64,000 nt of DNA from Xanthomarina spongicola (lineage in GTDB: Bacteria > Bacteroidota > Bacteroidia > Flavobacteriales > Flavobacteriaceae). The notes under the pieces were generated by a model. It ran no database searches and was not told where the DNA came from. It saw only the letters and a list, made by a program, of their open reading frames with translations. Where the stretch lies: NCBI RefSeq assembly GCF_003148645.1, contig NZ_QGGP01000001.1, forward strand, positions 744,001-808,000, given 5' to 3'. Position numbers and translations under genes: made by a program. Shown here one piece after another: positions 1 through 64,000 of this stretch (position 1 is the stretch's first letter; every line of letters begins with the position of its first letter).

Positions 1-390
1 ATTCAACTCATTTTCTATAAATAGTATCAAATTATCTGCTTTTCCACCAGATGCATTAGGAACTGTCCAAGAATTTCTGTTTTTATTAGAAAAAGTAATA
101 CCAATAACTATTGCATTAGGCATCCATTGCAGTGTACTTAAATAGTCAATAGCATATAGATTGTATTTATAGTTGTTGGATAACTGTCTATCAAGTAAAT
201 ATATAATAGGATATTCTTTACCTGTTTGATTTTTTAGTTCTTTAGGCAAGGTTATTTCCAGACTTACAGAGTCATTTAATGCTTGCGAATACAAACTTGT
301 TTCTATTGGTTTTTCGTAGGAGGAGAATTCTTGAGCCTTTGTTGAGCATGTAACAATCAGCAGTAAAAAAAATATGCAATACGTCCTCAT
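1..390 (-). CDS. Putative alpha/beta-hydrolase esterase (3' end outside window)
   Basis: The N-terminal 130 residues of a secreted protein are present; the gene runs off the left edge. It starts with ATG at 390 and a signal peptide (hydrophobic run FFLLLIVT, likely cleavage after STKA). The mature part reads as the first beta strands of the esterase D / enterochelin-esterase-like family: a phrase PIIYLLD, then WMPNAIVIGI, then a loop of the kind NRNSW. The catalytic Ser/His would lie beyond the edge. It probably hydrolyses an ester or peptide-like substrate in the periplasm, but the substrate cannot be told. Family call is inferred from the fold-typical opening only. Confidence 0.6.
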   Translation of the reverse strand, partial: MRTYCIFFLLLIVTCSTKAQEFSSYEKPIETSLYSQALNDSVSLEITLPKELKNQTGKEYPIIYLLDRQLSNNYKYNLYAIDYLSTLQWMPNAIVIGITFSNKNRNSWTVPNASGGKADNLILFIENELN

Positions 391-443
391 TTATCGTTTT
401 TATAATATTTTGTCTTCAATAAATTATATACAATCAATGCAAG

Positions 444-463
444 ATATACACTCGTGTGTATAT
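444..463. repeat. Perfect 8-4-8 inverted repeat (ATATACAC-tcgt-GTGTATAT)
   Basis: A perfect palindrome in the 110 bp between the esterase start and the end of the next leftward gene. There is no T-run after it on the minus strand, so it is not a standard terminator. It could be an operator for the esterase gene 54 bp away, or a 3' stem of the upstream transcript. Confidence 0.5.
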
Positions 464-500
464 TCTTAATGCATATACCTACAAATCTAAAAGTTTTTAC

Positions 501-1598
501 CTAATCTTTAATTATATTTCTTTCCAATTCCAATATTTCAAGCTTTAACCAATTAAAATCACCTTCTTTTAATTTCCAACTTACTGAGCTTTTATTTGGA
601 ATTTTAATATTGTTAAAGGTTTTGTAAGAAGTCATCTTTACATGCCAAGTCTCAAGTTTAGAATTTGTATTGCCACCATAAAATCGTTTGGCTTCAAAGG
701 AAATAATATGGCCTTCTTTAGAGAATTTGAATATTCCTGATACGCTTTCGCCATTGACTGTTAACGTCGCTTTTGCTGAAGTTTTATCTAAAGTTTCCCA
801 AACAATATAATTGTTTAAAGCAGCTGATGGAAACCAGCATATTTCAGCTAAAAACCGTATCATTGCTCCAGAATTTATTTGTGGGTTTTCAGCATCATTC
901 ACTACTGGAATTAAAGCTCCTAGTTTAATAAGCATACTACCTTGTTCTAGGTATAGCTTGTCTCTACCATATAAAGAAATAAATGGCATGGCTTCAACTT
1001 GAGTATTCCAGACAAAAGCTGGCTTTTCTACATTAAATATTTGTGTGGCAGTAAAAGGCATCCATTTGTTTTCTGGTTTAGTCCTCATCTTCCCAATTTG
1101 TTTTAACCGAATGCTTTGACTTATTTCTTTTCCAATTACTCCAGAATTTCTTAACCATGTTTGAATAATTTCTGGTAAATGCAAGATGTCTTTTTCAGAA
1201 ATTATAGTATGATTTTTAGTTTGAATATGTTGTAAAACCTGTGTGGTTTCGTTTGAAACCATATTATTAAATTGATACTTGCCTAAAGAGAATATGCTAA
1301 CAACAAGAATAATAATGTTGGCTATCGTACCAAATTTAGCATATTTCCAAAATATAATAATGATTATTTGCGATATGATAACTGCTACAATAGCAATAAT
1401 AAACCAGAATTTATAAGATTTTAAATATGCCAAGAATGTTATTAAAAACAGAAGAAACGTTAGGAACCAAAGAATCCCAATTGGTTTTGAAATGCTTTGA
1501 GGTAATTGGTTTATTTCTGCTAGATTAAAGGCTTTTACAAATCCTAAAAGATGTATTAATCCATGAAACAATAATATGAAGCTATAGACATATTGCAT
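501..1598 (-). CDS. Membrane protein with four N-terminal helices and a soluble C-terminal domain (DUF6544/6920-like)
   Basis: 365 residues. Four hydrophobic segments lie in roughly residues 1-110, followed by a soluble beta-rich domain of about 250 residues containing LPEIIQTWLRNSGVIGKE, a phrase typical of a conserved bacterial domain of unknown function (DUF6544/DUF6920 as I recall it). It is the last gene of the leftward run: only 6 bp separate it from cbpM, so it is probably co-transcribed with the chaperone pair. Nothing in the sequence gives an enzymatic role. The family assignment is from memory of the LPxxxxxWLxxSG opening and would need a profile search. Confidence 0.55.
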   Translation of the reverse strand: MQYVYSFILLFHGLIHLLGFVKAFNLAEINQLPQSISKPIGILWFLTFLLFLITFLAYLKSYKFWFIIAIVAVIISQIIIIIFWKYAKFGTIANIIILVVSIFSLGKYQFNNMVSNETTQVLQHIQTKNHTIISEKDILHLPEIIQTWLRNSGVIGKEISQSIRLKQIGKMRTKPENKWMPFTATQIFNVEKPAFVWNTQVEAMPFISLYGRDKLYLEQGSMLIKLGALIPVVNDAENPQINSGAMIRFLAEICWFPSAALNNYIVWETLDKTSAKATLTVNGESVSGIFKFSKEGHIISFEAKRFYGGNTNSKLETWHVKMTSYKTFNNIKIPNKSSVSWKLKEGDFNWLKLEILELERNIIKD

Positions 1599-1604
1599 AA
1601 CATA

Positions 1605-1907
1605 TTAATTACTTTCATAAAAATCTATCTTGTTGTGAAGTCTCTTAATTTCGTCCTGTAAGGTTTCCACTTTATTAAGCAAATTAGAAATGGCATGAAT
1701 GCCTTCCAGATTAATATCCATTTCGAAATGAAACCTAATGAGTTTTTCGATGTTTTTTAATTGGGTAACACGTACACATTGGGTGTTATCTGTGGTTGTA
1801 ATTTCAATTAATTCGTATTCGTATAAGGATGTAATAAATGTTTCTGGAACCTTATAAAGCGAGCAAAACTCTTGTACTGATATTAAATTTTCTCTGTCCA
1901 TAATCAT
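1605..1907 (-). CDS. cbpM: CbpM-like chaperone modulator (MerR-type helix-turn-helix)
   Basis: 100 residues: a short MerR-like DNA-binding-fold segment (about 6-60) and a C-terminal coiled coil (about 65-97, LLNKVETLQDEIKRLHNKID). In the known CbpM family this small protein binds the J-domain of CbpA and blocks its co-chaperone activity. It directly follows the cbpA-like gene and overlaps it by 4 bp (ATGA), the classic arrangement. Start may be ATG at 1907 (MIMD...) or at 1901 (MD...); the overlap favours 1907. Confidence 0.8.
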   Translation of the reverse strand: MIMDRENLISVQEFCSLYKVPETFITSLYEYELIEITTTDNTQCVRVTQLKNIEKLIRFHFEMDINLEGIHAISNLLNKVETLQDEIKRLHNKIDFYESN

Positions 1908-2791
1908 CTTAATTTTGATAATTCGGTGAATAATTCTTTTTCCTTGTCAGTTAATTTTGTTGGTGTTTTTATGTTATATGTAATGTATAAATCGCCAAAC
2001 TGACCTTCTTTTTTATACACAGGAAAGCCTTTGCCTTTAAGCTTAACCTGAGTGCCATTTTGGGTTTCTGGTTTTACTTTCAGTTTTACTTTTCCGTTAA
2101 AAGTATCAACTGTAACATCGCCACCCAAAAGAGCTTTGTATAAATCTAAATCGACCGTTGTATACAGATTGTTTTTGTCTCTTTTAAAACTGGTATTGTT
2201 TAAAATATTGAATTTAATGTATAAATCGCCATTTGGACCATTATTGACACCTTTGCCACCATGTCCTTTAATTTTAATAACCTGACCATTCTCAATACCT
2301 GCAGGAATAGTAATCCTAATGTTTTTGTTGTTTACGGTTAATGTGCGTTTATGGCTTGCATAAACATCTTTTATATCTAGTTGTAATTCGGCATTAAAAT
2401 CCTGACCTCGAAACATGGTGCTTCTACTTCTTTGTCTAGAGGCTCCACCAAACATGGATTCGAAAAAATCTGAAAAATCACTTTCATTAAAATCACCAGA
2501 ATACTGTTGCTGTCTGCTACCTTGGTATTGTTGTTGCTGTTGTTTTGCTCTTTCAAATTCTTCGGCATGTTTCCAGTCTTTTCCGTGTTCATCGTATTTT
2601 TTTCTGTTTTCCGGATGACTTAAAACCTCATTGGCTTCGTTAATTTCCTTAAATTTTTTTTCAGCTTCTTTGTCGTTAGGGTTTAGATCTGGATGGTATT
2701 TCCTTGCTAATTTTCTATAGGCTTTCTTTATGTCTTTTTCTGTAGCATTTTTTGGAATGCCTAATATTTTATAATAATCAATGTACGACAT
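1904..2791 (-). CDS. cbpA: DnaJ-family co-chaperone, CbpA type
   Basis: 295 residues. N-terminal J-domain (residues 1-70) with the HPD tripeptide at 33-35 that stimulates DnaK ATPase. A Q/S/F/G-rich linker follows (about 75-125), then two C-terminal beta domains (about 130-290, with RITIPAGIENGQ and LKGKGFPV). The CxxCxGxG zinc finger of true DnaJ is absent, which makes this the curved-DNA-binding/CbpA class. It is followed with a 4-bp overlap by its likely modulator CbpM. The role in stress protein folding fits the neighbouring stress genes. The upstream gap to the PNPOx-like gene is 78 bp, so it may be read from the same transcript or from its own promoter. Confidence 0.88.
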   Translation of the reverse strand: MSYIDYYKILGIPKNATEKDIKKAYRKLARKYHPDLNPNDKEAEKKFKEINEANEVLSHPENRKKYDEHGKDWKHAEEFERAKQQQQQYQGSRQQQYSGDFNESDFSDFFESMFGGASRQRSRSTMFRGQDFNAELQLDIKDVYASHKRTLTVNNKNIRITIPAGIENGQVIKIKGHGGKGVNNGPNGDLYIKFNILNNTSFKRDKNNLYTTVDLDLYKALLGGDVTVDTFNGKVKLKVKPETQNGTQVKLKGKGFPVYKKEGQFGDLYITYNIKTPTKLTDKEKELFTELSKLR

Positions 2792-2869
2792 CCTAATGGT
2801 TTTTTAATTCTAATAATATCTCTATTTCAATATTTAGTTTGTCTGCTATTTATTCCATAACAATTTAAC

Positions 2870-3325
2870 TTAATGAATTCTTTTTTTTCCAGTTACTTCT
2901 TCAATTTTAATTAAGAAAACAAAAGGAATTTCATCTTTATAAATTTTGCTAGAAAAATCGCTAATACGATCTAGCTTAACCTGTTCTTGTTCTGTAATAA
3001 CGTCTTTTACACCTAATGAGAAAGCATGAAGATAGGCTTTAGCTTCGCTACCAAAATGAAGTTCAAACTGTCCATGAACCAAAACAGATTTCCAATTATT
3101 TACTGTTTCTATTTCTGCTACTTGCAAGGAAACTGTATTGTTTTTTCGCATGGCTGTTATTTTATGTCCTTCGCCAGAATAACAGATAATATGGTTCGCT
3201 TTTTCATCAAAGTAATAAGTAATTGGTACCACAAAGGGTTTGTTTTGGAAGATGTACCCTAAATGTCCAATGTAATTATTGCTAAGTATAAAGTTGCATT
3301 CTTTGGTTTCTAAATTTGCTATCAT
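2870..3325 (-). CDS. Pyridoxamine 5'-phosphate oxidase-like flavin-binding protein
   Basis: 151 residues with the split-barrel flavin-binding fold: GHLGYIFQNKPFVVPITYYF, then ICYSGEGHK, then VSLQVAEIE, NWKSVLVHGQFEL. This is the pattern of the PNPOx-like/NimA group of small FMN-binding proteins, whose members reduce nitro compounds or F420/FMN-linked substrates. The substrate cannot be read from sequence. It lies 17 bp after the flavodoxin-like membrane protein and is probably the second gene of the unit driven by the FNR-type promoter at 3870-3912. Proteins of this family often accompany universal stress proteins in low-oxygen regulons. Confidence 0.8.
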   Translation of the reverse strand: MIANLETKECNFILSNNYIGHLGYIFQNKPFVVPITYYFDEKANHIICYSGEGHKITAMRKNNTVSLQVAEIETVNNWKSVLVHGQFELHFGSEAKAYLHAFSLGVKDVITEQEQVKLDRISDFSSKIYKDEIPFVFLIKIEEVTGKKRIH

Positions 3326-3342
3326 GTTTCTGGGTTTTCTTA

Positions 3343-3846
3343 TTATAATAAATCGTCCAATTTTCTTTTAATTTGATTGCTTACCTTTTTTACATCTTCA
3401 ATATTAGATTCTCCAGTTAGAGCATCGACATTTTCCATTTTATAAGAACCGTTTCCAGATGTAGTATATATAATTATTTTGCTTTTAAGCGCTTTGTTAC
3501 TTTCTATAAATTTCTCAACCTCAATAGGAGGTTTTAAGTTTTCCCATGTATGAAATAAAAATATAGCATTAAATTTATTGGCATTAATTTTATCTAATAG
3601 TGACACATCAATAACTTTAATGTAAAGCGAATCTTTCTTGTAGTAATTTACAATATTTTCTGTTATTGCATTTTTAAATTCGCTGCCTTGGGTTGCTATT
3701 AATAATTTAGTTTGATTTGTAGGAGAATTAATTTCGTAAGAAGCAGCTTCGTCCATGGAATAAGTAACTTTATACCAAACTAGGAATAAAAAAAATAGTG
3801 TAATAATGCCAATAAAAACATATAGTATTTTCTTTTTACGTGTCAT
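3343..3846 (-). CDS. Membrane-anchored flavodoxin-like protein
   Basis: 167 residues. One N-terminal transmembrane helix (about 7-25) is followed by an alpha/beta domain that starts TKLLIATQGSEFKNAITENI, with FNAIFLFHTWENLKPP and KIIIYTTSGNG further on, an alternation like flavodoxin folds. The usual FMN phosphate loop (T/S-x-T-G-x-T) is replaced by ATQGSEF, so flavin binding is not assured. It is the first gene behind the FNR-type promoter at 3870-3912, and the leader would be only about 20 nt. Function unknown; a membrane-bound electron carrier or protoporphyrinogen-oxidase-like HemG relative are possibilities, not conclusions. Confidence 0.55.
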   Translation of the reverse strand: MTRKKKILYVFIGIITLFFLFLVWYKVTYSMDEAASYEINSPTNQTKLLIATQGSEFKNAITENIVNYYKKDSLYIKVIDVSLLDKINANKFNAIFLFHTWENLKPPIEVEKFIESNKALKSKIIIYTTSGNGSYKMENVDALTGESNIEDVKKVSNQIKRKLDDLL

Positions 3847-3869
3847 AATATTCTAATTTAGACTAACAA

Positions 3870-3912
3870 CTAACTTAATACTTATTAAAGTAAAAGCCTA
3901 TGACATAAATCA
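3870..3912 (-). promoter_or_regulatory. FNR-type promoter of the flavodoxin-like/PNPOx unit
   Basis: On the minus strand TGAT-TTAT-GTCA (3912-3901) is followed, 29.5 bp from its centre, by the -7-like box TAAGTTAG (3877-3870). The start of transcription would be near 3865 and the start codon is at 3846. The site overlaps the last codons of the metallophosphoesterase gene. The spacing is identical to three other promoters in this region. Confidence 0.65.
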
Positions 3913-3914
3913 GT

Positions 3915-5141
3915 TTAGACATTTTGTTTTTTTATTAATTCTATAAGTGTTATTTCTGGACGCATGCCTAATCTTCCAGGGAAACCAAGCCAGCCTAGAC
4001 CTCTGTTTACATAGAGACATTGCTTGTTGTTTTCGTATAATCCAGCCCAATGCTTGTATTTATATTTTATAGGACTCCATTCTTTGTTTTTTAATTTAAA
4101 AGCAGCCTGCATACCATGTGTATGCCCAGAAAGTGTTAAGGCAATGTTGGTTTGTTTTATAACTTCTTCTGGCCAATGAGTTGGATCGTGAGACAAAAGA
4201 ATTTTAAACGGAACTTCTTCAGTGCCAGATAATGCTTTTTGCAAATCTCCATATTGTTTAAAAGGTGGATTCCCCCAATTTTCAACACCAATAATGGCTA
4301 TTTTTTCATTTTTTGAAGTTATTATTTCAGATTCATTCAATAAAAGCTTAAAATTATTCTCTTTGTAAAATGTCTTAATAGCTTCAAAATTTTCTTGCTT
4401 GGCTTCTTTAGAGTCCCATTTACTATAATCGCCATAATCATGATTTCCTAAAACAGCAAACTTGCTTATGTTAGGCGAAAAATGTCTGAATGCTTTTTTC
4501 CAGCCACGTAATTCCCAAGCATAATTATTAACTAAATCACCTGTGAATACTAACAGATCTGGCTCAAGCTGATTAATTTTATTTATAGCTCGATCTAGAA
4601 TATGAAATTGATGATTGAAACTTCCTAAGTGTAAATCGGAAATTTGAACAATTTTCAAACCATGAAACCCTTCAGGTAAATGATTAAAAGGGAGTTTTAC
4701 ATGATGTACTTTAAAATTGTATCTAGCTTTAAAAATACCATAAACAATTACGAAAAAGGGTAGAAATCCAGCAAATAACCCAATAAGAGGAATGACTAAA
4801 AGCGATTCTTTTTCGGAAAACACATAATTGGTAAAAAAGAAAATAGCCGTAACAACTATAAAAATTATTTTAGGAATAAAGGATGATATGGTCAAACCAT
4901 ATAAAGATGAGATAAGTAATTGTTTTCTTCTAGGTTGTATGTGGTCTAATCTTATTTTCAGGGTAATTATGGCTACTATTAATCCAATAGTAAAAAACCA
5001 AAAAAGTATATGAATGGCACTCCTTAAAAAGGAGAAGGAAATAAGATTTGTAATTGACTTTAACCAATGATATGCTAAAAAATCGACAGTAAAAATAACT
5101 AAACACAAAAGGAATATGGTAAAAAGTGAATAGCTTTTCAT
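3915..5141 (-). CDS. Membrane metallophosphoesterase (YkuE/YaeI-like)
   Basis: 408 residues. Four transmembrane helices cover about 1-140, then a calcineurin-like phosphoesterase domain. All metal-binding motifs are present in order: DLHLG (D169, H171), GDLVNN, GNHDYGDY, LSHDP and GHTHGMQ. Relatives of this arrangement include enzymes that cleave UDP-diacylglucosamine or other phosphodiesters at the membrane; the substrate here is not known. It is 17 bp downstream of the MscS-type channel gene, so the two are likely co-transcribed from the promoter at 6505-6547. Confidence 0.82.
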   Translation of the reverse strand: MKSYSLFTIFLLCLVIFTVDFLAYHWLKSITNLISFSFLRSAIHILFWFFTIGLIVAIITLKIRLDHIQPRRKQLLISSLYGLTISSFIPKIIFIVVTAIFFFTNYVFSEKESLLVIPLIGLFAGFLPFFVIVYGIFKARYNFKVHHVKLPFNHLPEGFHGLKIVQISDLHLGSFNHQFHILDRAINKINQLEPDLLVFTGDLVNNYAWELRGWKKAFRHFSPNISKFAVLGNHDYGDYSKWDSKEAKQENFEAIKTFYKENNFKLLLNESEIITSKNEKIAIIGVENWGNPPFKQYGDLQKALSGTEEVPFKILLSHDPTHWPEEVIKQTNIALTLSGHTHGMQAAFKLKNKEWSPIKYKYKHWAGLYENNKQCLYVNRGLGWLGFPGRLGMRPEITLIELIKKQNV

Positions 5142-5158
5142 AATCTATTTTATATATT

Positions 5159-6058
5159 TTACTTATTAATATCGACTTTAATTTCTGGTATTTTAACAAG
5201 TTCTATGGTGGTTGATGCAAATAAAACTTTGCCATTTGTACCCTCAAAAGCTTTTAGAATTGAGTTGTGTAATTCGTTTTTTGTAAACCTTCGTTTTTTG
5301 TAATCTACAATAAATCTTAAATTAAATTGAATCCAATTATCTGTTAACGTAATAGCAAGTGTTGGATCTATTTGCGCATCTTCAATATAATATTTGTTTA
5401 CTATTTCTTTCCATTGTGTTTTAGAACTTGCTGTATGTTCAGCCAATGCTTTAGACGCAATATCAATGACTAAAGATTTTGCCAATTCTATATCTGAGCC
5501 ATATTTTATAGGTAAATTAATTTCGTCCCAAATAAATGGAAAGTCTTGAGAGTAGTTGTATATGGCTCCTTTAAACACAAAGGCATTGCTCAATTTTACT
5601 ATTCTTCCACTGTAATTATCGCTAGAAACCCATTGGCCAATTTCCATCATAGTTGTATAAATACTGCCAACATCTATAACATCTCCTTTAATGCCATTAA
5701 TTTCAATTCTATCTCCAGGCTTATATACCTTAACAACAAATATGTAAACAGATCCTGCAATACTTAAAAATAATTCTTGAAGAGTAAAGGCAACACCTGC
5801 AGAAAAAAGACCAATAGCTAATGTAAAGTCTTTTATGTTTCCTGTAAAATAAGATATAGATAAAATAATTAACAAGGTGTATCCAATAAATTCTATCCCT
5901 TTTTGCGATTTATATCGTGCTGAAGTGTCTGGAATGTTTTTTCTTAAAAAGCGTCTTAGAAATTGGATAACTAAAAGGACAAAAATTACAATTAAAGCAA
6001 ATTTAGCGATACTGTAAATGGTAGGATTTTCTAAAATCCAGTTTTTAATTTGATCCAT
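5159..6058 (-). CDS. Mechanosensitive ion channel, MscS family
   Basis: 299 residues with three hydrophobic segments in about 13-110, then the MscS beta domain: PGDRIEINGIKGDVIDVGSIYTTM, which includes the PGD and G-x-V-x-D/E-I hallmarks. The C-terminal region is soluble. The protein would open under membrane tension and release solutes on osmotic downshock. A loop (IGQWVSSDNYSGRIVKLSNAFV) replaces the shorter PN-x-x-V segment of E. coli MscS. It is the second gene of the leftward operon, 10 bp after the TerB-like gene and 17 bp before the metallophosphoesterase. Confidence 0.88.
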   Translation of the reverse strand: MDQIKNWILENPTIYSIAKFALIVIFVLLVIQFLRRFLRKNIPDTSARYKSQKGIEFIGYTLLIILSISYFTGNIKDFTLAIGLFSAGVAFTLQELFLSIAGSVYIFVVKVYKPGDRIEINGIKGDVIDVGSIYTTMMEIGQWVSSDNYSGRIVKLSNAFVFKGAIYNYSQDFPFIWDEINLPIKYGSDIELAKSLVIDIASKALAEHTASSKTQWKEIVNKYYIEDAQIDPTLAITLTDNWIQFNLRFIVDYKKRRFTKNELHNSILKAFEGTNGKVLFASTTIELVKIPEIKVDINK

Positions 6059-6068
6059 ATTTATTGAA

Positions 6069-6470
6069 TTATATTTTCTTTAATTCTATATCTAACTTTG
6101 CTAACATAATAAGTTCAGACTTGTTTTTTCCTGAAAAACTATTTGCAATAGCATGAGCTGTTTTAATAATTAAATTTTTAATGGGTTCTGTAAAAAAATG
6201 CTTTTGTTCGTTTTTGAAATCTATAAAATCTTTAAAACATGCTTCTGCATTTAATTGACCTTGATTATTAAGCCAATCGAAAACAAATTCAATTTGGTAA
6301 GCCGCATCTGTGTTAAAATTGTCTTCTGTATCATCTACAGGAAGCCATTTGCTTTTTACAATCTCATGTAATTTTAGTATTTCAGCTTCTCTAACATCAT
6401 TATCTGCTGCAGCAATAGCATAAAATAATTTGCCTAATTTTTGATAAAAATGCATGTTGAGGTTTTTCAT
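6069..6470 (-). CDS. TerB-like helical protein
   Basis: 133 residues, all predicted helical. The opening FYAIAAADNDVREAEILKLHEIV resembles the DxxxxxEE metal-binding helices of the TerB/DUF533 fold. TerB-fold proteins are linked to tellurite and other envelope stress, but no activity is established for this branch. It is the first gene of the leftward operon (TerB-like, MscS, metallophosphoesterase) and is divergent from the universal stress operon. A likely promoter with an FNR-type site lies 35-77 bp upstream. Confidence 0.6.
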   Translation of the reverse strand: MKNLNMHFYQKLGKLFYAIAAADNDVREAEILKLHEIVKSKWLPVDDTEDNFNTDAAYQIEFVFDWLNNQGQLNAEACFKDFIDFKNEQKHFFTEPIKNLIIKTAHAIANSFSGKNKSELIMLAKLDIELKKI

Positions 6471-6504
6471 CTTTTTTTATATTATTTAATATTAATCTAT
6501 TCAA

Positions 6505-6547
6505 TTAAGGTACGAATAGAAAAGGAGGTATAAAATGATAAAAATCA
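6505..6547 (-). promoter_or_regulatory. FNR-type promoter of the TerB-like/MscS/phosphoesterase operon
   Basis: The perfect palindrome AATGATAAAAATCATT (core TGAT-AAAA-ATCA at 6536-6547) has its centre 29.5 bp from the minus-strand box TACCTTAA (6512-6505). Transcription would start near 6500, 30 nt before the ATG at 6470. The site lies in the divergent spacer shared with the stress operon. Confidence 0.6.
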
Positions 6548-6642
6548 TTAAATCAATTAATTAGTGCATTTAATATTCTTATAGAATGCATGTTTGCATA
6601 TTAAAAAAAGTATATTTATTAATCTATAAAACTTTGTGAATC

Positions 6643-6685
6643 TGACATTTATCATAGTTTGTTATGAGTTTAACAATTAACTTTA
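6643..6685 (+). promoter_or_regulatory. FNR-type promoter of the universal stress operon
   Basis: TGAC-ATTT-ATCA (6643-6654) with its centre 29.5 bp before the box TAACTTTA (6678-6685). A start near 6690 gives a leader of about 20 nt to the ATG at 6711. This equals the class II (-41.5) geometry known for FNR/CRP activators. A second symmetric element, ATGCA-TGTT-TGCAT, lies at 6586-6599. Confidence 0.65.
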
Positions 6686-6710
6686 AGAATAATGAAATAA
6701 ACTTACAATT

Positions 6711-7559
6711 ATGAGAAAAATATTAATTCCTACAGATTTTTCAGATAATGCCTTAAATGCTATAAAGTATGCATTAGAGCTTTTTAAATATGAGATTAGC
6801 GAATTTTATATCATGCATGCTTATCAAGATGAAATATATGCAGATGAAGCTTTAATAAGTAGAGATAAACTAGATAAAGTAACTAAAAGTGTTAATAATG
6901 CTTCAGTTAAAAAACTAGAAACAATACTTAAACAGATTAAAGAGATTTCTCCAAACCCTAGACATAAACATTTTATTATTTCTTCAAATAGTATTCTTGT
7001 AGACGAAGCAGATAGAATAGTTGATAAAGAGAATATAGATATTATTGTTATGGGTACTCGTGGAGAAACAAACGATAGAAAAATAACTTTTGGTAGCCAT
7101 ACATTGCAAGTTTTAAAATATGTACAATGTCCTGTTTTGGCTATTCCAGAGAATTATAAATATACACAGCCTAAACATATTATGTTTCCTACTAATTACT
7201 TGATTCCTTATAAAAGAAGAGAACTTAAGTTATTGTGCGAGATGGCTATGCCTTTTAGAGGAGAAATAGATATGGTATATATCTCTAAAAGCGACAAGCT
7301 TTCAATGAGACAAGAAGACAATAAAGCCTTTGTTAAAAACGAATTGTGTAAAAATCAAATAAATTTTATTACAATTAAAAATAAAGATATTACAAAAACC
7401 ATTTTTAATTATATCGAATCAAAAAAGATAGATATGCTAGTTATGGTTAACACTAGACATTCGTTTCTAGAGAACATTTTGTTTCAATCTACCATATCTA
7501 AACTTAGTTTACATATAGAAATTCCATTTTTGGCTTTGCAGAATATAAAACGAATTTGA
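6711..7559 (+). CDS. Tandem universal stress protein
   Basis: 282 residues made of two UspA-like domains (about 1-148 and 150-282). The first ends with the ATP-binding signature G-xx-G-x9-G-S (GTRGETNDRKITFGS), so it should bind ATP. The second lacks that motif. The opening KILIPTDFSDNALNAIKYAL is typical of Bacteroidota Usp proteins. The protein is cytoplasmic and probably supports survival in growth-limiting or oxygen-limiting conditions. It is the first of a five-gene rightward operon and its paralogue follows after 21 bp. Confidence 0.9.
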   Translation: MRKILIPTDFSDNALNAIKYALELFKYEISEFYIMHAYQDEIYADEALISRDKLDKVTKSVNNASVKKLETILKQIKEISPNPRHKHFIISSNSILVDEADRIVDKENIDIIVMGTRGETNDRKITFGSHTLQVLKYVQCPVLAIPENYKYTQPKHIMFPTNYLIPYKRRELKLLCEMAMPFRGEIDMVYISKSDKLSMRQEDNKAFVKNELCKNQINFITIKNKDITKTIFNYIESKKIDMLVMVNTRHSFLENILFQSTISKLSLHIEIPFLALQNIKRI

Positions 7560-7580
7560 TAATACTTAAAATTTTAAATC

Positions 7581-8441
7581 ATGAAAAAAATATTATTACC
7601 AACAGACTTTTCTGATAATTCTTGGAATGCAATAAAATATGCGCTTCAATTATTTAAAGAAGAAACTTGTACGTTTTATTTATTAAACACGTATACTCCA
7701 ATTGTTTATCATGTAGAATATGTTATGGTAAGTCCTTCGCAATTTGGACTTGCAGATGCCATTAGAGAATCGTCCATAAAAGGTTTAGATACTATAGAAA
7801 AACAAATAAAAGAAACTTTTAATAATCCCAAACACAGCTTTAAAAAGAGAGCTTCATTTAACACATTGATTCTTGAAATTAAAGAGTTAGTTGAAGAAAA
7901 AGGAATAGATTATGTAATTATGGGAACTAAAGGTGCCACAGGAGCAAAAGAAGTATTATTTGGTTCAAATACAGTACAAGTGTTTAAGCATGTAAAATGT
8001 CCAGTTTTGGCTGTTCCAGACGAATTCGAGTTTGAAGCGCCTAAAGATATTTTATTCCCAACAGATTATGAAATTAATTACCAAGACAAGCAAATAAAAC
8101 CTATAGTTGAAATTGCGAAACTGTTTACTTCAAGAATCAATGTGTTACATGTATCTTATGGAACAGATTTATTAGATGAACAAGAACAAAATAAGGCTAA
8201 ATTAGAAACTTATTTTAAAAAAGTAGCCCATTTATTTCATGAAGTTAGTAAACAAGATATAACAGATGCTATTACCAATTTTCAACAAAAAGCACGTATT
8301 AATTTATTGATAATGATAAATAATAAGCATTCTTTTTTCGAAAACTTATTTTTTAAATCGACCATTAATCAAATTGGTTTTCATCTAAAAATTCCTTTTC
8401 TGGTTATTCCTTCAGATAAAAAGAATAAAATAGAGATTTAG
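7581..8441 (+). CDS. Tandem universal stress protein
   Basis: 286 residues, again two Usp domains. The first carries GTKGATGAKEVLFGS, which matches the ATP-binding Usp signature. The second half is degenerate, ending FHLKIPFLVIPS. It is similar to both the preceding gene and the leftward Usp gene at 11180-12022, so the three look like local duplicates. The spacing of 21 bp and a shared promoter indicate co-expression with the first Usp gene. Confidence 0.9.
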   Translation: MKKILLPTDFSDNSWNAIKYALQLFKEETCTFYLLNTYTPIVYHVEYVMVSPSQFGLADAIRESSIKGLDTIEKQIKETFNNPKHSFKKRASFNTLILEIKELVEEKGIDYVIMGTKGATGAKEVLFGSNTVQVFKHVKCPVLAVPDEFEFEAPKDILFPTDYEINYQDKQIKPIVEIAKLFTSRINVLHVSYGTDLLDEQEQNKAKLETYFKKVAHLFHEVSKQDITDAITNFQQKARINLLIMINNKHSFFENLFFKSTINQIGFHLKIPFLVIPSDKKNKIEI

Positions 8442-8486
8442 TATTAATAATTGCTTTTGTATTTAGGTCATTTTTAAATTTAATTT

Positions 8487-9323
8487 ATGGAACAACATAT
8501 AGAAGTCATTAAATCTTCAGGCGAAAAAGTGAAGTTTTCATTAGAAAAATTAAGAGCTTCTTTAAATCATTCTGGAGCAGATAAAAAAACAGTAGATCAA
8601 ATAATTGACAAAGTTCGAGACGAATTATATCAAGGTATTTCAACTAAAGAAATTTATAATAGGGCTTTTGCATTATTGAAAAAGAAGAAAAGTTATTTTG
8701 CTTCAAAATATAAACTTAAAAAAGCCATTTATGAGTTAGGTCCAACAGGTTTTCCATTTGAAAACTTTATAGCTACTATTTTTAAATATACTGGATATAA
8801 AACAGAAGTTGGAAAAATTTTACAAGGCAAATGTGTTACTCACGAAATAGATGTAGTAGCATATAAAAATGGAAACACAACCATTGTGGAATGTAAATTC
8901 CATAGCGAAGAAGGTAGGAATTGCAATGTTAAAGTACCTCTCTATATAGCATCAAGATTTAAAGATGTAAAAGAGCATTGGGATTCTAAACCTAAAAAAA
9001 CCAAATTAAATTCGGGATGGGTTGTAACTAATACACGATTTACTGAAGATGCTTTACAATATGGAAAATGTATAGGATTAAAGTTATTAAGCTGGGATTA
9101 CCCAAAAGAAGATGCACTAAAAAACATTATTGATAGATTGGGTTTATATCCAATTACAGTTTCTACCTTATTAACAAATAGAGAAAAACAGTTCTTATTA
9201 AGTAGAGATGTGGTTTTGTGTAGAGATTTGATTGGAGATTCTTTTTATTTAGATCATTTAGGTATTTCAGATACAAGAAAAGAACGCATTTTAAATGATA
9301 TAATGCAGTTGTGTAATCCTTAA
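8487..9323 (+). CDS. ATP-cone domain fused to an Mrr-like PD-(D/E)xK nuclease
   Basis: 278 residues. Residues 5-90 form an ATP-cone (IEVIKSSGEKVKFSLEKL ... GISTKEIYNRAFALLKKK), the nucleotide-sensing domain of NrdR and ribonucleotide reductases. Residues 85-210 form an Mrr_N-type nuclease core: E92 in the first helix, D122 in HEIDVVAYKNG and E135-C-K137 in IVECKF, the expected catalytic ID-x(n)-ECK pattern. The C-terminal 60 residues (LTNREKQFLLSRDVVLC) resemble a helix-hairpin-like tail. The fusion suggests nuclease activity gated by ATP/dATP, an inference. It sits between Usp genes and a beta-CASP nuclease, which points to stress-linked nucleic acid processing rather than phage restriction. 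Confidence 0.82.
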   Translation: MEQHIEVIKSSGEKVKFSLEKLRASLNHSGADKKTVDQIIDKVRDELYQGISTKEIYNRAFALLKKKKSYFASKYKLKKAIYELGPTGFPFENFIATIFKYTGYKTEVGKILQGKCVTHEIDVVAYKNGNTTIVECKFHSEEGRNCNVKVPLYIASRFKDVKEHWDSKPKKTKLNSGWVVTNTRFTEDALQYGKCIGLKLLSWDYPKEDALKNIIDRLGLYPITVSTLLTNREKQFLLSRDVVLCRDLIGDSFYLDHLGISDTRKERILNDIMQLCNP

Positions 9324-9333
9324 GAATAAAATC

Positions 9334-10707
9334 ATGGAAAAATATGCAAGAATTAATTTTTTAGGTGCTTCTGGAGTTGTTACTGGGTCTAAATTTCTTT
9401 TAGAAACTTCCGAAAAAAATATCTTGATAGATTGTGGTATGTTTCAAGGTCTTAAAGAGCTTAGAGAGTTAAATTGGGTAGATCTTCCTGTAGATGTTGA
9501 AGAAATAGATATTGTTTTGTTGACTCATGGACATTTAGATCATGTAGGTTACTTACCAAGATTATTAAAACAAGGGTTCCAGGGGAAAATTATTGGAACA
9601 GCACCTACATTGGCTATTGCAGAAATTATATTAAAAGATAGTGCTAAAATTCACGAAGAAGAAGCCGAAAAAGCCAATAAGGAAAAATACACAAAACACA
9701 GTCCTGCTTTACCATTTTATACAACTCGGGAAGCCGAGAAGACTATAAATATGTTTCAGGTAGAAATGCATGACAAATGGATTAAGTTGTCTGAAAACAT
9801 ATCTTATCGATTTCAATATAATGGACATATTATTGGAGCCACTTTTATTGAATTAGATATTAATGGCAAACGATTTGTGTTTTCTGGAGATATTGGGAGA
9901 ACTAACGATTATCTTTTAGATGATCCAAAAAGGCCTGAATGGGCAGATTTTTTATTTATAGAAAGCACTTACGGAAATAAACTCCATCCAGAAGAAGATA
10001 TTGAAACTCTACTTTCTAATTTAATAAAGGAAACTATTTACAAAAAAGGCAACCTTATTATACCAAGTTTTGCAGTTGAAAGATTACAAACATTAATGTA
10101 CATTTTGTGGAAACTTTATAAGTCGAACAGAATTCCTAACATACCTATTTTTATTGATAGTCCAATGGGAAACAATGTACTTGATGTTTTTAAACACTTT
10201 CCAAAGTGGCATAAACTTTCCGAAGCAGACTACAGAGCTATGTGTAACCATGTTAATATTATTCAATCTTATAAAGAAACCTGGGAAACCATAGACGATA
10301 AACGTTCCAAAATAGTTATTGCAGGAAGTGGCATGGTTACTGGAGGTAGAGTGTTAACTTATTTGCAGCAACTTATAGATGAATCTTCCACAACGGTTCT
10401 ATTGGTTGGTTATCAAGCCGAAGGAACGCGAGGTAGACAATTGCTTGAAGGTGCACATGAAATTAAATTCTTTGGAAAATATTATCCTGTAAAAGCTACT
10501 ATAAAACACTTAGAAAGTTTATCGGCTCATGCAGACCAAGAAGAATTATTAAATTGGATGAGCAACATAAAAAACATTCCTGAAAAAGTTTATTTAATAC
10601 ATGGAGAGTCTATGGCTTTAGATGCTTTTAGAGTAAAAATAAAAGATACGTTTAAATGGAATGCAACCATTCCAAAACTTACAGACATTGAAAAAGTAAT
10701 GTTATAA
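9334..10707 (+). CDS. Metallo-beta-lactamase/beta-CASP nuclease (CPSF73-like)
   Basis: 457 residues. Residue 65 onward reads HGHLDHVGYLP, the H-x-H-x-D-H zinc motif (H65, H67, D69, H70). Further metal ligands lie in NGHIIGA, FSGDIG and SLSAHADQEE, and beta-CASP motifs in IPSFAVERLQTLMYIL and GSGMVTGGRVLTYL. This is the family of RNA 3'-end-processing and exonuclease proteins; bacterial members of this short form (no KH domain) are presumed RNases. It is 10 bp behind the ATP-cone nuclease gene. The pairing of the two nucleases with Usp proteins is the point of interest. RNA rather than DNA as substrate is an inference from the family. Confidence 0.9.
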   Translation: MEKYARINFLGASGVVTGSKFLLETSEKNILIDCGMFQGLKELRELNWVDLPVDVEEIDIVLLTHGHLDHVGYLPRLLKQGFQGKIIGTAPTLAIAEIILKDSAKIHEEEAEKANKEKYTKHSPALPFYTTREAEKTINMFQVEMHDKWIKLSENISYRFQYNGHIIGATFIELDINGKRFVFSGDIGRTNDYLLDDPKRPEWADFLFIESTYGNKLHPEEDIETLLSNLIKETIYKKGNLIIPSFAVERLQTLMYILWKLYKSNRIPNIPIFIDSPMGNNVLDVFKHFPKWHKLSEADYRAMCNHVNIIQSYKETWETIDDKRSKIVIAGSGMVTGGRVLTYLQQLIDESSTTVLLVGYQAEGTRGRQLLEGAHEIKFFGKYYPVKATIKHLESLSAHADQEELLNWMSNIKNIPEKVYLIHGESMALDAFRVKIKDTFKWNATIPKLTDIEKVML

Positions 10708-10723
10708 AATTAAAGTTTTTATT

Positions 10724-11143
10724 ATGCAAACACACATAGAATACAAAAGTTTTAATAGAGAGAAATCTACTGAAGAATTGCAGTATCATGTACTATTGTA
10801 TGCAGAAAGTCTTCAGAATTTAAAAGAAGAATTAATCTTCTTGCAGTTTTTAGTAAATGCTCAAATTTATAGGCCTAAAATAATGAACCTATTTGAAAAT
10901 CTTGAGCAGTTTAAAAAAGAATTAGAGAAATGTATTCAAAAATCAGATAAATTGATAATAAAAGTTAATTCTCATAAGAGTCAAATTGCTAATATAATTG
11001 AATGCGATGAGCTTGCTTGTGATAATTATTTTATGAATTTGCACAACGAAATAGAACAAAATATCCATCAGTTTATTAACCAAGCATTAATATTAAAATC
11101 GAGAATTTTTAATTATTTACAAGGTGTTATTCAAACAGAATAG
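10724..11143 (+). CDS. Small coiled-coil protein of unknown function
   Basis: 139 residues, nearly all helical, with heptad-like stretches (LQNLKEELIFLQFLV, LFENLEQFKKELEKCIQKSDKLIIKV). There is no signal peptide or membrane segment. The gene follows the beta-CASP nuclease gene by 16 bp and closes the operon, so it may be a small partner of that enzyme or of the Usp proteins. I do not recognise the family. The next gene is convergent, starting its 3' end 36 bp downstream. Confidence 0.6.
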   Translation: MQTHIEYKSFNREKSTEELQYHVLLYAESLQNLKEELIFLQFLVNAQIYRPKIMNLFENLEQFKKELEKCIQKSDKLIIKVNSHKSQIANIIECDELACDNYFMNLHNEIEQNIHQFINQALILKSRIFNYLQGVIQTE

Positions 11144-11179
11144 ATTGTTTAATAAGTAAGGTTTTATTGATATTTTTTA

Positions 11180-12022
11180 TTAACTATGAAATATAAGTAA
11201 TGGGACTTTTAAATCTTGGCTTATCTTTTTTGTAGAAGACCCTCCAAAAAAACGTTCAAAAGCACTTTCTTTTTGAACTAGTAAAGTAACTAAGTCTATA
11301 TTGTTAGTTTGTAAATAACTATCAACTGTAAAATGTATTGGTACATTGCTTATTTTATGATAAGTATGCGACTTGTTTTTTAATAAGTTGTCTATATTCT
11401 CTAGGTCCTTTTTCTCTTCTTTAGAAGTTTCATTTTTTGGGTTAATACGTAGTATGTGCAAGTTGCTTTTGTGTTTTTTTACAAACTTATGTAGTTTTAA
11501 AAATCCACGACTACTCAATGAGTCAGTCATATCTAGAGGCAGAAGAATATTTTTAGGTTTTCTAAAGTTAAAACCTTCAGGAATAGCTAATGTTGTGCAG
11601 TCAACTTTTCTAATAACTTGAAGCGTATTGCTTCCAAAAACAACTTCTTTAGCTCCTGTGGCTCCATTAGTGCCCATAACTATAAGTTCTATTTTTTTAA
11701 TTTGAATAATTTGGTTAATGGCTTCAGGAAGAGAATCATAATCTACAATAGATTCAAAAAGGTAAGATTCATTTTGAAATTTTGTTTCAAGAGTTTTTAC
11801 ATATTTATCTAGTTTCTGTTTTGTTTTTTTAACTAGAGAATCGTAAACACTTGAATTACTATTAGAAATTAAATCGCTAGTAGTATATCTTGAAGTTTTT
11901 TGAGTGTTTAAAACATAAAATACACACGTTTGCTTTTCAAATAATTGTAAGGCATAATTAATAGCATTTTTAGAATTCTTAGAAAAATCTGTTAGTAAAA
12001 GAACCTGTTTCATTTTTTCCAT
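11180..12022 (-). CDS. Tandem universal stress protein
   Basis: 280 residues with two Usp domains. The first carries GTNGATGAKEVVFGS, the G-xx-G-x9-G-S ATP-binding signature. It is the third Usp of the region and the only one on this strand; it faces the five-gene operon tail to tail. Start may be ATG at 12022 (MEKMKQ) or at 12013 (MKQVLLL); the predicted transcript start near 12029 leaves a very short leader and makes 12013 the safer choice. An FNR-type site at 12064-12075 sits at the same distance from the -7 box as in the other stress promoters. Confidence 0.9.
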   Translation of the reverse strand: MEKMKQVLLLTDFSKNSKNAINYALQLFEKQTCVFYVLNTQKTSRYTTSDLISNSNSSVYDSLVKKTKQKLDKYVKTLETKFQNESYLFESIVDYDSLPEAINQIIQIKKIELIVMGTNGATGAKEVVFGSNTLQVIRKVDCTTLAIPEGFNFRKPKNILLPLDMTDSLSSRGFLKLHKFVKKHKSNLHILRINPKNETSKEEKKDLENIDNLLKNKSHTYHKISNVPIHFTVDSYLQTNNIDLVTLLVQKESAFERFFGGSSTKKISQDLKVPLLIFHS

Positions 12023-12032
12023 ATTTTATGAA

Positions 12033-12075
12033 TAAAAATATCAAAAAATTAAAGGATAAGCTATGATATAAATCA
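12033..12075 (-). promoter_or_regulatory. FNR-type promoter of the third universal stress gene
   Basis: The palindrome TATGAT-ATAA-ATCATA (core 12064-12075) has its centre 29.5 bp before the minus-strand box TATTTTTA (12040-12033). Transcription would start near 12029, just before the ATG candidates at 12022 and 12013. Confidence 0.65.
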
Positions 12076-12115
12076 TAATATGCTAGTTATATATTGATTC
12101 ATTAAGAATAATAAC

Positions 12116-12150
12116 AAAAAAAGACCCTCAATTTAAGAGAGTCTTTTTTA
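12116..12150 (-). terminator. Terminator of the 11-mer repeat lipoprotein gene
   Basis: Stem AAAAAGAC-CTC / GAG-GTCTTTTT with one mismatch and a loop of about 7 nt, with a T-run on the minus strand. It lies 24 bp after the lipoprotein stop codon. Confidence 0.8.
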
Positions 12151-12174
12151 CTAATTTTATTTAGAACTACTTAA

Positions 12175-12531
12175 TTAGTGAGCTCCTTTTACAGCCTTAG
12201 CAGCATCATCAGCAGCTTTGTCTACAGCTTTTCCAGCTTTATCTGCAGCATCACCAGCAGCATCAACAGCGTTATCTACTGCATCACCAGCAGCATCAGC
12301 AGCATTTTCTACAGCTTCACCAGCAGCATCAACTGCGTTATCTACAGCTTCACCAGCATCTTCCATTGCTTCTTCAGTTGCGTCAGCAGCATCTTCCATT
12401 GCATCTTCAGTTGCATCAGCAGCGTTTTCAATTGCGTCTTCAGCAGAATCAACTTTTTTCTCATCTCTACAAGAAGTAAATACAAGACTTAAGCTCAATA
12501 ATAATACAGTACTTAATAATAATTTTTTCAT
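12175..12531 (-). CDS. Lipoprotein with seven 11-residue Ala/Asp/Glu-rich repeats
   Basis: 118 residues. A signal peptide ends in VFTSC (C21, lipobox), so the protein should be lipid-anchored. From residue 35 to 111 it is built of seven consecutive 11-residue units such as EDAADATEEAM, DAAGEAVENAA and DAAGDAVDNAV, followed by a basic tail KAVKGAH. The 11-mer period and composition resemble group 3 LEA-type and apolipoprotein-like amphipathic helices. The DNA also shows the 33-bp periodicity, evidence of growth by unit duplication. Proteins like this are linked to desiccation or membrane stress; the role here is inferred. It stands alone between the Usp gene and waaA. Confidence 0.7.
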   Translation of the reverse strand: MKKLLLSTVLLLSLSLVFTSCRDEKKVDSAEDAIENAADATEDAMEDAADATEEAMEDAGEAVDNAVDAAGEAVENAADAAGDAVDNAVDAAGDAADKAGKAVDKAADDAAKAVKGAH

Positions 12532-12664
12532 TAGTTTAAAGGTTTTAGTGTTATAATTAGTGTTTTTAAAATAATTAACAAATTTAATAACTAATTGTCA
12601 AACATCGTATATGTTTTATTAACAATTTTTAACATTTTTTAAGTTATTATGCTAAATATTCTCT

Positions 12665-13927
12665 CTATCTACGTAAATAAGACATGATTTGGACTACGGA
12701 TCCTGTATTATTTTTTATATAATTAGAATTATTTTTACCCGAATCCTCTCTAAAATCTGTGTTTTTTATAAGTAAATTTAATGTATCTTTTAGATTATCA
12801 GCATTTTTAATGGAGTACATGCCTTTGTTTTCTATCATGGCTTTTGCTTCTGGAAAATGTTTAAAATTTTCACCTATTATAATAGGAACTCCAAAAACTG
12901 CTGGCTCCAAAGTGTTATGTAATCCGGTTTTTCCAACAGCTCCACCTACATAAGCAATGTTAGCATAGCTATAAATTTTAGAAAGCAGACCAATAGTATC
13001 TATAATTAATACCTGGAAATCTTCTAGAGAAGCGTTCTTCTTCTCAGAAAATAGAATCGTTTTTTTATTTATAGACTGTTTTAGTTTTTGAATTTGAGGA
13101 GCATTTATATTGTGAGGAGCAATAATAAATTTTAAATCATTATTTTCTAAGGAATTTATATAATCTACTAAAAAAACATCGTCTTCTGGCCAAGTGCTTC
13201 CTGCCACTAGACATAGTTTATCGTTTTTAAAAGCTTGAATAAAACCTAAAGTGTTGTCTTGGTCCAACTGACTATAAACACGATCGAATCTAGTGTCTCC
13301 AGAAACAGTTACTTGATTGTAATTAATATTTTTTAATAAAGATTTTGAATGGACATCTTGAGTGAAAATATGTTCAAAAGCAAACAAGGCATTTTTCATA
13401 AAACCACCATACCATTTAAAGTATATTTGATTATCTCTAAATAAAGCAGAAATTAAAACAGCTTTTAATTGCCTCTTCTTTAATTCGTTTAAAAAATTTG
13501 GCCAAATATCATATTTAACAAAAATGGTTAATTCTGGATTTACTAGGTCTAGAAACTTTTTTGCATTGGTTTTGGTGTCAATTGGAAGGTAAACTACAAC
13601 ATTTGCAATGTCTGTGTTTTTTCTTATTTCGTAACCAGATGGAGAAAAAAAAGTAAGTACTATTTTATGGGTAGGATAAGTTTTTCGTAATTCTTTAAAA
13701 ACAGGAAGACCTTGTTCGTATTCACCTAAAGAAGCACAATGAAACCATAACGTCTTATCAGATTTAGAAATCTGACTTTTAATGATGTTAAACGTGTCTT
13801 TTCTTCCAGTAACACCAAGTCTGAGCTTATGGTTAAAGATTGAAATAAATTTCAACACCAATTGGGTTATGTTTATCCCTAAATTATAAATTACCTGCAA
13901 TTTTGAATCTTTGTTGCTAAAATACAC
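12665..13927 (-). CDS. waaA: 3-deoxy-D-manno-octulosonic acid (Kdo) transferase
   Basis: Up to 420 residues. The GT30 opening is clear: LRLGVTGRKDTF, WFHCASLGEYEQGLPV (with the conserved glutamate acting as base), FFSPSGYEI, and the nucleotide-sugar part YVGGAVGKTGLHNTLEPAVFGVPII. The enzyme transfers Kdo from CMP-Kdo to lipid IVA on the inner membrane, an essential step of LPS synthesis. The family normally starts close to LQVIYNLGINI; the only start there is TTG at 13900, so the ATG at 13927 adds nine residues that are probably not translated. Divergent from the sugar aminotransferase gene. Confidence 0.9.
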   Translation of the reverse strand: MYFSNKDSKLQVIYNLGINITQLVLKFISIFNHKLRLGVTGRKDTFNIIKSQISKSDKTLWFHCASLGEYEQGLPVFKELRKTYPTHKIVLTFFSPSGYEIRKNTDIANVVVYLPIDTKTNAKKFLDLVNPELTIFVKYDIWPNFLNELKKRQLKAVLISALFRDNQIYFKWYGGFMKNALFAFEHIFTQDVHSKSLLKNINYNQVTVSGDTRFDRVYSQLDQDNTLGFIQAFKNDKLCLVAGSTWPEDDVFLVDYINSLENNDLKFIIAPHNINAPQIQKLKQSINKKTILFSEKKNASLEDFQVLIIDTIGLLSKIYSYANIAYVGGAVGKTGLHNTLEPAVFGVPIIIGENFKHFPEAKAMIENKGMYSIKNADNLKDTLNLLIKNTDFREDSGKNNSNYIKNNTGSVVQIMSYLRR

Positions 13928-13945
13928 TTCTTTGATAGAATTTCA

Positions 13946-13976
13946 TTGGTTAACGTTTACGAATTTTGTAATTTTG
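13946..13976 (+). promoter_or_regulatory. Promoter of the DegT-type aminotransferase gene
   Basis: TTG (13946-13948), a 20-bp spacer and TAATTTTG (13969-13976), a full match to the Bacteroidota consensus. The box ends only 6 bp before the ATG at 13983, so the message would be leaderless or nearly so. Confidence 0.8.
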
Positions 13977-13982
13977 TGTAGT

Positions 13983-15116
13983 ATGAAAAAAATTCAAATG
14001 GTTGACCTTAAAGGTCAGTATAAAGGTATAAAAGATGCTGTTAATCCTGCCATTCAGGAAATTATTGAAAACACATCTTTCATAAATGGACCTAAGGTTC
14101 ATGAGTTTCAAAAAAATCTTGAAAATTATTTAGGAGTCAAGCATGTTATTCCATGTGCAAATGGAACAGATGCTTTACAAATAGCTATGATGGGATTAGG
14201 GTTAAAACCTGGAGATGAGGTTATAACTGCCGATTTTACATTTGCAGCTACTGTAGAAGTTATTGCCTTATTACAATTAACACCAGTTTTAGTTGATGTT
14301 AATCCAGACGATTTCAATATAGATATTGAAGCTATAAAAAAAGCCATTACTCCAAGAACGAAAGCCATTGTTCCTGTACATCTATTTGGTCAATGTGCCA
14401 ATATGGATGCTATTATGGAAATTGCAAAAGAACACAACCTTTTTGTTATTGAAGATAATGCTCAAGCAATAGGTGCTACTTACACATTTAAGAATGGAAA
14501 AAAAGCGAAAGCAGGAACCATAGGTCATGTGGCGTCAACGTCTTTCTTTCCTTCAAAAAATCTAGGATGCTATGGAGATGGTGGAGCTATTTTCACTAAC
14601 GATGATGAGCTGGCACATATTATAAGAGGGATTGTAAATCATGGCATGTACGAACGTTATCATCATGATGTGGTAGGAGTAAATTCTAGGTTAGACTCTA
14701 TTCAAGCTGCAGTTTTAGATATTAAACTGAATCTTTTGGACACCTATAATAATGCAAGGAGAGAAGCAGCCAATAAATACAACGAAGCTTTTAAGGATAT
14801 AGATAAAATTACTACGCCATTTGAATATGGTACACCAGACAACCATGTATTTCATCAATACACTTTAAAATTAAACGGAGTGGATAGAGATGGACTTGTT
14901 AAGTTTTTAAATGAAAACGACATTCCTTGTGGAGTATATTATCCAATCCCATTGCACAATCAAAAAGCATATCAGGATTCACGTTACAATGAAGCTGATT
15001 TTAAAGTTACAAACCAATTAGTAAAAGAAGTAATTTCTTTACCTATGCATACTGAATTAGATGACGAACAAATTGCATTTATTTCAGAAAAAATCATTCA
15101 ATATATAAATGGCTAA
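13983..15116 (+). CDS. DegT/DnrJ/EryC1/StrS-type sugar aminotransferase
   Basis: 377 residues from ATG at 13983 (MKKIQMVDLKGQYKG). The family landmarks are in order: ANGTDALQIAMMGLGLKPGDEV, PVHLFGQCANMDAI, EDNAQAIGA, and the PLP lysine in TSFFPSKNLGCYGDGGAI. The enzyme makes a 4-amino or 3-amino nucleotide sugar (FdtB, WbpE and VioA are relatives) for O-antigen or capsule. It overlaps galE by 8 bp, so the two act in one nucleotide-sugar pathway. A start at the internal ATG 13998 cannot be excluded, given that the promoter box ends at 13976. Confidence 0.88.
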   Translation: MKKIQMVDLKGQYKGIKDAVNPAIQEIIENTSFINGPKVHEFQKNLENYLGVKHVIPCANGTDALQIAMMGLGLKPGDEVITADFTFAATVEVIALLQLTPVLVDVNPDDFNIDIEAIKKAITPRTKAIVPVHLFGQCANMDAIMEIAKEHNLFVIEDNAQAIGATYTFKNGKKAKAGTIGHVASTSFFPSKNLGCYGDGGAIFTNDDELAHIIRGIVNHGMYERYHHDVVGVNSRLDSIQAAVLDIKLNLLDTYNNARREAANKYNEAFKDIDKITTPFEYGTPDNHVFHQYTLKLNGVDRDGLVKFLNENDIPCGVYYPIPLHNQKAYQDSRYNEADFKVTNQLVKEVISLPMHTELDDEQIAFISEKIIQYING

Positions 15117-16131
15117 AATTTTAGTTACAGGAGGTTTAGGTTTTATTGGGTCTCACACAGTTGTTGAACTTCAAAATAAAGGATTCGAAGTAGTAATTAT
15201 TGATAATTTATCTAATTCATTAATTAGTGTTTTAGAAGGAATTACAGCAATTACTGGTAAAAAACCAGAGTTTGAAAATTTCGATTTAAAAAATAAACAA
15301 GGACTAAAAGAGTTTTTTGAACGTCATAATAATATAGATGGTGTGATTCATTTTGCTGCAAGTAAAGCTGTAGGAGAAAGTGTTAATGAACCTTTATTAT
15401 ATTACGAAAACAATATCAATACCTTAGTTTATTTACTTCAAGAATATAAAAATAGATACATAGCTAATTTCATTTTTAGCTCTTCTTGTACAGTTTATGG
15501 ACAAGCAGATACATTACCAATAACAGAAGAGGCTCCAGTAAAACCAGCACTTTCACCTTACGGAAATACCAAACAGATAGGAGAAGAAATTTTAAAAGAT
15601 GTCTGTCATGTTAATCCTCAATTTAATGTTGTTTCATTAAGGTATTTTAACCCAATTGGAGCTCATGAATCTTCCCAAATTGGAGAATTGCCTCTTGGAG
15701 TGCCACAAAATTTAGTGCCATTTATTACACAAACAGCTATAGGTAAAAGGAATGAACTATCTGTTTTTGGAAACGATTATCCAACTCATGATGGAACTTG
15801 TATTCGAGATTATATTCATGTAGTAGATTTAGCTAAAGCACATGTTATAGCTTTAGAAAGGTTATTAGACAAACAGAATAAGAAGGATTTTGAAATCTTT
15901 AATCTTGGAACAGGAACTGGAAGTTCTGTGTTAGAAGTTATCAAGTCTTTCGAACGTGTTTCAGGAGAAAAATTAAATTATAAATTTGCTCAAAGAAGAG
16001 CAGGAGATGTTGTTTCTGTATATGCAGATACTAAAAAAGCAAATCTTGAATTAGGTTGGAAATCTAAATTAACATTAGATGATGCTATGCGTTCAGCTTG
16101 GAAATGGGAACAAAAACTTTCTAAATTATAA
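15109..16131 (+). CDS. galE: UDP-glucose 4-epimerase
   Basis: 340 residues, the usual length. The NAD-binding GGLGFIGSH is at the N terminus; SSSCTVYG and the Y-x3-K pair (YGNTKQ) form the active site; NPIGAHESSQIGE and DYPTHDGTCIRDYIHV are standard GalE landmarks. It interconverts UDP-glucose and UDP-galactose in the cytoplasm for envelope sugars. The start ATG lies inside the last codons of the aminotransferase gene (8-bp overlap), so the two are translationally coupled. Confidence 0.93.
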   Translation: MAKILVTGGLGFIGSHTVVELQNKGFEVVIIDNLSNSLISVLEGITAITGKKPEFENFDLKNKQGLKEFFERHNNIDGVIHFAASKAVGESVNEPLLYYENNINTLVYLLQEYKNRYIANFIFSSSCTVYGQADTLPITEEAPVKPALSPYGNTKQIGEEILKDVCHVNPQFNVVSLRYFNPIGAHESSQIGELPLGVPQNLVPFITQTAIGKRNELSVFGNDYPTHDGTCIRDYIHVVDLAKAHVIALERLLDKQNKKDFEIFNLGTGTGSSVLEVIKSFERVSGEKLNYKFAQRRAGDVVSVYADTKKANLELGWKSKLTLDDAMRSAWKWEQKLSKL

Positions 16132-16246
16132 AATTTGGGAATATTCATTCAAAAGACCATTATGTTAACAATCTGATAATGATATGTGGATTCTGTTGAA
16201 TAATCAAAAATAATATATTGATTAACAAGGTTTTAGCTTTATTTTC

Positions 16247-16277
16247 TTGGTGTTCCATAATGATTTCCGTTACTTTG
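16247..16277 (+). promoter_or_regulatory. Promoter of the small conserved gene
   Basis: TTG (16247-16249), a 20-bp spacer and TTACTTTG (16270-16277), a near match to TAnnTTTG. Transcription would start near 16284, which favours the ATG at 16301 over the one at 16286. Confidence 0.5.
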
Positions 16278-16300
16278 TAGCTTAAATGATAACGGAAAAC

Positions 16301-16492
16301 ATGAAATTGATTACAGTTCAAAGAGAAACAATTGAAGAGAAAAGGTACACACCTAAAATGGGAGAACTATTTACAAAAGTGACTTATATAAAGAAAGCTT
16401 TTTTAAGTATTCCCATTAAAACAATTCACAAATATCGAGAAACCTATTATGGTGAAGTTAAAGATTGCGAAGCTTGCAGTCTAGCAAGATAA
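16301..16492 (+). CDS. Small conserved protein with a C-x-x-C pair
   Basis: 63 residues from ATG at 16301 (MKLITVQRETIEEKRYTP); an ATG at 16286 would add five residues. It is basic, has no signal or membrane segment and ends DCEACSLAR with a CxxC pair that could hold a metal or form a disulfide. I recall similar short proteins beside lspA in other Flavobacteriaceae, but no function. It has its own promoter and shares a two-way terminator with lspA. Confidence 0.6.
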   Translation: MKLITVQRETIEEKRYTPKMGELFTKVTYIKKAFLSIPIKTIHKYRETYYGEVKDCEACSLAR

Positions 16493-16493
16493 A

Positions 16494-16526
16494 AAAATAA
16501 AAGCCTCTTAATAGAGGCTTTTTTTA
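16494..16526. terminator. Bidirectional terminator between the small gene and lspA
   Basis: Perfect stem AAGCCTCT / AGAGGCTT (16501-16508 and 16513-16520) with loop TAAT, flanked by A- and T-runs so that it can work on both strands. It overlaps the lspA stop codon. Confidence 0.9.
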
Positions 16527-17021
16527 TGCATTTTTTGTTTCTTTTCCTTTTTTAAATCCTGCAAACAAAAGTAGTCCAAGTCCCAGCATAACCGACATGT
16601 CGGCTAGATTAAAAATACCAGTTCTAAAGACTCCTCCTAAATCAATATGGAAAAAATCTGTAACAGAACCATAGACAATTCTATCATAAACATTTGCTAT
16701 TCCTCCACCAACAATACAACAGAACCCTATTAAGGATAATTGATCTAATTCTTTGTTTTTAATAATATGAATAGTCACATATCCTAAAACAAGAATAGGT
16801 AAAGCTAATAAAAAAATAAATCTTAATGTTGGATTTAAATCGCTTCCCATTCCTAGAAAAGCTCCAGAATTTTCCACATTATGTAATGTGAAAAAATCTC
16901 CAATAATTGGAGTCTCGCTTCCTGGTGTTACGTATAGGCGAGTTAAAACTTTAGAAATCTGGTCTAAGGCTATATTTAATACAATAAGAAGGACAATAAA
17001 AGTGTTTCGAGATAATTTCAT
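16524..17021 (-). CDS. lspA: Lipoprotein signal peptidase (signal peptidase II)
   Basis: 165 residues with four membrane helices. Conserved motifs: D-Q-x-S-K near the N terminus (LDQISKVL), NVENSGAFLG, GGGIANVYDRIVYGSVTDF and FNLADMSVMLG, which hold the two catalytic aspartates (DR and AD). It cleaves the signal peptide of diacylglyceryl-prolipoproteins in the inner membrane. The start codon overlaps the stop of fabD, an unusual coupling of lipoprotein processing to fatty acid synthesis. Several lipoproteins encoded in this window would be its substrates. Confidence 0.93.
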   Translation of the reverse strand: MKLSRNTFIVLLIVLNIALDQISKVLTRLYVTPGSETPIIGDFFTLHNVENSGAFLGMGSDLNPTLRFIFLLALPILVLGYVTIHIIKNKELDQLSLIGFCCIVGGGIANVYDRIVYGSVTDFFHIDLGGVFRTGIFNLADMSVMLGLGLLLFAGFKKGKETKNA

Positions 17022-17914
17022 TAAGCTTCTTTAGTATAATTAGCCGAAGCTGTTTGTGCATCTCTATTTATTTTCTTAACCAAACCTTGCAATACATTTC
17101 CAGGACCAACTTCAGTAAATAAAGTAGCTCCATCTGTAATCATTTGTTGAACAGATTGTGTCCATCTTACAGGAGCTGTTAATTGAGAAATTAAATTGGT
17201 TTTTATTTCTACAGCATCTAAAACTGCAGAAGCAGTTACGTTTTGGTAAATAGGACACTGAGGTTTATTGAAAAACGTATTTTCTATAGCAGCAGCTAGT
17301 TCTTCACGTGCAGGTTCCATTAAAGGTGAGTGAAAAGCGCCACCAACAGGAAGTACTAAGGCGCGTCTAGCTCCTTCTTCTTTTAAAGATTCGCAAGCTC
17401 TATTAATAGCATCTATTTCTCCAGAAATAACAAGCTGTCCAGGACAGTTGTAATTTGCAGCTACAACAACTCCTTCAGTTGTTGCACATACTTTTTCAAC
17501 AATATCATCATCTAATCCTAAAACGGCAGCCATAGTACTAGGCTGAAGCTCGCATGCTTTTTGCATGGCTAAAGCACGTTGGGAAACTAATTTTAAACCA
17601 TCTTCAAAAGTTAATGTTCCATTTGCTACTAATGCTGAAAATTCTCCAAGAGAATGTCCTGCTACCATATCTGGTTTAAAACTGTCGCCTAAAATTTTAG
17701 CTAAAATAACCGAATGTAAAAATATTGCTGGTTGCGTAACTTTTGTTTCTTTTAAATCTTCAGCAGAACCTTGAAACATCACATCTGTGATGGAAAAGCC
17801 CAAAATATCGTTGGCTTGTTCAAATAATTCTTGTGCTAAAGTTGATCCTTCATAAAGGTCTAAACCCATTCCAGAAAATTGTGCTCCTTGACCAGGAAAT
17901 ATATATGCGTTCAT
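17021..17914 (-). CDS. fabD: Malonyl-CoA:ACP transacylase
   Basis: 297 residues, standard length. FPGQGAQFSGMG at the N terminus, the nucleophile serine in GHSLGEFSAL and the catalytic histidine in GGAFHSPLM are all present. The enzyme loads malonyl groups on acyl carrier protein for fatty acid synthesis in the cytoplasm. A -7 box TATTTTTG on the minus strand (17944-17937) precedes the start by about 23 bp, with no clear TTG partner. lspA follows with the start/stop overlap. Confidence 0.94.
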   Translation of the reverse strand: MNAYIFPGQGAQFSGMGLDLYEGSTLAQELFEQANDILGFSITDVMFQGSAEDLKETKVTQPAIFLHSVILAKILGDSFKPDMVAGHSLGEFSALVANGTLTFEDGLKLVSQRALAMQKACELQPSTMAAVLGLDDDIVEKVCATTEGVVVAANYNCPGQLVISGEIDAINRACESLKEEGARRALVLPVGGAFHSPLMEPAREELAAAIENTFFNKPQCPIYQNVTASAVLDAVEIKTNLISQLTAPVRWTQSVQQMITDGATLFTEVGPGNVLQGLVKKINRDAQTASANYTKEA

Positions 17915-17985
17915 ATGTGTATCTATTTTAGTGTTGCAAAAATAGGAATAATTTTTTTAGATGATAAGTTAGCTTTGTTTTGTTT

Positions 17986-19542
17986 TTATAATCCAATAAC
18001 TGCTGCTTCAGCACAACGCTCTCCATCCATGGCTGCCGAAACAATACCTCCAGCATAACCACCACCTTCACCACAAGGAAACAAACCTTCAACTTCAGGA
18101 TGTTCTAAATTTTCATTTCTAGGAATACTTACAGGTGATGAGGTTCTACTTTCAACACCAACTACATTGGCTTCTGCTGTGTAATAACCTTTCATTTTTT
18201 CACCAAATGCTTTAAATCCTTGACGTAAATTTCCGCCAATGAGTTTTGGTAAAAGAGAATGTAAAGGAGCCGATTTTAATCCAGGTTGATAAGACGTCGA
18301 GTTTAAATCTGAAGATAATCTACCTTCTACAAAATCTGTTAAACGTTGTGCAGGAGCAGACTGAGTTCGTCCTCCAGCAGTAAAAGCCAAACGTTCTAAA
18401 TCTTTCTGATATTCTAAACCTTTTAAAACACCAAAGTGTTCGTATTTAGGAAAATCTCTTTCTACATTTAATTCTACTACTATACCAGAATTTGCAAATT
18501 GGTTGTTTCTTCTAGATGGAGACATGCCATTTACAACTACTTCGCCATTGGCAGTAGCAGCTGGAACTATAAAGCCTCCAGGACACATACAAAAGGAATA
18601 CACACCTCTATTGTTTACTTGTTGTACCAAACTATAAGAAGCAGCCGGAAGTAACTCGTCTCTTTGTCCAGAGCAATGATATTGAATGGAATCGATTATG
18701 TGTTGTGGATGTTCTACACGAACTCCCATTGCAAAGGATTTAGCCTCCAAAGCTATTTTCTTTTCATGTAACAAGTAGAAGATATCTCTTGCCGAGTGTC
18801 CAGTTGCAAGAATCACACGATTTGCTGAGAGTTCCTCGCCATTAAGTAACTGGATGGCTTGAATTTTATTGTTTTTGATTTTAAAATCGGTTACACGAGT
18901 TTCAAAACGCACTTCTCCACCATATTTTAAAATGGTTTCACGAATATTTGTAACCACTTTTGGGAGTTTGTTAGTGCCAATATGTGGATGAGCATCAACA
19001 AGAATTTGGTCTGTAGCTCCATGAAAAACTAGGTTTTCAAAAATGCGTCTTACATCGCCACGTTTTAAACTTCTAGTATACAATTTCCCATCGCTATATG
19101 TTCCTGCTCCACCTTCGCCAAAGCAGTAATTGGAATCTTCGTTAACAAAATGGTCTTGATTGATAGCTTTTAAATCGCGACGTCTGTCTTGCACATTTTT
19201 ACCTCTTTCTAAAACAATGGGTTTAAAACCTAACTCGATACAACGTAAAGCAGCGTACATACCTGCTGGACCAAAACCAATAATATGTATGGGTTTAGCT
19301 TTAGAAACATCTTTATAATCGAAGGTGTATTCTGATGTTTCTGGAACTGGTTCGTTAATGTAAACAGCAACCTTATAGTTTAAAATTATTTTGGGCTTGC
19401 GTGCATCGATAGATTTTCGAAGCACTTTAATGCCAGAAATTTTATCTCTGGACATGCCTAAGTTTTCAGCAGATTTAATTAAAAGAATATTTGGAATTTT
19501 TTCCTCTTTTAAACTAATACGTAACTGAAGATCTTTTATCAT
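17986..19542 (-). CDS. FAD-dependent oxidoreductase of the COG2509 type
   Basis: 518 residues. An N-terminal 90-residue domain precedes the dinucleotide-binding GFGPAGMYAALRCIELG. Further landmarks are FGEGGAGTYSDGKLYTR, ILATGHSARDIFYLL, a cysteine-containing SFCMCPGGFIVPA and the C-terminal FPCGEGGGYAGGIVSAAMDGERCA. This is a widespread flavoprotein family annotated as dehydrogenase; the physiological reaction is not established. It is monocistronic in appearance, with 71 bp to fabD downstream and a terminator of the next operon upstream. Confidence 0.85.
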   Translation of the reverse strand: MIKDLQLRISLKEEKIPNILLIKSAENLGMSRDKISGIKVLRKSIDARKPKIILNYKVAVYINEPVPETSEYTFDYKDVSKAKPIHIIGFGPAGMYAALRCIELGFKPIVLERGKNVQDRRRDLKAINQDHFVNEDSNYCFGEGGAGTYSDGKLYTRSLKRGDVRRIFENLVFHGATDQILVDAHPHIGTNKLPKVVTNIRETILKYGGEVRFETRVTDFKIKNNKIQAIQLLNGEELSANRVILATGHSARDIFYLLHEKKIALEAKSFAMGVRVEHPQHIIDSIQYHCSGQRDELLPAASYSLVQQVNNRGVYSFCMCPGGFIVPAATANGEVVVNGMSPSRRNNQFANSGIVVELNVERDFPKYEHFGVLKGLEYQKDLERLAFTAGGRTQSAPAQRLTDFVEGRLSSDLNSTSYQPGLKSAPLHSLLPKLIGGNLRQGFKAFGEKMKGYYTAEANVVGVESRTSSPVSIPRNENLEHPEVEGLFPCGEGGGYAGGIVSAAMDGERCAEAAVIGL

Positions 19543-19571
19543 GTGGCAAAATTAAGGAATATTAAAATAAA

Positions 19572-19609
19572 TAAACACCCTAAACCAGATTCATGATTTA
19601 GGGTATTTT
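19572..19609 (-). terminator. Terminator of the ABC exporter operon
   Basis: Stem ACCCTAAA / TTTAGGGT (19577-19584 and 19597-19604), loop of 12 nt. It lies 24-51 bp after the stop of the permease/peptidase gene on the minus strand. The T-run is short. Confidence 0.6.
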
Positions 19610-19627
19610 GAAATTGTTTAAAAAATA

Positions 19628-22600
19628 CTAATCTTCTAAATTTAAACTTTTAATATTATCGTTATATACACGATCTATTAATATATGTCTTGGGTCAATT
19701 GCAGCTTTAACAGGTAGTGAATCTAATTGAACTGTGATTGAGGATTTATCTTTGTTAAATTTCACGCGTTGTTGTTGGTATAGCCTGTTCTCATCATTAT
19801 CCATAAAGAAACCAATATCAATCCAATCGTTAATGGCAACTTTTGTTTCGTTACCAAGACTATCCGATTTCACTTTTGAACTTTCAATTTCCATGGTTAC
19901 TTCAAACTTACCATTGTCTAAAGTCTTATATGTTGCATCTATTAATCTATTGTCATAAAGAGTTATTTCTTTAAACCAATCTTTAATTATATAGTTTAAT
20001 GAATCTGGTACTTGTGGTTCTAAATATCGTAAGAAGTCATATGAACTTGGATAAGGAGGTCCATTGTAACGGTATTCTTCTAGAAAGCCTTTCATTGCAG
20101 TATTTACACTTTCTTCACCAATATAATCTTGTAACGCATATAAAATAACACTTCCTTTTCCATAGTGAATATAGCCTTGATTTTCTACTTGGTATAAAGG
20201 CAATTCTTTTTCGCGTTCACCACTTCGTCCACGTAAATAGCGATCGTGATTATATTTTAGAAATTCTCGCATTTTCATAGGATTTTCATTAATGCTTTTT
20301 AAGGTCATTAATGCAGAATATTCAGAAAAGGCTTCACTAAGCAAAGTGCTCCCTTGCATATAGGCTCCAATAACTTGATGTGCCCACCATTGGTGAGCCA
20401 TTTCATGCGCTATGACTTCATCGACAATATTGTTTTCAGTTTCGTCTTCTAAATTGATTATAAAACCAATGGCTTCAGAATAAGGCATTGTTCCTGGGAA
20501 TGCTTGTGCAAAAGAGGCATAACGTGGAAATTCTATAATACGACATTGCTTATGAAAATATGGTCCAAAATTTTTGGTGTAATATGCTAATGAGCGCTCA
20601 ATAGCATCTAACATCATTTCTACGTTTTCAGGATGCTTTTTATCATAATAGATTTCAAGATCTATACCATTCCATTTTCGTCTTGCTATTTCAAAATCAG
20701 CAGACATAAATGAATAGAAATTTAATGAAGGTGTATCGGTTTTGTAATGATAATAATTTCGTCCGTTTTCTTCCCATTTTTTTAATAATGAACCTGGAGC
20801 AATTGCAGTTTGGTCTGCTGAAGTTGAAATTACAGTTTCAACATTTATAAAATCAGATTGCCCATTAAAAATATAATTACCCATATGCAAATCAGTAACA
20901 CCATCTGTAAGTTCTGGCATTCTTTCTTTTTCAGGAAGGGCATATTTTTTACGTGTGTTTTTATCGGCTAATTCATAACCATCATTATAACCCATAGTTG
21001 GTAAAATGGCACTATTATTAAAGAACGTACCATTTTTTACAATCATTGTATTCCCTTGTCCATTACTAAATCCTTTTGTAATGTATTTATTATCTACTGT
21101 CATTGTTATTTTTTCTCCAGGTTGTAAAGGAGGACTCAATTTGTAGATTGTAAACAAATAGGTTGTGTCTTTGTAAACGACCTTTGAATTAGGTATAATT
21201 AACTTGGTGTCCCAACCTTCGTTATTATAAAAATGAAGTGAATCAATAGGTTTATCAGAGGCATTAGTTAATTCTAAATCGGCTTTGACATGAATATCTC
21301 TTTTATTAGGAAAAATATCTATGTAATACTTAGCATCTGTAACTTTAGGAGATATAATATCTCTATACTTACCATATTTTTTTTCGTAATCTGCAGATAA
21401 TTGCTCTAGAGTTTCATTAGATAAGTAAGGATTTAAAACTTGTGTGTTATAGTATACAAATGCTGTTACACCTAACCAAGCAACAGCTGTAATAATTATA
21501 ACACTTCTATAACTTTTCGGTACTTCTTTTCTTGCTGTTTTTATGCGACTCCACAATGAGCTTTTAGAACCTCTGTTCCATAGAGTACCAGCAATTAACA
21601 ATCCTAAAAGGGATAATAAAATCCAATATAAATTAAACCAAAGTGTGCTTTTTAGACCAGGTCCAAAGGCATTCATATCTGAATAGAAAACAGAAGCACT
21701 TCCTCCAATATTTACCATATTAGAAGTGATATCTAATATACTTAAGATAATACTCCAAACTAATAACACTAAAATAGATATAAAGTAACCAATGTATTTA
21801 TTACTTGAAAGTACTTGAATCATAATCATGATACCTCCAAACACGATGTAAAGCGCAAGATTTTCATACAAGAAATCTAATAAATATACATCTAATTCAA
21901 TACGTGTGAATCCATGGAGAAGTTGATAAACAATGGCAACACCAATAAAAAATAAGTTTAAAATTGAAGTAATACAAACTAATGATAAAGCTTTTGCAGC
22001 CATTGATATAAACGACGTATGTGCAGTAGCATCTACAACTTCATATATTTTATTGTCCCTATCACGCCAAATTAATTCACCACTAAAAAATATGAGAATA
22101 ATTATGGTAAAGATGTTTGTGTTGCCTTTAATTGAGTCAATAAGTTTGTAGGTAAGTGGATAGGACTGAAGTCCAAAATATTCAAATCCAGCACTTAAAT
22201 CTGCAACTAAAATAATAATACAGAATAAGAATAATATTTTAAAAGTGACACTTTTTACGATGCTTAAGAAGTTGGTGTAAAAGAAGCTCTTGAATTGAAT
22301 CCAGTTCGTATTGGCATTAAATGAAGGATTTAATTTTGGTAAAGTAAAAACCGTTTCTTTTTCCGATTTAGATACTTTCTCCTTCTTAATTTTTTTATTT
22401 TTCTCTTTAAAAGAAAAACTAAAATAAGAGATTAATAAAATAATAATTCCAACACTAGTCCAGATTAATCGATTCCAAAACAGTACACCAGAAAATCCAG
22501 GACTAACTGTGTTTTTTTCAGCAGGTGTAAAATATTTGGTTTCAATAGCGTAGGTGTTAATACCGAATACATCTGATAAAGCAGCAATGGTTTCGTTATC

Positions 22601-23209
22601 AACATCAGACATTAGCGAACCGGAAACTATGTAAGTTATAATAATTAACAATCCACCTACAAAAGAAATAACTGTGCTTTTCCATTTATTTGCCATGGCA
22701 AAAATGACAGCTCCAGCGAGAAACATGTTTGGTAAGACAAACAATAAGTAGTTGTTTACAAAGGTTTCAATGTAAAATGGACCAAAGCGTTCTACATCAA
22801 TCCATCCAAAAATTGTATTCATATAAGTACCTATGAGAACACCAATAAAAACACCTATAAGTGGTAAAGTTGAAACGACTAAAGCGCCAAAAAAACGACC
22901 AAAAAAGTATCCTGATTTGCTTAAAGGGGTTGTAAATAGAATTTCATTAAACTCATTATTATGGTCACGTAAGGCTGCATTATTAAAAAAAGCAACAGCC
23001 ATTAATAAACTAAATATGCAAAAAATAGTCACATGAAGTGTAATTGTATATGGCGAATTTCTATAGACATTACCAATTGCTCCTCCAACTTGTACATTAT
23101 CACTAACTGTTGCAAAGAACTCCATTAATGCTAAGAAGAATATAAAAATGTACACCATTGGTTGTCTAAGTGTATATTTTAATTCCGATAAAAAGAATGT
23201 TTTAAACAT
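19628..23209 (-). CDS. ABC-2 type permease fused to an M1-family aminopeptidase
   Basis: 1193 residues. The first 560 or so contain about 12 membrane helices in two ABC-2 permease-like halves. The rest is a gluzincin peptidase with HEMAHQWW (about 934-941) and a downstream glutamate in LSEAFSEYSALM, giving the HExxH-x18-E zinc site. The peptidase part should face outward. This fusion type occurs in other Bacteroidota and is annotated as permease/aminopeptidase; what is exported or cleaved is unknown. Its ATPase partner ends 21 bp upstream, which makes a complete exporter. Confidence 0.88.
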   Translation of the reverse strand: MFKTFFLSELKYTLRQPMVYIFIFFLALMEFFATVSDNVQVGGAIGNVYRNSPYTITLHVTIFCIFSLLMAVAFFNNAALRDHNNEFNEILFTTPLSKSGYFFGRFFGALVVSTLPLIGVFIGVLIGTYMNTIFGWIDVERFGPFYIETFVNNYLLFVLPNMFLAGAVIFAMANKWKSTVISFVGGLLIIITYIVSGSLMSDVDNETIAALSDVFGINTYAIETKYFTPAEKNTVSPGFSGVLFWNRLIWTSVGIIILLISYFSFSFKEKNKKIKKEKVSKSEKETVFTLPKLNPSFNANTNWIQFKSFFYTNFLSIVKSVTFKILFLFCIIILVADLSAGFEYFGLQSYPLTYKLIDSIKGNTNIFTIIILIFFSGELIWRDRDNKIYEVVDATAHTSFISMAAKALSLVCITSILNLFFIGVAIVYQLLHGFTRIELDVYLLDFLYENLALYIVFGGIMIMIQVLSSNKYIGYFISILVLLVWSIILSILDITSNMVNIGGSASVFYSDMNAFGPGLKSTLWFNLYWILLSLLGLLIAGTLWNRGSKSSLWSRIKTARKEVPKSYRSVIIITAVAWLGVTAFVYYNTQVLNPYLSNETLEQLSADYEKKYGKYRDIISPKVTDAKYYIDIFPNKRDIHVKADLELTNASDKPIDSLHFYNNEGWDTKLIIPNSKVVYKDTTYLFTIYKLSPPLQPGEKITMTVDNKYITKGFSNGQGNTMIVKNGTFFNNSAILPTMGYNDGYELADKNTRKKYALPEKERMPELTDGVTDLHMGNYIFNGQSDFINVETVISTSADQTAIAPGSLLKKWEENGRNYYHYKTDTPSLNFYSFMSADFEIARRKWNGIDLEIYYDKKHPENVEMMLDAIERSLAYYTKNFGPYFHKQCRIIEFPRYASFAQAFPGTMPYSEAIGFIINLEDETENNIVDEVIAHEMAHQWWAHQVIGAYMQGSTLLSEAFSEYSALMTLKSINENPMKMREFLKYNHDRYLRGRSGEREKELPLYQVENQGYIHYGKGSVILYALQDYIGEESVNTAMKGFLEEYRYNGPPYPSSYDFLRYLEPQVPDSLNYIIKDWFKEITLYDNRLIDATYKTLDNGKFEVTMEIESSKVKSDSLGNETKVAINDWIDIGFFMDNDENRLYQQQRVKFNKDKSSITVQLDSLPVKAAIDPRHILIDRVYNDNIKSLNLED

Positions 23210-23230
23210 GATTAAAATGGTTAGTAAAGA

Positions 23231-24115
23231 TTAAACAAGTACGTTAGATGTGTTGATTTTAGAAAAGAAAACATCCTCTAGGTTAGGTGTTACTTGTTCA
23301 AATCCATTTTGTGGATTTTCTTCACTATATATGTGAATTAGAGGTCTTCCAGCAACCATTTTGTTAGAGATAATTTTGTACTCGTTCGCATAGGTTTCAA
23401 GTTCGTCTCTATTCACAATTTTTTGGAATACTTTACTTCTTAAGTCATCAATTGCGGTTTGTGGAGATCCATGAAAAACAATTTCTCCCAAGTTCATTAT
23501 GGCCATATTCGTGCATAATTCTCTTACATCGTCAACAATATGGGTTGAAAGTATAACTATAACATCTTTGCCAACATCGGCAAGTAAATTATAGAATCGG
23601 TTACGTTCACCAGGATCTAAACCAGCAGTAGGCTCATCAACAATAATTAATTTGGGGTTTCCTATAAGTGCTTGAGCAATACCAACGCGTTGTTTCATAC
23701 CACCAGAAAATCCTTTGACAGATTTATTGCGCTTGTCGTATAAATTAACTTTGTCGAGTAAATATTTTACCAACTCTTTTCGTTCTGATTTATTTATTAT
23801 GCCTTTTAAAATAGCTAAATGAGTCAATAATTGTTCGGCAGTAATTCTTGGATAAACACCAAATTCTTGAGGTAAATAGCCTAAGACTTTACGTAATTCT
23901 GCTGGTTGATTTAGAATGTCAATATCATCTAAAGTGGCACTTCCAGAATCGGCATCCTGAAGTGTTGCAAGTGTTCGCATTAATGATGATTTTCCTGCGC
24001 CATTTGGTCCTAAAAGACCAAACATGCCGTTCTCTAGTTCTAAACTAACATTGTCTAATGCTTTAACACCATTAGTATACGTTTTTGATAAATTACTGAT
24101 TTTTAATGTACTCAT
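23231..24115 (-). CDS. ABC transporter ATP-binding protein
   Basis: 294 residues. Walker A GPNGAGKSS, Q-loop in LGYLPQEFGVYP, signature FSGGMKQR, Walker B LIIVDEPTAGLDPGE and the switch histidine in ILSTHIV are all intact. Only the first 220 residues are the NBD; the last 70 are a regulatory tail. It energises the permease/peptidase fusion directly downstream (21 bp). The regulatory TTGTC-TC-GACAA palindrome at 24185-24196 lies 70 bp upstream of the start. Confidence 0.92.
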   Translation of the reverse strand: MSTLKISNLSKTYTNGVKALDNVSLELENGMFGLLGPNGAGKSSLMRTLATLQDADSGSATLDDIDILNQPAELRKVLGYLPQEFGVYPRITAEQLLTHLAILKGIINKSERKELVKYLLDKVNLYDKRNKSVKGFSGGMKQRVGIAQALIGNPKLIIVDEPTAGLDPGERNRFYNLLADVGKDVIVILSTHIVDDVRELCTNMAIMNLGEIVFHGSPQTAIDDLRSKVFQKIVNRDELETYANEYKIISNKMVAGRPLIHIYSEENPQNGFEQVTPNLEDVFFSKINTSNVLV

Positions 24116-24184
24116 TGAAAAGCGATTTTTGGTTGGTTAATGTAAATAAGACGACATATAACAAAAAACGTTACATGATAGCTG

Positions 24185-24196
24185 TTGTCTCGACAA
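24185..24196. promoter_or_regulatory. Possible operator palindrome upstream of the ABC exporter
   Basis: Perfect inverted repeat TTGTC-TC-GACAA in the 200-bp gap between the ABC operon and the hydrolase gene. No terminator features; no matching regulator gene in the window. Confidence 0.35.
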
Positions 24197-24315
24197 GATA
24201 CTACTTTATATAATTAGACGTAATTTATAGATAAATGGTTGCCTGAATGAAGAATGAAATACCTGTAATTAACCTTAGTGTATTGAATGCATTTTTAGTA
24301 AAATGTAATATTTTA

Positions 24316-25218
24316 TTATTTGTTAGATAAAAACGCTTCTATAGCTTGATAGTAAATTTCTGGTTGCTCCAGCCAACCATAATGAGCGCATTTATCTATA
24401 AAAACTAATTGAGAATTTGTTAATAGTTCATGTGCTGATTTAGCAATGGAAACATCCATAACGTCTTTCTTTCCTTGAATAATTAAAACAGGTTGTTTAA
24501 AATTTTTATAAGCTTCAGTACAATTAAAATCAATGGCTCTTATATTTTGCCAGATCAAAGTATTTATTGTTCTGTTTCCTTGAGTTAAACGTTCTGCTAT
24601 AATAGGCGTATGCTTTTTATCATAAATATAAGCTGGAGCTAAATATTTTCCCCTGTTGTATCTAGCTTGATACGTTGTGTCTCCTTGACTAATTTGTCTG
24701 TTCCAATAGTTTAGAGAATCACGTTCAGTTTGACTAAGCTTAGATAGTAAGTTTAGATTTCGTGTGATGCTTAAATCATAACCGCCAGAACCAGAAAGTA
24801 TTAAAGCCTTAATGTTTTCAGGATGCTTAGATACATAATATGATGCTAACATTCCACCAAACGAATGCCCTAAAACAATCCATTGTTCGAATTTAAAGTG
24901 ATTACGTATAACTTCAATATCGTCTACCATGAAATCCATAGTCATGGTTTTAGTACTGACTTCAGAAATAGAAGAATTTCCTGTTCCTCTTTGGTCGTAT
25001 AAAATAGCAAGGTTATTTTTACCTAATTCTTCAGCTAAAGACGTAAAGCCTTCACTATTCATTCCAGGTCCACCATTGATAATTAGAATGGGTTCGCCTT
25101 GGCCATAAGTAGTAATATGTAAATTCCCATCTGGAATTGGAATGTTATAAGTGGATTGTGCTATTCCATTAAAATAAACCGAAAGTAAAAGAAACACATA
25201 TATACATTTGTTTGTCAT
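24316..25218 (-). CDS. Secreted alpha/beta hydrolase (proline iminopeptidase-like)
   Basis: 300 residues. Signal peptide 1-20 (cleavage after NGIAQ region). The S33-like core follows: GQGEPILIINGGPGMNSEG (oxyanion hole), YDQRGTGNS, the nucleophile elbow GHSFGGMLASYY, the acid in IIQGKKDVMD and the histidine in KCAHYGWLEQPE. It is probably a periplasmic prolyl aminopeptidase or esterase. The stop codon of the DUF6340 gene upstream abuts its start (1 bp apart), so they share a transcript. Confidence 0.85.
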   Translation of the reverse strand: MTNKCIYVFLLLSVYFNGIAQSTYNIPIPDGNLHITTYGQGEPILIINGGPGMNSEGFTSLAEELGKNNLAILYDQRGTGNSSISEVSTKTMTMDFMVDDIEVIRNHFKFEQWIVLGHSFGGMLASYYVSKHPENIKALILSGSGGYDLSITRNLNLLSKLSQTERDSLNYWNRQISQGDTTYQARYNRGKYLAPAYIYDKKHTPIIAERLTQGNRTINTLIWQNIRAIDFNCTEAYKNFKQPVLIIQGKKDVMDVSIAKSAHELLTNSQLVFIDKCAHYGWLEQPEIYYQAIEAFLSNK

Positions 25219-25219
25219 G

Positions 25220-26272
25220 TTATTGTGTTTGTTCTTGTAACTGAATATTTTTGGTTTGTCTATTTTTAAGAATTTTGAGATATCTCAAAGCATTTTTGTC
25301 TTCGTAATCTGTGTATGATTTAGAAGCCCATGTTATTGCTGATTCCAAATCACCATTTATTTCGTTAATAATAGCCATGTTATAGCATGCTCGACCTGCA
25401 ATTTTTCCTTTAGGATTGTTCAGTTCCTGTTCCCATAATTCAGCAGCACCATCCCAATCACCAGTTTGTGCACGACGTTTACCTATTTCAAAATTGTCAG
25501 TGCCTTTTACATAATATTGTCTGGTTACACGAATTTTAAATGGATAGGTTCTATACATATAATCTTGACCAATTTTAGTGCTTTCTTCTAATAGTGCTTC
25601 TTTTCTACTAATAATGGCTTCTATAGCTTTACTAGGATTAATACCTTTACCTATAGAAGTAATCCATCTGTCAGTAACTATTTCATCTCGAATAATTTTA
25701 TTGACATTATCATAAATTCGAAAACCAGCTTTTATATTTGTATTTATTGTTGCTTCATGCTCAATCATAGGTATTGGAATACCAAATGCATTTAGTTGTT
25801 CAACAGTTCTAGTTTTGTATGAGATATTTGCATCTGTATCGTAAAAAGATAAAGTAACAATAGCATCAATACTATTGTCAACACATAAATTATTTATGGT
25901 TGCCCATGGTAAAGCACTTGGAAAGATTCCTAAGCCTGGATTCTCTATTTTGTCAGAAGAAATTATTTTTACAACATTATAATCATCGTCTTTTTCTAAT
26001 ACATCTTTAATACTTTGAATGGTATAATCTGCGCCTTCTATATCGAGATTCTTACCTTCAATAGAAAGTATTTGATCAATATTATCAAGCGGTTTGTTTT
26101 TGTCTGAAGCTTTACTTCGGTTTAAAAGGCCTATGTTTTTAAGCGTAGATGGAATATAAACAGGAGCAGGTTCTGTGACACTCATGGTTAAGTTATTCAT
26201 AGATTGGCAAGAAAAAAGAAGTATGCCAATTAACAGTATGATTGTAAATATGTTAAAACGAAACTGTTTCAT
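25220..26272 (-). CDS. DUF6340-family lipoprotein
   Basis: 350 residues with a lipoprotein signal ending LLFSC (C22). The domain (about 35-260) opens PAPVYIPSTLKNIGLLNRS and contains VDNSIDAIVTLSFYDTD. The C-terminal 80 residues form TPR-like helices (DWDGAAELWEQ ... ACYNMAIINEINGDLESAITWASKSY). This is a conserved Bacteroidota protein of unknown function, likely on the inner face of the outer membrane. It precedes the hydrolase gene without a gap. Confidence 0.75.
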   Translation of the reverse strand: MKQFRFNIFTIILLIGILLFSCQSMNNLTMSVTEPAPVYIPSTLKNIGLLNRSKASDKNKPLDNIDQILSIEGKNLDIEGADYTIQSIKDVLEKDDDYNVVKIISSDKIENPGLGIFPSALPWATINNLCVDNSIDAIVTLSFYDTDANISYKTRTVEQLNAFGIPIPMIEHEATINTNIKAGFRIYDNVNKIIRDEIVTDRWITSIGKGINPSKAIEAIISRKEALLEESTKIGQDYMYRTYPFKIRVTRQYYVKGTDNFEIGKRRAQTGDWDGAAELWEQELNNPKGKIAGRACYNMAIINEINGDLESAITWASKSYTDYEDKNALRYLKILKNRQTKNIQLQEQTQ

Positions 26273-26333
26273 ATCGATTAGATTTGGGATTCTAATACTT
26301 GCAATGTAGTAAATTTTAATAAATTACTATTTT

Positions 26334-27236
26334 TTAACTTCTCGAATAGGTTATGAATGAAAAGTTGTATTGATGTTTTTCATCTTTTGCATGGAAGCTA
26401 TTGTTTGTTTCTTTCCAAATATTTAAATCTATTTTTGGAAAAAAAGTATCTGCATCAAAATTTTCATGCACTCGAGTCAGTTCAATTTTATCAGCAAAAG
26501 GCATGGCTTGTTTATAGATTTCACCTCCACCAATAACAAAAGGTTGTTTGTCTGATTTTGAAGCATCAAATGCATCTTCTAGATTATTTACAACAATAAC
26601 ACCACTTGGTACTTTATAATTGTCTTGCCTAGTTATAACAACATGTGTTCTGTTTGGTAAAGGTTTTGGAAAACTCTCAAATGTCTTCCTTCCCATAATA
26701 ATATGGTGACCATTTGTAAGCTCTTTAAAACGCTTTAAGTCGTCACTTAAATGCCAGATAAGTTGGTTGTCTTTTCCAATGGCATCATTTTCTCCAGCTG
26801 CAACAATGAGTGTAATTTCAGATTTTTTAGAAACTTTTAAAGGTCTTTTTATTTCGGCAGGTAACGGATACTCTTTTTCTACTTGTTGTTGTAGTTCTGC
26901 AATGCGTTTTTTCTGTTTAGCAACCATGCTATTAAGTTGCTTTTCCTCCCAGTTTTTACTTAATAATTTTGAAGTTACAAACACATTAAATACATGATAA
27001 ATGAAGATAAATAACCAAGCTAAAATGGCAAAGACAAACCAATTAATTCCAAAAAACGTGACGTCTTTACCAATATTAAGAACTAGATTGGCGACAATTA
27101 AAAAAACAGCGCCAATTAAGAATACAACAAAGTGCGCATACAAACGTTTTTTTTGCTTTATGCGTTTTTGAGCAGTTTTAATTAACTCTAATTGCTCTTT
27201 GTCTATTTGAGGAATCTCTTTCTTCTTGCCGAACAT
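26334..27236 (-). CDS. folA: Dihydrofolate reductase fused to an N-terminal 2TM domain
   Basis: 300 residues. Residues 15-118 are a 2TM domain: two membrane helices (about 33-54 and 62-88) inside basic/amphipathic flanks. Residues 141-300 are a complete DHFR: ITLIVAAGENDAIGKDNQLIWHL, the acidic active-site segment SDDLKRFKELT, IIMGRKTFESFP, PNRTHVVITRQ and FVIGGGEIYKQA. DHFR reduces dihydrofolate with NADPH to supply thyA and one-carbon metabolism. The fusion would hold the enzyme at the inner membrane, which is unusual since DHFR is normally soluble. thyA is 3.3 kb upstream on the same strand. Confidence 0.92.
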   Translation of the reverse strand: MFGKKKEIPQIDKEQLELIKTAQKRIKQKKRLYAHFVVFLIGAVFLIVANLVLNIGKDVTFFGINWFVFAILAWLFIFIYHVFNVFVTSKLLSKNWEEKQLNSMVAKQKKRIAELQQQVEKEYPLPAEIKRPLKVSKKSEITLIVAAGENDAIGKDNQLIWHLSDDLKRFKELTNGHHIIMGRKTFESFPKPLPNRTHVVITRQDNYKVPSGVIVVNNLEDAFDASKSDKQPFVIGGGEIYKQAMPFADKIELTRVHENFDADTFFPKIDLNIWKETNNSFHAKDEKHQYNFSFITYSRS

Positions 27237-27281
27237 AATGTGTTATTATAATATGTAAAGTTAGCATATTTCTAGGGATCT

Positions 27282-28095
27282 TTAGAAATAGATGGTCATT
27301 AAAATTTGCATTTCAGTTTCTACAGGTTTTCCATCTTTATAACCTGGTTCCTTGAATTTTGGCATTCGTTTTAAGACATTTATGACCTCGGCAGCCATTT
27401 CTTTTTTATGAGCTTTAGCTGTAATGTTTTCAGCTTTTCCTTTTTTATTTATAGTGAAATTTACCAAGAATTGAGTGGATTTATCTAAAGGGAAAAGCTT
27501 GTCTGCTAATTCATAATTAACGCTTAATTTAATATAATCTGCAACTTTGTTGGTAGTACATTCTTTTAAGGCCTCGTAATTTAATGTTTCATCGCAGTTT
27601 TTGTAGACTGGAAATTTGTCGGGTTTTTCTGATTTAAGGTTAGTTATTTTAAATTTTATTGGCAAAAAATATGGCACTCTCACAGGTTTGCCATCTACAT
27701 AACCTGGCTTTAATTTTGGTAGTAATTTAATTGTACGAATAGCTTCGATTTCTAACTCAGGATATGGAGATCTAGCTTTAATATCTATTATTTCTCCATT
27801 TGTAGATATTTTAAAAAAAAACAGAAATTTTTACTATAGTCTCATCTGGTAAATTTAATTTATCAGCCACTCTCACATTAAAGTTTTTAGCAATGTGACT
27901 ATTCATTCTTTCATTAAAGCACTCTTTTAAAGCCTGATTCCCCATGTTTTCATCACAACCTTTATAGATTGGAACACGTTCTACTAAAGCAAATGACACA
28001 TCATCTGAATCGTTAGTGTTTTTGGGAATTATTGTTTCTTGAGAAAAAGCAAATAGACTAGTTGCAAAAAAAAGAAGTATTAAGTTGTATTTCAT
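27282..28095 (-). pseudogene. Frameshifted two-module TonB-C-domain protein
   Basis: Two reading frames joined here make one protein. The first (28095 to 27811) has a signal peptide and KGCDENMGNQALKECF, then stops inside a run of nine T on the minus strand (about 27812-27820). Removing one T restores KISTNGEIIDIK in frame and leads through to the second frame ending at 27282. The restored protein has two TonB-C-like modules, the second with YKNCDETLNYEALKECT. It resembles the intact neighbour at 29133-29660. A sequencing error in the homopolymer, phase-variable slippage or true decay are all possible. Confidence 0.75.
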
Positions 28096-28202
28096 GTACT
28101 GGGTTTTTATTAAATAACACCAATTAATATGGTTGATTATAATGTAACCAACAAAAATATATGAGTGTCTGCAAGCTAACTATGAAAAGTCTATTAAGCA
28201 AA

Positions 28203-28240
28203 CAAAAAAAGTGCTTTCTTAAATTGAAAGCACTTTCTTG
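28203..28240 (-). terminator. Terminator of the FnIII lipoprotein gene
   Basis: Stem AAAGTGCTTTC / GAAAGCACTTT (28208-28218 and 28226-28236), 7-nt loop, followed on the minus strand by a T-run (complement of 28202-28208). Confidence 0.88.
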
Positions 28241-28277
28241 TTTAATAGTAATTACAAATAGTGGATAATTAAATTAA

Positions 28278-28943
28278 TTACTCTCTGCTTCCAATGAGAG
28301 TTCCACTAATTCCTTTTGCAGTGTTTTCCCAAGTTCCTTCTAGGTCATCTCCAGTAATTTGAGATTCACTTGTGCTTCCGTTTTCTGTAACAGAAGTTAC
28401 AGAACCATCAACATTTATTGTTGCGCTAATAGTAAGAATTGTTTCCATAGCGTTATTTGAATAAGAAGATCCAGAAACAAAAGTCCCACTATCTGAAATC
28501 ACCATTATCCAAGTTCCAGTGTCGTCGCCTGAGTAAGTTCCACTCCATGTTCCTGCAAAAGGGGAAGGAGCCATAACTGTACTAAATAAAACAACTCCGC
28601 TTTCCGTACTAATATTAGTACTTGAGCATAACGCTTGCACATAAAAGCTATATGAGGTATCTGGTGTTAGGCCATCGATACTAACTGAGTTTTGCGAAGT
28701 CATAATAACTGTCCCATTTCCAGGAGTAAACCCAGCAGGACCATATTCAACTTTAACTTCGGTAATATCATTAGAATTTCCCCAATTTAAAACTGCACTT
28801 GTGTCTGTTATTTCTGTAATTGATAAGCCAAAAGGAGTTTCGCATACTTCGATTATTGGGTCACTGTTATTGTTGTCATCATCACTAGAACAAGATTGAA
28901 AAGTAAGTGCGAAAACTGTTAATAATAAAAATAATTTTTTCAT
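28278..28943 (-). CDS. Lipoprotein with a fibronectin type III domain
   Basis: 221 residues. A lipoprotein signal ends in LTFQSC, then SSDDDNNNSDP linker. Residues 36-125 are an FnIII domain (TDTSAVLNWGN, VEYGPAGFTPG, LTPDTSYSFYVQALC). Residues 130-221 form a beta-rich module with GTWSGTYSGDDTGTW and ITGDDLEGTWENTAKGISGTL, reminiscent of a lipocalin-like strand pattern. It is a surface or periplasmic protein of unknown role. It lies between two TonB-C-domain genes and has its own terminator. Confidence 0.7.
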   Translation of the reverse strand: MKKLFLLLTVFALTFQSCSSDDDNNNSDPIIEVCETPFGLSITEITDTSAVLNWGNSNDITEVKVEYGPAGFTPGNGTVIMTSQNSVSIDGLTPDTSYSFYVQALCSSTNISTESGVVLFSTVMAPSPFAGTWSGTYSGDDTGTWIMVISDSGTFVSGSSYSNNAMETILTISATINVDGSVTSVTENGSTSESQITGDDLEGTWENTAKGISGTLIGSRE

Positions 28944-29132
28944 AATAAAGGTGTTTTTAATAAGTGATTATACACTGAGCTTTTCGGTGTATTTACTATT
29001 AATTAAAATGAAAAGGGGGGATTTACTTTAATGATATTCAGTAAGTTAGTAAAATTTAATGAGATAGTAGTTAAAATAGGACCAAAGCATTGATTTAATG
29101 TCCGAAGCTTTAGTTTTTATTACCGAGTACAA

Positions 29133-29660
29133 TTAAGTTTTATTTTTTTTGTCAAGTTTTTTTTGTTCTCTTTTTGATAAAGGCTTTTTGTTTTCAACAG
29201 TAAAAACAATTGGTAATGTGTAAGGTACTACAACAGCCTTTCCACGTAGATATCCGGGTTTGTCTAGATTAGGGATTAGTTTAATGACTCTTATAGTTTC
29301 TTTCTCTAATTCTTTATGTGGCGCAATTACTTTAATATCTTTTATTTCACCATTTACACCAATTTTAAAGTAAGCCATAATTCTAACCTTACCTTCAGGC
29401 AGATTTAAATTTCTAGCTTTATTAATATTAAAATTTTTACTTATTAAAGTAGATATTTGAGAACCCATACATTGTTTAAGAGCTTGATTTCCCATATTCT
29501 CATCACAACCAGAATAAACAGGAACATTTTCTATAATAGCAAAAGGAACTTCATCAGATTCTTCGTTAACTTCTTTTATGCCTAATTCAGTCGTATTTTT
29601 TTCTTGAGAAAAAGTTATAAAACTTGCTACAAAGAGTAATAAAAATATGTTAAGTTTCAT
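29133..29660 (-). CDS. TonB-C-domain protein without a TonB anchor
   Basis: 175 residues with a signal peptide (MKLNIFLLLFVASFITFSQ). A domain of about 110 residues (CDENMGNQALKQCM ... YFKIGVNGEIKDIKVIAPHKELEKETIRVIKLIPNLDKPGYLRGKAVVVPYTLPIVF) matches the TonB C-terminal fold seen in many Bacteroidota energy-transducer-like proteins. There is no membrane anchor or Pro-rich linker, so it is not a working TonB. The tail is strongly basic (KREQKKLDKKNK). It follows thyA by 14 bp and is similar to the frameshifted gene at 27282-28095. Confidence 0.78.
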   Translation of the reverse strand: MKLNIFLLLFVASFITFSQEKNTTELGIKEVNEESDEVPFAIIENVPVYSGCDENMGNQALKQCMGSQISTLISKNFNINKARNLNLPEGKVRIMAYFKIGVNGEIKDIKVIAPHKELEKETIRVIKLIPNLDKPGYLRGKAVVVPYTLPIVFTVENKKPLSKREQKKLDKKNKT

Positions 29661-29674
29661 GAATTGGGTTTTAA

Positions 29675-30499
29675 TTAAACAGCTACAACGCCTTTAATAT
29701 GTGGATGTGGATTGTAGTCTACCAACGTAAAATCTTCAAATTTAAAATCGAAAATATCTTTTACATCTGGGTTAATCAGCATTTTTGGGAGTGGTCTTGG
29801 ATCTCTGGACAATTGTAATTCTAATTGCTCTTTATGGTTATTATAAATATGTGCATCGCCAAATGTGTGGATAAATTCTCCAGCTTGGTAGCCACATACT
29901 TGTGCCATCATCATGGTAAACAACGCATAAGAAGCTATGTTAAAAGGCACACCTAAAAAGATATCTGCACTACGTTGGTATAACTGACACGATAATTTTC
30001 CATCTGCTACATAAAACTGAAAAAACGCATGACAAGGAGGAAGCGCAGCTTTGCCATTGGCTACATTTTCGCTAAAACTTTTAGATGTATCTGGTAATAC
30101 TGAAGGGTTCCAAGCAGAAACCAGCATACGTCTGCTGTTTGGGTTTTTCTTTAACGTATCGACAATCTCCTTTATCTGGTCCACTTCGTCGCTATTCCAG
30201 TTTCTCCATTGATGGCCATAAACAGGACCTAAGTCTCCATTTTCGTCTGCCCAGTCATTCCAGATACGAACACCATTTTCTGTTAAATAGTCAATATTTG
30301 TATCTCCTTTCAAAAACCAAAGCAATTCGTATATTATCGATTTTAAATGTAGTTTTTTGGTTGTTACCATTGGGAAACCTTCGCTTAAATCAAAACGCAT
30401 TTGGTAGCCAAAAACACTTTTTGTTCCTGTTCCTGTTCTGTCTCCTTTTTCATTTCCGTTCTCTAGAACGTGTTTAACTAAGTCGTGATATTGCTTCAT
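29675..30499 (-). CDS. thyA: Thymidylate synthase
   Basis: 274 residues from ATG at 30499; a GTG two codons upstream (30505) lies in the hairpin leader and is unlikely. Landmarks: [34 protein letters not shown]-like [23 protein letters not shown], the catalytic cysteine in [11 protein letters not shown], and [20 protein letters not shown]. It methylates dUMP with methylene-tetrahydrofolate to give dTMP and dihydrofolate, which folA recycles. A hairpin repeat ends 6 nt before the start codon. Confidence 0.95.
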
Positions 30500-30505
30500 G
30501 TTCAC

Positions 30506-30523
30506 TTCCTGCGAAGGCAGGAA
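30506..30523. repeat. Short palindromic repeat at the thyA start
   Basis: TTCCTGC-GAAG-GCAGGAA, the same core as at 57887-57906. On the minus strand it forms a hairpin whose last base is exactly 6 nt before the thyA ATG. This type of hairpin is common between genes in Flavobacteriaceae. Confidence 0.8.
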
Positions 30524-30565
30524 TCTTGTTTTAATTCAACTTAAATATTCAAAAAATAAAAATAG

Positions 30566-30596
30566 AAAAAAGCTTCAAATCTAAAGGATAGAAGCT
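30566..30596 (-). terminator. Terminator of the nucleoside transporter gene
   Basis: On the minus strand AGCTTC / GAAGCT (30596-30591 and 30576-30571) with a 14-nt loop, followed by TTTTTT. It lies about 75 bp after the transporter stop codon. Confidence 0.65.
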
Positions 30597-30669
30597 CAAT
30601 TTAATATTAAAAGTTATTAACTAATTATTTTACGAGAGATAGTGATAATTTATCTGAGGCGATTAGCCA

Positions 30670-32385
30670 CTAGCCAATTATCATTCCAGCGATTGTTGCA
30701 GAGATTAAAGAAGCTATGGTTCCACCAATTAGGGCTTTCATGCCAAATTCAGATAACACTTTTCGTTGTCCTGGAGCAAGAGAGCCAATGCCACCAATTT
30801 GGATTCCAATAGAAGCAAAGTTTGCAAAACCACAAAGCATGTAGGTTGCCATAATAATAGATTTGTTATAGTTTAAATGCATTTCATTTGCAACGTTTTT
30901 CAAGTCGGCTAATTGTATATAACCAACAAATTCGCTTGCAGCAAGTTTGATGCCTAATAGTTGTCCCATCATCATAATATCTTCACTTGCCACTCCAATT
31001 AACCACATTAAAGGCGCAAAAATGGTTCCTAGAATAGCTTCAAGAGAAAGAGCAGGATATGGTGTGTTTGCAGCCATCCAAGTATTGATGGTAGAAAAAT
31101 CTCCTATCCAACCCAGAATTCCATTTATCATAGCAATAAAGGCAACAAAAACTAAAAGCATGGCTCCAACATTTACGGCTAATCTTAACCCTTCTGTTGT
31201 TCCATTAGCAATGGCATCTAAGATATTAGAGCCAATCTTTTCTGATGAGACATCTACTTCTGTATTTATTTCTTCAGTTTGAGGATACAATATTTTGGAA
31301 ATAACAATAGCTCCAGGAGCAGCCATAACAGAAGCTGCTAATAAGTGTTTTGCATATACAAGTCTTAAAGCAGGATCGTCTCCACCAAGAAAACCAATGT
31401 AAGCTGCAAGTACAGCTCCAGCAACTGTTGCCATACCACCAATCATGACCAAAAGCATTTCGCTTTTAGTCATCTTTTCCAGATAGGCTTTTATTAGAAG
31501 TGGTGCTTCTGTCTGACCTAAAAAGATATTTCCAGCAACACTTAAACTTTCAGCTCCAGATATTTTTAAGAGTTTGGTTAATAGCATAGCCATTAATTTA
31601 ACTACTTTTTGAATGATGCCTAAATAAAATAAAACAGACGTTAATGCAGAAAAGAAAATGATGGTAGGTAATACCTGAAATGCAAAAATAAATCCGAAGG
31701 TGTCCATGTCTACTACTAGGCCTTCGAATAGAAATTTACTTCCAGCTCTAGTGAAATCTAAAATGCTTATAAAAACCTGACCTACAGATTCGAAGGCACT
31801 CTGGATAAAAGGCACCTTTAAAACACCAATGGCAATTATTAGTTGAAATGCTAAACCAATTCCAACAGTTTTCCAGTTAATAGCTTTTTTGTTTGAGCTA
31901 AATAGAAAAGCAATAAATATTAAGGATACCATTCCTAAAACACCTCTCCAAAGGCTATTAAAAGAGAAACCTTGACTTGGCTTTATTGTGTTGTCTGTTT
32001 TAGATACAGCAATTGTTTCTTCAAGTAATAATTTAGGGCTTATAAAAGAATATGTTGACTTTTTTCCTTTAAACACTAAAGTAGAATCTGTATGCTCACT
32101 AATTTTGTATTTTATTATAGATTCGTGAGGCTTATTAAAGTAAAAAACTAATAGGTTATTTTGATAAATATAATCTCCAGAAGCATTAAGAGTGTCTTTG
32201 CTAATAGTAAAATTAAATTCCCCTTTATTTAAATCTAAAGCGTCTGATTTTTGTGAAGTATATATATTTTGACTAGCATGATCTTGAATAGTTTCAAGTT
32301 GCCATTTTTTTTCTAATTCTTGAGCTTCAAGTGTTGAAGTAATTCCAAAAAAAATAGCTATAATTGCTAGTAAAAATTGTTTCAT
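30670..32385 (-). CDS. Concentrative nucleoside transporter (NupC family) with a periplasmic N-terminal domain
   Basis: 571 residues. A signal peptide (1-20) and a lipocalin-like beta domain of about 100 residues (KWQLETIQDH ... TDSTLVFKGKK) precede the transporter (about 145-571), where GNIFLGQTEAPLLIKAYLEKMT and EFVGY belong to the nucleoside and cation sites of CNT proteins. The extra domain is not part of E. coli NupC and may sense or capture a substrate. Uptake of nucleosides would feed the deoxynucleoside kinase and thyA products. A terminator separates it from thyA. Confidence 0.85.
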   Translation of the reverse strand: MKQFLLAIIAIFFGITSTLEAQELEKKWQLETIQDHASQNIYTSQKSDALDLNKGEFNFTISKDTLNASGDYIYQNNLLVFYFNKPHESIIKYKISEHTDSTLVFKGKKSTYSFISPKLLLEETIAVSKTDNTIKPSQGFSFNSLWRGVLGMVSLIFIAFLFSSNKKAINWKTVGIGLAFQLIIAIGVLKVPFIQSAFESVGQVFISILDFTRAGSKFLFEGLVVDMDTFGFIFAFQVLPTIIFFSALTSVLFYLGIIQKVVKLMAMLLTKLLKISGAESLSVAGNIFLGQTEAPLLIKAYLEKMTKSEMLLVMIGGMATVAGAVLAAYIGFLGGDDPALRLVYAKHLLAASVMAAPGAIVISKILYPQTEEINTEVDVSSEKIGSNILDAIANGTTEGLRLAVNVGAMLLVFVAFIAMINGILGWIGDFSTINTWMAANTPYPALSLEAILGTIFAPLMWLIGVASEDIMMMGQLLGIKLAASEFVGYIQLADLKNVANEMHLNYNKSIIMATYMLCGFANFASIGIQIGGIGSLAPGQRKVLSEFGMKALIGGTIASLISATIAGMIIG

Positions 32386-32403
32386 CTGTAATTTTTAGGG
32401 TTC

Positions 32404-33021
32404 TTATCTTTTAGAAATTTCATCACGAATCTTTGCTGCTTTTTCATAGTCTTCATTGGCCACAGCTTCATCTAGTAAATTGTGTAACTCGTCAAGGGTT
32501 TTGCTTTTGTAAACGTCAATTGGAGATCCAGATTCTAACTCTTCAGCAATAAAATCGTCGACTAAAATACTATCTTCTTCATCTTCTTCGCCCTCTTTCT
32601 TCGGATTTACCTTTAAATATATTCCAGCTTTATCTAAAATATTTTTATAAGTAAAAATAGGTGCATCAAAGCGAAGTGCTAAAGCAATAGCATCACTAGT
32701 TCTGGCATCAATAATTTCTTCAATTTTATCACGTTCGCAAATTAAACTGGAATAAAAAACACCATCAACTAATTTATGAATGATTACTTGTTTGACTACA
32801 ATATCAAATCGATCTGCAAAGTTTTTAAAAAGGTCGTGAGTTAATGGTCTTGGAGGTCTAATTTCTTTTTCAAGAGCAATAGCTATTGATTGTGCTTCAA
32901 AAGCACCAATAACTATAGGTAATTTACGGTCTCCATCCACTTCATTTAAAATAAGTGCATACGCGCCATTTTGTGTTTGGCTGTAAGAAATCCCTTTGAT
33001 ATTAAGACGAACTAAACTCAT
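32404..33021 (-). CDS. Bifunctional nuclease-family protein (DUF151) with a UVR motif
   Basis: 205 residues. The domain of about 130 residues starts VRLNIKGISYSQTQNGAYALIL and holds LPIVIGAFEAQSIAIALE and DARTSDAIALALRF, the DUF151 signature. The C terminus (about 178-205, LDEAVANEDYEKAAKIRDEI) is a UvrB/UvrC-type helical motif. The plant member of DUF151 is a nuclease; bacterial roles are poorly known. It starts 18 bp upstream of the nucleoside transporter. A paired element lies between it and etfA. Confidence 0.85.
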   Translation of the reverse strand: MSLVRLNIKGISYSQTQNGAYALILNEVDGDRKLPIVIGAFEAQSIAIALEKEIRPPRPLTHDLFKNFADRFDIVVKQVIIHKLVDGVFYSSLICERDKIEEIIDARTSDAIALALRFDAPIFTYKNILDKAGIYLKVNPKKEGEEDEEDSILVDDFIAEELESGSPIDVYKSKTLDELHNLLDEAVANEDYEKAAKIRDEISKR

Positions 33022-33035
33022 AAATTTTAAAACAC

Positions 33036-33162
33036 AAAGAACTGTTTAAATTAGGACTTTACCAACTGCTTAAAGCATATTTGATGATTTTGTTTTTTTA
33101 ATTTAACAAAATCTGAGCTGTTATAGTTAGTGAATACGTAATTTAAACAGTTCTTTAGAACT
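33036..33162 (-). repeat. Highly paired element between etfA and the DUF151 gene
   Basis: Three nested stems: an outer perfect 18-bp inverted repeat (33036-33053 with 33139-33156), an inner stem of 7 bp with one G-T pair (33061-33067 with 33125-33131) and a 9-bp hairpin (33086-33094 with 33105-33113). The far side also forms AGTTCT-TT-AGAACT (33149-33162). It could be a small MITE-like repeat or a structured RNA in the etfBA-to-DUF151 message. No target-site duplication is obvious. Confidence 0.65.
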
Positions 33163-33182
33163 ATACAAGTTAAAAAAAATAT

Positions 33183-34142
33183 TTATTGTTGCGCTTTAAA
33201 AGCTTTTAATTTTTCGATTAATTTTGGAACGACTTCAAAAGCATCACCTACAATCCCATAATCTGCAGCTTTAAAAAATGGTGCTTCTGGATCTGTATTA
33301 ATAACTACTTTTACTTTACTTGCATTGATTCCTGCAAGATGTTGAATAGCTCCTGAAATTCCAATGGCAATATATAAATTAGAAGCTACTGGTTTTCCTG
33401 TTTGTCCAACGTGTTCGCTATGTGGTCTCCAGCCTAAATCACTTACTGGTTTAGAGCAAGCAGTTGCAGCACCTAAAACATCTGCTAATTCTTCAATCAT
33501 TCCCCAGTTTTCAGGACCTTTAAGTCCACGACCACCAGAAACAACTATTTCTGCATCTGCTATTGTAACTTTTCCAGATACTTTGTCAACCGATTCTACT
33601 TTTACACCATTTTCTGGAACTGAAGGAGCAAAATCTTCAGCAGTAGCGCTTGAAGAATTTTCTTTTAGACCAAAAGCATTTTTAGAAACTGCAACTAATT
33701 TTACATCTGAATTGATAGTTGTCATGTTAAAAGCTTTATTAGTAAAAGCTGTTCGTTTAACTGTAAATGGAGATGTGCTTGAAGGCGCTTCTACAACATT
33801 CGATGCAAAACCTGCATTTAAATCTATTGCTAAAAGTGGTGCTAAATATTTACAATCTGCACTAGAACTAACGATAACTACTTTCGATGCTTCTTTTGCT
33901 GCTGCTTGGGCTATAACATTTGCATAACCATTGGCATTAAAAGTCTCTAACTGTGAGTTGTTAACATTTAATACTTTATCTACACCATAATTACTTAAAA
34001 GAGATGTGTCTTCAGTATTAAAAGTAATTGCTGTTACAGTTGTTCCCATTTGGTCTGCAACTGCTTTTGCATAAGAAGCAACTTCTAAAGCTGTTTTTTT
34101 AAATTTTCCTTGTTCGGATTCTGTATATACTAAAACTGACAT
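33183..34142 (-). CDS. etfA: Electron transfer flavoprotein alpha subunit
   Basis: 319 residues. The C-terminal FAD-binding half has SGGRGLKGPENWGMIEELADVLGAA, ACSKPVSDLGWRPHSEHVGQTGKPV, IAIGISGAIQHLAGI and NTDPEAPFFKAADYGIVGD, all family hallmarks. With EtfB it carries electrons from acyl-CoA dehydrogenases to the respiratory chain. It is 108 bp downstream of etfB, separated by a short hairpin repeat; the two should be one transcript. Confidence 0.95.
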   Translation of the reverse strand: MSVLVYTESEQGKFKKTALEVASYAKAVADQMGTTVTAITFNTEDTSLLSNYGVDKVLNVNNSQLETFNANGYANVIAQAAAKEASKVVIVSSSADCKYLAPLLAIDLNAGFASNVVEAPSSTSPFTVKRTAFTNKAFNMTTINSDVKLVAVSKNAFGLKENSSSATAEDFAPSVPENGVKVESVDKVSGKVTIADAEIVVSGGRGLKGPENWGMIEELADVLGAATACSKPVSDLGWRPHSEHVGQTGKPVASNLYIAIGISGAIQHLAGINASKVKVVINTDPEAPFFKAADYGIVGDAFEVVPKLIEKLKAFKAQQ

Positions 34143-34163
34143 AAAATTTTATTTTTAAAATTT

Positions 34164-34184
34164 TTCCTGAACTTGATTCAGGAA
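34164..34184. repeat. Short palindromic repeat in the etfB-etfA gap
   Basis: TTCCTGAA-cttga-TTCAGGAA, a hairpin of the family of dispersed repeats found at 30506, 57887 and 58099, with a different core. It may slow RNA decay between the two genes. Confidence 0.7.
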
Positions 34185-34250
34185 CTCATTGTTGATTTCT
34201 GAAAAATTTCTAAAGATCCCAAAATAAATTTGAGATGATTTAGTTTGTAA

Positions 34251-34997
34251 CTAAATCACCTTAGCTTCATTATGAAGTAAGTTTACTAATTCTTCCACAT
34301 TATCTGCGTCTACTAATTTAACAGCGCCTCTTGGAGCTGGTTTTTCAAACTTAACAGATTCAGTTTCAGCATTTGCATCAATTGGTTCAAGAACATTTAA
34401 TGGTTTTTGCCTTGCCATCATTATGCCTCTCATATTTGGAATACGTAAATCGCTTTCTTCTACTAATCCTTTTTGTCCTCCAATAACTAGAGGAAGAGTT
34501 GTAGAAACAGTTTCTTTTCCACCATCAATTTCTCTAGCTGCAGTTGCATTTGTTCCTTCAATATCTAGGCTAATACAATTGTTTACAAAATTTGCTTTTA
34601 GTAAACCAGCCAGCATTCCAGGTACCATACCACCATTATAATCTATAGATTCACGACCAGCAATTACTAAATCGTAACCACCATCTTGAACCACTTTTGC
34701 TAATTGTTTTGCAACTTGAAAACCATCTGTAGCAACTGTGTTTACTCTTATAGCTCCATCTGCTCCAATAGCTAAAGCTTTACGTAAGGTTGGTTCGGTT
34801 TCAGGACCTCCAACATTAACTACATGGACGCTTGCTCCTTGTTTTTCTTTAAACCACATGGCACGAGTTAAACCAAATTCATCATTCGGATTGATAACAA
34901 ATTGAACACCATTAGTGTCAAATTTTGTGTCTCCTTCTGTAAAATTAATTTTTGAAGTCGTATCAGGTACATGACTAATACATACTAATATTTTCAT
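34251..34997 (-). CDS. etfB: Electron transfer flavoprotein beta subunit
   Basis: 248 residues. The AMP-binding subunit opens KILVCISHVPDTTSKI, with INPNDEFGLTRA, VVNVGGPETEPTLRKALAIGADGAIR, VIAGRESIDYNGGMVPG and the signature RIPNMRGIMMARQKP. It forms the heterodimer with EtfA, accepting electrons from beta-oxidation. It is first in the leftward unit etfB-etfA. Confidence 0.95.
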   Translation of the reverse strand: MKILVCISHVPDTTSKINFTEGDTKFDTNGVQFVINPNDEFGLTRAMWFKEKQGASVHVVNVGGPETEPTLRKALAIGADGAIRVNTVATDGFQVAKQLAKVVQDGGYDLVIAGRESIDYNGGMVPGMLAGLLKANFVNNCISLDIEGTNATAAREIDGGKETVSTTLPLVIGGQKGLVEESDLRIPNMRGIMMARQKPLNVLEPIDANAETESVKFEKPAPRGAVKLVDADNVEELVNLLHNEAKVI

Positions 34998-35362
34998 ATT
35001 GTTTTTATTTAAATATGTGTAATTGTTTTCAGGCTACGAAGTTAATTATTTTATTCAGAATATTTACTATGCACGCATAATAAATTTTCATTTTTTAGGA
35101 ATTAATTATGATGCTATTAAAAGGTGAGTTACATTTTTAAAAATTTGATGATTCTAGAAATATTATTGTCTAACGAAATCGCTTTTAAAAAATACAAACT
35201 TGAATTTAAGTCGTCAATTTTTATGGAGTTGTTTTTAAGTGATTTTTTATTTGGAATCTTAAAAATAAGAAAGTTTAAAAGACGATTGATTATACCAAAT
35301 AAAAATATATTATTTTCTTGCCAATAATTCTTACTTTTGCCTTTCGTAATAAAGTTATAAAA
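34998..35362. other. Gap between etfB and pdhB, promoters only
   Basis: 365 bp of very AT-rich DNA between two divergent genes. Only a pdhB -7 box and a weak minus-strand box TAACTTCG (near 35043-35036) are recognisable. Short open frames here have biased composition and no family resemblance, so I see no gene. Confidence 0.6.
35332..35339 (+). promoter_or_regulatory. -7 box of pdhB
   Basis: TACTTTTG, a full match to TAnnTTTG, 23 bp before the pdhB ATG at 35363. No TTG stands at the expected distance. Confidence 0.55.
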
Positions 35363-36340
35363 ATGAAAACAATTCAATTTAGAGAAGCAATTGCCGAAGC
35401 CATGAGTGAAGAAATGCGCAGAGATGAAAGCATTTATTTAATGGGAGAGGAAGTAGCTGAATATAATGGAGCTTACAAGGCAAGTAAAGGTATGCTTGAC
35501 GAGTTTGGACCAAAACGTGTTATCGATACGCCTATTGCTGAACTTGGTTTTGCAGGTATAGCTATTGGTTCTACCATGACTGGAAACAGACCTATTGTAG
35601 AGTACATGACTTTTAACTTCTCTTTAGTAGGTATTGACCAGATTATAAATAACGCAGCAAAAATTAGACAAATGTCAGGTGGGCAATTTAAATGTCCAAT
35701 TGTATTTCGTGGACCTACAGCTTCTGCTGGTCAGTTAGCAGCTACACACTCTCAAGCTTTTGAAAGTTGGTTTGCTAACACACCAGGTTTAAAAGTAGTT
35801 GTTCCTTCAAATCCTTACGATGCTAAAGGGCTTTTAAAATCTGCTATTCGCGACGACGATCCAGTTATTTTTATGGAAAGTGAGCAAATGTATGGCGATA
35901 AAGGCGAAGTTCCAGAAGGAGAATACACCATTCCATTAGGAGTTGCAGAAGTTAAACGTGAAGGTAAAGATGTTACAATTGTGTCCTTCGGAAAAATAAT
36001 TAAAGAAGCTTATAAAGCTGCTGAAGAATTAGAGAAAGAAGGTATTTCTTGTGAAATCATTGATCTTAGAACTGTTCGTCCTTTAGATAAAGAAACTATT
36101 TTAACTTCGGTTAAAAAAACAAACAGATTGGTTGTTCTTGAAGAAGCTTGGCCTTTTGGTAATGTATCGACAGAAATCACTTATATCATTCAGGCAGAAG
36201 CCTTCGATTATCTAGATGCACCAATAATAAAAATAAATACTGCGGATACTCCTGCACCATATTCATCAGTTTTATTTGAAGAATGGTTGCCTAATAGTAA
36301 TGAAGTGATTAAAGCTGTTAAAAAGGTTTTATATAAATAA
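35363..36340 (+). CDS. pdhB: Pyruvate dehydrogenase E1 component, beta subunit
   Basis: 325 residues from ATG at 35363 (MKTIQFREAIAEAMSEEM). Landmarks: LMGEEVAEYNGAYKASKG, DTPIAELGFAGIAIGSTMTG, RGPTASAGQLAATHSQAFESWF, NPYDAKGLLKSAIRDDDPVIFMES. With the alpha subunit it decarboxylates pyruvate for acetyl-CoA. The alpha subunit gene is not adjacent. It could serve another 2-oxo acid, but the residues favour PDH. Confidence 0.93.
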   Translation: MKTIQFREAIAEAMSEEMRRDESIYLMGEEVAEYNGAYKASKGMLDEFGPKRVIDTPIAELGFAGIAIGSTMTGNRPIVEYMTFNFSLVGIDQIINNAAKIRQMSGGQFKCPIVFRGPTASAGQLAATHSQAFESWFANTPGLKVVVPSNPYDAKGLLKSAIRDDDPVIFMESEQMYGDKGEVPEGEYTIPLGVAEVKREGKDVTIVSFGKIIKEAYKAAEELEKEGISCEIIDLRTVRPLDKETILTSVKKTNRLVVLEEAWPFGNVSTEITYIIQAEAFDYLDAPIIKINTADTPAPYSSVLFEEWLPNSNEVIKAVKKVLYK

Positions 36341-36403
36341 ATATATAATTTTTAAATTAAATTGACTTCATTGGCAATATTGTTGATGAAGTTTTTTGTT
36401 ATA

Positions 36404-38905
36404 ATGAAGTTTAAGTTATTAGTTTTATTTTTTTTCTCAGGCATTGGCTTTTTGTTTTCGCAAACAAAAGTCAGTGGTCATGTCTATGATGAAAATAACG
36501 ATCCAGTAGCTTATGCAAACATTATCTTTAAAAATTCTACTGAAGGGACTATCACAGATGAAAATGGAACCTTTTACTTAGAATCTTCAGAAACTTGGAA
36601 AACTTTAACGGTTTCTTTTATAGGATACGAAACCATAGAATATCCTTTAGATAAAAAAGTCAATTACAATTTAAGTTTTACCATAAAGGAAGCAGCAGCT
36701 GCATTAAATGAAGTTCTTATAATTGCAGGTAAACAATCAAAAAAAGCTGAAGAGAATCCTGCTATTGCCATTTTGCAGAAAATTTGGGAGCAAAAACGTA
36801 AAAATGGTCTCAAGAAGTTTAAGCAATATGCTTACGATAGATATGAAAAGGTAGAGTTTGATATAAACACCATAGATAGCGCCTTAATGGAAGGAAAATT
36901 GTTTAAAGGTATGGAGTTTGTTTTTAAACATGTTGATACTTCTAGAGTTACCGGAAAAACATATCTCCCATTTTTTATAAATGAAGAAGCAGCAAAAGTT
37001 TATGGAGATAATATTCTTAAGAAAGAAAAAATAGAGCTAAAAGGAAATAAAAATTCTGGATTTGATAATAATCAAGCTATCATAGATTTTGTAAAAGATT
37101 TATATTCTGAATATGATGTTTACGATAATTATCTTAAGTTATTCGATAAAAGTTTTGTTAGCCCAATATCTACTACTGGTATTAATACATACAATTACGT
37201 GCTAGCAGATAGTGCTTTTATTGATAATAAATGGTGCTACAATATTATTTATTATCCTAGGCGTAAAAACGAATTAACCTTTAAAGGCGATTTCTGGGTT
37301 GCAGATACCACGTTTGCTATTAAAGATATTAATATGCAGGCTTCAAAGAGTGCTAATATAAACTGGGTTAAAGATATTTATATTGAGCAGGAATTTGAAG
37401 TTTTAAACGATTCTGTGTTTTTGGTAAAGCGAGATTATTTTATGTCAGATTTTACACTTAATAAAAAGGAAAAATCACGAGGCATTTATGGCAAACGAAC
37501 AACACTTTACAATAATTATGTGTTTGACCAGGTAAAGGAAGAAGAGTTTTATAAAAAAGAAGTTTTCGATTATAATAAAGACGCATACAATAGAGATGAT
37601 GCTTTTTGGGATGAAAACCGAATGGAAGTTTTAAATAAAGACGAAAAAGGAGTTTATAAAATGTTAGACACCTTAAAAACGGTTACTAAATTTAAAAGGC
37701 TTTACAATTTAGGTTCCATATTATCTTCAGGATTTATTGAGTTAGATAAGTATAATTTAGATATTGGACCAATTTCTTCAACTTTTGGTTATAACGATGT
37801 GGAAGGCTTAAGGCTTAGAGCAGGAGCTAGAACTTATTTTGGTCAAAACGATTTATGGCGAGCTCAAGGGTTTTTAGCTTATGGCTTTAAAGATAATAAG
37901 TTTAAATATGGTTTATCTGCAAAATTGTTATTGAACCAAAGAAACCGACTCATAATTTCAGCAGGACATAGACGAGATATTGAGCAAATTGGAGCAAATT
38001 TAACAAGCTCAACAGATGTTTTAGGAAGAAGTTTAGCATCTAACGATATTTTTTCGGTTGCTACAAACGATAAGCTATCAAACATTAATTTAGTAGCATT
38101 AGCTATAGAAATGGAGCCATGGCAGAATCTAGTTTTTCGAGTAGGTGGCGATTATAGAACTTTATCTTCTGCTTCACCAACGTTTAGTTTAGATTATGTA
38201 GATCCAGAATCTCCAACAGGAGTTTCTTCTGAAATCCAACAATTTGAAAGTACTTTTTCAGTAAACTATTATCCTCAAAGAAAGATGACTGGTCATGGTG
38301 TTGAAAGACTAAATGCAAATGATGACTATGCTTCCTTATTTACACAATTTAGTGTAGGAACCAAAGATTTATTTAATAGTGATTTTGATTATACTAAAGT
38401 ACAATTTTCATACATACAGCCTTGGCAAATTGGTGGTCTTGGACAGCTTAAGTCAACCTTTCAAGCAGGTAAGACTTTTGGTGAAGTGCCTCTAGGGTTA
38501 TTAAGTATTGTGCCTGGAAATCAATCTTATTTTTCGTTTTACAGATCATTTTCTCAATTAGATTATTACGAGTTTGTAACAGATACGTATGCTGCTTTAT
38601 TTCTTGAGCATAATTTTAATGGACGATTATTTTCTAGAATCCCATTTTTAAGAAAATTAAATTGGAGAGAAATAGTTAGCATTCGAGGTGTTTGGGGAGA
38701 TTTATCTGATGAGAATATTGCCTTAAGTAGTCCTACAAATATGACTTTATTGGCTCCAAACAAAGAAATTTACTACGAATACAGCGTAGGTGTTGGGAAT
38801 ATATTTAAGCTCATGAGAGTAGATTTTAACTTTAGAGGTAATTATTTTGATAATCCTGGAGCCCGAGATTTTGGTGTTTCTATTAATTTCGGATTTAGGT
38901 TTTAA
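36404..38905 (+). CDS. DUF5686 outer-membrane protein with a carboxypeptidase-regulatory-like domain
   Basis: 833 residues from ATG at 36404; the upstream in-frame ATG at 36362 would put 14 residues before the signal peptide MKFKLLVLFFFSGIGFLFSQ. An N-terminal CarboxypepD_reg domain (VSGHVYDENNDPVAYANIIFKN ... GYETIEYPL) is followed by the DUF5686 region (about 95-450) and a beta-rich C-terminal half that ends in FGFRF, typical of outer-membrane barrels. The family occurs across Bacteroidota; function unknown. It is convergent with the M1 peptidase gene, 6 bp apart. Confidence 0.85.
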   Translation: MKFKLLVLFFFSGIGFLFSQTKVSGHVYDENNDPVAYANIIFKNSTEGTITDENGTFYLESSETWKTLTVSFIGYETIEYPLDKKVNYNLSFTIKEAAAALNEVLIIAGKQSKKAEENPAIAILQKIWEQKRKNGLKKFKQYAYDRYEKVEFDINTIDSALMEGKLFKGMEFVFKHVDTSRVTGKTYLPFFINEEAAKVYGDNILKKEKIELKGNKNSGFDNNQAIIDFVKDLYSEYDVYDNYLKLFDKSFVSPISTTGINTYNYVLADSAFIDNKWCYNIIYYPRRKNELTFKGDFWVADTTFAIKDINMQASKSANINWVKDIYIEQEFEVLNDSVFLVKRDYFMSDFTLNKKEKSRGIYGKRTTLYNNYVFDQVKEEEFYKKEVFDYNKDAYNRDDAFWDENRMEVLNKDEKGVYKMLDTLKTVTKFKRLYNLGSILSSGFIELDKYNLDIGPISSTFGYNDVEGLRLRAGARTYFGQNDLWRAQGFLAYGFKDNKFKYGLSAKLLLNQRNRLIISAGHRRDIEQIGANLTSSTDVLGRSLASNDIFSVATNDKLSNINLVALAIEMEPWQNLVFRVGGDYRTLSSASPTFSLDYVDPESPTGVSSEIQQFESTFSVNYYPQRKMTGHGVERLNANDDYASLFTQFSVGTKDLFNSDFDYTKVQFSYIQPWQIGGLGQLKSTFQAGKTFGEVPLGLLSIVPGNQSYFSFYRSFSQLDYYEFVTDTYAALFLEHNFNGRLFSRIPFLRKLNWREIVSIRGVWGDLSDENIALSSPTNMTLLAPNKEIYYEYSVGVGNIFKLMRVDFNFRGNYFDNPGARDFGVSINFGFRF

Positions 38906-38911
38906 ACTATT

Positions 38912-41137
38912 CTATTCTTTATTCTTTTCTTTAAACGCATCAAAATCTGAAGGTGTTTCCACTTTTGGAAAGCTATTGTTTTTTGTATCTGTATCAGCAA
39001 ACTCAAAATTAGGATCTAGGTTTATTTGTTTCACTTCTTTAGTCTTTAAAAAAGTTTTACTTATTTCATATTCATTTAAACGCCAAACTTCAGCAGGTAA
39101 TTTGTCAATTTCTTTTGTGCCATCTATATAAACCCATTCTATTGTTAATGGCATTACCAATCCACCAATGTTCTTAATGGTTAATTCGTAAATATTCTTA
39201 CCAGATAATTGTTTTCTAACTTCAGACTCATCAAGTCTTGATAAAAAACCTCCATAGCTATTCTCTGAGGTTGGAGTCATGGTAATAATTTCTGGACCTC
39301 CAGAAAAATCGGTAGCAATAGTCTCAGCGCTTTCGCCTTCTATTTTAAAGGTGGTTTTTTTATGCTGATCTTCAATATTTAAATCATCTTCATATACTTT
39401 AAACCATTTTACGTTAGAAAGCTCCATGTCTACTTTATCAGTTGTAAAAAACCAACCTCTAAAAAACCAATCTAAATCTGTAGCAGTAGCATCTTCAAGG
39501 GTTCTAAACAAATCTGCAGGATTTGGATGTTTATATTTCCAACGGTTAGCATACTCTTTAAAAGCTTGGTCAAATAGCTCTGGACCAATAATAGATTCTC
39601 TTAACATTTGTAAGCCAACAGTAGGTTTCTGGTAAAAATTAGCTCCAAATTGTGTTAGCAATTCGTTGTCTGAAGTAGTCATAATGGGTCTTAAAATATT
39701 TTGGTCGCCACTCATAAATGGTACAATATCTTTAGGTGTGGTGCTATGGAATTCTGGATATTTTTCAGCAACTGTTCTTTGGTGTAAGTACGTGTTTAAG
39801 CCTTCGTCCATCCACATCCATTTTCTTTCATCTGAACTAACTATCATTGGAAACCAGTTGTGTCCAACTTCGTGGATTATGGTGCCAATCATTCCAGCTT
39901 TAGCTCTGTCGCTCATTTTTCCATTTTTAGGTCGACCTCCATTAAAACTAATCATTGGGAATTCTATTCCAATGTTCGATGTGTTTACAGAAATGGCAAC
40001 AGGATATGGATATTCAAAAGTTGCTTCAGAATATACTTCTAATGCAGCAACAATAGCTCTTGTAGATTCCTCACTCCAAACAGGCAAACCTTCTTTTGGA
40101 TAATAAGACATAGCCATAGTAACATGATCTGAAAACTGATGTGCTTGTGCATCCCAAATAAATTTACGTGACGAAGCAAAAGCAAAATCACGCACATTTT
40201 TTGCATGAAACCTCCATGTTTTTAATTTACTCGCTTTAGTTTTTTCATTTTGAGTAGCTTCTTCAGGAGTTATAATCATTACAGGTTTATCAAAAGATTT
40301 CTCAGCTTCCAGTAAACGTTGCCTTTGAGTTTTAGTTAATACAGACTCACTATTTTGTAGTTTACCAGTAGATGCCACAATGTGGTCTTCAGGAACAGTT
40401 ATTTCAACCTCATAATCTCCAAATTCTAAAGCAAATTCACCCAATCTATTAAATTGTTTGTTTTGCCAACCTTCGGTATCATTATAAACAGCCATTCTTG
40501 GAAACCAATGCCCAAGTAAATAGACTGTGTTATCGTCTTCTGGAAAGTATTCGTAGCCTTCTCTGGACAATAAAAACATACTTCTATCTGTAATTGGGTA
40601 AGACCAAGCTAAAGAAAAACTTACAGAAGAACCAGATTTTAAAGGTTGGTTAAGCATCACTTTCATCATGGTATTGTTAACATAAGTCGTCATGTCTTTT
40701 CCAGAAGCATCTTTAATAAATTTTATAGAATATCCAGTAGGAAAATCTACAGCTCTTGTTAGAAATTGCATTTGTCTGGAGCTAATAGAATCTGAAACAC
40801 CACCAAAAACATCACCAAAATCTTCATTTCCTTTTTTATTAACGTTTTGCTCTAATTGTATCCAGATATAATTTAAGTCATCAGGAGAATTGTTATAATA
40901 AGTAATGGTTTCTTCTCCAAAAAGCACATTGTTTTTTTCGTCTAATGTTGCTTTTATTTTATAATCTGCTCGTTGTTGCCAATAGGCTTTTCCTGGAGCT
41001 CCACTTGCTGTTCTATAAGTGTTTGGAGGAGGAATCATGTTGTCAATAGGTTCAAATTTCCCTTGCCATGGTTGGGTTTGAGAATGTATGGTAGATAAAC
41101 TAAAAAAGGACACGAGAAGGATTAATAAGTGTTTCAT
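38912..41137 (-). CDS. Secreted M1-family metallopeptidase
   Basis: 741 residues with a signal peptide (LLILLVSFFSLSTIHSQ). The zinc site is HEVGHNWFP followed by W-M-D-E-G-LNTYLHQR, the HExxH-x18-E pattern; GxMEN is replaced by GIEFPMISFNGGR upstream. It should be a periplasmic or outer-membrane aminopeptidase. Compare the fused M1 domain at 19628-23209: the two share only the catalytic core. No neighbour suggests the substrate. Confidence 0.88.
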   Translation of the reverse strand: MKHLLILLVSFFSLSTIHSQTQPWQGKFEPIDNMIPPPNTYRTASGAPGKAYWQQRADYKIKATLDEKNNVLFGEETITYYNNSPDDLNYIWIQLEQNVNKKGNEDFGDVFGGVSDSISSRQMQFLTRAVDFPTGYSIKFIKDASGKDMTTYVNNTMMKVMLNQPLKSGSSVSFSLAWSYPITDRSMFLLSREGYEYFPEDDNTVYLLGHWFPRMAVYNDTEGWQNKQFNRLGEFALEFGDYEVEITVPEDHIVASTGKLQNSESVLTKTQRQRLLEAEKSFDKPVMIITPEEATQNEKTKASKLKTWRFHAKNVRDFAFASSRKFIWDAQAHQFSDHVTMAMSYYPKEGLPVWSEESTRAIVAALEVYSEATFEYPYPVAISVNTSNIGIEFPMISFNGGRPKNGKMSDRAKAGMIGTIIHEVGHNWFPMIVSSDERKWMWMDEGLNTYLHQRTVAEKYPEFHSTTPKDIVPFMSGDQNILRPIMTTSDNELLTQFGANFYQKPTVGLQMLRESIIGPELFDQAFKEYANRWKYKHPNPADLFRTLEDATATDLDWFFRGWFFTTDKVDMELSNVKWFKVYEDDLNIEDQHKKTTFKIEGESAETIATDFSGGPEIITMTPTSENSYGGFLSRLDESEVRKQLSGKNIYELTIKNIGGLVMPLTIEWVYIDGTKEIDKLPAEVWRLNEYEISKTFLKTKEVKQINLDPNFEFADTDTKNNSFPKVETPSDFDAFKEKNKE

Positions 41138-41439
41138 GTTGAGAAGGTTGGTTTTATTTTGATTGATACAGCAAGATATAAAAATTTTGAAAGAAGGTAT
41201 TTATTTTAACAGATTGATATTAGGAATTTAAGAAGAGACTTCCTTTAAGGTAGAAATTTTGCTAGCTTGTCTGAAGATTGTTTTTCAGTTTGCACATAAC
41301 CAAAGACTAAAGTTAAATTCAATCCATTCCATTCGACTTCCAATTAAACTAAGTTAACCAAAAAAACAACAAAGTCAAATACGTTTTTGTTGCCCAAAAC
41401 CAAACACTTACGTACCTTTGCAGTCCTAAAAAAATTAAG
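41138..41439. other. Gap with promoter of ppa
   Basis: 302 bp between divergent genes. The only clear signal is the ppa promoter at its right end; a minus-strand promoter for the M1 peptidase is not obvious. I see no small gene or RNA in it. Confidence 0.6.
41390..41420 (+). promoter_or_regulatory. Promoter of ppa
   Basis: TTG (41390-41392), 20-bp spacer, TACCTTTG (41413-41420): full match to the Bacteroidota consensus, 20 bp before the ATG at 41440. Confidence 0.85.
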
Positions 41440-41967
41440 ATGACAAATAAAGGGAAATTAACGTTCGATGTATTGATTGAAATACCAAAAGGGAGTAGAA
41501 ATAAATACGAATACGATTTCGAATTAAAGAAAATACGTTTCGACAGAATGTTGTTTTCATCTATGATGTATCCAGCAGACTATGGCTTTATTCCTGAAAC
41601 CTTAGCCTTAGATGGAGACCCATTAGATGTTTTGGTAATGGGTGGAGAACCAACCTTCCCAATGTGTGTGGTTGAGGTAAAACCAATAGGCGTGTTCCAC
41701 ATGGCTGATGAAAAAGGACCAGATGAGAAAGTAATATGTGTACCTGTTTCAGATCCAATTTGGAACAATCTAAACGATTTATCAGATATGAATCCTCATC
41801 AAATAAAAGAAATAGAACATTTCTTTCAAGTTTATAAAGACTTAGAAAAAAAGAGAGTCGATGTTGGTGGTTGGGGAAATGCCGAAGAAGCTTACGATAT
41901 TCTTAATAAATGTGTAAATCGTTATGAAAATAGTGAGCATAAAACTAAAGGAGATTTTACTATTTAA
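41440..41967 (+). CDS. ppa: Inorganic pyrophosphatase (soluble, family I)
   Basis: 175 residues. EIPKGSRNKYEYDFELKKIRFDR at the N terminus, the DYGFIPETLALDGDPLDVLVM signature holding the metal-binding aspartates, and the DLSDMNPHQIKEIEHFFQVYKDLEKK C-terminal part. It hydrolyses PPi to phosphate in the cytoplasm. The membrane pyrophosphatase gene follows 118 bp downstream, past a terminator, with its own promoter. Confidence 0.95.
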   Translation: MTNKGKLTFDVLIEIPKGSRNKYEYDFELKKIRFDRMLFSSMMYPADYGFIPETLALDGDPLDVLVMGGEPTFPMCVVEVKPIGVFHMADEKGPDEKVICVPVSDPIWNNLNDLSDMNPHQIKEIEHFFQVYKDLEKKRVDVGGWGNAEEAYDILNKCVNRYENSEHKTKGDFTI

Positions 41968-41992
41968 ACAGTGTCTTTAACTTATATATTAG

Positions 41993-42025
41993 AAACCCTT
42001 TTACAATACATGTAGAAGGGTTTTT
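41993..42025 (+). terminator. Terminator of ppa
   Basis: Stem AAACCCTT / AAGGGTTT (41993-42000 and 42016-42023) with inner TAC/GTA pairs and a short T-run. Confidence 0.8.
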
Positions 42026-42044
42026 AAATGTTAACGTATTTTGT

Positions 42045-42052
42045 TACATTTG
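42045..42052 (+). promoter_or_regulatory. -7 box of hppA
   Basis: TACATTTG, a full match to TAnnTTTG, 33 bp before the hppA ATG at 42086. A clear TTG at the usual distance is missing. Confidence 0.6.
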
Positions 42053-42085
42053 CGCTGCTAAAAACTAAACAAACAAAAAAATAAT

Positions 42086-44536
42086 ATGGAATCAATGATG
42101 ATTTATATGCCAATTGCAATGGCACTTTTAGGATTAATTTATATGGTGGTTAAGAAATCTTGGGTAATGAAACAAGATGCTGGAGATGGGAAGATGAAAG
42201 AGATTTCAGATCACATCTACGAAGGAGCTCTTGCTTTTTTAAATGCTGAGTACAGATTATTAGCAATTTTTGTAGTAATTGTAAGTGTGGCTTTAGCAGC
42301 TGTATCTTTTATAGTTCCAACAACACATTGGTTAATAGTAATAGCTTTTATTTTTGGGGCTTTCTTTTCTGCATTTGCAGGAAACATAGGTATGAAAATA
42401 GCAACTAAAACAAATGTTAGAACAACACAAGCTGCTAGAACAAGTTTACCAAATGCACTTAAAATTTCTTTTGGTGGAGGTACAGTTATGGGATTAGGAG
42501 TTGCTGGATTAGCTGTTTTAGGGTTAACCTTATTCTTCATTATTTTCTTCTGGTTCTTTATGGGAAGTACATGGACAAACACCATGGATATGACTATTGT
42601 TCTTGAAACATTAGCTGGTTTCTCTCTTGGAGCAGAATCAATTGCTTTATTTGCTCGTGTTGGTGGAGGAATCTATACAAAAGCAGCAGATGTTGGAGCC
42701 GATTTAGTTGGAAAAGTTGAAGCTGGTATCCCAGAAGACGATCCAAGAAATCCTGCAACTATTGCAGATAACGTTGGTGATAATGTAGGTGATGTTGCCG
42801 GAATGGGAGCCGATTTATTTGGTTCTTACGTAGCTACTGTGTTAGCAGCGATGGTTCTTGGTAACTATGTTATTAAAGATATGGGTGGAATGATTGACGA
42901 TGCCTTTGGAGGTATTGGACCAATCTTATTACCTATGGCAATTGCTGGTGCAGGAATTATTATTTCTGTTATTGGTACTATGTTAGTTAAAATAAAAAGT
43001 AACGATGCCAAAGAAGCTCAAGTTATGGGAGCTTTAAATGTTGGTAACTGGACATCTATTGGTTTAGTAGCAATATCTTGTTTTGGTTTAGTTACTTGGA
43101 TGTTACCAGAAACTATGCAAATGAATTTCTTTGGTGAAGGTCTTCAAGAAATTTCTTCAATGCGCGTATTCTATGCTACTTTGGTAGGATTAGTTGTTGG
43201 AGCTGTTATTTCTTCTGTAACTGAATATTATACAGGTTTAGGTAAAAAACCAATTTTAAATATTGTACAACAGTCAAGTACAGGAGCTGGAACAAATATT
43301 ATTGCTGGTTTAGCAACAGGTATGATTTCTACTTTCCCTTCTGTATTATTATTTGCTGGAGCTATTTGGGCATCTTATGCATTTGCTGGATTCTATGGAG
43401 TAGCTTTAGCTGCTTCTGCAATGATGGCAACTACTGCAATGCAGTTAGCAATTGATGCTTTCGGGCCAATCTCTGATAATGCTGGTGGTATTGCCGAAAT
43501 GAGCGAACAAGAACCTATTGTAAGAGAACGTACAGATATATTAGATTCAGTTGGTAATACAACTGCAGCAACAGGAAAAGGATTTGCTATTGCTTCTGCA
43601 GCTTTAACATCGTTAGCATTATTTGCTGCCTATGTAACCTTTACAGGAATCGATGGAATTAACATCTTTAAAGCACCTGTTTTAGCCATGTTATTTGTTG
43701 GTGGAATGGTACCAGTAGTATTTTCTGCTTTAGCAATGAATGCTGTTGGAAAAGCTGCTATGGAAATGGTAGAAGAAGTACGTCGTCAGTTTAGAGACAT
43801 TCCTGGAATTATGGAAGGAACTGGGAAACCAGAATACGATAAATGTGTTGCTATTTCAACTGAAGCATCTTTAAAAGAAATGATGTTGCCAGGTTTATTA
43901 ACTATCGGATTTCCTTTAGTTATTGCTTTTGTTCCAATGATTTTTGGAATGGATAATATGGCTATTGCTGAAATGTTAGGTGGTTATATGGCTGGTGTTA
44001 CTGTTTCTGGTGTACTTTGGGCAATTTTCCAAAACAATGCTGGTGGTGCTTGGGATAACGCTAAAAAATCATTCGAAGCTGGTGTAATGATTAATGGTGA
44101 AATGACTTATAAAGGTTCTGAAGCTCATAAAGCTGCTGTAACTGGAGATACTGTTGGAGATCCATTTAAAGATACTTCTGGACCTTCAATGAACATTTTA
44201 ATTAAATTAACCTGTTTAATTGGATTAGTAATTGCTCCAATTTTAGGTGGACATGCTATTGAAGAAGGTGTTGCTCTAACTGAAACAAATGAAACTACTG
44301 AAGTGATAAAAAAGGTTTATGTAGAAATGGAGGTTGAAAGCGATGATATTGCTAAAGCTGTTGTTAATATTACAACTGTTGAAAATGGAGAATCTAATGT
44401 AGATGAAAGAGTTATTTCTGGAACTTTAGAAGAAGTTAAAGCTAAAGTAGAATCATTAAAAGCTGGAGCTTCATCTGTAAAAGTAAAATCTAATAAAGCT
44501 GATCTTCAAGAAGAGATTTCTATAGAGATAGAGTAA
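42086..44536 (+). CDS. hppA: Membrane-bound ion-pumping pyrophosphatase, K+-dependent type, with a C-terminal extension
   Basis: 816 residues with about 16 membrane helices. The PPi-binding segments DVGADLVGKVEAGIPEDDPRNPATIADNVGDNVGDVAGMGADLFGSY-type (around residues 205-250) are intact. GNTTAATGKG near 490-498 has alanine where the K+-independent form has lysine, so it should need K+; such enzymes pump Na+, H+ or both. Residues after about 725 (LTETNETTEVIKK ... EISIEIE) form an acidic 90-residue tail outside the usual length. The enzyme recovers energy from PPi for an ion gradient. Pump ion cannot be read from this sequence alone. Confidence 0.92.
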   Translation: MESMMIYMPIAMALLGLIYMVVKKSWVMKQDAGDGKMKEISDHIYEGALAFLNAEYRLLAIFVVIVSVALAAVSFIVPTTHWLIVIAFIFGAFFSAFAGNIGMKIATKTNVRTTQAARTSLPNALKISFGGGTVMGLGVAGLAVLGLTLFFIIFFWFFMGSTWTNTMDMTIVLETLAGFSLGAESIALFARVGGGIYTKAADVGADLVGKVEAGIPEDDPRNPATIADNVGDNVGDVAGMGADLFGSYVATVLAAMVLGNYVIKDMGGMIDDAFGGIGPILLPMAIAGAGIIISVIGTMLVKIKSNDAKEAQVMGALNVGNWTSIGLVAISCFGLVTWMLPETMQMNFFGEGLQEISSMRVFYATLVGLVVGAVISSVTEYYTGLGKKPILNIVQQSSTGAGTNIIAGLATGMISTFPSVLLFAGAIWASYAFAGFYGVALAASAMMATTAMQLAIDAFGPISDNAGGIAEMSEQEPIVRERTDILDSVGNTTAATGKGFAIASAALTSLALFAAYVTFTGIDGINIFKAPVLAMLFVGGMVPVVFSALAMNAVGKAAMEMVEEVRRQFRDIPGIMEGTGKPEYDKCVAISTEASLKEMMLPGLLTIGFPLVIAFVPMIFGMDNMAIAEMLGGYMAGVTVSGVLWAIFQNNAGGAWDNAKKSFEAGVMINGEMTYKGSEAHKAAVTGDTVGDPFKDTSGPSMNILIKLTCLIGLVIAPILGGHAIEEGVALTETNETTEVIKKVYVEMEVESDDIAKAVVNITTVENGESNVDERVISGTLEEVKAKVESLKAGASSVKVKSNKADLQEEISIEIE

Positions 44537-44558
44537 TCTTAAATAAAAAATAGATACT

Positions 44559-44588
44559 AAAAAAAGCCACGTAATGCGTGGCTTTTTT
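44559..44588. terminator. Bidirectional terminator between hppA and the deoxynucleoside kinase gene
   Basis: Stem GCCACG / CGTGGC (44566-44571 and 44577-44582) extended by A/T runs on both sides, loop TAATG. It serves both convergent genes. Confidence 0.9.
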
Positions 44589-44605
44589 ATTAGTTGAGAT
44601 TGAGA

Positions 44606-45220
44606 TTAAAATAGTCCATTAATTTCAGCATCAATCTTATTTATAATGCTTCCTAAGTCTTCTGGATTAGCAACAAAATCTAAATTATCTACATCTATAA
44701 TTAAAAGATTCCCTTTATCGTAACCATGAATCCAAGCTTCATAACGTTCATTCAATCTACTTAAATAATCAATGCTAATAGAGTTTTCGTAATCACGACC
44801 TCTTTTATGTATTTGAGAAACCAGATTTGAAATAGAACTGCGTAAATAGATTAATAAATCTGGACCTTGAACAAAAGATTCCATGAGGTCGAATAGTGAT
44901 CTATAATTTTCAAAATCGCGATTGGTCATTAATCCCATAGCATGAAGGTTTGGCGCAAAAATATGTGCATCTTCATAAATGGTTCTATCTTGAATAATGT
45001 CTTTACCACTTTCTCTAATTTGTGCTACCTGACGAAATCTACTATTTAAAAAATAAACTTGTAAATTAAAACTCCAACGTTCCATCTGGTTGTAAAAATC
45101 GTCTAAATAAGGATTGTCTACCACATCTTCTAATTGAGATTCCCATCTGTAGTGTTTAGCAAGTAATTTTGTAAGTGTGGTTTTACCAGCACCAATGTTT
45201 CCGGCTATTGCAACATGCAT
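44606..45220 (-). CDS. Deoxynucleoside kinase
   Basis: 204 residues. P-loop GNIGAGKTTLTKLL near residues 7-20, WSFNLQVYFLNSRF, the DRTIYED motif (equivalent of the DRS motif) and FVQGPDLLIYLR. Fits the dNK/dGK family that phosphorylates deoxyribonucleosides for salvage. Substrate range is unknown. It overlaps no gene but lies only 2 bp after the stop of the upstream hypothetical gene. A nucleoside transporter gene is at 30670. Confidence 0.9.
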   Translation of the reverse strand: MHVAIAGNIGAGKTTLTKLLAKHYRWESQLEDVVDNPYLDDFYNQMERWSFNLQVYFLNSRFRQVAQIRESGKDIIQDRTIYEDAHIFAPNLHAMGLMTNRDFENYRSLFDLMESFVQGPDLLIYLRSSISNLVSQIHKRGRDYENSISIDYLSRLNERYEAWIHGYDKGNLLIIDVDNLDFVANPEDLGSIINKIDAEINGLF

Positions 45221-45222
45221 AA

Positions 45223-46002
45223 TTATTTATTGTTTAGTTGGAATTTGTGTAAATTTTTTGAATCGTAAATATACAAGGTTTCATTGGTTACTAAAAACTG
45301 TTTTGTTAACAATTTAGGTGTTTCAATCAATTGAAAAACTTGTTCTGTTTCATTAAAATAATAGAGGTCATTTTCTTTTATTAAAAATATTTGCTCATTG
45401 CTTTCTATAATAGAGGAAAAGCCATCATTCTTAACTTTATAAACTAAACTGCCAAAGTAATTATATTTATAAAGAAATTTTTCGGTTAACATCCAGCTAT
45501 AATTATAATTGCTTTTTAAATCTAAAGCTTCAGATTGTGTAGGTAAAGTTGTAGCAACTGTTTTATTCGATTTATAATTGAATAATTCTAACTGTTGAAT
45601 ATCTTGATTAAAAACCCACAACGCATTGTCGTTTGCAGTAGAAACAAAAGACACATTTTTATAATATTCTAAACTACTAAAATCAATTTTAATTATTTCA
45701 GCAAATCTATTATCTAAAATAAAAGCAGTATTAAAATCTTCATAAAAAACTGTAATCTTTAAAGGATTAAAGCTATTTGCTGTTGAAATTCTACCATGTT
45801 GGACATTGCTATAAGAATAGTTTTTGTCGTCTTCAATTTTATAAAGCGTATTCTTTTTTATAAAATAAATCGTGCCAAAATTATCAATGCCTATAATTTT
45901 ATCTGCTTCAAAAGGTGTTTTAGAAACAAACGTAGTTTCAATTGGTTCTTGTCCGAAAATGGAAAAAGATATAAATAATATAAAGTATAGGACTGTTTTC
46001 AT
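45223..46002 (-). CDS. Secreted protein of unknown function
   Basis: 259 residues from ATG at 46002, which starts a proper signal peptide (MKTVLYFILFISFSIFGQ); the ATG at 46029 would add nine residues before it. The mature part is beta-rich with repeated hydrophobic strands and aromatic residues (KLDPVY-like ILDNRFAEIIKIDFSS, LYKYNYFGSLVYKV), which may be a beta-propeller. I do not recognise the family. It ends 2 bp before the kinase start and so is probably co-transcribed with it. Confidence 0.6.
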   Translation of the reverse strand: MKTVLYFILFISFSIFGQEPIETTFVSKTPFEADKIIGIDNFGTIYFIKKNTLYKIEDDKNYSYSNVQHGRISTANSFNPLKITVFYEDFNTAFILDNRFAEIIKIDFSSLEYYKNVSFVSTANDNALWVFNQDIQQLELFNYKSNKTVATTLPTQSEALDLKSNYNYSWMLTEKFLYKYNYFGSLVYKVKNDGFSSIIESNEQIFLIKENDLYYFNETEQVFQLIETPKLLTKQFLVTNETLYIYDSKNLHKFQLNNK

Positions 46003-46162
46003 TGCGAATTGAAAAGTACGAAATTCCATTTAGTTTTGAGATTAAAATCGTAGAACAATAACATTAAAATAATATTTATGAAAACTTTAATTTAAAAGTT
46101 TAAACTAAATGCTATTTTTAAAGTCTTAACAATGAATTTTTTAATAAAAGAAACCTATAAAA

Positions 46163-47041
46163 ATGAATTTTACTTCTCATACACTCAAAATAATCTCAGT
46201 CTTTTTTGTCTTATTTACTACTACTTATTCTTTTGCACAAAAAGATTTTCAAGGGAAAGCTACCTATTTATCTAAAACAACCATTGATATGAATAATTTT
46301 GGTGGTGGGAATTTTAGTGAAGAACAAAAAAAGCAATTTGCTGAAAGAATGAAAAGCATGCTTGAAAAAACATACTTTTTAGTTTTTAATAAAACAGAAT
46401 CTACATACAAAGAGGAAGAAAAATTAGAAGCTCCAGGTCAAGGAGGAGGTTTTAGAATGATGATGGGAAATTTTACAGGAGGAGCACAGTATAAAAATGT
46501 AAAAGAAAATGTGTTACTACAAGAGCAAGAATTCTTTGGAAAACAGTTTTTAATTAAAGATTCTTTACCAAAATTAGATTGGAAACTAAGTGGCGAAACC
46601 AAACAAATAGGACAATATTCTTGTTTTAAAGCAACAGCTACAAAAAAAGTAGATGCAATGGATTTTAGAAGCATGAGAAGAAAGAATACAGAAGAGGATG
46701 CTAAAAAAGAAACCGATAGCACTAGCACCAAAGATGTGATGGACGAAATAGAGATTCCAGAAACTATAGAGGTTACGGCTTGGTATACCATGCAAATTCC
46801 AGTAAGTCAAGGTCCAGGAGAATATTGGGGATTACCAGGGCTTATTCTTGAAGTCAATGCAGATAGAACAACCATTTTGTGTTCTAAAATAGTTTTAAAT
46901 CCTGAAGAAAAAGAAGATATTAAAAGACCAGAAAAAGGAAAAGAGGTAACTCAAGAAGAGTATAACGACATCATGAAAAAGAAGATAGAAGAAATGCGTG
47001 AAATGTATGGAGGACGAAATAGAGGAGGTTCGCGTCATTAA
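46163..47041 (+). CDS. GLPGLI-family protein
   Basis: 292 residues, signal peptide (cleavage after YSFAQ). The name-giving motif lies in GPGEYWGLPGLILEV (about residues 217-231). Residues 160-200 are charged, and the C terminus is basic (GGRNRGGSRH). Function unknown, but these genes usually precede TonB-dependent receptor-like genes, as here (17 bp). The family may help to export or fold the partner. Confidence 0.88.
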   Translation: MNFTSHTLKIISVFFVLFTTTYSFAQKDFQGKATYLSKTTIDMNNFGGGNFSEEQKKQFAERMKSMLEKTYFLVFNKTESTYKEEEKLEAPGQGGGFRMMMGNFTGGAQYKNVKENVLLQEQEFFGKQFLIKDSLPKLDWKLSGETKQIGQYSCFKATATKKVDAMDFRSMRRKNTEEDAKKETDSTSTKDVMDEIEIPETIEVTAWYTMQIPVSQGPGEYWGLPGLILEVNADRTTILCSKIVLNPEEKEDIKRPEKGKEVTQEEYNDIMKKKIEEMREMYGGRNRGGSRH

Positions 47042-47058
47042 TTTATCAAACTAATTTT

Positions 47059-49764
47059 ATGAAAAAAATAATATTTTTATCCTTTTTTGCTGTCGCAAAT
47101 ATCTGTTTCGGTCAAGTAAAAATTGAAGGTGTTGTAAAAGATAGCATTGGAAATCCTTTAGAATTAGCAAATGTGGTTGCTATAAATCAAGAGACCAAAA
47201 ACATGGATGCTTATGGCATTACAAACGATATTGGTAAATACAAACTCTCACTAGAAGCTAATTCAAACTATAACATTCAAGTAAGTTATATTGGGATGAA
47301 AGCAATAGATGAACTTATAGAAACTAAAACCGAGAATATTTCAAAAGATTTTACACTTCAAAACGATAACACACTAGACGAAGTAGAACTTACTTACGAA
47401 ATGCCTGTAACTATTAAAGGCGATACCATTGTTTATAATGCAGATTCTTTTAAAGATGGAACCGAAAGAAAACTAGAAGACGTACTTAAAAAATTACCTG
47501 GAGTAGAAATTAACGATGATGGCGAGATAGAAGTAGAAGGTAAAAAAGTATCGAAAGTTATGGTCGATGGAAAAGATTTCTTTGATGGCGATTCTAAATT
47601 AGCTTCAAAAAATATTCCTTCCAATGCTGTGGATAAAGTTCAAGTACTAAAAAATTATTCCGAAGTAAGTCAATTAAGTTCTGTAACTAACAATCAAGAT
47701 AATGTAGCTATTAATATTAAACTTAAAGAAGGGAAAGAAAATTTTTGGTTTGGAACAGTTACTGCTGGAGGTGGAGCTACAAGCGATCAAGGTTTGTATT
47801 TAGTGCAGCCTAAACTATTTTATTACAGTCCTAAATTAAGTATCAATGTTATTGGAGACATGAATAATATTGGCGAATTAGCCTTTACTCGTAGAGACTA
47901 TTTTAATTTTTCTGGAGGTTTTAGAATGCCTAGCCGAAAAAGTGGAACAAGCATCAATCTAGGAAATAACGATTTAGGCTTTCTTTTACTTCAAAATAAT
48001 AAAGCAAAAAGTATCGTGTTTAATTTTGGAGCAGCAAATTTTAGTTATTCACCTAAAGAAACATTAGATATTAGTGGTTTTGCCATTTATTCAAATAGTA
48101 AAAACGAATTACAGGAAAATAATAATATTGTCTATACAGATCCAGAATTAGGAATTCCAGACGAAACGACACAAAGTAATACAACACAACGTAGCGATTT
48201 AGGAATGCTTAAATTAAGTGCTAAATACAAGCCTAATGGCAATAATCAAATGGATTACGATGTATTAGGAAGATTTTCAAAAGAATCTCAAGAACAAAAC
48301 GTCTTTTCTTCTGTTTTAGGAAATACAGATCAATACGAAGAATCAAGTCCTTTTAGTGTGAAGCAAAGTCTTAATTATTACTACACGTTAGACGAAAGAA
48401 ATATTTTTTCATTAGAAATACAATCCTTAATTCAAGACGAAGACCCATTCTATAATGCTGTTATAGAAGAAAAAAGTAATTATAATGATGTTGCAGATGT
48501 TATAGGTTTCGATACCACACAATCTAATTATAATGTAGCTCAAGATAAACGTGTAAAATCAAACCAGTTAGATGGAAAAATTGATTACTGGAATGTTTTA
48601 AATAACAAGAGTAATATTAATGTAACTCTTGGAACCATTTATAGCAATCAAAAATTTACTTCAAGTTTATTTCAATTCTTAGACAACGGTTCAGAATTTA
48701 ATCCAATCCCTACAGAAAACAATGGCTTAGCAACAAACGATATTAATTACAATTTTACCGATCTGTACTTAGGTGTTCATTACACCATTAAATTAGGAAA
48801 ATTTACGTTTACTCCAGGTCTTTCTACACATGCTTATAATGTAAATAATGTCCAGTTTGGAGAAAAATATAAAGACAACTTTTTTAGAGTTTTACCAGAT
48901 TTTGATGCCAGAATTCAATTGAAAAAAAGTGAGCAGTTAATCTTTAATTATGCCATGCAAACGCAATTTACAGACGTCACAAATTTTGCACGTGGCTATG
49001 TAATGAATAATTACAATTCGTATTTTTATGGAAATCCTGAATTAGAAAACGCCACTGCACACAATATTAATCTAACTTATTTTAGTTTTAATATGTTTAA
49101 TTACACAAATGTATTTGCTAATGTAAACTATAGAAAAAGCATCGATCAAATTAGAAATATTACTAATTTCGAAAGTGTTATTAGAAGTAATACACCATTC
49201 AACTCAAGTTATGCAGACGAGTCACTTTCTGCTAGTGGGAGGTTTCAAAGGTCTTTCGGAAAATATAGAGCTACAGTTAATGGAAACTTCACCTATACAA
49301 AATTCAATCAGTTTATTCAAAACACACCATCTGTAAACGAGAATTATTCTCAAACTTATGGTTTAGAATTTAGAACCAATTTTAAAAAAGCTCCAAATGT
49401 TGAATTGGCCTATCGTTACACCATTCAGGATAACGACCAAGGCTCCAGTAGAAGCAAGTATTTTACCAAAGTACCATCTATAGAATTCGATGCTTTAATA
49501 TGGGAGCGTTTCACCTTTAAAACATCGTATGCTTACAATAATTTTAGCGACCAAGATCGAACAATAAATACGTTCGATTTTTGGGATGCCTCCTTAGCAT
49601 ACAGAAAAGATAAAGATGCTAAATGGGAGTTTGAACTCAAAGCAACCAATTTATTAAACACACAATCTCAAACTCAAAGTAATACCAGTAATATTTCTGT
49701 AAGCACTAGCGAATATTTTATTCAACCAAGATACCTTACAATTAGAGCTATTTATTCCCTCTAA
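47059..49764 (+). CDS. TonB-dependent receptor-like outer-membrane barrel protein
   Basis: 901 residues. Signal peptide to about 19, then a CarboxypepD_reg domain (KIEGVVKDSIGNPLELANVV), a plug-like segment (GDTIVYNADSFKDGTERKLEDVLKKLPGVEI), and a long barrel with many aromatic strand ends. This matches the outer membrane beta-barrel family found with GLPGLI. It lies 17 bp downstream of the GLPGLI gene. Substrate is unknown. Confidence 0.88.
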   Translation: MKKIIFLSFFAVANICFGQVKIEGVVKDSIGNPLELANVVAINQETKNMDAYGITNDIGKYKLSLEANSNYNIQVSYIGMKAIDELIETKTENISKDFTLQNDNTLDEVELTYEMPVTIKGDTIVYNADSFKDGTERKLEDVLKKLPGVEINDDGEIEVEGKKVSKVMVDGKDFFDGDSKLASKNIPSNAVDKVQVLKNYSEVSQLSSVTNNQDNVAINIKLKEGKENFWFGTVTAGGGATSDQGLYLVQPKLFYYSPKLSINVIGDMNNIGELAFTRRDYFNFSGGFRMPSRKSGTSINLGNNDLGFLLLQNNKAKSIVFNFGAANFSYSPKETLDISGFAIYSNSKNELQENNNIVYTDPELGIPDETTQSNTTQRSDLGMLKLSAKYKPNGNNQMDYDVLGRFSKESQEQNVFSSVLGNTDQYEESSPFSVKQSLNYYYTLDERNIFSLEIQSLIQDEDPFYNAVIEEKSNYNDVADVIGFDTTQSNYNVAQDKRVKSNQLDGKIDYWNVLNNKSNINVTLGTIYSNQKFTSSLFQFLDNGSEFNPIPTENNGLATNDINYNFTDLYLGVHYTIKLGKFTFTPGLSTHAYNVNNVQFGEKYKDNFFRVLPDFDARIQLKKSEQLIFNYAMQTQFTDVTNFARGYVMNNYNSYFYGNPELENATAHNINLTYFSFNMFNYTNVFANVNYRKSIDQIRNITNFESVIRSNTPFNSSYADESLSASGRFQRSFGKYRATVNGNFTYTKFNQFIQNTPSVNENYSQTYGLEFRTNFKKAPNVELAYRYTIQDNDQGSSRSKYFTKVPSIEFDALIWERFTFKTSYAYNNFSDQDRTINTFDFWDASLAYRKDKDAKWEFELKATNLLNTQSQTQSNTSNISVSTSEYFIQPRYLTIRAIYSL

Positions 49765-49771
49765 TATTTGG

Positions 49772-49896
49772 GTGTTTCTTTTGCCTTAAATAGAAGGCAA
49801 AAGTCAGGCTTTTCGCTATATCTTTTCTTTTTTGTTATGCAGAGTATGTCGAAGCATCTATCAAAAAGAAAAGGATGCCACTACAATCCTTAACAC
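49772..49896 (-). ncRNA. Structured flavobacterial intergenic element, copy A
   Basis: Read on the minus strand: a P1 half GTGTT (49896-49892), GTTAAGGATT, a long stem of TTTTC/TTTTT against its complement with a GCAT/ATGC tip, then GATATAGCGAAAAGCCTGAC, a hairpin CTTTTGCCTT / AAGGCAAAAG (49803-49794 and 49787-49778) and the P1 partner AACAC (49776-49772). The same ordered motifs occur at 57959-58032. I recall this sort of element as common between genes in Flavobacteriaceae; whether it is an RNA or a DNA repeat is open. Confidence 0.6.
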
Positions 49897-49981
49897 AAAG
49901 ACCTTATCAAATAGAAAAGGTTTTTTATTTAAAAAATTTGTAATTTGTTTGACTATAAAAATTAATCCAAACCAAATACAT

Positions 49982-51538
49982 ATGAAAAAGGCATTCAAAT
50001 TATTTCTTATAGTTGTATTACTATTATTCAACTATAGTTTTCAGGCACAGGAACAAGATCCAGTTGTTAAAAATATTATTGAGGAAGCAACAAATAATTC
50101 GCAATTAGAGATTTTAGCTCACGAATTATTAGATGTTATTGGTCCACGTCTTGTTGGAACACCTCAAATGCAACAAGCAAACGATTGGGCTGTAGCAAAA
50201 TATACTAAATGGGGAATTCCAGCTAAAAACGAAAAATGGGGAGAATGGAAAGCTTGGGAAAGAGGTATTACGCATATCGATATGTTAGAACCTCGTGTTC
50301 AAACCTTAGATGGTATGCAACTAGCTTGGAATCCAAGTACAGGACCAAAAGGAGTCACTGCAGAGGTGGTTACCATTCCAACAGTTAAAGATTCAATCGC
50401 ATTTCAAAACTGGATGAAAAGTGTAAAAGGTAAGTTTGTTATGACGTCTATATATCAAGCAACCGGAAGACCAGATTACAACTGGGAAGAATTTGCAACC
50501 GAAGAATCTTTCGAAAAAATGAAAAGAGAAAGAGATACTTTAGAAAAAGAATGGCGTGCAAATATGGAACGAACAGGTTATGGCAGACGAGAAATAAATC
50601 AAGCTTTAGAAGAAGCAGGAGCAGCTGGAATTATTACATCTTATTGGTCTAAAGCCTTTGGTTCAAATAAAATATTTAGTTCTAGAACAAAAAAAATACC
50701 AACAGTAGATATTGAGTTAGAAGATTATACCATGCTTTACAGATTAGTAGAATATGGAAATAAACCTGTAGTTAAAATAGTTGCAGAATCTAAAGACTTA
50801 GGAGTTTCTCCAAGTTTAAATACTATTGCAGAAATAAAAGGAACTGAAAAACCAGACGAATATGTTGTTTTATCTGCTCATTTCGATTCTTGGGATGGAG
50901 GAACAGGTGCCACAGATAATGGTACTGGAACTTTAGTCATGATGGAAGCCATGCGCATCCTTAAAAAAGTATATCCAAACCCAAAACGTACAATTTTAGT
51001 TGGACATTGGGGAAGTGAAGAACAAGGATTAAACGGTTCAAGAGCTTTCGTTGAAGATCATCCAGAAATTGTAAATAACACCCAAGCCATGTTTAATCAA
51101 GACAACGGAACTGGTCGTGTGGTGAATATTTCAGGAGCTGGATTTTTACATTCTTACGAATATTTATCTAGATGGTTAGAAGCAGTACCAAAAGACATTA
51201 CAAAACATATTGAAACACATTTTCCAGGTTCTCCAAGTGGAGGAGGTTCAGATAATGCATCATTTTTAGCAGCTGGAGCTCCAGCTTTTAATTTAAGCTC
51301 ATTAAGTTGGTCTTACTGGAATTATACATGGCATACAAACAGAGACACGTACGATAAGATTGTGTTCGACGATGTTAGAAGCAATGCTATTTTAACTGCT
51401 ATTTTAGTGTATATGGCTTGCGAAGATCCAAACAGAACCTCTACTGAGAAAATTGTATTACCAATCGATTCCAGAACAGGAGAGCAACGTACATGGCCAG
51501 AACCACGTTCACCAGAACGTAGAGGAGGATTGGATTAA
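49982..51538 (+). CDS. Secreted M28-family metallopeptidase
   Basis: 518 residues from ATG at 49982 (MKKAFKLFLIVVLLLFNYSFQAQ signal peptide); upstream in-frame residues are repeat DNA. Zinc ligands are in order: AHFDSWDGGTGATDNG (about 298-312), the catalytic EE in GHWGSEEQGLNGSRA, FNQDNGTG and HTNRDTYDKI. A protease-associated insert precedes the catalytic domain. Likely periplasmic aminopeptidase or carboxypeptidase. Confidence 0.9.
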   Translation: MKKAFKLFLIVVLLLFNYSFQAQEQDPVVKNIIEEATNNSQLEILAHELLDVIGPRLVGTPQMQQANDWAVAKYTKWGIPAKNEKWGEWKAWERGITHIDMLEPRVQTLDGMQLAWNPSTGPKGVTAEVVTIPTVKDSIAFQNWMKSVKGKFVMTSIYQATGRPDYNWEEFATEESFEKMKRERDTLEKEWRANMERTGYGRREINQALEEAGAAGIITSYWSKAFGSNKIFSSRTKKIPTVDIELEDYTMLYRLVEYGNKPVVKIVAESKDLGVSPSLNTIAEIKGTEKPDEYVVLSAHFDSWDGGTGATDNGTGTLVMMEAMRILKKVYPNPKRTILVGHWGSEEQGLNGSRAFVEDHPEIVNNTQAMFNQDNGTGRVVNISGAGFLHSYEYLSRWLEAVPKDITKHIETHFPGSPSGGGSDNASFLAAGAPAFNLSSLSWSYWNYTWHTNRDTYDKIVFDDVRSNAILTAILVYMACEDPNRTSTEKIVLPIDSRTGEQRTWPEPRSPERRGGLD

Positions 51539-51572
51539 AAAAAAACAGTCTGCTTATATTAAGTTAGGTCTC

Positions 51573-51617
51573 AAAAACTCATAATGAAAAACTAAATATG
51601 TCATTATGAGTTTTTTG
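51573..51617 (+). terminator. Terminator of the M28 peptidase gene
   Basis: Perfect 15-bp stem (51573-51587 with 51601-51615) with a 13-nt loop and a T-run. Confidence 0.9.
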
Positions 51618-51671
51618 TGTTTTAAGAATAAAAAAGTAAAAGATTTTTACAAAATAATTTAAAAACTATAA

Positions 51672-51679
51672 TATATTTG
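51672..51679 (+). promoter_or_regulatory. -7 box of tRNA-Tyr
   Basis: TATATTTG, a full match to TAnnTTTG, 12 bp before the tRNA. The -33 element is not a clean TTG. Confidence 0.55.
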
Positions 51680-51690
51680 TACTCGGTTTT

Positions 51691-51772
<82 letters not shown>

Positions 51773-51782
51773 CTTTAACTCG

Positions 51783-51810
51783 AAAAATCCACACGAAAGT
51801 GTGGATTTTT
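51783..51810 (+). terminator. Terminator of tRNA-Tyr
   Basis: Perfect stem AAAAATCCACAC / GTGTGGATTTTT with loop GAAA, 10 bp after the tRNA. Confidence 0.9.
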
Positions 51811-51865
51811 TTGTTTATAAAATATGCTTGAGTTTACTCAAAAGCATATTTTATAAACAAAAAAA
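51806..51865. repeat. Long inverted repeat after tRNA-Tyr
   Basis: Perfect 22-bp arms (51806-51827 and 51844-51865), continuing inward as TTGAGT-TT-ACTCAA with a two-base bulge. A second hairpin AAACTGC-gact-GCAGTTT lies at 51867-51884, then CAC-gaa-GTG within an imperfect stem up to about 51915. Confidence 0.75.
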
Positions 51866-52018
51866 TAAACTGCGACTGCAGTTTGATTTTTCATTTTCAC
51901 GAAGTGAGGAAAAGGATCAAAATAATTAATTCAGAATATAAATATAACAAGGGTCTTTATGAATTGAAATTTAGAAGTAATCTCCTTTACTTGTTGATTT
52001 GAATAGTTATATAATGTT

Positions 52019-52315
52019 TTAAGAACCTGCAAAAGGAGTTCCGAATATTCCGACCGACAATTCAGCCCAAATAAGTAAGAATGCAATAAATATAATCGCT
52101 ATTAGAGCAATTCGAATTTTCTTTTTCGAAACTTTCCTCAATACAATCTCAAGCATAAATCCAAAACCAAGTAATAGTATTCCCATGACAAGAAAGTCTA
52201 CTAATGACCAATTTACTTCAGAAGAAAATTGCATTGCAATTAATGGAAATAATAAGATTAAGGGTATTGCAAGTAGGATTATAATAAGTCTTTTATTTTT
52301 GGTCATGATTTTCAT
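52019..52315 (-). CDS. Small three-helix membrane protein
   Basis: 98 residues, three membrane helices, ending WAELSVGIFGTPFAGS. The tail is strongly conserved in similar short Bacteroidota proteins that I recall without a function. Start may be at ATG 52315 or 52306 (MTKNKRL). It stands alone between repeat DNA and metK. Confidence 0.7.
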   Translation of the reverse strand: MKIMTKNKRLIIILLAIPLILLFPLIAMQFSSEVNWSLVDFLVMGILLLGFGFMLEIVLRKVSKKKIRIALIAIIFIAFLLIWAELSVGIFGTPFAGS

Positions 52316-52426
52316 AAGTTAATGGTTGTTTAAAATTAATGCTTGCGTACATATAGAAATCTTTAAAACAGATTCCTGTATGTCTGTAAACGAATTTCAT
52401 CAATTTCAAGAAAAAACCCAAATTAA

Positions 52427-52458
52427 AAAAGCTCCATAACATACATTATGGAGCTTTT
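52427..52458 (-). terminator. Terminator of metK
   Basis: Stem AAAAGCTCCATAA / TTATGGAGCTTTT (52427-52439 and 52446-52458), 6-nt loop, T-run on the minus strand. Confidence 0.9.
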
Positions 52459-52483
52459 AATATTTAATCAGCAACTAAAGGTT

Positions 52484-53737
52484 TTACAGCCCAAAAGCAG
52501 CTTTCACTTTATCTACATAATCTAATTTTTCCCAAGTAAACAACTCAACTTCTAAAGTTACGGGTTCTCCATTAGGTTGTTCGAAGGTTTTTGTAACGGT
52601 TTCGTTTTGTCTTCCCATATGGCCATATGCAGCTGTTTCGCTGTACATTGGGTTACGTAATTTTAAACGCTCTTCTATGGCAGCTGGGCGCATATCGAAA
52701 ATATCAGACACTTTTTTAGCAATCTCGCCATCTGTCATATTAAACGGACACGTTCCATACGTATCTACAAAAATTCCCATAGGTTCAACAACTCCAATAG
52801 CATAACTAACTTGCACTAAAACTTCTTCGCAAACTCCTGCTGCTACTAAGTTTTTAGCAATATGTCTAGTTGCGTAAGCAGCACTTCTATCTACTTTACT
52901 TGGATCTTTTCCTGAGAAAGCACCTCCACCATGAGCACCTTTTCCACCATAGGTATCCACAATAATTTTACGTCCAGTTAATCCTGTATCTCCATGTGGT
53001 CCACCTATTACAAATTTCCCTGTTGGATTAATATGGTATTTAATATTGTCTGTAAATAAGGCTTGTAAGTTTTCTGGTAAATTGGCAACCACTCTTGGGA
53101 TTAGAATTTCTACAATATCTTTTCTGATTTTTGCTAACATGGCTTCGTCGTTATCGAAATCGTCATGCTGTGTAGAAACTACAATAGCATCAATACGTTG
53201 AGGTACATTATCGTCGCTATACTCAATAGTTACTTGACTTTTAGAATCTGGTCGTAGGTAGGTTATATCTTTGTTTTCTCTACGTAAAGCAGCTAATTCA
53301 ATAAGAATTCTATGTGCTAAATCTAAAGCCAAAGGCATATAATTTTCAGTTTCACTAGTTGCATAACCAAACATCATTCCTTGATCTCCTGCACCTTGCT
53401 CTTCTTTGCTTGCTCTATCTACACCACGATTAATATCTTCAGATTGTTCATGTATAGCAGAAAAAACACCACAAGAATTGCCATCAAACATGTAGGCGCT
53501 TTTTGTGTAGCCAATTTTGTTAATGGTATCTCTAGCAATTTTCTGAACATCTAAATAGGTGTTCGATTTAACCTCTCCTGCAAGAACTACTTGTCCTGTT
53601 GTAACAAGAGTTTCACATGCTACTTTAGAGTCTTTGTCGAATGCTAAAAAGTTATCAATTAAAGCATCACTAATCTGGTCTGCTACTTTGTCTGGATGTC
53701 CTTCAGAAACACTTTCGGAAGTAAATAAATAAGACAT
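52484..53737 (-). CDS. metK: S-adenosylmethionine synthetase
   Basis: 417 residues. [49 protein letters not shown] and [20 protein letters not shown] are the MetK signatures with their ATP, Mg and K+ ligands. The enzyme makes SAM from methionine and ATP. The leader (53738 to about 53868) carries an apparent SAM-II riboswitch, so the product controls its own gene. It is divergent from metH. Confidence 0.96.
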
Positions 53738-53768
53738 AAATAATTGTTTTAATATTTATTAAATTATT

Positions 53769-53862
53769 GAAAAAATGTCAGATTGCTATTGCTAGAGGAG
53801 TAGAATGTTACTGCTTTAGCATTTTTTTAAAGAGGTTGCAATCAGACAAATTTTTCCTCTTG
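53769..53862 (-). promoter_or_regulatory. SAM-II-like riboswitch and expression platform of metK
   Basis: On the minus strand P1 is AGAGG (53860-53856) / CCTCT (53835-53831), enclosing AATTTGTCTGATTGCAA. Then AAAAAAATGCTAAAGCAG follows, with CTG in the loop able to pair to the final CAG, the pseudoknot layout of SAM-II. The loop (53856-53838) is also complementary to a downstream stretch (53786-53769), giving an alternative fold. Confidence 0.72.
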
Positions 53863-53874
53863 ATATTTGAATTG

Positions 53875-53903
53875 CAAATGTAGAAAAATTAAATGGATAG
53901 CAA
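53875..53903 (-). promoter_or_regulatory. Promoter of metK
   Basis: Minus strand TTG (53903-53901), 18-bp spacer, TACATTTG (53882-53875). Transcription would begin near 53868, just before the riboswitch P1 at 53860. Confidence 0.8.
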
Positions 53904-53931
53904 ATTAATTTCACTTTTTTTCCTAATATAT

Positions 53932-53963
53932 TTGGATATTAAATTTTTCAGACACTATATTTG
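53932..53963 (+). promoter_or_regulatory. Promoter of the metH operon
   Basis: TTG (53932-53934), 21-bp spacer, TATATTTG (53956-53963). Transcription would start near 53970, 25 nt before the riboswitch. Confidence 0.8.
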
Positions 53964-53994
53964 CATATATAAAAGTTCATTAATATTATTGATT

Positions 53995-54110
53995 GTTATC
54001 ACGAAAGGCAGAGGGAATAGACCCTGTGAAGCCTTAGCAACCCTTTAATTATAAAGAAGGTGCTAAATTCTAACCTATATTGAGTATTTTTCAAAATTAG
54101 GACAGATAAC
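53995..54110 (+). promoter_or_regulatory. SAM-I (S-box) riboswitch of the metH operon
   Basis: P1 GTTATC (53995-54000) / GATAAC (54105-54110). Between them lie the S-box landmarks in order: ACGAAAGGCAGAGGGA, ATAGACCCTGTGAAGCC, TTAGCAACCC, then AAGGTGCTAAATTCTAACC. These match the SAM-I core of Bacteroidota metH leaders. It represses when SAM is high; the platform is the start-codon hairpin at 54139-54170. Confidence 0.92.
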
Positions 54111-54138
54111 CACAAGTATTTTCAACTTACTTTCCTGA

Positions 54139-54170
54139 TGACATATTGATATAATTTATCAAAAATGTCA
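54139..54170 (+). promoter_or_regulatory. Start-codon sequestering hairpin of metH1
   Basis: TGACAT (54139-54144) pairs with ATGTCA (54165-54170), which contains the ATG; an inner stem TTGATA (54146-54151) pairs with TATCAA (54157-54162). The segment 54156-54160 (TTATC) could instead pair with GATAA of riboswitch P1 (54105-54109). Confidence 0.7.
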
Positions 54171-55175
54171 CATATTATTCAAAATTTACAAAAACGCATT
54201 TTAGTTCTCGATGGAGCCATGGGAACCATGTTGCAACGTTATAAATTTACAGAAGAAGATTTTAGAGGCGAGCGATTTAAAGATTACCCAACATCGCTAA
54301 AAGGTAATAACGACTTGCTTTCGCTTACGCAACCAGAAGCCATTGCCGAAGTTCATAGATTGTATTTTGAAGCTGGTGCAGATATTGTAGAAACCAATAC
54401 ATTTTCTGGAACTTCCATTGCTATGGCAGATTACAACATGGAAGATTTGGTGTATGAACTTAATTTTGAATCGGCTAAAATTGCAAGAAAAGTAGCAGAC
54501 CAATTTACCAAAGAAAATCCAGAAAAGCCAAGATTTGTAGCAGGAAGCATTGGTCCAACAAACAAAACCGCAAGTTTGTCGCCAGATGTAAATAGACCAG
54601 AATTTCGAGCTATTACGTTTGATGAATTAAGAATTGCCTATAAACAACAAGTAGAAGCTTTAATTGATGGAGGCGTAGATGTGCTTTTAGTAGAAACAAT
54701 TTTCGATACTCTTAACGCCAAAGCCTGTTTGTTTGCTATTGAAGAAGTGAAAGAGGAACGCAACATCGATATTTCTATTATGGTTTCTGGAACCATTACA
54801 GATGCTTCTGGAAGAACACTTTCCGGACAAACGGTTGAAGCGTTCCTAACATCCATTTCCCATATTCCATTATTAAGTGTCGGATTTAATTGCGCACTTG
54901 GAGCTGAACAGCTAAAACCTTATTTACAACGATTGTCTAACGAAACGGAGTTTTTTACTTCAGCGCATCCAAATGCAGGTTTGCCAAATGCATTTGGAGA
55001 ATATGATCAAACACCAAAAGAGATGCAACAATTTATTGAAGACTATCTAAAAGATGGCCTTATCAATATTATTGGAGGTTGTTGTGGCACAAATCCAGAA
55101 CATATAAAAGCGATTGCTGAAGTGGCTTCGAAGTATAAACCAAGAACTGTCTGTTCGAGTGCAGTCGAGAACTAA
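54165..55175 (+). CDS. metH: Methionine synthase, homocysteine-binding half (split MetH)
   Basis: 336 residues. The Hcy domain carries [18 protein letters not shown], the zinc cysteines C243 in [10 protein letters not shown] and C306-C307 in [11 protein letters not shown]. It binds and activates homocysteine; the other domains of MetH are in the next gene, 8 bp on. Such two-gene MetH is usual in Bacteroidota. The last nine residues (TVCSSAVEN) come from a palindromic repeat at 55154-55173. Under SAM-I riboswitch control. Confidence 0.93.
55154..55173 (+). repeat. Palindromic repeat forming the end of metH1
   Basis: GTTCGA-gtgcag-TCGAGAAC, an imperfect palindrome of the same core as 57245-57264 (CGA-g-gCAG-TCGAG), supplying the last codons of the reading frame. 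Confidence 0.65.
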
Positions 55176-55183
55176 TTTATAAG

Positions 55184-57886
55184 ATGAATAAACACCAAAA
55201 GTATTTAACTCTTTCAGGTCTAGAACCACTAGTTGTAACACCAGAAAGCAATTTCATTAATGTTGGTGAGCGAACCAATGTGACAGGTTCACGAAAATTT
55301 CTTCGTTTAATTAAAGAAGAAAACTACAACGAAGCTTTAGAAGTTGCAAGACATCAAGTGGAAGGTGGTGCACAAATTCTTGATGTGAATATGGACGAAG
55401 GCATGCTGGATGGTGTGTATGCCATGACTAAATTTTTGAATTTGATAGCTTCAGAGCCTGATATTTCTCGAATTCCTATTATGATTGATAGCTCCAAATG
55501 GGAGATTATAGAAGCAGGTTTAAAAGTGGTTCAAGGAAAATCGGTTGTGAATTCGATTAGTTTAAAAGAAGGAGAGGCTGAATTTATTCATCATGCAAAA
55601 TTAGTAAAACGTTATGGAGCAGCTGTCATTGTTATGGCATTTGACGAAGATGGTCAGGCAGATACATACCAACGTCGCATAGAAATTTGTAAACGTTCGT
55701 ATGATATTTTGGTTAACCAAGTTAACTTTCCACCACAAGACATTATTTTCGACCCTAATATTTTTCCTGTTGCCACAGGCATGGAAGAACACAGAAAAAA
55801 CGCTTTGGATTTTTTCATGGCTACCAAATGGATTCGGGAGAATCTACCTTATGCAAATGTGTCTGGAGGCGTAAGTAATGTATCTTTTTCATTTAGAGGA
55901 AATGATACAGTTCGCGAAGCCATGCACGCTTCTTTTTTATATCATGCCATTCAACACGGAATGAATTTAGGCATTGTCAATCCTGCAATGTTAGAGGTTT
56001 ATGATGAAATTGATAAAGAATTGTTGGAATTGGTTGAAGATGTATTTTTCGATAGAAGAGATGATGCTACAGAACGCTTATTAGATTATGCAGAAACAGT
56101 AAAAGGCAATAAAAAAGATGTTGAAGTTGCTGTTTTAGAATGGAGAAATGAACCACTTCAAGATAGAATTACACATGCCTTGGTAAAAGGAATTGAAGCT
56201 TTTATCATTGAAGATGTTGAAGAAGCCAGAAAAGATTCGTCTCGTCCAATTGAAGTTATAGAAGGTCATTTAATGATAGGTATGAATGTGGTTGGCGATT
56301 TGTTTGGAAGTGGAAAAATGTTCTTACCTCAAGTAGTAAAATCGGCAAGGGTTATGAAAAAAGCCGTTGCTTATTTACAGCCTTTTATTGAAGCTGAAAA
56401 AGATGGAAAACAAGAATTTTCTGGTCGTGTGTTGATGGCAACAGTTAAAGGCGATGTACACGATATTGGAAAAAATATCGTAAGCGTGGTTTTAGGTTGT
56501 AATAATTATGAAATTATCGATTTAGGGGTCATGGTGCCACCAGAAAAAATTATTGAAACTGCTATTAGAGAGAATGTGGATATCATTGGATTAAGCGGAT
56601 TGATTACACCTTCTTTAGACGAGATGTCTTATGTGTCTAAAGAAATGGAAAAGAAAAATTTGAACATTCCATTAATAATTGGAGGAGCAACCACTTCAAG
56701 AGCACATACCTCTGTGAAGATTGCACCAAATTATAAGCACACTGTCGTTCATATTAGCGATGCATCACGAGCTGTAACCGTTGTTGGAAAGTTATTAAAA
56801 GAAGACAGTTCCATTTTTAAAGAAGAAATAAGGGAAGAGTATAATAAATTTAGAGAACAGTTTTTAAAGCGTACCAGAGAAAAAGAATATTTGACAATAG
56901 AAGATGCACGAAAAAACAAATTTCAAATAGACTGGAATGATTCTGAAATTATAAAACCAAAACTATTAGGAATTCAAGTTCTTGAAGATTTTGATTTAAA
57001 AAAATTAGAAGACTTTATCGATTGGAGTCCGTTTTTTAGAAGCTGGGATTTACATGGTCGTTATCCAAATATTTTGGAAGATGACGTTGTTGGAGAACAA
57101 GCCAAGGAGTTATTTAAAGATGCCAAAGTTTTGCTCAATCGTATTTTCGATGAAAAACTTCTGAAGGCTAAAGCTGTTTTCGGATTATTTCCAGCAAATA
57201 CAGTCAATGATGATGATATTGAAATAACTGTAAACGGATTGTCACCTCGAGCGCAGTCGAGAGGTCTTGAACAAAATTTAACATTCCTAACCCTTCGTCA
57301 GCAATCTAAAAAAGCAGTTGGAAAACCTAATCTGGCTCTAGCAGATTTTATCGCACCAAAAAAATCAGGAGTTCAAGATTATATGGGTTGCTTTTGTGTA
57401 AGTGCAGGTTTTGGAACCGAATCTTTAGCGAAAGAGTTTGAGGAAAATCATGACGATTATAATGCTATTATGATTAAAGCACTTGCAGATCGTTTGGCAG
57501 AAGCATTTGCAGAATATTTACATAAAGAAGTAAGAACAAATTACTGGAATTATGCGCAAGACGAAAGTTTAACAAACGAAGATTTAATTAAAGAAAATTA
57601 TAAAGGTATTCGTCCAGCTCCTGGTTATCCAGCATGTCCAGATCATTTAGAGAAAAAAACAATTTGGAGATTATTAGATGTCAAACAAAATATTGGAGTA
57701 GAACTTACAGAAAGTTTAGCCATGTGGCCAGCAGCAAGCGTAAGTGGTTATTATTTTGCAAATCCAGAAGCGAAATATTTTGGATTAGGTAAAATTAATC
57801 ATGATCAAGTAAAAGATTATGCTATACGAAGAGGTATTGCAGAAGCCGAAGCAGAAAAATGGTTGAGTCCTAATTTAGCAGATTAA
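55184..57886 (+). CDS. metH: Methionine synthase, folate-, cobalamin- and SAM-binding part (split MetH)
   Basis: 900 residues. Methyltetrahydrofolate domain ([14 protein letters not shown], about 25-290), cobalamin cap and binding domain with D424-V-H426-D-I-G (His ligand of cobalt) and [10 protein letters not shown], then the reactivation domain (about 570-900) with [15 protein letters not shown]. With the first half it methylates homocysteine. Residues 687-694 (SPRAQSRG) come from an in-frame palindromic repeat in the reactivation domain. Same transcript as the first half. Confidence 0.95.
57245..57264 (+). repeat. In-frame palindromic repeat inside metH2
   Basis: CCTCGA-gcgcag-TCGAGAGG; it shares the core with the repeat at 55154-55173 and is translated in frame as part of residues 687-694. 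Confidence 0.65.
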
Positions 57887-57906
57887 ATTCCTGCGAAGGC
57901 AGGAAT
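57887..57906. repeat. Short palindromic repeat after metH2
   Basis: ATTCCTGC-GAAG-GCAGGAAT directly after the metH2 stop codon. Same core as the repeat at the thyA start. Confidence 0.8.
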
Positions 57907-57958
57907 CTCATGACAAATATATTGAGATGTTTGGAATGGAATTTACATTCTGATATGT

Positions 57959-58032
57959 GCGTTAGGGATTAAACGGTTTGTTTGAGCTCCTCGAAGAGAG
58001 CGAGTAGAGAAAGCCCGACCTTTAGGTAGCGC
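57959..58032 (+). ncRNA. Structured flavobacterial intergenic element, copy B
   Basis: P1 GCGTTA (57959-57964) / TAGCGC (58027-58032); GGGATT, a hairpin GCTC...GAGC, then GAGAAAGCCCGACC and a hairpin ACCT-TT-AGGT. Same order of motifs as copy A at 49772-49896, with compensating changes in P1 and in the terminal hairpin. It lies in the 236-bp gap between metH2 and metF. Confidence 0.62.
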
Positions 58033-58098
58033 TAAAATAAAATGAATATTAATTAAGTTTCGAATATAGATTCATGTATTCGTGGCAAAAAAAAGAGA

Positions 58099-58116
58099 TT
58101 CCCACTTTCGTGGGAA
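58099..58116. repeat. Short palindromic repeat at the metF start
   Basis: TTCCCAC-tttc-GTGGGAA. Its last base is exactly 6 nt before the metF ATG at 58123, as for the thyA hairpin. Confidence 0.8.
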
Positions 58117-58122
58117 GAGCAC

Positions 58123-59079
58123 ATGAAAGTAACAGAACACATAAAAAACGCCAACGGAAACACCCAGTTTTCATTCGAAATTCTTCCACCTTTAAAAGGA
58201 CAAAACGTACAATCCATATTTGATAATATCGATCCGTTAATGGAATTTAAACCACCATTTATTGACGTGACGTATCATCGAGAAGAATATGTTTATAAGG
58301 AACTTGAAAACGGCTTGTTACAGAAAAAAGTGGTTAAAAAAAGACCTGGAACGGTTGGAATTTGTGCAGCCATTCAAAATAAATATCGCGTAGATGCCAT
58401 TCCGCATATTTTGTGTGGTGGATTTACAAAAGAAGATACCGAAAACTTCCTGATAGATTTAGACTTTTTAGGCATAAATAATGTCATGGCTTTACGTGGC
58501 GATGCCGTAAAAACAGAAACCTATTTTAAAGCAGAAAAAGAAGGACATAATTATGCTAGTGAACTGGTAACGCAAATTTCGGAACTGAACAAAGGGAATT
58601 ATTTAGATGAAGAACTTCTTAATTCTTCAGCTACAGATTTCTGTGTTGGTGTTGCAGCTTATCCTGAAAAACACATGGAAGCACCAAGTTTGGATAGCGA
58701 TATTCATTTCTTGAAAAAGAAAATAAAATATGGCGCTGAATATATTGTGACTCAAATGTTTTTCGACAACCAGAAGTATTTTGATTTTGTGGACAAATGC
58801 AGAAAAGAAGGTATAAAAGTGCCAATAATTCCTGGGTTAAAGCCTATTGCAACCAAAAAACAACTCAATTTAATTCCACATCGATTTCATGTAGATTTAC
58901 CAGAAGAATTAATACTAGAAGTAGTAAAATGTAAAGACAATGAACAGGTAAGACAACTTGGAATAGAGTGGTGTATCAAGCAGTCTAAAGAGCTTCAGAA
59001 AGCTGGAATTCCAGTACTTCATTATTATTCGATGGGAAAAAGTGATAATATAAAAGCCATTGCATCACAGGTATTTTAA
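58123..59079 (+). CDS. metF: 5,10-methylenetetrahydrofolate reductase
   Basis: 318 residues. FSFEILPPLKGQNVQSIF, FIDVTYHREE, PHILCGGFTKEDTENFLIDLDFLGINNVMALRGD and AEYIVTQMFFDNQKYFDFVDKC are MetF landmarks, including FAD and folate site residues. It makes methyl-THF, the methyl donor of MetH. The 236-bp gap from metH2 holds two palindromes and copy B of the structured element; no clear promoter is seen, so read-through from the metH operon is likely. Confidence 0.94.
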   Translation: MKVTEHIKNANGNTQFSFEILPPLKGQNVQSIFDNIDPLMEFKPPFIDVTYHREEYVYKELENGLLQKKVVKKRPGTVGICAAIQNKYRVDAIPHILCGGFTKEDTENFLIDLDFLGINNVMALRGDAVKTETYFKAEKEGHNYASELVTQISELNKGNYLDEELLNSSATDFCVGVAAYPEKHMEAPSLDSDIHFLKKKIKYGAEYIVTQMFFDNQKYFDFVDKCRKEGIKVPIIPGLKPIATKKQLNLIPHRFHVDLPEELILEVVKCKDNEQVRQLGIEWCIKQSKELQKAGIPVLHYYSMGKSDNIKAIASQVF

Positions 59080-59113
59080 TTATTCTGTTATTTTTGCTTC
59101 ACAAATAAAATAA

Positions 59114-60205
59114 ATGAGGCAATTAATAACCTACTTCTTATGTTTAAGTTTCGGATTTGTTTTTTCACAAGAAAAGCAAACAAAATCGTATTTCGAAGCT
59201 AATTATTTTATTGGGAATATTGCTCTACACAACAACGATATTCTACATTTAATTAAAGGTCATCCTGAAGGAGTTATTCTAAGCTGGAACAAAAAAACAT
59301 TTGGTGAGAAAGATTGGGAACAACGATATGGTTATCCAGATTGGGGAGTTTCGTTTGCCTATCAAGATTTAAAAAACGATGTTTTAGGAAACAATTATTC
59401 ACTTTATGCTCATTATAATTTTTATTTCTTAAAGCGTAATTTAATGTTGCGTATTGGACAAGGACTAGCATACAATACGAATCCTTACGATAAAGAAGAT
59501 AATCATAAAAACGTGGCTTTTGGTTCGACCATTCTAAGTGCTACCTATTTGATGCTTAATTATAAAAAGGAACGCTTGTTTGGTAGGTTTGGAGTACAAG
59601 CAGGATTTTCACTCTTGCATTATTCCAATGCAAATGTAAAGGCGCCAAATACCAGTGTGAATACAATTGCTTTTAATGTTGGTGTGACTTATAATCTAGA
59701 TGAAGTAGATCCAGAATATATAAAAACAGTTACTAAAGAAAAGTTTACACAGCCAATTAAATACAACTTAGTTTTTAGAAGTGGAATAAATGAAAGTGAT
59801 GTTATTGGAAGTGGTCAATATCCTTTTTACATACTATCGGCTTATGCAGATAAGCGATTGTCTCATAAAAGTGCTGTACAGTTAGGAACTGATGTTTTCT
59901 TTTCCTTGTTTCTAAAAGAATTAATATATTATAAATCGGTTGCATTCCCTGAAGAAAATGTCTCTGGAGACGAAGACTATAAACGTGTTGGTGTTTTTGC
60001 TGGACACGAATTGTTTATAAATAAAATGTCTTTAGTTACGCAAATTGGTTATTATGTGTATTATCCATACGATTTTGAAGGACGAACTTATTTAAGAATT
60101 GGAATGAAACGTTATTTTGGAGAGAAAATTTTTGGAGCCATTACCTTAAAATCCCATGGAGCTAAAGCTGAAGCTGTTGAATTTGGAGTAGGAATTAGAT
60201 TGTAA
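59114..60205 (+). CDS. PagL-like acyloxyacyl hydrolase (lipid A 3-O-deacylase family)
   Basis: 363 residues with a signal peptide (FLCLSFGFVFS-Q). The PagL-like region FSLLHYSNANVKAPNTSVN (about residues 172-190) holds the His-x-Ser pair of the catalytic site; the remainder has barrel-like strands and ends VEFGVGIRL. Enzymes of this family trim lipid A at the outer membrane. The next gene starts 3 bp on. Substrate untested. Confidence 0.82.
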   Translation: MRQLITYFLCLSFGFVFSQEKQTKSYFEANYFIGNIALHNNDILHLIKGHPEGVILSWNKKTFGEKDWEQRYGYPDWGVSFAYQDLKNDVLGNNYSLYAHYNFYFLKRNLMLRIGQGLAYNTNPYDKEDNHKNVAFGSTILSATYLMLNYKKERLFGRFGVQAGFSLLHYSNANVKAPNTSVNTIAFNVGVTYNLDEVDPEYIKTVTKEKFTQPIKYNLVFRSGINESDVIGSGQYPFYILSAYADKRLSHKSAVQLGTDVFFSLFLKELIYYKSVAFPEENVSGDEDYKRVGVFAGHELFINKMSLVTQIGYYVYYPYDFEGRTYLRIGMKRYFGEKIFGAITLKSHGAKAEAVEFGVGIRL

Positions 60206-60208
60206 AGA

Positions 60209-60955
60209 ATGAAAAAACTAGTATACATATTTCTCTTAGTATTTCTTTTTGCTTGTGATAGCGAAGATGCAAACGATTGCTTCCAGAAATCAGGAAACAT
60301 CATACAGCAGGAAGTAGTAGTTGAACCGTTTGAAAAAATTCTAGTAAACAGGAATATAGAATTAATTTTAAAAGAAGATTTAGAGTTCAGTTTGGTAATT
60401 GAAACTGGCGAAAATTTAATGAATGATGTGGAAGTTGTTGTTATTGATAATCAATTAAGACTAACAGATAACAATTCTTGTAATTATGTAAGAGATTACG
60501 AACCAACAAAAATCTATGTTTCAGCTCCAAATATTACTAATATTAGAAGCTCGACTCAGTTTGATATCTCTTCAGATGGTGTTTTAAACTATAATAACTT
60601 AAAACTATTTTCAGAGGATTTTAATTCAGAAGGTGCTTTTACCATGGGTGATTTTAGATTGCAAGTCAATGCTAATAATTTAAGAGTTACAGCAAATAAC
60701 CTATCGTCTTTTTATATTTCTGGAGAAACAAACAAACTCTATGTTGGTTTTTTCTCAGGAACTGGACGTTTTGAAGGTGCTAATTTAACAGCTCAAGAAG
60801 TTTCAATCTATCACAGAGGAAGCAACGATATAATTGTAAATCCACAACAATTGTTAACAGGAGAATTAAGAGGAACAGGAGATTTAATATCTAAAAATAA
60901 TCCACCGAATGTAGAGGTTGAACAGTTTTATACTGGAGAACTTATTTTTGAGTAA
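60209..60955 (+). CDS. DUF2807 (head GIN domain) lipoprotein
   Basis: 248 residues. Lipoprotein signal ends LVFLFAC (C16). The GIN-type beta-solenoid domain spans about 38-240 (VVEPFEKILVNRNIELILKED ... LRGTGDLISKNNPP), with repeated short strands. Such proteins are outer-membrane-associated with unknown function. It follows the PagL-like gene by 3 bp and is convergent with gldA. Confidence 0.85.
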   Translation: MKKLVYIFLLVFLFACDSEDANDCFQKSGNIIQQEVVVEPFEKILVNRNIELILKEDLEFSLVIETGENLMNDVEVVVIDNQLRLTDNNSCNYVRDYEPTKIYVSAPNITNIRSSTQFDISSDGVLNYNNLKLFSEDFNSEGAFTMGDFRLQVNANNLRVTANNLSSFYISGETNKLYVGFFSGTGRFEGANLTAQEVSIYHRGSNDIIVNPQQLLTGELRGTGDLISKNNPPNVEVEQFYTGELIFE

Positions 60956-60956
60956 A

Positions 60957-61853
60957 TTACTTGTTGGTCAAGTCCCGAAACAAACTCTCCAAGCTCACAT
61001 TTTTCTGATTTAGTTGAAGAATCTTTAATTGGTTGTCATGGGCAAAATCAAACACATGAGAGCGCATGTCTTCGGTTGTTGAAAAAGTGATTTCGTAAAT
61101 AAAATCGTGAGTATTTATTACTTGTTTTACTTTTGGCAGTTTCAATAAAAAAGCATCTTCAACGCGATAATCAAATTCTACAATAACAATTTGTTCTTGA
61201 CCTTCACGTAGGTCTTTAAGTTTTTTATCTGCAACAATTTCGCCTTTATTAATAATAATCACTCGGTCGCACATGGCTTCAACTTCTTGCATAATATGTG
61301 TTGAAAGAAAAACGGTCTTTTCTTGGCCTATATTTTTAATTAAAGCTCTAATTTCTACCAATTGGTTAGGGTCTAAACCAGTTGTAGGTTCATCTAAAAT
61401 AAGCACATCTGGATTATGTAATAAAGCATTTGCCAAACCTACACGTTGTCTGTAACCTTTAGAAAGTTGTCCAATCTTTTTATGAGCTTCTGGAGTTAAA
61501 CCAGTAAGTTGTATCACATCTTCGATGCGTTGTTTTTTAACTCCATAAATTTGTGCATTAAAAGCTAAATATTCTCTAACATATTGTTCCAAGTACAACG
61601 GATTGTGTTCTGGTAAATATCCAACACTTTGTTGCACCTTTTGTTTGTTTATGTTTACGTCATAATCGTTCACTTTTGCGTGCCCTTCAGAAGCATCAAT
61701 ATAGGTGGTTAAAATCTTCATCATAGTCGATTTTCCTGCACCATTTGGACCTAAAAAACCAACAATTTCTGGCTTATTCACCTTAAAAGAAATGTTATTT
61801 AAAGCTTTTTGAGAACCGTAATTTTTTGTGATATTTTCAACTTGAATAGACAT
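60957..61853 (-). CDS. gldA: Gliding motility ABC transporter ATP-binding protein
   Basis: 298 residues. Walker A GPNGAGKST, Q-loop SVGYLPEHNPLYLEQ, signature LSKGYRQRVGLA, Walker B VLILDEPTTGLDPNQ and switch STHIMQE. The length and the phrase YVREYLAFNAQIYGVKK are GldA-like; GldA with GldF/GldG is needed for gliding in Flavobacterium johnsoniae. gldF/gldG are not in this window. Confidence 0.88.
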   Translation of the reverse strand: MSIQVENITKNYGSQKALNNISFKVNKPEIVGFLGPNGAGKSTMMKILTTYIDASEGHAKVNDYDVNINKQKVQQSVGYLPEHNPLYLEQYVREYLAFNAQIYGVKKQRIEDVIQLTGLTPEAHKKIGQLSKGYRQRVGLANALLHNPDVLILDEPTTGLDPNQLVEIRALIKNIGQEKTVFLSTHIMQEVEAMCDRVIIINKGEIVADKKLKDLREGQEQIVIVEFDYRVEDAFLLKLPKVKQVINTHDFIYEITFSTTEDMRSHVFDFAHDNQLKILQLNQKNVSLESLFRDLTNK

Positions 61854-61923
61854 AAAAGACCTCGATTTTTTTGTAAAAATAACTAATTAGTAACGTTTTT
61901 AATTAAAAAATAGTCTTTACATT

Positions 61924-61952
61924 TTGTTTTTTCATTTTATTGTCTACTTTAG
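61924..61952 (+). promoter_or_regulatory. Promoter of the pheA operon leader
   Basis: TTG (61924-61926), 18-bp spacer, TACTTTAG (61945-61952), one mismatch from consensus. Transcription would start near 61958, only 5 nt before the leader ATG. Confidence 0.6.
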
Positions 61953-61962
61953 CACCCACATT

Positions 61963-62043
61963 ATGAAAGCAACATCAAATTTTGCATATTACAATTGGTA
62001 TTATTTCTTTTTTAACAGAAGAAACGAGACGTTGTATATGTAA
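61963..62043 (+). CDS. Aromatic-rich leader peptide of the pheA operon
   Basis: 26 residues: MKATSNFAYYNWYYFFFNRR then NETLYM. Ten of 26 are Phe, Tyr or Trp, with YYNWYYFFF at positions 9-17. It precedes a terminator and then pheA, the expected design of a ribosome-mediated attenuator that senses charged tRNA-Phe/Tyr. Confidence 0.85.
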   Translation: MKATSNFAYYNWYYFFFNRRNETLYM

Positions 62044-62076
62044 TTTTAATAAATAATATTAATACATATTAAAAAA

Positions 62077-62106
62077 AAGTCTCGATGAAAATCGGGACTT
62101 TTTTTT
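62077..62106 (+). terminator. Attenuator terminator of the pheA operon
   Basis: AAGTCTCGAT / ATCGGGACTT (62077-62086 and 62091-62100, one G-T pair) with loop GAAA and seven T. GTCTCG (62079-62084) is also the exact complement of CGAGAC (62025-62030) inside the leader peptide, which gives the antiterminator. Confidence 0.88.
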
Positions 62107-62134
62107 GTTTAAAACTTAAATAAGAGAAATAATT

Positions 62135-62962
62135 TTGATAAAAACAATAGCCATTCAAGGAGTAAAAGGATCTTTCCATCATATTGTATCTCAGCAATAT
62201 TTTGGAAACCAATTAAAAGTTAAAGAATGTTTAACTTTTGATGAAGCAGTACAAAGCTTGATTATAGGAAAAACAGATGCTGTTGTAATGGCTTTAGAAA
62301 ACTCGATTGCAGGATCTATAATTCCTAATTACGCTTTAATTGATAATCATAATTTACATATTGTTGGCGAGCATTATTTAGATGTGCAACATCAATTAAT
62401 GGCCTTGCCAAATCAGGATATTAAAGATATTGTTGAGGTTTATTCACATCCAATGGCTTTGTTGCAATGTAAAGAATTCTTTAAAAAACAGCCACATATT
62501 AAACTTATTGAAGATAAAGATACAGCCGAAGTAGCGCAACGTATTCAAGACAAAAATTTAAAGGGAGTTGCAGCTATAGCAAGTAAATTAGCTTCCCAAT
62601 TATTCGAGTTAAACATTATTTCTGAAAGTATTCAAACCATAAAGCATAACGAAACACGCTTTGTAATTGTAAAAAGAGAAAATCATGAAATACCTGAAAC
62701 AGAAATAAACAAGGCTTCTATAAAATTTGAATTGGAACATAAAAGAGGCAGTCTGGCAGCCATGTTAAATGTTATGAGCGATTGCAAACTGAATTTAACG
62801 AAAATCCAATCCTTACCAAAAATAGAAACTCCTTGGAAATATGCTTTTTTCGTAGATGTAACTTTTAACGATTTTGAAGATTATAAAAAAGCAAAATCCA
62901 TCATGGAAATCATGACCGAAGAATTTAAAATATTAGGCGAATATAAAAATACAAAACAATGA
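62135..62962 (+). CDS. pheA: Prephenate dehydratase with ACT domain
   Basis: 275 residues from a TTG at 62135; no ATG or GTG is available nearby upstream. IAIQGVKGSFHHIVSQQYFG, MALENSIAGSI, the TRF motif in NETRFVIVKRE and a C-terminal ACT domain (about 195-270) with RGSLAAML and KIQSLP, the Phe-binding GALV and ESRP equivalents. Converts prephenate to phenylpyruvate, feedback inhibited by Phe. TTG and the attenuator make two layers of restraint. Confidence 0.92.
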   Translation: MIKTIAIQGVKGSFHHIVSQQYFGNQLKVKECLTFDEAVQSLIIGKTDAVVMALENSIAGSIIPNYALIDNHNLHIVGEHYLDVQHQLMALPNQDIKDIVEVYSHPMALLQCKEFFKKQPHIKLIEDKDTAEVAQRIQDKNLKGVAAIASKLASQLFELNIISESIQTIKHNETRFVIVKRENHEIPETEINKASIKFELEHKRGSLAAMLNVMSDCKLNLTKIQSLPKIETPWKYAFFVDVTFNDFEDYKKAKSIMEIMTEEFKILGEYKNTKQ

Positions 62963-64000
62963 TTGAAGCAGCACTAAGATTGCAAACCATTGAAGAATAC
63001 TACTTTTCGAAAAAGCTTCGAGAAGTTAGATTGCTACAAGCAAACGGAAAACCAATCATTAATTTAGGGATTGGAAGTCCAGATTTACAGCCTCCACAAA
63101 AAGTAATAACAACTTTATGTAATAGTTTTAACGATGCTCAAGCTAACCAGTATCAAAGCTATCAAGGGTTGCCAGAATTACGAGAAGCTATGGTGTCTTT
63201 TTATAGAGATCAATTTCAAGTTAATTTAAGTCCTACTACAGAAGTACTGCCTTTAATGGGAAGTAAGGAAGGCATTATGCATGTTTCTATGGCTTTTTTA
63301 AACCTAGGAGACCAAGTGTTAATTCCAAATCCAGGATATCCAACTTATGCTTCAGTAACAAATTTGGTTGGAGCAGAACCGGTTTTTTATAAATTATATG
63401 AAGAGAATAATTGGTTGCCAGATTTAGAAAATCTTGAAAAACAAGATTTGTCTAAAGTAAAAATTATGTGGATAAATTATCCACACATGCCAACAGGAGC
63501 AGTTGCTACTGAAGCTTTCTTTATAAGGCTTGTCGCTTTTGCTAAAAGGCATCAAATTTTGATTATAAACGATAATCCTTATGGCTTTATTTTGAATGAT
63601 TCGCCAAGAAGTATTTTGAGTATTCCAGAAGCAAAAGATGTTTGTTTAGAATTGAATTCTTTAAGTAAAACCTTTAATATGTCTGGTTGGAGAATTGGTA
63701 TGGTTTTAGGAAAATCAGATTATATAAATCATATTTTAAAAGTGAAAAGCAACATGGATTCTGGCATGTTTTATGGTGTTCAAAAAGGCGCTATTGAAGC
63801 TTTAAAATGTTCAAAATTATGGTATGTAAGCTTGAACAATGTCTATGAAGAAAGACGAAAGCTAATTTGGCAATTAGCTGATAGTTTAAACTGTACTTAC
63901 GACAAAAATGCAACAGGTTTGTTTGTTTGGGCAAAAATTCCAGCTTTTTTAAAATCGGAAGAGTTTATCGATTTATTATTAAAAGAGCATGACATTTTTA
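62959..64000 (+). CDS. Class I/II aminotransferase of the aromatic operon (3' end outside window)
   Basis: 347 residues so far. ATG at 62959 overlaps the pheA stop (ATGA). NLGIGSPDLQPP, NPGYPTYASVTNLVGAEPV, NDNPYGFIL and the PLP lysine in LNSLSKTFNMSGWRIGM are aspartate aminotransferase-fold features. In this position it should transaminate phenylpyruvate, hydroxyphenylpyruvate or prephenate. The end and further genes of the operon are cut off. Confidence 0.9.
   Translation, partial: MIEAALRLQTIEEYYFSKKLREVRLLQANGKPIINLGIGSPDLQPPQKVITTLCNSFNDAQANQYQSYQGLPELREAMVSFYRDQFQVNLSPTTEVLPLMGSKEGIMHVSMAFLNLGDQVLIPNPGYPTYASVTNLVGAEPVFYKLYEENNWLPDLENLEKQDLSKVKIMWINYPHMPTGAVATEAFFIRLVAFAKRHQILIINDNPYGFILNDSPRSILSIPEAKDVCLELNSLSKTFNMSGWRIGMVLGKSDYINHILKVKSNMDSGMFYGVQKGAIEALKCSKLWYVSLNNVYEERRKLIWQLADSLNCTYDKNATGLFVWAKIPAFLKSEEFIDLLLKEHDIF

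Follow-up and report, generated by a model that had tools for sequence, protein, structure and literature searches.

A putative leader-peptide attenuator upstream of pheA in Xanthomarina spongicola and its relatives in the Bacteroidia

Just upstream of pheA in Xanthomarina spongicola lies a short leader which, judged from its sequence and from comparison with relatives, very probably acts as a ribosome-mediated transcription attenuator of a pheA-aminotransferase-tyrA-DAHP synthase operon, reading the supply of Phe and Tyr. The leader was found in a stretch of 64,000 nucleotides of the genome (the window), to which all coordinates refer unless a contig is named. We infer that its short frame is translated, with RNA polymerase starting shortly upstream and a ribosome initiating at the ATG in co-ordination with it. 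When charged tRNA-Phe or tRNA-Tyr (possibly also tRNA-Trp) is scarce, the ribosome would stall in the run YYNWYYFFF with its leading edge at or before the motif CGAGAC, and CGAGAC, being free, would pair with the nascent GTCTCG, block the terminator and allow read-through into pheA. With these amino acids in ample supply, the ribosome would instead reach the stop codon and cover CGAGAC, GTCTCG would fold into the terminator, and transcription would end at the T-run.

The leader frame (61963–62043, plus strand, as are all parts of the locus described here) encodes the 26-residue peptide MKATSNFAYYNWYYFFFNRRNETLYM, from an ATG at 61963 to a TAA at 62041–62043; a program-made list of ORFs puts its start at a TTG at 61924, and the frames of relatives open with ATG, a start codon that our scan preferred or required. 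Codons 9–17 (61987–62013) specify Tyr Tyr Asn Trp Tyr Tyr Phe Phe Phe, with the last Phe codon at 62011–62013, and the core of region 2, CGAGAC (62025–62030), begins 14 nt after the first base of that codon (62011). Region 3, GTCTCGAT (62079–62086), is the first arm of an intrinsic terminator (the 3:4 helix and T-run, 62079–62106) that continues with the loop GAAA, the second arm ATCGGGAC (62091–62098) and eight T (62099–62106); an A-run at 62071–62078 lengthens the stem. GTCTCG within region 3 is at the same time the 3' arm of the antiterminator. An earlier note on this DNA, made from the letters alone, had described the frame with its YYNWYYFFF run, a terminator between frame and pheA and the complementarity of CGAGAC to GTCTCG in the first terminator arm; the frame is correct base for base, the terminator is present, with its A-run in front, and the complementarity is confirmed in the sequence. 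Folding of positions 61945–62134 gave a z-score of −4.22, and none of 200 shuffles was equally stable.

Upstream of the frame there is a possible sigma-A promoter of Bacteroidota type (61923–61952), composed of TTTG at 61923–61926, which we take to be the upstream promoter element of Bacteroidota, a spacer of 18 nt and TACTTTAG at 61945–61952. The latter, a promoter element predicted from sequence, has five of the six fixed bases of TAnnTTTG, a consensus taken from PMC9723704. Of 194 Flavobacteriaceae leaders, 191 have a TAnnTTTG-like site (five or six of six fixed bases) no more than 60 nt ahead of the ATG, a raw count without a shuffle baseline; 133 of these sites carry TTG 14–26 nt further upstream and 177 lie 3–24 nt before the ATG. 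Because of this closeness to the ATG, the frame probably begins near the 5' end of the transcript.

Downstream of the terminator, pheA (62135–62962, TTG start) encodes prephenate dehydratase (PF00800, E 4.7e-54; 190.3 bits against NF008865, under its cut-off of 219) and is followed by a class I/II aminotransferase gene (62959–64000) that continues past the window end (C1:808000). On the same contig C1, matches to tyrA (PF02153) at C1:808151 and to DAHP synthase (PF00793) at C1:809022 lie on the same strand within 4 kb. We infer that the four genes form one operon, and their pathway fits the aromatic codons of the leader, the amino acids of which the leader would sense. Upstream of the leader stands gldA (TIGR03522), divergently oriented. 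A window-wide scan for amino-acid leaders returned only the pheA leader and one unconvincing Leu-rich case. Among the 80 named loci listed, a set from which very near records may be missing, PheA is closest to that of Lacinutrix himadriensis and to that of an uncultured Flavobacteriaceae bacterium, at 81% in both cases.

The earlier note had made its reading depend on whether close relatives keep the aromatic run and the CGAGAC/GTCTCG pairing. To score the run, we took an ATG frame of 8–45 amino acids with at least five F/Y/W in nine residues, within 500 nt upstream of pheA. The run is kept: such a frame precedes pheA in 207 of 213 Flavobacteriaceae regions, compared with 111 of 1065 dinucleotide shuffles, and in 42 of 63 regions from other families of the class, compared with 17 of 315 shuffles. 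PheA was found in 268 of 299 genomes of the family, and the 213 regions consist of 130 from the best-scoring of these 268 matching genomes (minus G015, in which the element, found by the RNA model described below, adjoins the pheA start upstream), 76 from 80 lower-scoring genomes of our own choice, four of which had no PheA match, and 7 from the class draw; genome G127 is counted twice (L089, L143). An aromatic run was scored in 129 of the first 130 regions, the scored frame of L006 being spurious. The frame lies within 500 nt in 79 of the 80 named loci and at 539 nt in the remaining one.

The six Flavobacteriaceae misses are of several kinds. In L018 the leader is present, 646 nt upstream of pheA; in L006 a contig edge falls 128 nt from pheA and the 3' part of the cut-off frame is visible; no frame was seen in L169, L189 and L220 within the region read upstream of pheA, nor in L203 in the only 385 nt of upstream sequence there. 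In L018, L021 and L286 (Gelidibacter sp.), an extra stretch of about 100 to several hundred bases, which by eye holds short inverted repeats, intervenes between attenuator and pheA, and for this reason the leader is 306–646 nt upstream. At the other extreme, the terminator T-run in several relatives, L013, L028 and L035 among them, starts only about 8–16 nt before the pheA start codon, so near that the hairpin may affect pheA translation as well.

Among the other families of the class the frame is unevenly distributed: it was found in 9 of 9 regions of family f39, 5 of 5 of f32, 3 of 6 of f16 and none of 8 of f13, the last eight being part of the 21 of 63 regions that lack it. One leader in these families (L144, f4) seems doubtful, and a GTG-started frame (L157, f35) was left out of the count. 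With the same criterion, none of 28 loci from other classes of the phylum had the frame; these loci are the best-scoring of 95 matching genomes and bear nine family labels, with 12 loci from one family.

The frame alone is unremarkable, because about 5–10% of shuffled regions give such frames and the criterion is also met upstream of 5 of 48 other ORFs of the window (at least 150 aa). Phe and Tyr codons are, moreover, common in AT-rich DNA, and these figures are what would speak for a constitutive terminator or small RNA next to a chance, untranslated frame. What is remarkable is the conservation upstream of pheA together with the covarying pairing described below. The conservation and its taxon pattern, as well as the spacing to the last aromatic codon, argue against a chance frame; a covarying antiterminator would be pointless in a constitutive terminator; and the terminator is not gldA's own, since gldA is divergent. 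We consider a chance frame scarcely credible.

Several features of the frame indicate what has been conserved in the attenuator that we propose. In the 194 Flavobacteriaceae leaders, each of the three codons ahead of the last aromatic one is itself aromatic in 192 cases, and in the 38 leaders of other families the corresponding numbers are 36, 36 and 37, counts which show the compactness of the cluster and are no proof of selection, because the leaders were preselected for an aromatic cluster. The codons used in the run vary among TTT, TTC, TAT, TAC and TGG, and so do the peptides, as exemplified by YYNWYYFFF, YFNNWFYFFF, YFWNGFYFYFFF, YFYGFYFYF and YYYFFFYWF; because the peptides differ, the conserved feature is aromatic coding and not one peptide. 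Codon choice nevertheless looks position-specific, with TTC at −2 in 145 of 194 leaders and TTT at −1 in 134 and at 0 in 158, a bias that perhaps avoids a long U-run or serves pairing with the following AAAAGAAA.

An aromatic peptide adjoining a terminator could also be an arrest peptide of the TnaC kind, in which the nascent chain stalls the ribosome with a free aromatic amino acid bound and which senses the free amino acid and not tRNA charging; on the RNA side, control by a ribosome stalled in this way would look alike. Arrest peptides keep specific residues, and in a biosynthetic operon their logic would work the wrong way round. These two points speak against such a peptide here, as does the variability of the leader peptide, in which what is kept is aromatic codons ending 12–14 nt before region 2. 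An arrest peptide is, thus, very unlikely.

The pairing that would make the leader a switch was analysed in an alignment (A2) of 73 of 131 non-redundant leaders, all from Flavobacteriaceae; because the 58 omitted leaders all come from the lower-scoring set, the covariation counts apply to this subset. The antiterminator CGAGAC:GTCTCG has standard pairs in 94.7% of 438 cells, and in five of its six pairs both partners have changed (40 cells), so that here, too, the relatives agree with the earlier note. Its covariation score was reached by none of 500 shuffles, and slid versions of the helix were at most 45.2% paired; the outermost pair is the weakest, being unpaired in 15 of the 73 leaders. 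In the terminator helix 97.8% of 511 cells are paired and all seven pairs covary. Terminator and antiterminator use the same middle strand, and the strands change jointly, from CGAGAC/GTCTCG to CGGGAC/GTCCCG, CGGAAC/GTTCCG, CAGGAC/GTCCTG and TAGGAT/ATCCTG. By the criterion used, a terminator was found with 232 of 249 leaders, and the 17 without were dropped before the simulations described below.

A further test used a fixed offset, so that region 2 was not picked by pairing. In Flavobacteriaceae, with the offset set to 14, pairing is complete over the six bases in 83 of 194 leaders (mean 52 and maximum 65 with swapped partners), and 69.5% of cells are paired compared with 64.6% for swapped partners (maximum 68.4%). 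For the other families the offset was 13, and 5 of 38 leaders show complete pairing, compared with a swapped mean of 1.6 and a maximum of 5; the evidence for the antiterminator is weaker there than in Flavobacteriaceae. An RNA model built from alignment A2 matched 36 of 60 relatives at E ≤0.01, and in genomes with a located pheA every match of at least 50 bits lies just upstream of pheA (about 520 nt upstream in G013).

In Flavobacteriaceae the distance between the last aromatic codon and the antiterminator varies little. Measured from the first base of that codon to the start of region 2, which was identified here through its pairing with the terminator arm, it is 12–14 nt in 155 of 188 leaders (14 nt in 91 of them), and in 37 leaders of other families the offset is 10 to 21 nt; these numbers cover 188 of 194 and 37 of 38 leaders, the rest having no helix of at least 5. 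Spacing taken from listed motifs in 128 leaders came to 14 nt for 90 of them and to 13 nt for 28. By contrast, counted from the first base of the stop codon, region 2 may start anywhere between −27 and +8. Keeping in mind that a bacterial ribosome covers roughly 12 bases beyond the first base of the A-site codon, a ribosome at the last aromatic codon just spares region 2, and one at the stop codon covers region 2 in most leaders.

This relation was modelled by placing a ribosome at each codon and folding the RNA from the first free base (A-site+13) to the end of region 3. Averaged over the 194 Flavobacteriaceae leaders, the probability that region 3 is paired upstream was 0.92–0.93 while the ribosome stood at earlier codons and 0.89 when it stood at the last aromatic codon; one codon further it fell to 0.53, after two codons to 0.13, and at the stop to 0.09. 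In the 38 leaders with 17 other family labels it was 0.84 at the last aromatic codon, followed by 0.64 and 0.36, then 0.23 at the stop. The window leader itself gave 0.99 with the ribosome at the last Phe codon and 0.60 one codon later, and no more than 0.05 from then on. The stalled value exceeded the stop value by more than 0.2 in 188 of 194 leaders (the reverse held in 1) and in 38 of 38. When the segment between ribosome and region 3 was shuffled, the stalled value dropped from 0.89 to 0.48 in the Flavobacteriaceae and from 0.84 to 0.59 in the other families, and at most 1 of 20 such shuffles reached the observed value in 166 of 194 Flavobacteriaceae leaders and 22 of 38 leaders of other families. 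Varying the assumed footprint between +11 and +17 shifts the switch point by about a codon in either direction, but the switch itself remains. We interpret the ribosome spacing and the in silico ribosomes as supporting the stall/stop switch that the earlier note had read from this one leader.

To that reading a protector helix may be added. In the whole-leader MFE fold, region 1 (61984–61995) pairs with 62031–62041, as a possible 1:2 helix, and across 121 leaders the score of this helix was 16.4, compared with 14.0 (maximum 14.6 of 20) when partners were swapped between genomes. Before region 3 exists, region 2 is paired with a mean probability of 0.73, which exceeds 0.5 in 178 of 194 leaders. 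Based on this early pairing and the MFE helix, a protector hairpin that would favour termination of untranslated leaders is possible, with modest comparative support. When the naked leader is folded as far as region 3, that region, too, remains paired, with a mean probability of 0.74.

Two further explanations leave the ribosome out of transcription control altogether or place its effect elsewhere. Leader genes 11–14 bp before genes peak in Bacteroidetes, according to PMC4833913, which would suit a frame working at the level of translation, by reinitiation or coupling into pheA. The leader stop is, however, 91 nt from pheA in the window and roughly 50 to 300 nt in relatives, and an intrinsic terminator with a covarying stem sits between frame and pheA; translational action is highly improbable. 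A metabolite-binding riboswitch or a T-box is suggested by the position before pheA alone. No Rfam family reached its gathering score in the leader, and a permissive Rfam search of it yielded seven weak matches far below gathering scores, none of them a riboswitch or T-box, so that we regard this explanation as next to negligible. Rfam riboswitches do occur elsewhere in the window, where SAM-II before metK (53806–53865, minus strand) and SAM-I before a split metH (53993–54112, plus strand) stand back to back, the split metH parts being followed by a methylenetetrahydrofolate reductase gene. A Flavo-1 RNA (49798–49898, minus strand) lies opposite the start of an ORF at 49832.

Other leaders were seen in the same genome. 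Upstream of hisG (L161, contig C2 near 518.6 kb) there is an ATG frame with His codons, MAFIQLHHHHFHSGTQAS, and a terminator, AACCCGTTTGA/TCAAACGGGTT. Its simulated profile runs from 0.59 at the last His codon to 0.35 and 0.02, a modelled drop after the last regulatory codon similar to that of the pheA leader; the maximum of the profile is only 0.61, and it is low at early codons. Before a chorismate-binding gene, probably trpE (L163, contig C5 near 83.8 kb), we found a Trp frame, MKLNLNHTWWWCFRNSNS, with the terminator AGGCTTGTC/GACAAGCCT. With the arm chosen, simulation of the trp leader gave a flat profile, 0.44 falling to 0.25; at a guess, by eye, its antiterminator may be TTCGTGAA/TTCACGA, pairing into the terminator loop and 3' arm. 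Before ilvD, the stretch that was read showed no obvious leader.

The trp, his and phe leader attenuators of enterobacteria are classic. The enterobacterial pheA leader (RF01859, Phe_leader) likewise has a Phe-rich peptide and alternative antiterminator and terminator hairpins before pheA, whereas here Tyr and Trp codons are mixed with Phe, the predicted promoter is of Bacteroidota type, and tyrA and DAHP synthase lie downstream. Against RF01859 the leader scored 20.4 bits (E 0.35), and the gathering score of 55 bits was not reached. In E. coli and Salmonella, the trp and his attenuators share with it a leader frame with regulatory codons and the mutually exclusive helices 1:2, 2:3 and 3:4; in contrast to them, other amino acids are read here, region 2 starts anywhere from 27 nt before to 8 nt after the first base of the stop codon, and the evidence for a 1:2 helix is modest. 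Enterobacterial ilv-type multivalent leaders likewise hold codons for several products of one pathway, branched-chain there and aromatic here.

PMC1183508 models the E. coli and Salmonella systems for trp and his, and the 2010 survey PMC2965389 states that, to its authors' knowledge, no leader-peptide attenuators had been shown outside Proteobacteria and Actinobacteria, the atypical ermC leader aside, and itself adds Firmicutes. PMC7366714 mentions Bacteroides thetaiotaomicron sORFs reminiscent of leader peptides, and PMC6429828 mentions Phe- and Tyr-rich candidate uORFs, predicted to be regulatory, at shikimate-metabolism genes, from a search of five bacterial genomes; these uORFs resemble the leader here in composition but are not, in the text consulted, placed in Bacteroidota. 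A precedent in flavobacteria is PMC9723704 (2021), the main text of which reports strong clues of leader-peptide attenuation upstream of amino-acid operons in Flavobacterium psychrophilum, with its pheA and hisG 5' elements present in other genera. The F. psychrophilum pheA element thus concerns the same gene in the same family, so that the idea put forward in the earlier note is not quite new for this group; the text consulted gives, unlike the present analysis, no peptide, antiterminator, covariation or spread beyond Flavobacteriaceae. A literature search, with subscription papers mostly outside its reach, found no description of the leader peptide, a covarying antiterminator or class-wide spread. 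The kind of mechanism and the flavobacterial clues to attenuation were already known, and the leader is a well-supported further case of that mechanism.

Taken across the class, we lean, with some reserve, towards viewing the leader as an old switch of the Bacteroidia, a pooled sensor of Phe and Tyr (and perhaps Trp) in which the feature conserved best is how far the antiterminator lies from the last aromatic codon, a spacing matched to the ribosome's leading edge. If this is true, its class-wide spread implies that ribosome and RNA polymerase are co-ordinated on leader RNAs in a group without Shine-Dalgarno sequences, in which, to our knowledge, such co-ordination has not been established. 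The leader would then offer a natural means of probing whether translation and transcription advance together in Bacteroidia, and its ruler-like spacing across diverged leaders would amount to a natural measurement of the position of the ribosome's leading edge. It would add a gene of 26 codons, a length that usual annotation passes over, could become the basis of a new Rfam family, and would explain how the aromatic pathway is controlled in Bacteroidia.
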